Origin: a virus
Reading direction: 5' to 3' (one strand)
IMG/VR virus record: IMGVR_UViG_3300049595_002062
Location: 1 to 20,670 of that record
Length of the DNA stretch: 20,670 nt
Each line of letters opens with the position of its first letter. Position 1 is the stretch's first letter. The position numbers and the translations under genes are program-made. This document shows, piece after piece, positions 1 to 20,670 of this stretch. A model generated the notes under the pieces. It searched no databases. It was not told where the DNA came from and was given only the letters and a program-made list of their open reading frames with translations.

Positions 1-1
1 C

Positions 2-3000
2 GACTTATTAAACGTAACACAAATCGCAGCATCATACTTAGATACGCTTTATTTACAAATCAAGTTCTTAACAACAATCAAAGATCAATATACCAATATT
101 CAGATTGATGAAAAGCCATTCCCATTTTCTAAATCACTTTTAGAATCAATGGGTATTGTTGCACCAAGCTTATTTGTTGATGCCAAGTTGATGGAAGAAG
201 TCCTATCAAGGGATGAAGAAAGAAACTACGAAGATAAGCTTAATGAAATAAAGAATGTTATTTATCAAAATATTTACAGCAATCTTCAAAGCATTCTAAA
301 ATCAAAGGGAACTGAGAAATCAGTAAGAAACTTACTTCATTGCTTTGGTATCGATGAAGAGTTGGTTAAACTTTCAGTTTATTCAAACAACGACAGTCTC
401 AAAGTAGCTGACAACGTTTCAAATCTTACTGTTAAAAAGAAATCAATAAACCTTAACGATCCAGATAGATTCTACTCAACTATCTATCAATACAAAGATC
501 CTTCAAATACAGCTTCTACATCTTACATTTCTGGTGCTACATCAACAGAGCTAGATTATGTTCCATATACATTTGAAGCAGAAGTAGTATTCCCAAGAAA
601 ACTGAATAATGATCAACCAAACTATTTCGTAACATCATTTTCAAGTGCTTCAATCTTCGGTGGTCACACCGCTGTATCAAATGCAGATGATTACACTTGG
701 GCTTCACCAGATTACTTTGGATTTAAGGTATTAGCAGTTAAGGATTCTGAGAATCCAAACAATGCCAGATTCTGCTTACAAGTTCCAGCACTTTCTATCA
801 CTTTAACATCTAGCTTGTATACAGATGTATACCAAAGCGAGCGTTGGAACTTTGCCGTAAGAGTTAAACCAAGCAAACTAGAAAATGCAAATATTGTATC
901 TGGAACTACTAACGCAACATATACAATCGATTTCTATGGTGTAAATACTGACGGCGGTGTCGTAGTAAATGAGTTTTCTCTTTCCTCCTCAGTTTCTAAT
1001 GCAAATGGAAAGAACTTTGTAAGAGCAGCTAAGAGACTTTATTTTGGTGCAGAAAGAACAAACTTTACAGGCTCCTTGGTTAATGCCACTGATATCAAGC
1101 TATTAAATCTAAGAGCTTGGGCAGCATATCTAACTAATGAAGATATCCAACGCCATGCAGCCGATCCAATGAGCTATGGTATCGAATCCTTAAATGAAAA
1201 TGCATATTTAACACAAACAACATTCGATAATATTAGCGTACCAAAAGCCGAAACACTTCTTCTAGATTGGCAGTTTGATCAAATAACTGGTTCAAACTCT
1301 GGTTCTGGCGTACCCGGTACTAGTGATGGATACTTCCTAGTAGATGACGCAACAGGCGGTTCTGCTACATATTCCAAGTACAACACAGTTTTCAACAATC
1401 TAAAGAAATATCAATATGTTGGTAAGGGCGACCTATTCCCACAAAATGACAATACCATTATTGATACACAATATATCTTTACATCAAGATTAAATCATTT
1501 TGAAGATATAAGAAACTCACAACTTGTTAACATCCTTTCAGTTGAAGAGCAGACTTTATTCACTCGCCAAACACGTCCAATAAACTACTTCTTTAGTTTT
1601 GAAAAGAGCATGTACAGAACAATCTCTGAACAAATGCTCAATATGTTTGGTACTATCCTAGACTTCAATAATCTAGTTGGTGAGCCAGTAAACAAATATC
1701 GTAGAGAATATAAGAGCTTAGGCAAGCTTCGCCAAATGTTCTTTGAGAAAGTACAGAATACACCAGATCTAGATAAGTATCTAGACTTCTACAAGTGGAT
1801 TGACAGTGCAGTAGGTAAGTTCCTACTTCAACTTGTACCAGCATCAGCCGATACATCAGATGGACTTCTAAATGTAATCGAAAGCCATGCATTAGAACGC
1901 AACAAGCACCAATACAAGTTCCCAACAATAGAGTTCAAAGCACAAGTACCAGAAACTGGTTTTATTAGCGTTAACAAACATTTATACAACTGGCGTATTG
2001 GTTTTAGACCATTAAACAATCAAGAAGATGATAACTGTCTATATTGGAGTGATAGAGCAGAAAGAACAACCTCTCCTCTTTCCTCATCAGATGCTGGTGT
2101 GAATAATACAAGAACAAAGATCTTTGAAGCAAAAGCACAAGCTCTTAATCGTTCTTATACTACTCCATTACGTCTTGATGTTGGATTCAACAAGACAATA
2201 AAGGGTGGTGTAAACTTTGAATCAAGCAAGAATCTAGACTATGTTAAGATTGCAACAGAACCACATGGTCCACTTGATTCAGATGGTATCGTACAACCAC
2301 CAGCAAACTATCTATTTGCAGGCATTGTAAACACTTCTTCAGTATTGAAAGATTGTGACGACATATTAAACCCAACACAAAAGAAGAAATATTACTTCTC
2401 AACTGTTCACGGTAGAGATTATAATGCAACACAAACAAGTACTTACAGCCATGTTGTAAGCAGCAGAATCGCATTACCAGCAAACTTTGTAAGCGCAAGC
2501 ATTCAAGGCGGTTATCACGATTATGTTTCCGATCAGTTTATGAGCGGTGTTGATATAGTCAATATCCACAATGATACCTATGGTTCTTCAAATGAAGTTC
2601 CAATGCAAGGTCCATTCACTAATCAATGGGTTGGTGGAAATCAATCAAGACACATCACTTTAAATACTGGAAGTGATTCATATTTAACAAGACCAGAAGC
2701 TTGGAAGATTGCTCTTGGCGTTTCTGGTAGCAGCACAGATATCTATCAAACTGCTGTTGGTTGGATTGGCGCAGACTATCCATATCCAGAAGGTAATGAC
2801 TTTGAACCATCTTATCCAGTAGTTGCACACAAGAGAGCAACATACTTCCGCGACGAAACAGCAAAGCGTCCTGTAAACATTCGTAACATTCGTTCTTCAA
2901 CTGGTTCGGTAGATCTTGGTAACTATTCAAGAAACTATCAAGTTGTTCAAACAATGGGAAGAACAACAAACAATAGACTTCTTCTTGATCAAGTAACCCC

Positions 3001-6000
3001 AATCACTTCATCAGAACTATTTGGTGTTGTTAGAACCTCAGTAACCTCACCAAGAACCGATTTTACGCTTGTTGAAAGACCACGTACAGAAACAGTCATT
3101 GGTTCACGTTTCTCTGCTCCCGGTGATTCTAGAACCCTTTCAAGAGGTTTCTTGAATGCTTATGCAGAAGAGCTTTCACCATACAATGCAATGTCATTCA
3201 GAAATCGTCAAGTCATTGGCGATGGTAGAAGAACAGCCGATGCACTTACGAACGATATCGAGAGATACAACGAAACTGTATCTGGCGCAGTAGGTAAGTC
3301 ATTAACAGCATTACTAGCCAAACCAACATCAGTTGGTGGCTATGAATCTGGTTCTACAACAGTAGCATCGCTGCACAAAGTCAATAGAAACACACTTTAC
3401 ACTATTGATTATTCTGGCTCTGGTACAGCAGTTACAGCAGATTATGACAACGGATTTGTAACACATCAAATACCACAAAATGATGCTGGTTATGCTTGGA
3501 TTAGAGCAGCTATTTCTGGAACAGCAGATGATAGAAATCCTGCTTATTTTGGACACATACTTACAAACTACACAGTCCCATCTGGCACAACTTCAACTAC
3601 ACAATCTCTATCAATGATTTCTGCTTCTTTGTTTGGAAGTACGTTTAATATTACAAATAGTTTAAGAACACTTGGATATGATCAATCAATATCTGGTAAT
3701 AACTCAAGTTATCTACCAGTTGACTTTGTTGGTCTGAATAGTAATGTCTACGAAAGTGCTTCATACACAACACTACTTGCTACAACTGGTGCTTATAGAG
3801 ATTTGGCTGGTGGTTTATTAAAAACTAACGATGCTCTCGCTGAAACAACTGGAGCGGTAGTTATTGGCGATCAAGGAATCTTCTTTAAGCCAGATGGAAC
3901 AAAAATGTTTGTATATGGTGAAGATGGATTTGCTTTTTTTCCAAGAAATGAAAGAATAAGTGAATATAATCTTTCTACTGCATGGGACACGACCAGTGCT
4001 GTGTTCTCACAAACTGGCACTTTATCACTAGCTGCTATTAATTCAGCTTATCCGACTATTTTTACCTATGGAGCGAATTCTGGTGAAGGAACATTTTTTG
4101 AATTCTCGTCAGATGGAAGTAAACTGTATGTTTCTTGGGATAATGCATATGAATTATATGGTATACAAATATCATTTTTTGTGCAACAATACGATCTATC
4201 ATCATCTTGGGATATTTCAACTTTAACGCTTAATTCTGGTAGTTATGCACTAAAAAATGATATACCTCCAATAACACACGGAACTTTTTCTAATGATGGA
4301 ACAAAAATATATTGTACAGATGGTACAAGCATATTTAAATATAATCTGAGTACTGCTTGGGATATCACAACAATTTCTAGTACCTATGAAGGAACATTTA
4401 AGTTTCCAAGTATTTCTTTGTCTAGTGTTGATAGAATTAAGTTTTCATCAGATGGTACAAGATTATATGTATATGGGATTGATAACACAAGTATCAATAC
4501 TGTACCAAATTATGATCAAGTTGTTGGTAACTCAAGTTCGCAAAGAACTATAACAAGATTAAATTTATCTACTGCTTGGGATATTACTACAATACAATAT
4601 GATAAAATTGCTATTAAAGAAAATGATAACTATCTTTCTTCACCGCAGTATAGATTTTGGTCTTCTTTTGCCATAGGAAACGAAAATTTATCTAATGGTA
4701 AAATATATTATTCATTTCTAACTAATGGACTTTCTTTAGTTAGAACAGGTTCTTTAGTACAATATGATTATGTTTACAATAGACAAGTAGAATTAAATTC
4801 TTCTGCTTCTATGCTTAATTCACTATTATCGCATAGAGGTGGAGCTTATGGATATAATGTACCAAATCAAGTAAGAAATAGTGATCATCCAATTGTAAGA
4901 GTACAAAGAAAAGATAACTATATTACAGTTAATACAACAGAAGAAAATGTTCTTATAGAACGTGAGCCAGTAGTTTATTTTAATAGTCCACACGAACTTT
5001 ATATTGAAAATAAAGAAACAAATCAAATATTTGAAGCAACTTATTCTTATGATAATCTTCTTCAATCATTTGAAAATGAAAATCTTTTCAATAATTTAGT
5101 ACAATCTAAGAATACAACATTTTATGAAAAAGCTATAAAAATGTTAAAGAATAATGATAAATATAAGTTCTCTAAACTTGTTTATAAAACTTCAATTTAC
5201 CCAAAGAAAAAATATTCTACTTTATCTGATACAAGACAGAGGAAATACTATTCCTTCTCAGCTTGGAGAGACAACAGAGAAGATAGAGCAAAAATATATC
5301 AAGTATCAGATTTCAATTATGGAAATTTCTTAGTTTCTTATGAGAGTATTTGGCCTATGGATGGAAGAATTTATCCAAATGACATACGCACTGATTATAT
5401 CAGTTATAATCAATCTTTTTATGGTACTATTGGTGCAGAGGGTGTTTTACAAAACAAAACAATATTTGTTTGGATAAGCGGAACAACACCACAATCTACG
5501 TTTAGTTATTTGACTAGCAGTATAACAGCTTCTGTTTCTTATGCTGCTCCTCACACATTGATAGATAAGGGATATAACTTATTTTCTAGAAATTCGCTTT
5601 TAACTTCTCCTTTGGAACAGAATACGTATTTTAGTTATTATCCAATATATTCTGGTGGTGTATCTGCGACTAGTTCATTTAGAGGAGAAATATCATTTTA
5701 TGAACCAAGACCAGATAATACTGTTACTTGGACGACTGTTGAACACCCAAATATAAATTATGGACCATATGATGACTCATATTCAAACTGGTATGAAACA
5801 CTTCGTTTGAAAGCAAAAAATTACTCAGTATTACCAGAATATATTATTTCTGATGATACAAGATTATCTCTTCTAAATGCTGGCAAGTATAGAACCTCAT
5901 ATGCCAATGCACTAACTATCAGTGGTTCTTCAATTACAGGTTCAAACAGCCAATTTGATGATTTATATATAGAAACAGATAATCTTTCAAATATGGATAA

Positions 6001-9000
6001 TATTAAACAAGATTTATCTTCTGTAACTAAAACGATCAAATTAACACTTGATTGTGATGCTTTCTTAAAATTTAATGCTAAACCAGAACTTTATCCACAA
6101 GTTAGAACTGTAAAGATAGCTGAAAAGTTTATGAAAACAACTTTACCATATATATCTTTCTGGTCTGGTAGCACATCAAACATTTACAATTATCAGAACA
6201 ATAGTGAGTATCCAGTAGCATTAAAATCTTTTATTAATCCTTTATTTGCTCCCGGTATTCTTTACAATACAATAAAATCTGGTATTGCAGTAGATTATCC
6301 AATATTAACAAGTTCTTTAACACAATCTGTATTTATTACTGCTGCTAGTAGTTCATTTGCAAATTGGCGTAATTCAAACGGAATTGGAAATTCAAATTTT
6401 GATATTAGATTACCATTTGAAACATTATTAAAACCAGAAGCTTACTTACAACAAGTAATTGATATGTATGCTGATCGCTGGTATTCTACCACACCAGAGT
6501 TTCATTATAATGTAAATTACACATCTTCATGGACAGGAGAATTTTTAGATAATAGTTATAAATTGGCTATTAATAACTTCTTAGCAGAAACAATTGATTT
6601 CTTTGCACCAGAGGGAAAGCTAACAACTTTATTTTCTAAACCAGAAACAGAATTTAAACAAGTTGATCCAAATAAAAAATATCGTGCATTAGTTAAAATA
6701 TATAAATCAGCAACAAATAACAATCTTAAAGATTATTTAAACGCAACTGGTTCAAACGCCAGTACTTTATATACTAGACCACAATATACAAATAAAGCAA
6801 TTGAAACTATAACAATGTATAGTCGTCCAAGTGCTTTTGGACCTCCATCGACCAATAGAAATGCTATCAGTGCCGGTACAGTATTCCAGTATTTATCTAG
6901 AGGTTCTGAATTTACCTATGCTCCTTATACACCACCATATTATGATGGTTCCGCATGGGCTTTAATAACATTCACACCAACAGGTTCTAAAGCACATGTG
7001 CCAACATTAGAAGAAATACAAAATAATTTAGAAATAAAATATTTAAGATTAGAAGAAACTGTAAATTCCGGTTCAGATCAATATCTTGCATTTGGTCCAG
7101 TTGTTCACCATAATAATGCAATAAATAATAATGCAATGCAGATATCCGCTTCTGTTGATTTATTAAAGTTTATAAATACACAAGAATTTACATTAAATTC
7201 AACAGATGCAACAAAAACAAAAGCTGCTTCAAAAATTTGGGCAATACAAACTAAATTTGAAACACCAATATTAAACTTTAATCCTGCTGATACAGGTTAT
7301 ACTGCTTCATTTGTAAGTAATGTTTATTACCCTTCGCAACAAGATCTTCCAACATATGGAATGTGGCATCAATACGGTGTAATACCAGATGAAGGCAAGG
7401 GTGTATATTTGCAAGTAACTGATATTCCAAAAGATTATATTCTTTATGGTAATGAAAGTTCTTATAAAGATTTAACTGATACTGCAATTAAAGGCAATCC
7501 CGCATTAACCGCTTCTCTTGCTGATATCGTCGGTTTCAACAAAGATCCAATTAAACTTGGACAAGTTGCAGCACAAAAAGAAATCAAAGAAGCTGTCGTT
7601 GCAATACCATATATTCTTGAAAAGAATCAACGCAAGTTCTTCAAGCTAAACAAGAATGCTGTTAACTACATCAATAAGCAATACTTTGGCAAGGGTAAAG
7701 ATATTGAAAAGATTTCAGAAAATGCTGCATTAGATGTATCTAAGACCATATTAGATCAAATCCAATCACTTGAGGACTATGTTGTACCACCAGCATTTGA
7801 CTATCTAAATAATCAAGACATTGAACCGATCTCAATGTACGTATTTGAGTTTAAGTATAATCTTTCACAAGAAGATCTCTCACACATTTGGCAAGGTGTA
7901 CAACCAAATATTGCAGACAAGGTAGAGAATCAAAAGATCACAATATCTCACGAACTAAATGTAAATGAGCTAATGGATGTTGATAATCTTACTGAGAATC
8001 TACAATGGTTAGTATTCAAGATTAAGAAGAAGGCAAAGACCAACTACTTCAACAAAGTACTTCAATCTGCTCAAGAGAAAGACAAGAGAAAGGAAGATAA
8101 TCTTCTCAAACTCGGTCGTACTAAGAGAGCAGCAGCAAACGTACAAGAAGATAATGAGCTTCTATACAGCTACAACTGGCCTTATGATTATTTCTCACTT
8201 GTAGAACTAGCCAAGATTGACGCTATAATCGAGTTTGATGGTAATGAGAAGGTTGTTACAACAATAACTGATGATACAGATGCTACTACAACAAACGATA
8301 GCAAGCCATTCATAAACACTGGCAGAGAGTTCAAGAATGACGAAAGAGCAGATGATATCAGAGCCATGCAAGAACAACGTAAGAAGCAAGAGGAAGAAAA
8401 GAAGAATCGTGATAGAGCAGCAGCTGTTCGTGATTCCTTAAGAGCCGACAACAAGCTTCAACAACGTATTGAAGAAGAGAAAAAGAAAAATCAAGATAGA
8501 TCTACTGCTGTTAGAAATACACAACCAGCAAATAATAGACTAGATCAAGCTCTTGAACAACAAAGACAAGAGCGTGAAGCACAACAATCTAGACAAGAAG
8601 CTATTCAAAACGCTGGAAAGGTTAATACTGGCAAAGTAGTAGAACAAGCTCAACAACGAAGAGAAGAACAACAATCTAGACAAGAAGCCGTACAAAATGC
8701 TGGTAAAGTAAACAGCTCAACAGCTGCACAAAAAATAGAACAAAAGCAAGAAACTAGACAAGCTATACAGCAAGAACGCAGAGAAGCGGTACAAAATGCT
8801 GGTAGAGTAAATAATCAAACAGCATCACAGCAAACTCAACAAAAACAAGAAACAAGACAGGCTACACAACAAGAGCGTAGAGAAGCGGTACAAAATACTG
8901 GCAGAGTAGGCAATAGAGGAAATGCAGGTAGAGGAAGTAGTGGTGGTAAGTTGAACGACACTGAACAACAACAAGAAGTTGATTCTAATGTAGGTGGTGG

Positions 9001-9151
9001 TAGCGTAGGTGGAAGAGGACAAGGACAAGTTGCTGGTGGAACTAGAAATCCATTCTCTGCTGGCACTGGCGAAGGCATAACTTCTGATGGTGTCAAGAAG
9101 CCTTCTTCTGGTCGTGATACAACTAAAAATCCAAAAGGTGGTAGACGCTAA
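2..9151 (+). CDS. Giant multidomain phage structural protein (5' partial), probable tail/fibre-associated
   Basis: The reading frame is open from the first complete codon at position 2 (DLLNVTQIAASYLDTLYLQ...) through an in-frame ATG at 149 to TAA at 9149-9151. The true start therefore lies upstream, and 3,049 residues are visible. Residue numbers below count from the ATG at 149. A LamG/concanavalin-like beta region lies near residues 135-350, a repeat block with PDGTK and NLSTAWD motifs near 1245-1480, and a Q/E/R-rich tandem-repeat region near 2750-2920 followed by a Gly-rich basic tail. Just before the tail, segments such as MYVFEFKYNLSQEDL, LQWLVFKIKKKAKTNYF and YSYNWPYDYFSLVELAKIDA resemble an uncharacterised large protein family that I recall from marine phages. 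No signal peptide, membrane segment or enzyme motif was seen. Size, beta-rich Ser/Thr/Tyr composition and neighbours suggest a virion protein of the tail or fibre; the exact role is unknown. The stop overlaps the next start by one base (TAATG). Confidence 0.85.
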   Translation, partial: DLLNVTQIAASYLDTLYLQIKFLTTIKDQYTNIQIDEKPFPFSKSLLESMGIVAPSLFVDAKLMEEVLSRDEERNYEDKLNEIKNVIYQNIYSNLQSILKSKGTEKSVRNLLHCFGIDEELVKLSVYSNNDSLKVADNVSNLTVKKKSINLNDPDRFYSTIYQYKDPSNTASTSYISGATSTELDYVPYTFEAEVVFPRKLNNDQPNYFVTSFSSASIFGGHTAVSNADDYTWASPDYFGFKVLAVKDSENPNNARFCLQVPALSITLTSSLYTDVYQSERWNFAVRVKPSKLENANIVSGTTNATYTIDFYGVNTDGGVVVNEFSLSSSVSNANGKNFVRAAKRLYFGAERTNFTGSLVNATDIKLLNLRAWAAYLTNEDIQRHAADPMSYGIESLNENAYLTQTTFDNISVPKAETLLLDWQFDQITGSNSGSGVPGTSDGYFLVDDATGGSATYSKYNTVFNNLKKYQYVGKGDLFPQNDNTIIDTQYIFTSRLNHFEDIRNSQLVNILSVEEQTLFTRQTRPINYFFSFEKSMYRTISEQMLNMFGTILDFNNLVGEPVNKYRREYKSLGKLRQMFFEKVQNTPDLDKYLDFYKWIDSAVGKFLLQLVPASADTSDGLLNVIESHALERNKHQYKFPTIEFKAQVPETGFISVNKHLYNWRIGFRPLNNQEDDNCLYWSDRAERTTSPLSSSDAGVNNTRTKIFEAKAQALNRSYTTPLRLDVGFNKTIKGGVNFESSKNLDYVKIATEPHGPLDSDGIVQPPANYLFAGIVNTSSVLKDCDDILNPTQKKKYYFSTVHGRDYNATQTSTYSHVVSSRIALPANFVSASIQGGYHDYVSDQFMSGVDIVNIHNDTYGSSNEVPMQGPFTNQWVGGNQSRHITLNTGSDSYLTRPEAWKIALGVSGSSTDIYQTAVGWIGADYPYPEGNDFEPSYPVVAHKRATYFRDETAKRPVNIRNIRSSTGSVDLGNYSRNYQVVQTMGRTTNNRLLLDQVTPITSSELFGVVRTSVTSPRTDFTLVERPRTETVIGSRFSAPGDSRTLSRGFLNAYAEELSPYNAMSFRNRQVIGDGRRTADALTNDIERYNETVSGAVGKSLTALLAKPTSVGGYESGSTTVASLHKVNRNTLYTIDYSGSGTAVTADYDNGFVTHQIPQNDAGYAWIRAAISGTADDRNPAYFGHILTNYTVPSGTTSTTQSLSMISASLFGSTFNITNSLRTLGYDQSISGNNSSYLPVDFVGLNSNVYESASYTTLLATTGAYRDLAGGLLKTNDALAETTGAVVIGDQGIFFKPDGTKMFVYGEDGFAFFPRNERISEYNLSTAWDTTSAVFSQTGTLSLAAINSAYPTIFTYGANSGEGTFFEFSSDGSKLYVSWDNAYELYGIQISFFVQQYDLSSSWDISTLTLNSGSYALKNDIPPITHGTFSNDGTKIYCTDGTSIFKYNLSTAWDITTISSTYEGTFKFPSISLSSVDRIKFSSDGTRLYVYGIDNTSINTVPNYDQVVGNSSSQRTITRLNLSTAWDITTIQYDKIAIKENDNYLSSPQYRFWSSFAIGNENLSNGKIYYSFLTNGLSLVRTGSLVQYDYVYNRQVELNSSASMLNSLLSHRGGAYGYNVPNQVRNSDHPIVRVQRKDNYITVNTTEENVLIEREPVVYFNSPHELYIENKETNQIFEATYSYDNLLQSFENENLFNNLVQSKNTTFYEKAIKMLKNNDKYKFSKLVYKTSIYPKKKYSTLSDTRQRKYYSFSAWRDNREDRAKIYQVSDFNYGNFLVSYESIWPMDGRIYPNDIRTDYISYNQSFYGTIGAEGVLQNKTIFVWISGTTPQSTFSYLTSSITASVSYAAPHTLIDKGYNLFSRNSLLTSPLEQNTYFSYYPIYSGGVSATSSFRGEISFYEPRPDNTVTWTTVEHPNINYGPYDDSYSNWYETLRLKAKNYSVLPEYIISDDTRLSLLNAGKYRTSYANALTISGSSITGSNSQFDDLYIETDNLSNMDNIKQDLSSVTKTIKLTLDCDAFLKFNAKPELYPQVRTVKIAEKFMKTTLPYISFWSGSTSNIYNYQNNSEYPVALKSFINPLFAPGILYNTIKSGIAVDYPILTSSLTQSVFITAASSSFANWRNSNGIGNSNFDIRLPFETLLKPEAYLQQVIDMYADRWYSTTPEFHYNVNYTSSWTGEFLDNSYKLAINNFLAETIDFFAPEGKLTTLFSKPETEFKQVDPNKKYRALVKIYKSATNNNLKDYLNATGSNASTLYTRPQYTNKAIETITMYSRPSAFGPPSTNRNAISAGTVFQYLSRGSEFTYAPYTPPYYDGSAWALITFTPTGSKAHVPTLEEIQNNLEIKYLRLEETVNSGSDQYLAFGPVVHHNNAINNNAMQISASVDLLKFINTQEFTLNSTDATKTKAASKIWAIQTKFETPILNFNPADTGYTASFVSNVYYPSQQDLPTYGMWHQYGVIPDEGKGVYLQVTDIPKDYILYGNESSYKDLTDTAIKGNPALTASLADIVGFNKDPIKLGQVAAQKEIKEAVVAIPYILEKNQRKFFKLNKNAVNYINKQYFGKGKDIEKISENAALDVSKTILDQIQSLEDYVVPPAFDYLNNQDIEPISMYVFEFKYNLSQEDLSHIWQGVQPNIADKVENQKITISHELNVNELMDVDNLTENLQWLVFKIKKKAKTNYFNKVLQSAQEKDKRKEDNLLKLGRTKRAAANVQEDNELLYSYNWPYDYFSLVELAKIDAIIEFDGNEKVVTTITDDTDATTTNDSKPFINTGREFKNDERADDIRAMQEQRKKQEEEKKNRDRAAAVRDSLRADNKLQQRIEEEKKKNQDRSTAVRNTQPANNRLDQALEQQRQEREAQQSRQEAIQNAGKVNTGKVVEQAQQRREEQQSRQEAVQNAGKVNSSTAAQKIEQKQETRQAIQQERREAVQNAGRVNNQTASQQTQQKQETRQATQQERREAVQNTGRVGNRGNAGRGSSGGKLNDTEQQQEVDSNVGGGSVGGRGQGQVAGGTRNPFSAGTGEGITSDGVKKPSSGRDTTKNPKGGRR
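554..1200 (+). other. LamG/concanavalin-A-like region inside the giant structural protein
   Basis: About 215 residues with the feel of a jelly-roll carbohydrate-binding fold. It opens with YTFEAEVVFPRKL, has a central ERWNFAVRVKP strand, and ends with KRLYFGAERTNFTGSL followed by IKLLNLRAWAAYLTNEDIQ. The pattern 'W.(F/L)AV' followed by '(L/Y)(F/Y)(F/I)G' and then 'L.(L/V)..(L/A)YLT(D/N)EDI..HA' is typical of LamG-type domains in phage tail and adhesion proteins. The fold is inferred from pattern alone and was not tested with a profile search. If correct, it could bind surface glycans of the host or stabilise the particle. Confidence 0.45.
3881..4591 (+). repeat. Degenerate repeats coding beta-propeller-like blades (PDGTK ... 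NLSTAWD)
   Basis: Four degenerate repeats in the frame of the giant gene. Each has a strand such as FFKPDGTKMFVYG, FEFSSDGSKLYVSW, GTFSNDGTKIYCTD or IKFSSDGTRLYVYG. Each is followed by a closing strand: EYNLSTAWDTT at 3962, QYDLSSSWDIST at 4187, KYNLSTAWDITT at 4337 and RLNLSTAWDITT at 4556. Distances between closing strands are 225, 150 and 219 bases, i.e. blades of 50-75 residues. A weaker fifth blade may follow (SNGKIYYSF...LVQYDY, about 4690-4775). This layout matches beta-propeller repeats that I recall in marine phage and metagenome proteins. The fold and any binding role are inference. Confidence 0.75.
8414..8911 (+). repeat. Six tandem 28-33-residue repeats (RxxAVQNAGxVN) in the C-terminal tail
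   Basis: In-frame tandem repeats with an Arg-led core starting at 8414, 8498, 8591, 8678, 8777 and 8876. Steps are 84, 93, 87, 99 and 99 bases. The first two units are divergent (AAAVRDSLRADN, STAVRNTQPANN). The last four are clear: RQEAIQNAGKVN, RQEAVQNAGKVN, RREAVQNAGRVN and RREAVQNTGRVG. Between cores the sequence is Gln/Glu/Arg/Lys-rich and probably helical or coiled coil. The last two units have exactly the same 99-base period and are similar in DNA, which suggests recent unit duplication. A Gly-rich basic end follows (about 8912-9148). Confidence 0.85.
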
Positions 9152-10125
9152 TGGCTTTCATTGATCCAAAAGAAGAAGTAATCAATATAGAGCTTACAAG
9201 TTACGGAAAGCTTTTGCTATCAAGAGGTTTGTTTAAACCTGTTTATTATTCTTTCCATGATGAAGATATTATCTACGATTTAGGATATGTCTCAGCTAGT
9301 GAAATAACAAGTAACGCAGAAGTGAGAATACAAGAAAATACGCCTTATTTAAAGCCTTTATATAGCTTTTCTTCTCCAACTGCTTCAATAAGTAAAGATA
9401 TAAATCAAAGTTCGTTAGTCGAAGAGTTGTTTAACTTTAATACTGATAAAGTAGTTAAATATGATAACTCTTTGGGTAACTCTTCAATATCTAACTTATA
9501 TGTACCATCTTGGAAGATAAACAATCTTTCCTCTAACTTTATATCCACGTCTAAGACTTTTACAAGTAAAAGTATCAATATTCCTCAACTTGATTGTATT
9601 TTGACTTCATCACTGTTTAGAACAACTGGTGAGATTGTCGATAACGACCCAGAGTTATCTGAGGCTGTAACATATGAGAACTCATATAGAACTTCTAATG
9701 ACGACGTTTCTTTGTATATTACAGAAGAAGTTTTATTAAAAATAGAAGAACTTAATACAGATTTAGAGTTGGATCATTTTGATGTTGAAGTTTATAAAAT
9801 AAACACTGATAAAAATGGTGTTGAAAACTATGTTCCTTTAAAGTTTATTAAACAACAAAACTACATTGATCAAGATGGATTTTTGGTTGATACCACATCA
9901 TTTACAGAAACCGAAATAGATGAAACTTATGTTGAGCATTATTTTACTATAAGTTTAGACAATGAAATAGAAAATAATAAAGTTTGCAAATATATACTTA
10001 AGACGACAGCAGATCAAGATCAGATATTCAACGATATCACTGTCTGTGACACACCAGATGTTACAGTAGCAACAAATGATCTATATTCTATTGTTGTTGA
10101 CAGAGCGAAAGGCAAGAACTGTTAA
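9151..10125 (+). CDS. Probable virion structural protein, 'LTxYGK' N-terminal family
   Basis: A 324-residue protein with no enzyme motif, signal peptide or membrane segment. Its N-terminus (MAFIDPKEEVINIELTSYGK, then LLLSRGLFKPVYYSF and DEDIIYD) resembles a family that I recall from uncultured marine phages, where it sits among structural genes. The same N-terminal pattern recurs in the 327-residue protein at 15011: MAF(I/L)D, LT..G, L..G, FK, then a D/E-rich IxY. This both supports the start codon chosen and marks the two as paralogues. The start overlaps the upstream stop by one base (TAATG), with an AAGGTGG-like binding site near 9135-9142, so translation is probably coupled to the giant gene. 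The C-terminal half is beta-rich and acidic. A tail, neck or baseplate-associated part is likely, but the exact role is unknown. Confidence 0.75.
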   Translation: MAFIDPKEEVINIELTSYGKLLLSRGLFKPVYYSFHDEDIIYDLGYVSASEITSNAEVRIQENTPYLKPLYSFSSPTASISKDINQSSLVEELFNFNTDKVVKYDNSLGNSSISNLYVPSWKINNLSSNFISTSKTFTSKSINIPQLDCILTSSLFRTTGEIVDNDPELSEAVTYENSYRTSNDDVSLYITEEVLLKIEELNTDLELDHFDVEVYKINTDKNGVENYVPLKFIKQQNYIDQDGFLVDTTSFTETEIDETYVEHYFTISLDNEIENNKVCKYILKTTADQDQIFNDITVCDTPDVTVATNDLYSIVVDRAKGKNC

Positions 10126-12512
10126 TGGCTACAATCAAAAAAATAAACAATAACGAAATCCTTCCAAATATTGAATATACCAGTATTGCGTTGGATAATG
10201 CAACAGACGACGCAGGTAATACAATACAGGATAAGTATATTGTTGATGTTAGATTGCGTATTATTCCAAGAACAACTTCTTTAGACAATATAGTGCTAGA
10301 CAAAGAGTATCTTAAATATATTAAGATGTACTTTGTCACTACACAAACAAAAGCACAACAAGAGTATATTGAGAGTCTTTCGCTTCAATCAACAGTGGAT
10401 AAGTTTATAAACACGCTTGCAGAAGATGATGATGATATAAGCTTATATAATAGCATTGAAACATTCAACATTCCAATATCAAACTTTAATCAAGTCGAGG
10501 AACAGTTTGAATATTTCATTGACAAGAAAATAACAACATCAAACATAACAGATGTGACTAATACATTAACTTTGAATACATTTGTATTTTTTGATGTTGA
10601 ATCATATTTTGCTGACAATAAGTTAAGCACTTCTTATGTTGATATATTTAAAACATCTTTTGGTACTCAAGAAGTTTATACTTATCCATTAACAGAAAAA
10701 AATGAAATAATCGAAGTATTAACACTAGGTTCTACTGGCGAACCAGAAGATAATATCACTTGTGATTTACGTACTTCTAACTTTTTGATAGATGTTAATA
10801 GAACAATCGTTGCTCCAACAATAAACAATGATCTTAAAAGATCTTATTTAACTATTCATGTTGGAAACGATTATCAGAAATCTTTAAAAAACTATCTTGT
10901 ATTTGATTTTGGAAAGTTTCTAATAGATAAATCTTGTATTGATGACAACATATTTGATAGATTTACAATAAGCCTAGACGTTTATCGATATGGAACAAAT
11001 GAGAGAGAACCAGCATTGGTTGATAGAATAACATTATTTAGAGAAGATATAAGTCAACCAATAGAACTTTCTAGTATAAACGATGTATCAAAACTAGCAT
11101 TCATTCAAAATAACAATGCTTTAATATACTTCACCGATAATATTTTAGAATCAACGTCAGAAGCAAAGTTCTATTATTTAGTAGAAGTCAAGTATACTGA
11201 TAAATCATTCTTCAGCATATATGAGCCATACAAGAGTACTGGCTTATATTTTTCTGTTTTGCATCAATATGAGCAAATCAAAAACATGATTTATCTTGCC
11301 AATAAAAATGCATATTCAAAAACAGAAACAACATACGCATTTTCAAAAGATCAAAAACCAATACCAACAGTTTTTTTCTTAGACACTGATACAAAGAAGT
11401 TTACACAACAATTTATAGAATATTATAAGAGACAGTTTTATGTAGATTCTTCAACAGGTGGTGAGATTACAAAAACACTTGATATGGTTAACTTTATTAA
11501 TAACTTTGCAAATCTTGTTAATAAGTTTGTTGTTGATAGTTCAAAAAAAATAACCAATAAACAAATAGAAACAATAATAAATGCCTTAAGATTATCAAAT
11601 GCTTCATTCAACACATATTTAAAGTTTTTTAAATCAGTTGATTTAGTTATGGCTAACTTAGCTATGATCTTTTCAAATGCCAAACAAAATGTATCAAAAT
11701 ATGTTAAGAAATCAGAATCACAAAATGTTGAGAAAGACAATACATATTTTAGATTAAATGAATATGTCGATGATTTAGAAATACCAACTATTAAAGCAGA
11801 AAAGATAGTAGAGCTATTTTCAGCTTCTGGTCAGTCATTTGTACTACCAAAGTTTTATGTTGATAATGAAGTAAGTAAAATAGATAACTTATTGTTACAA
11901 AGTTCTGATGCTGGATCGGAAAAAGTTTCAACTTCTGTAATGTCAAGAGTAATGAAAAAAGCTATTTCAAAAAAGAAGAAAGCATTACAAAAATCTGATG
12001 AAACTACTTTAGAAGCTGAACTTCTTCTATTAGACCTTGGTGTTTCTTTTAAAGAATACAAGCAAAAAGAAATAGTTAAAAAGGCAGATCGCAAAGATAA
12101 AAATATAGCTGTCAAGAAGACTATTGATTCATTTCAAAATAAAGATTTAAACTTCAAGACAATCAAAAACAAGTTAACAAGAACAATAGAAAAACAAACA
12201 CAACAAAACGATCAAAAGAGACAAGTATCTATACAAAGTGTAAACGATGTTGTTAACGACATATTATTTACCACCAGAGTACCAGATATAAAATATGATA
12301 ATAAGTTTGCTTCTCCATCAATAATATTAAGATTCTATAACTTTGATAAAAAAACATGGGTTGCAATAGATCAAAAAACAATAAAGAAAGTAGCAAGAAG
12401 AGGCACTTTCTTTATTGAAGCAACAGTATCTACCGAAGGTTATTCTAATATATTCAAACTAAACAATGTAGATACAGATTTAGAAACTAGATATTTCATA
12501 ATGGAATCATAA
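10125..12512 (+). CDS. Large hypothetical phage structural protein (795 aa)
   Basis: I do not recognise a specific family. The protein has 795 residues and no visible signal peptide, membrane helix or catalytic motif. Residues 1 to about 400 look beta-rich (YIVDVRLRIIPR, NTFVFFDVESYF, FTISLDVYRYG). From about residue 415 the sequence becomes helical. A strongly basic Lys-rich stretch lies around 605-700 (MKKAISKKKKALQK and onward), probably coiled coil. A short beta-rich end follows (ILRFYNFDKKTWVAID...). It overlaps the upstream stop by one base and sits one base before the next gene, so it belongs to one translational unit with both neighbours. An AAAGG binding site lies 12 or so bases before the start. 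Context suggests a tail or baseplate component; this is inference. Confidence 0.65.
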   Translation: MATIKKINNNEILPNIEYTSIALDNATDDAGNTIQDKYIVDVRLRIIPRTTSLDNIVLDKEYLKYIKMYFVTTQTKAQQEYIESLSLQSTVDKFINTLAEDDDDISLYNSIETFNIPISNFNQVEEQFEYFIDKKITTSNITDVTNTLTLNTFVFFDVESYFADNKLSTSYVDIFKTSFGTQEVYTYPLTEKNEIIEVLTLGSTGEPEDNITCDLRTSNFLIDVNRTIVAPTINNDLKRSYLTIHVGNDYQKSLKNYLVFDFGKFLIDKSCIDDNIFDRFTISLDVYRYGTNEREPALVDRITLFREDISQPIELSSINDVSKLAFIQNNNALIYFTDNILESTSEAKFYYLVEVKYTDKSFFSIYEPYKSTGLYFSVLHQYEQIKNMIYLANKNAYSKTETTYAFSKDQKPIPTVFFLDTDTKKFTQQFIEYYKRQFYVDSSTGGEITKTLDMVNFINNFANLVNKFVVDSSKKITNKQIETIINALRLSNASFNTYLKFFKSVDLVMANLAMIFSNAKQNVSKYVKKSESQNVEKDNTYFRLNEYVDDLEIPTIKAEKIVELFSASGQSFVLPKFYVDNEVSKIDNLLLQSSDAGSEKVSTSVMSRVMKKAISKKKKALQKSDETTLEAELLLLDLGVSFKEYKQKEIVKKADRKDKNIAVKKTIDSFQNKDLNFKTIKNKLTRTIEKQTQQNDQKRQVSIQSVNDVVNDILFTTRVPDIKYDNKFASPSIILRFYNFDKKTWVAIDQKTIKKVARRGTFFIEATVSTEGYSNIFKLNNVDTDLETRYFIMES

Positions 12513-12513
12513 G

Positions 12514-14943
12514 ATGAGCAAATATATATCTCTAGATTGGATTGGCAGAGACACAATAGAAGTTGAAAAATATGTAAAAGATAAATCTTCATTACTTGCT
12601 CAAAATATCAACTCAGTAACAATAGGAAGAGGTATAAAAAACTCTGTTAAAGCAAATGATTTTAGCGGTTTAACGCAAGATCAAAAAACAGCAGTTGAGA
12701 ATATAATAACTTCTATTATTGATATGTTGTCATATTCAAAAGTAAAAGAACCAATAGCCTCTATAACTGGTATATATTATAAACAAAATCTAGAAGTAAA
12801 TAAACAAACAGAAACAGAACAATCAACTGGTCTAAGATATAGATGGCCTTTTAGATTTTTAAATGTAACATATGGTGAAAAAGCAGTATCCAGCGTAGAT
12901 ACTATCACAAATATACCAAGGTTCAAACAACAAATAGAAATACAGATTGGTTATGAACAGTTTATTTCTTTTCTTCTTGAATATATGCCTTCTTTAAATG
13001 TTTTGATTAATAGAGAACAACAAGGATTAAGAGCCATTTATTATATGTTTATTCTATCTGTCAATAGAATGTTAAACAACAATAGTAATGGTGGGTTCTT
13101 TACAAACTTTAATAGAAATACTTTAGTAGAAGATGATAGCAGTCAAGAAACATTTTCTGCCAAAGCAAAAACAACAACAGAATATAACTTTTATATTAAA
13201 GAATATGAAAACATTTTTAATAAAGACTTTACATCTTTACAAGTTCTTCCAAACTATTACCTTTTAAATACTTATTTGAATACAAACGAGGAACAAAAGG
13301 TCAGAGATATTATATCTTTAAATGGTCGTTTGAAAGTAACTGAGCAAACTGTTTTAAGTCAAGATTATTATTCTGATTTTAGTAACACAATCTCAAATAT
13401 GACAAGAGAACAAATAAATGATGTTGTTAATAAAGCAAAAAACTATTTGATTGATGTTGATTATTGCAACAAATCAAAGTTAGCTTTATCAGATGAAATG
13501 CTACCTTATAATAACAAGATATTGTTTACAAACGATCCAAGCGATCCAGTATCATCGTTTTTGAACTCTAATAATCTACAAACATTATTTGCTAATAATA
13601 TCTATAATATATTTGGTGTTTCTGGATCTTTGACACCCTTAGCTGGAAATATCAATCTTTATAATGATAATGTTAAAGGCGGTTATTCATCCATAAGTTA
13701 TATAAAATACACAGATGCAATAAAGTTTAACTATACAGATAAGAGTTCACAAATAGGTTTTGTCTTTATTCCAAATCAAAAACAAGATTTTAGCTTAATA
13801 ACAAAAAACACGACACCAAGTGTTACTGGCACCTTATCTTTGTTTACATTTATGAAGCTTAATGCTTTGTTGCTTGGTATTTATGAAAATAGTTTTGATT
13901 TACAATCTATATTTGCTTGTACGCCAAACAAATCTTTTAGTTGTGGATATATGATCGACAAGTCAGATCAAAATAATCAAAACCTATATCAAACCATAGT
14001 CATGGCTAGAGATAATGTTGTATCTGATTATGAAGTTATTGATACGCAAGTTGTATATGATGGTACTGTTACCTACACCATTTCATCTATGGAAATGACA
14101 ATCAATAATAGATATTCTTATACAATATTTAACAATGGATTAAGAAACATAACTGATGAAGAAAGAAGGACTTCAATCATTCTTGAAACTATATTACAAC
14201 CAGAAATGTCGTTCTATAAAGTCGAGCTTTATAAAAAACAAGCAACAGTGATTGACAACCCACCACTTCCAGCAGATGTTAATATAGTTCCATTTGTTGG
14301 TGTTAATAATGCCTTGAGATTTTTGTTTAATACACAATACGGTTCTTATGAAGAACAACCAATAGCAATAACAGATACTGATCAAAAGTTTTTTACTTCT
14401 ATAAGAGAAAAGCAAAAGAGCAACAATAAAATATATTTTGAAACAGACGACTTGATAACAACCATAGAAGTATATAGAACTACTGCTCTTCCTACATCTT
14501 ATACAGATTTTAGAAACTCTTTATATCGTATACTGGATATGAAGTCATTAACAGCAAATAGCTTTATTGATGTTGTGGAACCAAATCAAAAATATTATTA
14601 TACTTTTAGAAGCACCGATGTTCATGGAAATATATCAAATCCAAGTTCTGTTTTTGAAGTCCAAATAGTAGATGATAGTGGGGCTATTTATCCAATAATA
14701 AGAACAATACCATTGCTTAATAAAGAAATATATGATACAACAAGATCGTTTAGAAAATATATAAGCATTACACCTTCTGTGACACAAACAGGGTTTGTTC
14801 CAAATCAAGATAATACACAAGTAACATTTGGTGAAGCCGCAGATTTGTGGGGACAAAAGTTTAAGATACGAGTTACTTCTAAAAAAACAGGTAAATCATT
14901 TGATCTAAATGTTACTTTTAATAAAGAAGAAAAATCGTTATAA
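12514..14943 (+). CDS. Large structural protein with fibronectin-III-like C-terminal segment (809 aa)
   Basis: A protein of 809 residues. Most of it is not recognisable, with mixed helix and strand and no enzyme motif. Around residues 645-720 there is a fibronectin type III-like pattern: an ITTIEVYRTT strand, then NQKYYYTFRSTDVHGNISNPSS, the classic 'Y.Y..RA.D..GN.S.PS' signature. The last 65 residues form a further beta segment, with a Lys-rich strand pair ending KIRVTSKKTGKSFDLNVTF. FnIII-like modules are common in phage tail, fibre and baseplate proteins. The start follows the upstream stop after a single base (TAAGATG). A tail or baseplate part is likely from context, but the precise role is unknown. 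Confidence 0.65.
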   Translation: MSKYISLDWIGRDTIEVEKYVKDKSSLLAQNINSVTIGRGIKNSVKANDFSGLTQDQKTAVENIITSIIDMLSYSKVKEPIASITGIYYKQNLEVNKQTETEQSTGLRYRWPFRFLNVTYGEKAVSSVDTITNIPRFKQQIEIQIGYEQFISFLLEYMPSLNVLINREQQGLRAIYYMFILSVNRMLNNNSNGGFFTNFNRNTLVEDDSSQETFSAKAKTTTEYNFYIKEYENIFNKDFTSLQVLPNYYLLNTYLNTNEEQKVRDIISLNGRLKVTEQTVLSQDYYSDFSNTISNMTREQINDVVNKAKNYLIDVDYCNKSKLALSDEMLPYNNKILFTNDPSDPVSSFLNSNNLQTLFANNIYNIFGVSGSLTPLAGNINLYNDNVKGGYSSISYIKYTDAIKFNYTDKSSQIGFVFIPNQKQDFSLITKNTTPSVTGTLSLFTFMKLNALLLGIYENSFDLQSIFACTPNKSFSCGYMIDKSDQNNQNLYQTIVMARDNVVSDYEVIDTQVVYDGTVTYTISSMEMTINNRYSYTIFNNGLRNITDEERRTSIILETILQPEMSFYKVELYKKQATVIDNPPLPADVNIVPFVGVNNALRFLFNTQYGSYEEQPIAITDTDQKFFTSIREKQKSNNKIYFETDDLITTIEVYRTTALPTSYTDFRNSLYRILDMKSLTANSFIDVVEPNQKYYYTFRSTDVHGNISNPSSVFEVQIVDDSGAIYPIIRTIPLLNKEIYDTTRSFRKYISITPSVTQTGFVPNQDNTQVTFGEAADLWGQKFKIRVTSKKTGKSFDLNVTFNKEEKSL

Positions 14944-15010
14944 TAAAAAGACAAGTACAAAAAGAACAAAAAAATAAACAAACTACTATTTAAGAAAGAG
15001 GTTACTAATA
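14939..15010 (+). promoter_or_regulatory. Leader of the 327-aa gene with possible -10 box and strong ribosome binding site
   Basis: One of only two gaps over 60 bases in the structural run. A TATAAT hexamer at 14939-14944 overlaps the upstream stop codon, but the matching -35 position (TTTTAA, 14916-14921) is poor, so a promoter is only possible. The leader is A-rich. It ends in a clear purine-rich binding site (AAAGAGG, 14995-15001) nine bases before the ATG. The leader and the less AT-rich coding bias of the next gene fit separate, strong expression of the 15011 gene. No rho-independent terminator was seen before it. Confidence 0.3.
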
Positions 15011-15994
15011 ATGGCGTTTTTAGATAACAGCGGCGATATTATACTTGATGCCGTATTAACAGATACTGGTAGATTTAGATTAGCAAAAGGCGATGGTTCA
15101 TTCAAGATAGCAAAGTTTGTTTTTGCAGATGATGAGATCAACTATGGACTTTACGACAAGAATAATGCAAGTGGTTCCGCTTATTATGATTTAAGCATTC
15201 TTCAAACCCCAGTATTTGAAGCTTTTACCAACAATACATCAGTTGTTAAATCACCATTATTATCCATCTTAAATCAAAACCTTCTTTATCTACCAGTAAT
15301 GAAGCTGAATACAAACGTCACAACTACAAAAGGTGGTGCTCGTTTACAAAGAGGTGTGGAACAAATATTAACTTCAACTAATAATATTGCCGGTACTCCG
15401 CTTTATTCAGCTACAAACAGCTATATTGTAACTACCGAGTCTGGTTCGACCAATGCTATTGGTGGTGGTAGTGGTCTTTATGTAAATGGCGTATTCGACG
15501 GTTATACTCTCTTAACTCAAACAGCAATCAGAGTAGATCAAGGTTTGGATACCACTGAACTCCCAGCCACCAAGACACTTGAACCAACATTAGTTGAAAC
15601 ACAGTTTATAGTTGAACTAGATTATAGATTGGGAAGACTAGTAGGTGCTAAGGATGAAAAAGACTTTACTCCTTCTTTCGTAGATGATGATCAAGTTGCA
15701 AGTTATTATTTCACCAATAATGATATTGGAGCTGTCGAATCAATAGGAACAGATCAAAACAATCTACAAGCTGGTCAAGTTATCCAAGGACCAAGAGGCA
15801 ATCTTATTGCTTTCAAGATTCGTTCAAGCGAAGATTTAACAACAAGCACATTCTTGTTCACAAGACTAGGTGCAACAATGACATTCTCTGGTGTTTCTGG
15901 TACCTTCTACTACATCGATACCTTCGTTAAGGTTCGTGGTGTAACAACAGGTACTTCAATCTCAATACCAGTAAGATTTGTAAGAAAAGCATAA
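15011..15994 (+). CDS. Probable abundant virion structural protein, 'LTDTGR' N-terminal family
   Basis: A 327-residue protein beginning MAFLDNSGDIILDAVLTD, followed by TGRFRLAKGDGSFKIAKF and DDEINYGLY. This resembles a family I recall in uncultured marine phages, always among structural genes and without assigned function. The N-terminal 45 residues match the pattern of the 324-residue protein at 9151, so the two are distant paralogues. The rest is Ser/Thr/Gly-rich and beta-like, ending SISIPVRFVRKA. It has the best ribosome binding site of the structural block and uses C-ending codons (AAC, TTC, TAC) more than its AT-rich neighbours. Both fit high expression, for example a decoration, tail-sheath-associated or fibre protein. 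No enzymatic motif, signal peptide or membrane segment was seen. Confidence 0.75.
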   Translation: MAFLDNSGDIILDAVLTDTGRFRLAKGDGSFKIAKFVFADDEINYGLYDKNNASGSAYYDLSILQTPVFEAFTNNTSVVKSPLLSILNQNLLYLPVMKLNTNVTTTKGGARLQRGVEQILTSTNNIAGTPLYSATNSYIVTTESGSTNAIGGGSGLYVNGVFDGYTLLTQTAIRVDQGLDTTELPATKTLEPTLVETQFIVELDYRLGRLVGAKDEKDFTPSFVDDDQVASYYFTNNDIGAVESIGTDQNNLQAGQVIQGPRGNLIAFKIRSSEDLTTSTFLFTRLGATMTFSGVSGTFYYIDTFVKVRGVTTGTSISIPVRFVRKA

Positions 15995-16016
15995 TAAACT
16001 AAAGGTATAAACAAAT

Positions 16017-17036
16017 ATGGCAACAACATTTAAAGATTTTACAAGTTCAGATGTAGTAAACACAAAAACATTATTGAACGAAGTAATACCACTTACAGGA
16101 ACAATCGTTTCTGGTACTTATGCAGATGCAAATATTAAAAACTATGCTCACGGTATCTTTCAATCAGTATATGATTATCCATACCTAAGCTCATCAGCAA
16201 ATCATATATTCGATCTTACCTTTGGTTATGCTGCAACATCTTCTTTTTCATCATCAGCAAATACACAAAATGATAAGAAGATAAATATTTATAATCAAAT
16301 GGCTCAAGTTCTTGTTGGATATAATACATCTGGCAGTATCCAACGCTTTGACCAAAATGGTGATTTATCAGAGGGAAATAAAATAGATGAATCTTTTGTT
16401 TTCTCATTTGCAAGATTACTAACAAAAGATGAAATAAAGAAAGGATCTTTCACCATTTCTCTTGGTACTGCAAATGCTTATGCAACACCATTTACAACAG
16501 TAACCACTATCGGTGATTATGGTGCAGCATCTGAATATAGAACAAACTCACCAGCTGGTGAATATGGTATTCTTTATACATCTTCCGCAACTCCAAACAG
16601 CACAAGCGGTGTAGGTCTTATATATTACCAAGCTGGTGTGGCAATACTGTCCGCCTCAGTATTTGGTAGTTCAGTTGTACTATCTGGCTCTTCAACAAGA
16701 AATGCTGTTCTTACCGGCTCAACAATACAAGCTATCGCAAACTCAGTAAGAAATCGTATTCAAAACATTCAGTTTAATAACACCACAGAACTAAACTCAA
16801 CAATCTACTTCTGTCGTGCAAATCACAACGAATATAACTATTCATCAAATCCAACTTATGTTTCTTCAAGTAAGATTGTAGTCAAGAACGAAGCTAGCGA
16901 TCCACCAATCGCTTATATTACAACGGTAGGTTTATATTCAGCAGATAATGAACTTATGGCAGTTGCTAAGTTATCAGAACCATTAAAGAAGAGTGTAGAT
17001 AATGAGATAGTTATTAGGACACGCTTGGACTATTGA
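16017..17036 (+). CDS. Probable virion structural protein, paralogue of the 385-aa protein
   Basis: A 339-residue beta-rich, Ser/Thr-rich protein. Near residues 140-150 it has an IKKGSFTISL strand, near 200 a VGLIYYQAGVAILSAS strand, and at the end YITTVGLYSADNELMAVAKL followed by SEPLKKSVDNEIVIRTRLDY. All three elements recur in the same order in the 385-residue protein at 18077, so the two are paralogues. I recall similar C-termini in structural proteins of uncultured marine phages, without a defined role. The start is preceded by AAAGG in a 22-base gap after the 327-residue gene, so the two are probably co-transcribed. The gene is separated from its paralogue by the homing endonuclease gene. 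A fibre, tail or decoration part is likely. Confidence 0.75.
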   Translation: MATTFKDFTSSDVVNTKTLLNEVIPLTGTIVSGTYADANIKNYAHGIFQSVYDYPYLSSSANHIFDLTFGYAATSSFSSSANTQNDKKINIYNQMAQVLVGYNTSGSIQRFDQNGDLSEGNKIDESFVFSFARLLTKDEIKKGSFTISLGTANAYATPFTTVTTIGDYGAASEYRTNSPAGEYGILYTSSATPNSTSGVGLIYYQAGVAILSASVFGSSVVLSGSSTRNAVLTGSTIQAIANSVRNRIQNIQFNNTTELNSTIYFCRANHNEYNYSSNPTYVSSSKIVVKNEASDPPIAYITTVGLYSADNELMAVAKLSEPLKKSVDNEIVIRTRLDY

Positions 17037-17075
17037 TTTACTAAACAGTATAAGTTTCTTTTTCATCATCTATAC

Positions 17076-17117
17076 TTTTCCCCTTTCAATAAACTATTTA
17101 CTATTGAGAGGGGAAAA
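17076..17117 (+). promoter_or_regulatory. Hairpin that sequesters the ribosome binding site of the homing endonuclease
   Basis: An inverted repeat with arms 17076-17091 (TTTTCCCCTTTCAATA) and 17102-17117 (TATTGAGAGGGGAAAA) around a 10-base loop. As RNA of the + strand all 16 positions pair; 15 are Watson-Crick and one is U-G (17085 with 17108). The 3' arm contains the whole ribosome binding site GAGAGGGG and ends on the A of the ATG at 17117. Translation from a read-through transcript would therefore be blocked until the hairpin opens. No U-tract follows, so it is not a standard terminator. RBS-sequestering hairpins are known for phage homing endonuclease genes, such as I-TevI of T4. Confidence 0.75.
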
Positions 17118-18067
17118 TGCCTTTATACACCAAAAAATGTACAATATGCAATAATGACTTTAATACCAATAGAAGTCATACATTGTTTTGTTCAACCAAA
17201 TGTGCAAGCAAAGACAAATATGAGAAAAACAAACTACGATACGAAAGAGTATGCGAATGTTGTGGTATTGTTTTCAATAGTCCAAAAAAAGATACAAGAT
17301 TTTGCTCCCCAGCTTGTATCAATACATCAACTAAAAAACATGAAGATATAGAAAATAAGTGTTTGGAATGTGGTAATCTTTTTACCGTTTCTTATATAAA
17401 AAGAGAAAGAAAGTTTTGTTCTAGGTCTTGCGCTACTATCAACTTAAACAACAACAGAACAGAAGAGACAAATAAAAAAATATCTGATACACATAAAGAA
17501 AGATATTTAAATGGAACGAATATCCATCCATTTCTAGGTAAAAATCTTACAGAAGAACACAAACAATCAATATCTTCCAGTAGAATATCAAAAGGTTCTT
17601 CTGTTGGAGAAAAAAATCCAATGTATGGAAAAAATCACACATCAACAACAAGAGAAAAAATATCTTCTACAAGAAGCACTAGAATGATTAATGGCGATTA
17701 CAACTCGTGGTTTTGCAAAGGAACATATCGTTCTACAAAAATAAATAAAGATATATATTTTAAAAGCTCTTGGGAAAAGAGTGTTTTAGAATATCTAGAT
17801 AATCAAGAAGATGTTGTTTTTTTCATGTATGAGCCATTTTCAATATCGTTTTATTATAACGAAAATAAACGACATTATATTCCAGACTTATTAATAACTT
17901 ACAAAGATGGAACTCAAAGACTTGTTGAAATAAAGCCTAGTTATTATGTAGATGCTGAGATTAATAAAGCAAAGTTTGAATCTGCCAAAAAATATTGTAA
18001 CGATAAGGGTATCATATTTGAAGTATGGACAGAAAAAACCATAGACAACCTATTTATAAAAGAGTAG
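17117..18067 (+). CDS. Freestanding homing endonuclease: three zinc fingers, NUMOD3 motifs, PD-(D/E)XK-like nuclease domain
   Basis: A 316-residue protein. The first 105 residues hold three similar Cys4 zinc fingers: C8/C11/C25/C29, C46/C49/C63/C67 and C82/C85/C101/C105, each ending FCS..C. Two NUMOD3-type DNA-binding motifs follow: HPFLGKNLTEEHKQSIS near 137 and NPMYGKNHTSTTREKIS near 167. The C-terminal domain fits a PD-(D/E)XK nuclease, with a candidate E in SSWEKSVLEYL (about 220), YIPDLL (D about 257) and LVEIKP (E about 271, K about 273). Such proteins cut a target allele so that their own gene is copied across during mixed infection. The gene lies between two paralogous structural genes, is AT-rich, and has its own ribosome binding site locked in a hairpin, all typical of a mobile intruder. 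No GIY-YIG or HNH motif is present. Catalytic residues are assigned by eye. Confidence 0.85.
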   Translation: MPLYTKKCTICNNDFNTNRSHTLFCSTKCASKDKYEKNKLRYERVCECCGIVFNSPKKDTRFCSPACINTSTKKHEDIENKCLECGNLFTVSYIKRERKFCSRSCATINLNNNRTEETNKKISDTHKERYLNGTNIHPFLGKNLTEEHKQSISSSRISKGSSVGEKNPMYGKNHTSTTREKISSTRSTRMINGDYNSWFCKGTYRSTKINKDIYFKSSWEKSVLEYLDNQEDVVFFMYEPFSISFYYNENKRHYIPDLLITYKDGTQRLVEIKPSYYVDAEINKAKFESAKKYCNDKGIIFEVWTEKTIDNLFIKE

Positions 18068-18076
18068 AAATACATC

Positions 18077-19234
18077 ATGGCATTACATAAAATAAAACAA
18101 AATGAACTTTTTATAAACCAAATAGAGTTTAATCCAAATGTTTCATTTTATGTATATGATGGAAAAACCTATTATAATAACCAACCAGAAATCTCTGGTG
18201 CTTTTACATCTAATATAACCAATGTACCCGTTGGTTATATTAGTTTATATGAAGAAAACGTTGATAGAAGCCAAGCAGGAACTGGTTTAATATATCCTTT
18301 TGTTACCAAAGAAGGAAGCTTAACTTCTTTTAAAACCATATCAACAACCAGTTTTAACTCAGATTTCTCTTATGGTGATACAATAACTGGTTCTTATCCT
18401 CTTAGTGCTAGCATTCAAAGAGAGTTTTATCAAGTTGGTGAAGAAAGACGAAGAGTTGATGCTTTAAGAAATACTCTTAACTATTATCTTCCTTTTAGCA
18501 AACATTATGCCTATTCATCTTCTCTTGGTGATAAATCAAATCAAGATTTAAATCTTATCAGTATTCCTTCTATATTTTATGGAAGCAAAATACAAAAAGG
18601 TTCTGTAACATTAGATTTTTATCACACTGGTACACTAGCCGGTAGATTACAAGATGTAAATAAAAATGGAGAGCTAATACAAACTATTGGTTCAAACGGT
18701 TCTGGTTCGGTAGCTGGTGTAGTTCTTTATACAGAAGGTTTTATTGTACTTACTGGCTCTTGGGGAATAGCACCACCGGATAACTATCTTGATAGTATGG
18801 ACACCCCAAGTGGTTCTTGGATTTACTTCGGTGCTGGTATGTATGGCACAGAAACCTATACTTCTGGTATGCTTGATTCTTCAAGCTTTAACCTATCTTT
18901 TGAAGGAACTTCAAAGATTCCAGTAATGACAATGTTTGCTCATGCAAAGCGTGGTGAACTAAACAACTCTGTAAATCCAACATTTATTAGCCAACAAACA
19001 AGAAAAGAGCCACTAACTGGTTCTAGTGCTTATATTGAATATGATAAAATGGAACCAGCAAACGTCGTTTCGGGATCATATAACCAAGAAGAATATTTAG
19101 AAAAAACAACATTTATAACAACAATAAAGTTGTACGACGAGAATAAAAATGTTATAGGTGTTGCTAAGTTAGCTAAACCTGTGCGTAAAACACAAGATAG
19201 AGACTTATCATTTAAACTAAAAATCGATTTATAA
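18077..19234 (+). CDS. Probable virion structural protein, paralogue of the 339-aa protein
   Basis: A 385-residue beta-rich protein. It shares ordered elements with the 339-residue protein at 16017: KIQKGSVTLDFY against EIKKGSFTISL, AGVVLYTEGFIVLTGSW against VGLIYYQAGVAILSAS, and the C-terminus FITTIKLYDENKNVIGVAKL followed by AKPVRKTQDRDLSFKLKIDL. It has an extra N-terminal section (about 120 residues) with QREFYQVGEERRRVDALRNTLNYYLPFS. It starts nine bases after the homing endonuclease stop, and only a weak AGAG-type binding site lies upstream, inside the end of the endonuclease gene. Its expression may therefore depend on coupling to that gene. A tail or fibre part is likely from its paralogue and neighbours; no enzyme motif was seen. 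Confidence 0.75.
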   Translation: MALHKIKQNELFINQIEFNPNVSFYVYDGKTYYNNQPEISGAFTSNITNVPVGYISLYEENVDRSQAGTGLIYPFVTKEGSLTSFKTISTTSFNSDFSYGDTITGSYPLSASIQREFYQVGEERRRVDALRNTLNYYLPFSKHYAYSSSLGDKSNQDLNLISIPSIFYGSKIQKGSVTLDFYHTGTLAGRLQDVNKNGELIQTIGSNGSGSVAGVVLYTEGFIVLTGSWGIAPPDNYLDSMDTPSGSWIYFGAGMYGTETYTSGMLDSSSFNLSFEGTSKIPVMTMFAHAKRGELNNSVNPTFISQQTRKEPLTGSSAYIEYDKMEPANVVSGSYNQEEYLEKTTFITTIKLYDENKNVIGVAKLAKPVRKTQDRDLSFKLKIDL

Positions 19235-19235
19235 A

Positions 19236-19778
19236 ATGAATACAAAACCAACTTATTTAGGTGTGGATGTAAGCACCTCCAAGATTGGCATCGCTTTGAT
19301 AGATGAAGATAAAAAAGTGATTGTCAGTGAAGTAATAAAACTAAAACCAGAAAATAGTTTAGAAGAAAGAGCAATACTCTTTGAAAACAAACTTCTAAAA
19401 CTAAACAAATATTATTATATCTCTGAGATATTTGTTGAAGAACCATTCGTTGCTTTTGGTGGGGGCAAAACAACCGCTCAAACTATGGCAATATTGCAAC
19501 GATTTAATGGAATGTGCTCTTTCGTTGTTCGTAAAGTATTTGATAGAGATCCACAAATGGTTAGTGTACGCTCTGCTAGAACAAAGCTTGGTATAAAAAT
19601 ACCAAGAGGTCTAAAAGAGAAAGAAACAAAAAAGATTATCATCGAGTGGGCAGCTGAACAATACCCAGACTTTAAATACGAACTAACAACTCATGGTAAT
19701 CCATTACCCGGTACAGATGATAGAGCAGACGCATTAGTAATAGCTACTTATGGACTTGAGAAGCTATTTAGTGTATGA
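19236..19778 (+). CDS. RuvC-like Holliday junction resolvase (RNase H fold)
   Basis: A 180-residue protein with the layout of RuvC-type resolvases, which cut four-way DNA junctions using two metal ions held by four acidic residues. The first strand YLGVDVSTSKIGIALID gives D11, the FVEEPF strand gives E68 (or E69), and the C-terminal helix TDDRADALVIATYG gives D162 and D165. The length is close to that of bacterial RuvC (about 170-180). Its likely job is resolving branched replication and recombination intermediates before packaging. It begins one base after the stop of the structural gene (TAAAATG) with no visible ribosome binding site, so translation probably depends on reinitiation. It overlaps the next gene by four bases (ATGA). 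It opens the DNA-metabolism block. Confidence 0.85.
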   Translation: MNTKPTYLGVDVSTSKIGIALIDEDKKVIVSEVIKLKPENSLEERAILFENKLLKLNKYYYISEIFVEEPFVAFGGGKTTAQTMAILQRFNGMCSFVVRKVFDRDPQMVSVRSARTKLGIKIPRGLKEKETKKIIIEWAAEQYPDFKYELTTHGNPLPGTDDRADALVIATYGLEKLFSV

Positions 19779-20428
19779 ACACTAAGTATGTACAAAAGAA
19801 ACATCAAAAACTAATATTAGAACTTAAATATCTTTATGTAGATTTAGAATATCATGAAGATATATTTAAAGATGCTCAAGAAGAGTTTAAAGAAGCATTT
19901 TATGAGTATTCTGCTAAAAATAATCTAGGTTATAAAAAACCAGAAGAACAAAAACCAACTAATATTTCTAATAGTACAGATATTAGTACTTTTGTAGAAG
20001 AAGAAAAAGAAGAAGAACAAATCCCACATAACACAGATTCTCTTCCAGATCTACACTTTGAAAAAGAAGAAGTTGATACAGATTTTAACAGCATTTTTAA
20101 AAAGATTGCTCACTTGACACATCCAGATCTACACAATAAGATGGATAGTGAAGAAGCAAGAAGAAAGAAAACGGAAATGTTCTTGAAGGCTAAGAAAGCC
20201 GTAGATAACAAGAACTGGTTTGAGCTATGCCAAATAGCTATGGATCTTGATATTAAGCTTCCAGAGCCTACCAAGCAGCACTTAAAGTGGCTTGAAGACG
20301 AAATAATAAGAACAAAAGAAAGAATACAGAAAATCACTACCACTTTTGCTTGGTCGTGGTATAATGATGAAGAACGAAGAGAACAAATAATGCGTTCTTA
20401 TATGACTGTAATAACAAGAGGAACATGA
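19775..20428 (+). CDS. J-domain-like protein (HPD motif), probable replication-associated co-chaperone
   Basis: A 217-residue, highly charged protein. Residues 1-50 are helical and Lys/Glu-rich, 55-100 form an acidic linker (VEEEKEEEQ), and a J-domain-like core follows. The core has FNSIFKKIAHLTHPDLHNKM with HPD at 116-118, then a helix (RRKKTEMFLKAKKAVDNKNW) equivalent to the last helix of a J domain. HPD is the triad by which DnaJ proteins stimulate the ATPase of DnaK. The C-terminus (residues 160-217) is helical with many Arg and Lys. I recall similar HPD proteins in large marine phages, without assigned function. Four-base ATGA overlaps with both the resolvase and the primase suggest a replication or recombination role, perhaps recruiting host DnaK; this is inference. 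No Gly/Phe or zinc region of full DnaJ is present. Confidence 0.7.
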   Translation: MNTKYVQKKHQKLILELKYLYVDLEYHEDIFKDAQEEFKEAFYEYSAKNNLGYKKPEEQKPTNISNSTDISTFVEEEKEEEQIPHNTDSLPDLHFEKEEVDTDFNSIFKKIAHLTHPDLHNKMDSEEARRKKTEMFLKAKKAVDNKNWFELCQIAMDLDIKLPEPTKQHLKWLEDEIIRTKERIQKITTTFAWSWYNDEERREQIMRSYMTVITRGT

Positions 20429-20670
20429 ACAAAACTCAAATCCTAAAATCAGCACTTGGAGAGTTTCGTCGGTCCAAGGACGAACTTCTATTTATTTGTC
20501 CATTCTGTAAACATCACAAACACAAGTTTAGTGTGAATACAAACACAGACAAATATAAATGTTGGGTTTGTGATACAAGGGGAGCAAACGTTCGTCGTGT
20601 ATTGAAGCGTTTCCTTAATGCTTCAATGCTATTTGAATGGGACAAGATCACAGGAAGATTAAACCTTGGT
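20425..20670 (+). CDS. DNA primase, N-terminal CHC2-type zinc-finger region (3' partial)
   Basis: The first 82 residues of a protein that runs off the window. A zinc ribbon is clear: LFICPFCKHHKHKFSVN with C25 and C28, then KYKCWVCDTRGANVRRVL with C46 and C49. The 'CPFC.HH...F.VN......KCW.C...G' pattern is that of the DnaG/T4 gp61-type primase zinc domain in phages, which reads template DNA for RNA primer synthesis. The start overlaps the J-domain gene stop by four bases (ATGA) and has a good binding site (AAGAGGA, 20415-20422). The catalytic TOPRIM region, and any fused helicase, would lie beyond the window, so the full activity cannot be confirmed here. Confidence 0.8.
   Translation, partial: MNKTQILKSALGEFRRSKDELLFICPFCKHHKHKFSVNTNTDKYKCWVCDTRGANVRRVLKRFLNASMLFEWDKITGRLNLG

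Follow-up and report, generated by a model that had tools for sequence, protein, structure and literature searches.

A freestanding nuclease gene lodged between two tail genes of an uncultured phage is preceded by an RNA hairpin that covers its Shine-Dalgarno (SD) sequence GAGAGGGG and the A of its start codon, and that carries a promoter-like motif in its loop. On the basis of the sequence, this arrangement probably silences translation of the nuclease from read-through transcripts, while permitting its expression from a promoter of its own within the loop. The analysis concerns the window, i.e., the whole stretch of 20,670 nt that makes up positions 1 to 20,670 of the IMG/VR record IMGVR_UViG_3300049595_002062 (Table 1).

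In the mechanism proposed here, a homing endonuclease gene with its own leader would lie between the two tail genes. On the long read-through messages of the upstream structural operon this leader would fold and bury the SD and the start codon, such that little or no nuclease is made. RNA polymerase starting at the loop motif ACTATTTA would give a short message beginning at about the SD, and this message, being devoid of the 5′ arm, would leave the SD free and translatable. In this way, expression of the nuclease would be shielded from the operon and would depend on a promoter of its own. The action of the motif as a promoter, its late timing, its start point, the effect on translation and the homing of the gene are what we infer from these features.

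Table 1. Coordinates of the nuclease gene, its leader and the neighbouring features in the window
Feature	Position	Strand	Remarks
Promoter-like motif ACTATTTAA	14985..14993	+	ahead of the gene at 15011, at the head of the structural transcription unit upstream
Upstream tail gene tail339	16017..17036	+	stop TGA; insertion at its 3′ end; 90+ related contigs conserve the gene
Leader 5′ of the hairpin	17037..17075	+	its first part aligns with the leader of L123, a decayed copy
Hairpin 5′ arm (anti-SD arm)	17076..17091	+	TTTTCCCCTTTCAATA; from pairing and fold
Hairpin loop	17092-17101	+	10 nt
Promoter-like motif ACTATTTA	17093..17100	+	inside the loop, 23 nt before the ATG; from motif enrichment
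Hairpin 3′ arm	17102..17117	+	TATTGAGAGGGGAAAA; last base is the A of the start codon
Shine-Dalgarno GAGAGGGG	17106..17113	+	wholly within the 3′ arm; anti-SD duplex -8.2 kcal/mol
Freestanding nuclease gene	17117..18067	+	316 aa; three CxxC zinc-finger-like repeats, two NUMOD3 motifs, TnsA-like PD-(D/E)XK domain
TnsA-like nuclease domain	17807..18034	+	residues 231-306; D257, E271, K273; E220 just before the domain
Promoter-like motif CTATTTAT	18050..18057	+	within the 3′-terminal part of the nuclease ORF; 27 nt ahead of tail385
Downstream tail gene tail385	18077..19234	+	directly adjoins tail339 in relatives without the insert

The hairpin and the burial of the ribosome-binding site

Inspection of the + strand between 17076 and 17117 bears out the original prediction that all 16 positions pair, 15 of them as Watson-Crick pairs and one as U-G (17085/17108). 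The hairpin, as computed from the sequence, is real. The 56-nt hairpin element folds at -21.1 kcal/mol (z -7.4) and its 111-nt context gives a z of -4.1, in both cases with 0 of 200 shuffles equally stable. The window holds just one stem of 16 or more pairs that has no more than one G-U and a loop no longer than 20 nt, as against 0.015 expected per window in random sequence with the dinucleotide statistics of the window. This expectation, together with the placement of the stem exactly on the SD and start codon, the motif in its loop and the retention of SD pairing in the related locus L025 (see below), renders a functionless inverted repeat that arose by chance exceedingly improbable, even if the structural claims are all predictions and some other long stems are also present in the window. 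No Rfam covariance model matches the region 16900-17300 up to E=1, and a pattern search of viral contigs with the exact hairpin as DNA gave no match.

The SD, which lies in the 3′ arm as had been claimed, is the second strongest among the starts compared. The computed cost of opening the ribosome site of the nuclease is 20.4 kcal/mol, as opposed to 1.2-6.8 kcal/mol at the other starts compared, with higher-cost exceptions at 19775 (13.2 kcal/mol) and at 149 (12.0 kcal/mol), the latter probably an internal ATG of an open frame and not a real start. When the upstream arm alone was shuffled (mononucleotide shuffles, minimum energies), the occlusion was reproduced in 0 of 100 cases. Further, the computed cost amounts to 22-23 kcal/mol on read-through RNA versus 4-7 kcal/mol for RNA starting at 17084-17108. 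A good SD is thus held in a stable hairpin on the read-through RNA (20-23 kcal/mol, z -7.4; computed), and these costs support the occlusion originally proposed. As SDs of the AAGGTGG/AGAGG type stand before several genes in the window, occlusion of such a site would be meaningful in this phage. The stop codon of the upstream tail gene lies about 40 nt before the 5′ arm, which led us to reject translational coupling to that gene.

The position of the hairpin directly behind a tail gene raises the alternative that it stabilises, processes (as a 3′-end barrier or RNase site) or ends the upstream tail mRNA, with SD burial as a side effect, and terminator-like stems in the native gaps of L116 and L133 point in the same direction. 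However, there is no U tract on either strand, both arms being followed by AAAA, which departs from the GC-rich stem and U tract of an intrinsic terminator; neither sigma-70 sites nor terminators are predicted in the nuclease leader; and nuclease-free relatives, except L170, have no comparable stem behind tail339. We regard this alternative as highly unlikely. In the native tail-gene gaps of L170 (2840-2890), L116 (2850-2890) and L133 (2905-2940) the motif CTATTTAT sits in a hairpin loop, and in the latter two the stem is followed by a T run.

The nuclease and its insertion site

The original description of the gene as a zinc-finger/NUMOD3 freestanding nuclease holds as to these motifs, but it missed the catalytic domain, which is a TnsA-like PD-(D/E)XK domain. 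This assignment rests on a match of the C-terminal domain to PF08722 (E 3.7e-15), on the predicted catalytic residues E220, PD257 and E271-x-K273, invariant in eight relatives, and on the fold: Tn7 TnsA (1t0f, E 6e-7) is the first Foldseek match of an AlphaFold2 model in which the catalytic domain is mostly at pLDDT 86-94, the linker is poor and the pTM is 0.39. No GIY-YIG or HNH Pfam match was found up to E=1, and the lack of such a domain places the nuclease outside the T4 mob and seg families. Single-protein searches in viral and genome contigs gave no match, and a first alignment gave no conserved stretch; later searches recovered L025 and 80 more loci. Elsewhere, the window contains a very long virion-type ORF (2-9151, over 3000 aa) with a C-terminal Q/E/R-rich repeat tail.

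The two tail genes adjoin directly or nearly so in most of the relatives first collected; of 80 further loci, 75 have a gap of less than 60 nt between them. A search of the first 16 tail-gene records did not turn up the nuclease. L025 carries a 45%-identical nuclease at exactly the same tail339/tail385 junction, and L123 a decayed copy comprising the leader start and the last 28 codons (68% identical), the middle having been deleted. Additionally, a different, Vsr-like NUMOD3 nuclease stands behind a tail339 homologue (L033), TnsA-like nucleases 34% identical to that of the window stand behind a related tail gene (L026-L028), and a related zinc-finger protein follows tail385 in L141-L143. On the evidence of these loci, the 3′ ends of these tail genes appear as a recurrent insertion site. 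The insert is thus present in some genomes and relatives have a precise empty site, a pattern which supports the earlier claim of a mobile nuclease gene in a structural operon and identifies the gene as a mobile insert and a putative homing endonuclease gene.

At occupied sites (window 17034-17036, L025 1430-1432, L123 and L026-L028) the stop codon is TGA and the next base is T. At most empty sites it is TAA or TAG, and the first bases may be supplied by the insert itself. In L025 the downstream tail gene is split in two by an extra ORF of 166 aa (2480-3937). In other loci a non-nuclease gene of 650-700 nt fills the tail339/tail385 gap (L003 262-958, L004 5304-6000, L114, L146 and L155). The end of the nuclease ORF carries the promoter-like motif before the downstream tail gene in the window (18050-18057), in L025 (about 2467-2475) and in the remnant ORF end of L123. 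The motif is read there in two different frames, as though the insert served to restore a promoter for its neighbour.

Conservation of the pairing and hairpins at other homing genes

Alignment of the leaders of L025 and the window, unconstrained and with the structure of the window imposed, shows that 12 of 14 scorable pairs are kept, three of them through two-sided changes (C-G to G-C, C-G to U-A and C-G to G-U); the third row, L123, has no 3′ arm and adds almost nothing. Shifting the partner by 1-3 columns lowers the pairing from 94% to 57-68%. This covariation gives the hairpin moderate support, and not more, because it comes from two sequences and an SD readily pairs with U-rich tracts. 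The best fold of L025 itself has a slightly different register, in which the SD is also buried (3 of 200 shuffles equally stable). The check for covariation among relatives, which the original prediction had suggested, thus found pairing retained at the same site, whereas several more distant TnsA-like relatives at other sites (L018, L019 and L020) have no such hairpin.

The sense strand had previously been argued for from the one U-G pair, an argument that does not carry far, in that a single pair says little and the minus strand of the region folds nearly equally well (z -4.3). Better evidence comes from the stem of L025, in which about five pairs are G-U; on the opposite strand, or within a DNA palindrome, these positions would be mismatched. 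These G-U pairs likewise bear on the alternative that the inverted repeat acts as DNA, either as an operator for the nuclease or another dimeric protein, or as a cruciform, overlapping the promoter. Such a role would accord with a near-perfect palindrome around a promoter-like motif, with the folding of the minus strand and with the fact that I-TevI also represses its own promoter. It is nevertheless very unlikely, as the arm is centred on the SD and start codon and, in other homing genes, the SD is buried by unrelated sequences.

Comparison of 67 homing-type genes with 315 control genes indicates that SD-burying structure is commoner in the former (Mann-Whitney p 0.0007), with an SD-burial z of at least 3 in 6 of 67 as against 6 of 315 (p 0.009; mononucleotide shuffles, minimum energies); in both tests, genes that are partly related count as independent observations, and a simple rule was used to choose their starts. 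The burial is clear in L098 (DUF559 type), L033 (Vsr-like) and L068 (HNH), and weaker in L025 and L026-L028. Most homing genes in the set are without such a hairpin, so that the SD-burying hairpin appears to be a recurrent solution and not a family trait. At one further locus, L038 (1930-1970), a true T4-type TATAAATA immediately precedes a hairpin (AGATAT/ATATCT) formed around the SD and start of another NUMOD3 gene.

The promoter-like motif in the loop and across the phage group

A k-mer count without prior assumption, over 81 leaders from 16 sequences of the group including the window, found CTATTTAT in 16 leaders (0.40 expected) and ACTATTTA in 17 (0.47 expected). In the later locus set, CTATTTA is present in 46 of 64 distinct tail327 leaders versus 1.4 expected, mostly 23-27 nt before the start, and many of the remaining leaders carry ACTAATTA; the 64 leaders are related and are not independent events, although the remainder of the leader is poorly conserved. 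The motif sits 20-50 nt 5′ of structural genes across the phage group. The T4-type late promoter TATAAATA occurs in none of the 81 leaders, and ACTATTTAT is enriched instead. Before structural genes (leaders in L002-L017 and L106-L185), ACTATTTAT or ACTAATTA has the look of a divergent T4-type late promoter; a literature search found no report of either motif in that position. A string common to the leaders of the window and L026-L028, CATCA[CT]CTATACT, was dropped as a promoter candidate because CTATACT is not convincingly enriched in leaders (1 versus 0.27 expected). A search for the sliding clamp (PF02916) gave no match and was uninformative.

That the motif lies at varying distances from the SD speaks for a promoter rather than for a component of the ribosome-binding site. 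The genes behind the motif being structural, it is probably a late promoter. In the nuclease leader it is observed in the loop, at a position that would give a transcript without the 5′ arm, the start being predicted from the letters of the DNA. The T4 late element is placed from -13 on, and an Aeh1 variant has a/gC at -13/-12 (PMC2988020); as ACTATTTA begins like this variant, the +1 of the short transcript is expected at about 17106, where the SD begins, leaving a predicted leader of only about 11 nt. The gain from a start at the motif, 14.7 kcal/mol for the nuclease leader, is the largest among 94 motif-bearing leaders (median 0.9). A native tail gene, tail385 of L170, has a comparable gain of 14.4 kcal/mol and a comparable structure; hence the arrangement is not exclusive to nucleases.

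Alternatively, the hairpin could silence read-through while ACTATTTA lies idle, with nuclease arising only from rare opening of the hairpin, a pure limitation of dose. The hairpin and the SD burial stand either way, and a motif of 7-9 nt could occur by chance; the loop motif deviates from the consensus in having a C at the final T position, and that of L025 has one mismatch (CTATATA). Yet the motif lies in the loop, on the right strand and at the usual distance (23 nt; mode 23-27), and three of the four best sites in the window precede genes (15011, the nuclease and the downstream tail gene) when ranked by a matrix that, being built from CTATTTA sites, ranks sites and does not test enrichment. 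An idle motif is therefore unlikely. Of the original proposal, silencing of read-through persists as the most likely role, while its limit on nuclease dose gives way to expression from the gene's own promoter, as the loop motif would allow. Since the upstream operon apparently relies on this promoter motif as well, the main function of the hairpin may be to insulate the gene from read-through, with early/late timing a lesser one.

Relation to known systems and implications

SD-sequestering hairpins with a late promoter inside have been described for I-TevI, I-TevII, I-TevIII, T4 segB and Aeh1 mobE (PMC2988022; PMC3014915). The likeness to the I-TevI hairpin that was originally drawn stands as to the arrangement: in the T4 I-TevI leader, too, a stable hairpin buries the SD in long transcripts (PMC2988022; PMC3014915), and a promoter inside or at the hairpin, here predicted, yields short transcripts without the 5′ arm. 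I-TevI is an intron-encoded GIY-YIG enzyme in td, whereas here there is no intron, the nuclease is TnsA-like, the promoter sequence is another one and the upstream operon is itself structural, with the same promoter motif. That the gene is freestanding is, contrary to the earlier view, no novelty, as T4 segB and Aeh1 mobE are also freestanding and likewise combine an SD-sequestering hairpin with a late promoter (PMC2988022), which is predicted in the present case. However, segB is of the GIY-YIG and mobE of the HNH type, in contrast to the zinc-finger/NUMOD3/TnsA-like nuclease described here, which belongs to another phage group and a tail-gene site.

In the leaders of T4 gene e (lysozyme) and soc, too, a start-site hairpin silences early read-through RNA (PMC3014915), but those are native phage genes and the present one is mobile. 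Like the T4 TATAAATA and Aeh1 late promoters, the motif is an AT-rich element of 8-9 bp before structural genes with no -35 box; ACTATTTA begins with AC as in the Aeh1 variant (PMC2988020), while the middle AA of T4 TATAAATA is TT here. The CPT_Moonbeam26 endonuclease of Bacillus phage Moonbeam shares the combination of NUMOD3 and a TnsA-like domain, but it is 28% identical over the C-terminal half, has another neighbourhood and lacks a strong SD hairpin. The principle, then, appears to be that known from I-TevI, segB and mobE; what appears to be new is the nuclease class, the promoter sequence, the insertion site and the phage group.

A broader proposition can be put forward tentatively, namely that an SD-burying hairpin with the phage's own late promoter in the loop forms a portable insulating cassette, which unrelated nuclease classes (GIY-YIG, HNH, TnsA-like, Vsr-like and DUF559) might have acquired repeatedly and which, in this uncultured T4-related group, might use a new late promoter, ACTATTTAT/ACTAATTAT. 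The tail gene bears a weak resemblance to phage RM378, which is only a lead towards placing the group in the Far-T4 phages, in which T4 core genes of transcription regulation have been reported as not detected (PMC4360716). If the cassette proposition is true, ACTATTTAT/ACTAATTAT would also tell how phages of this group transcribe their late genes. The motif provides a testable late-promoter candidate for them. With the present case, the control known from I-TevI, segB and mobE would reach a large uncultured phage group and a nuclease of the TnsA-like type; the findings suggest a repeated origin of the SD-hairpin device.
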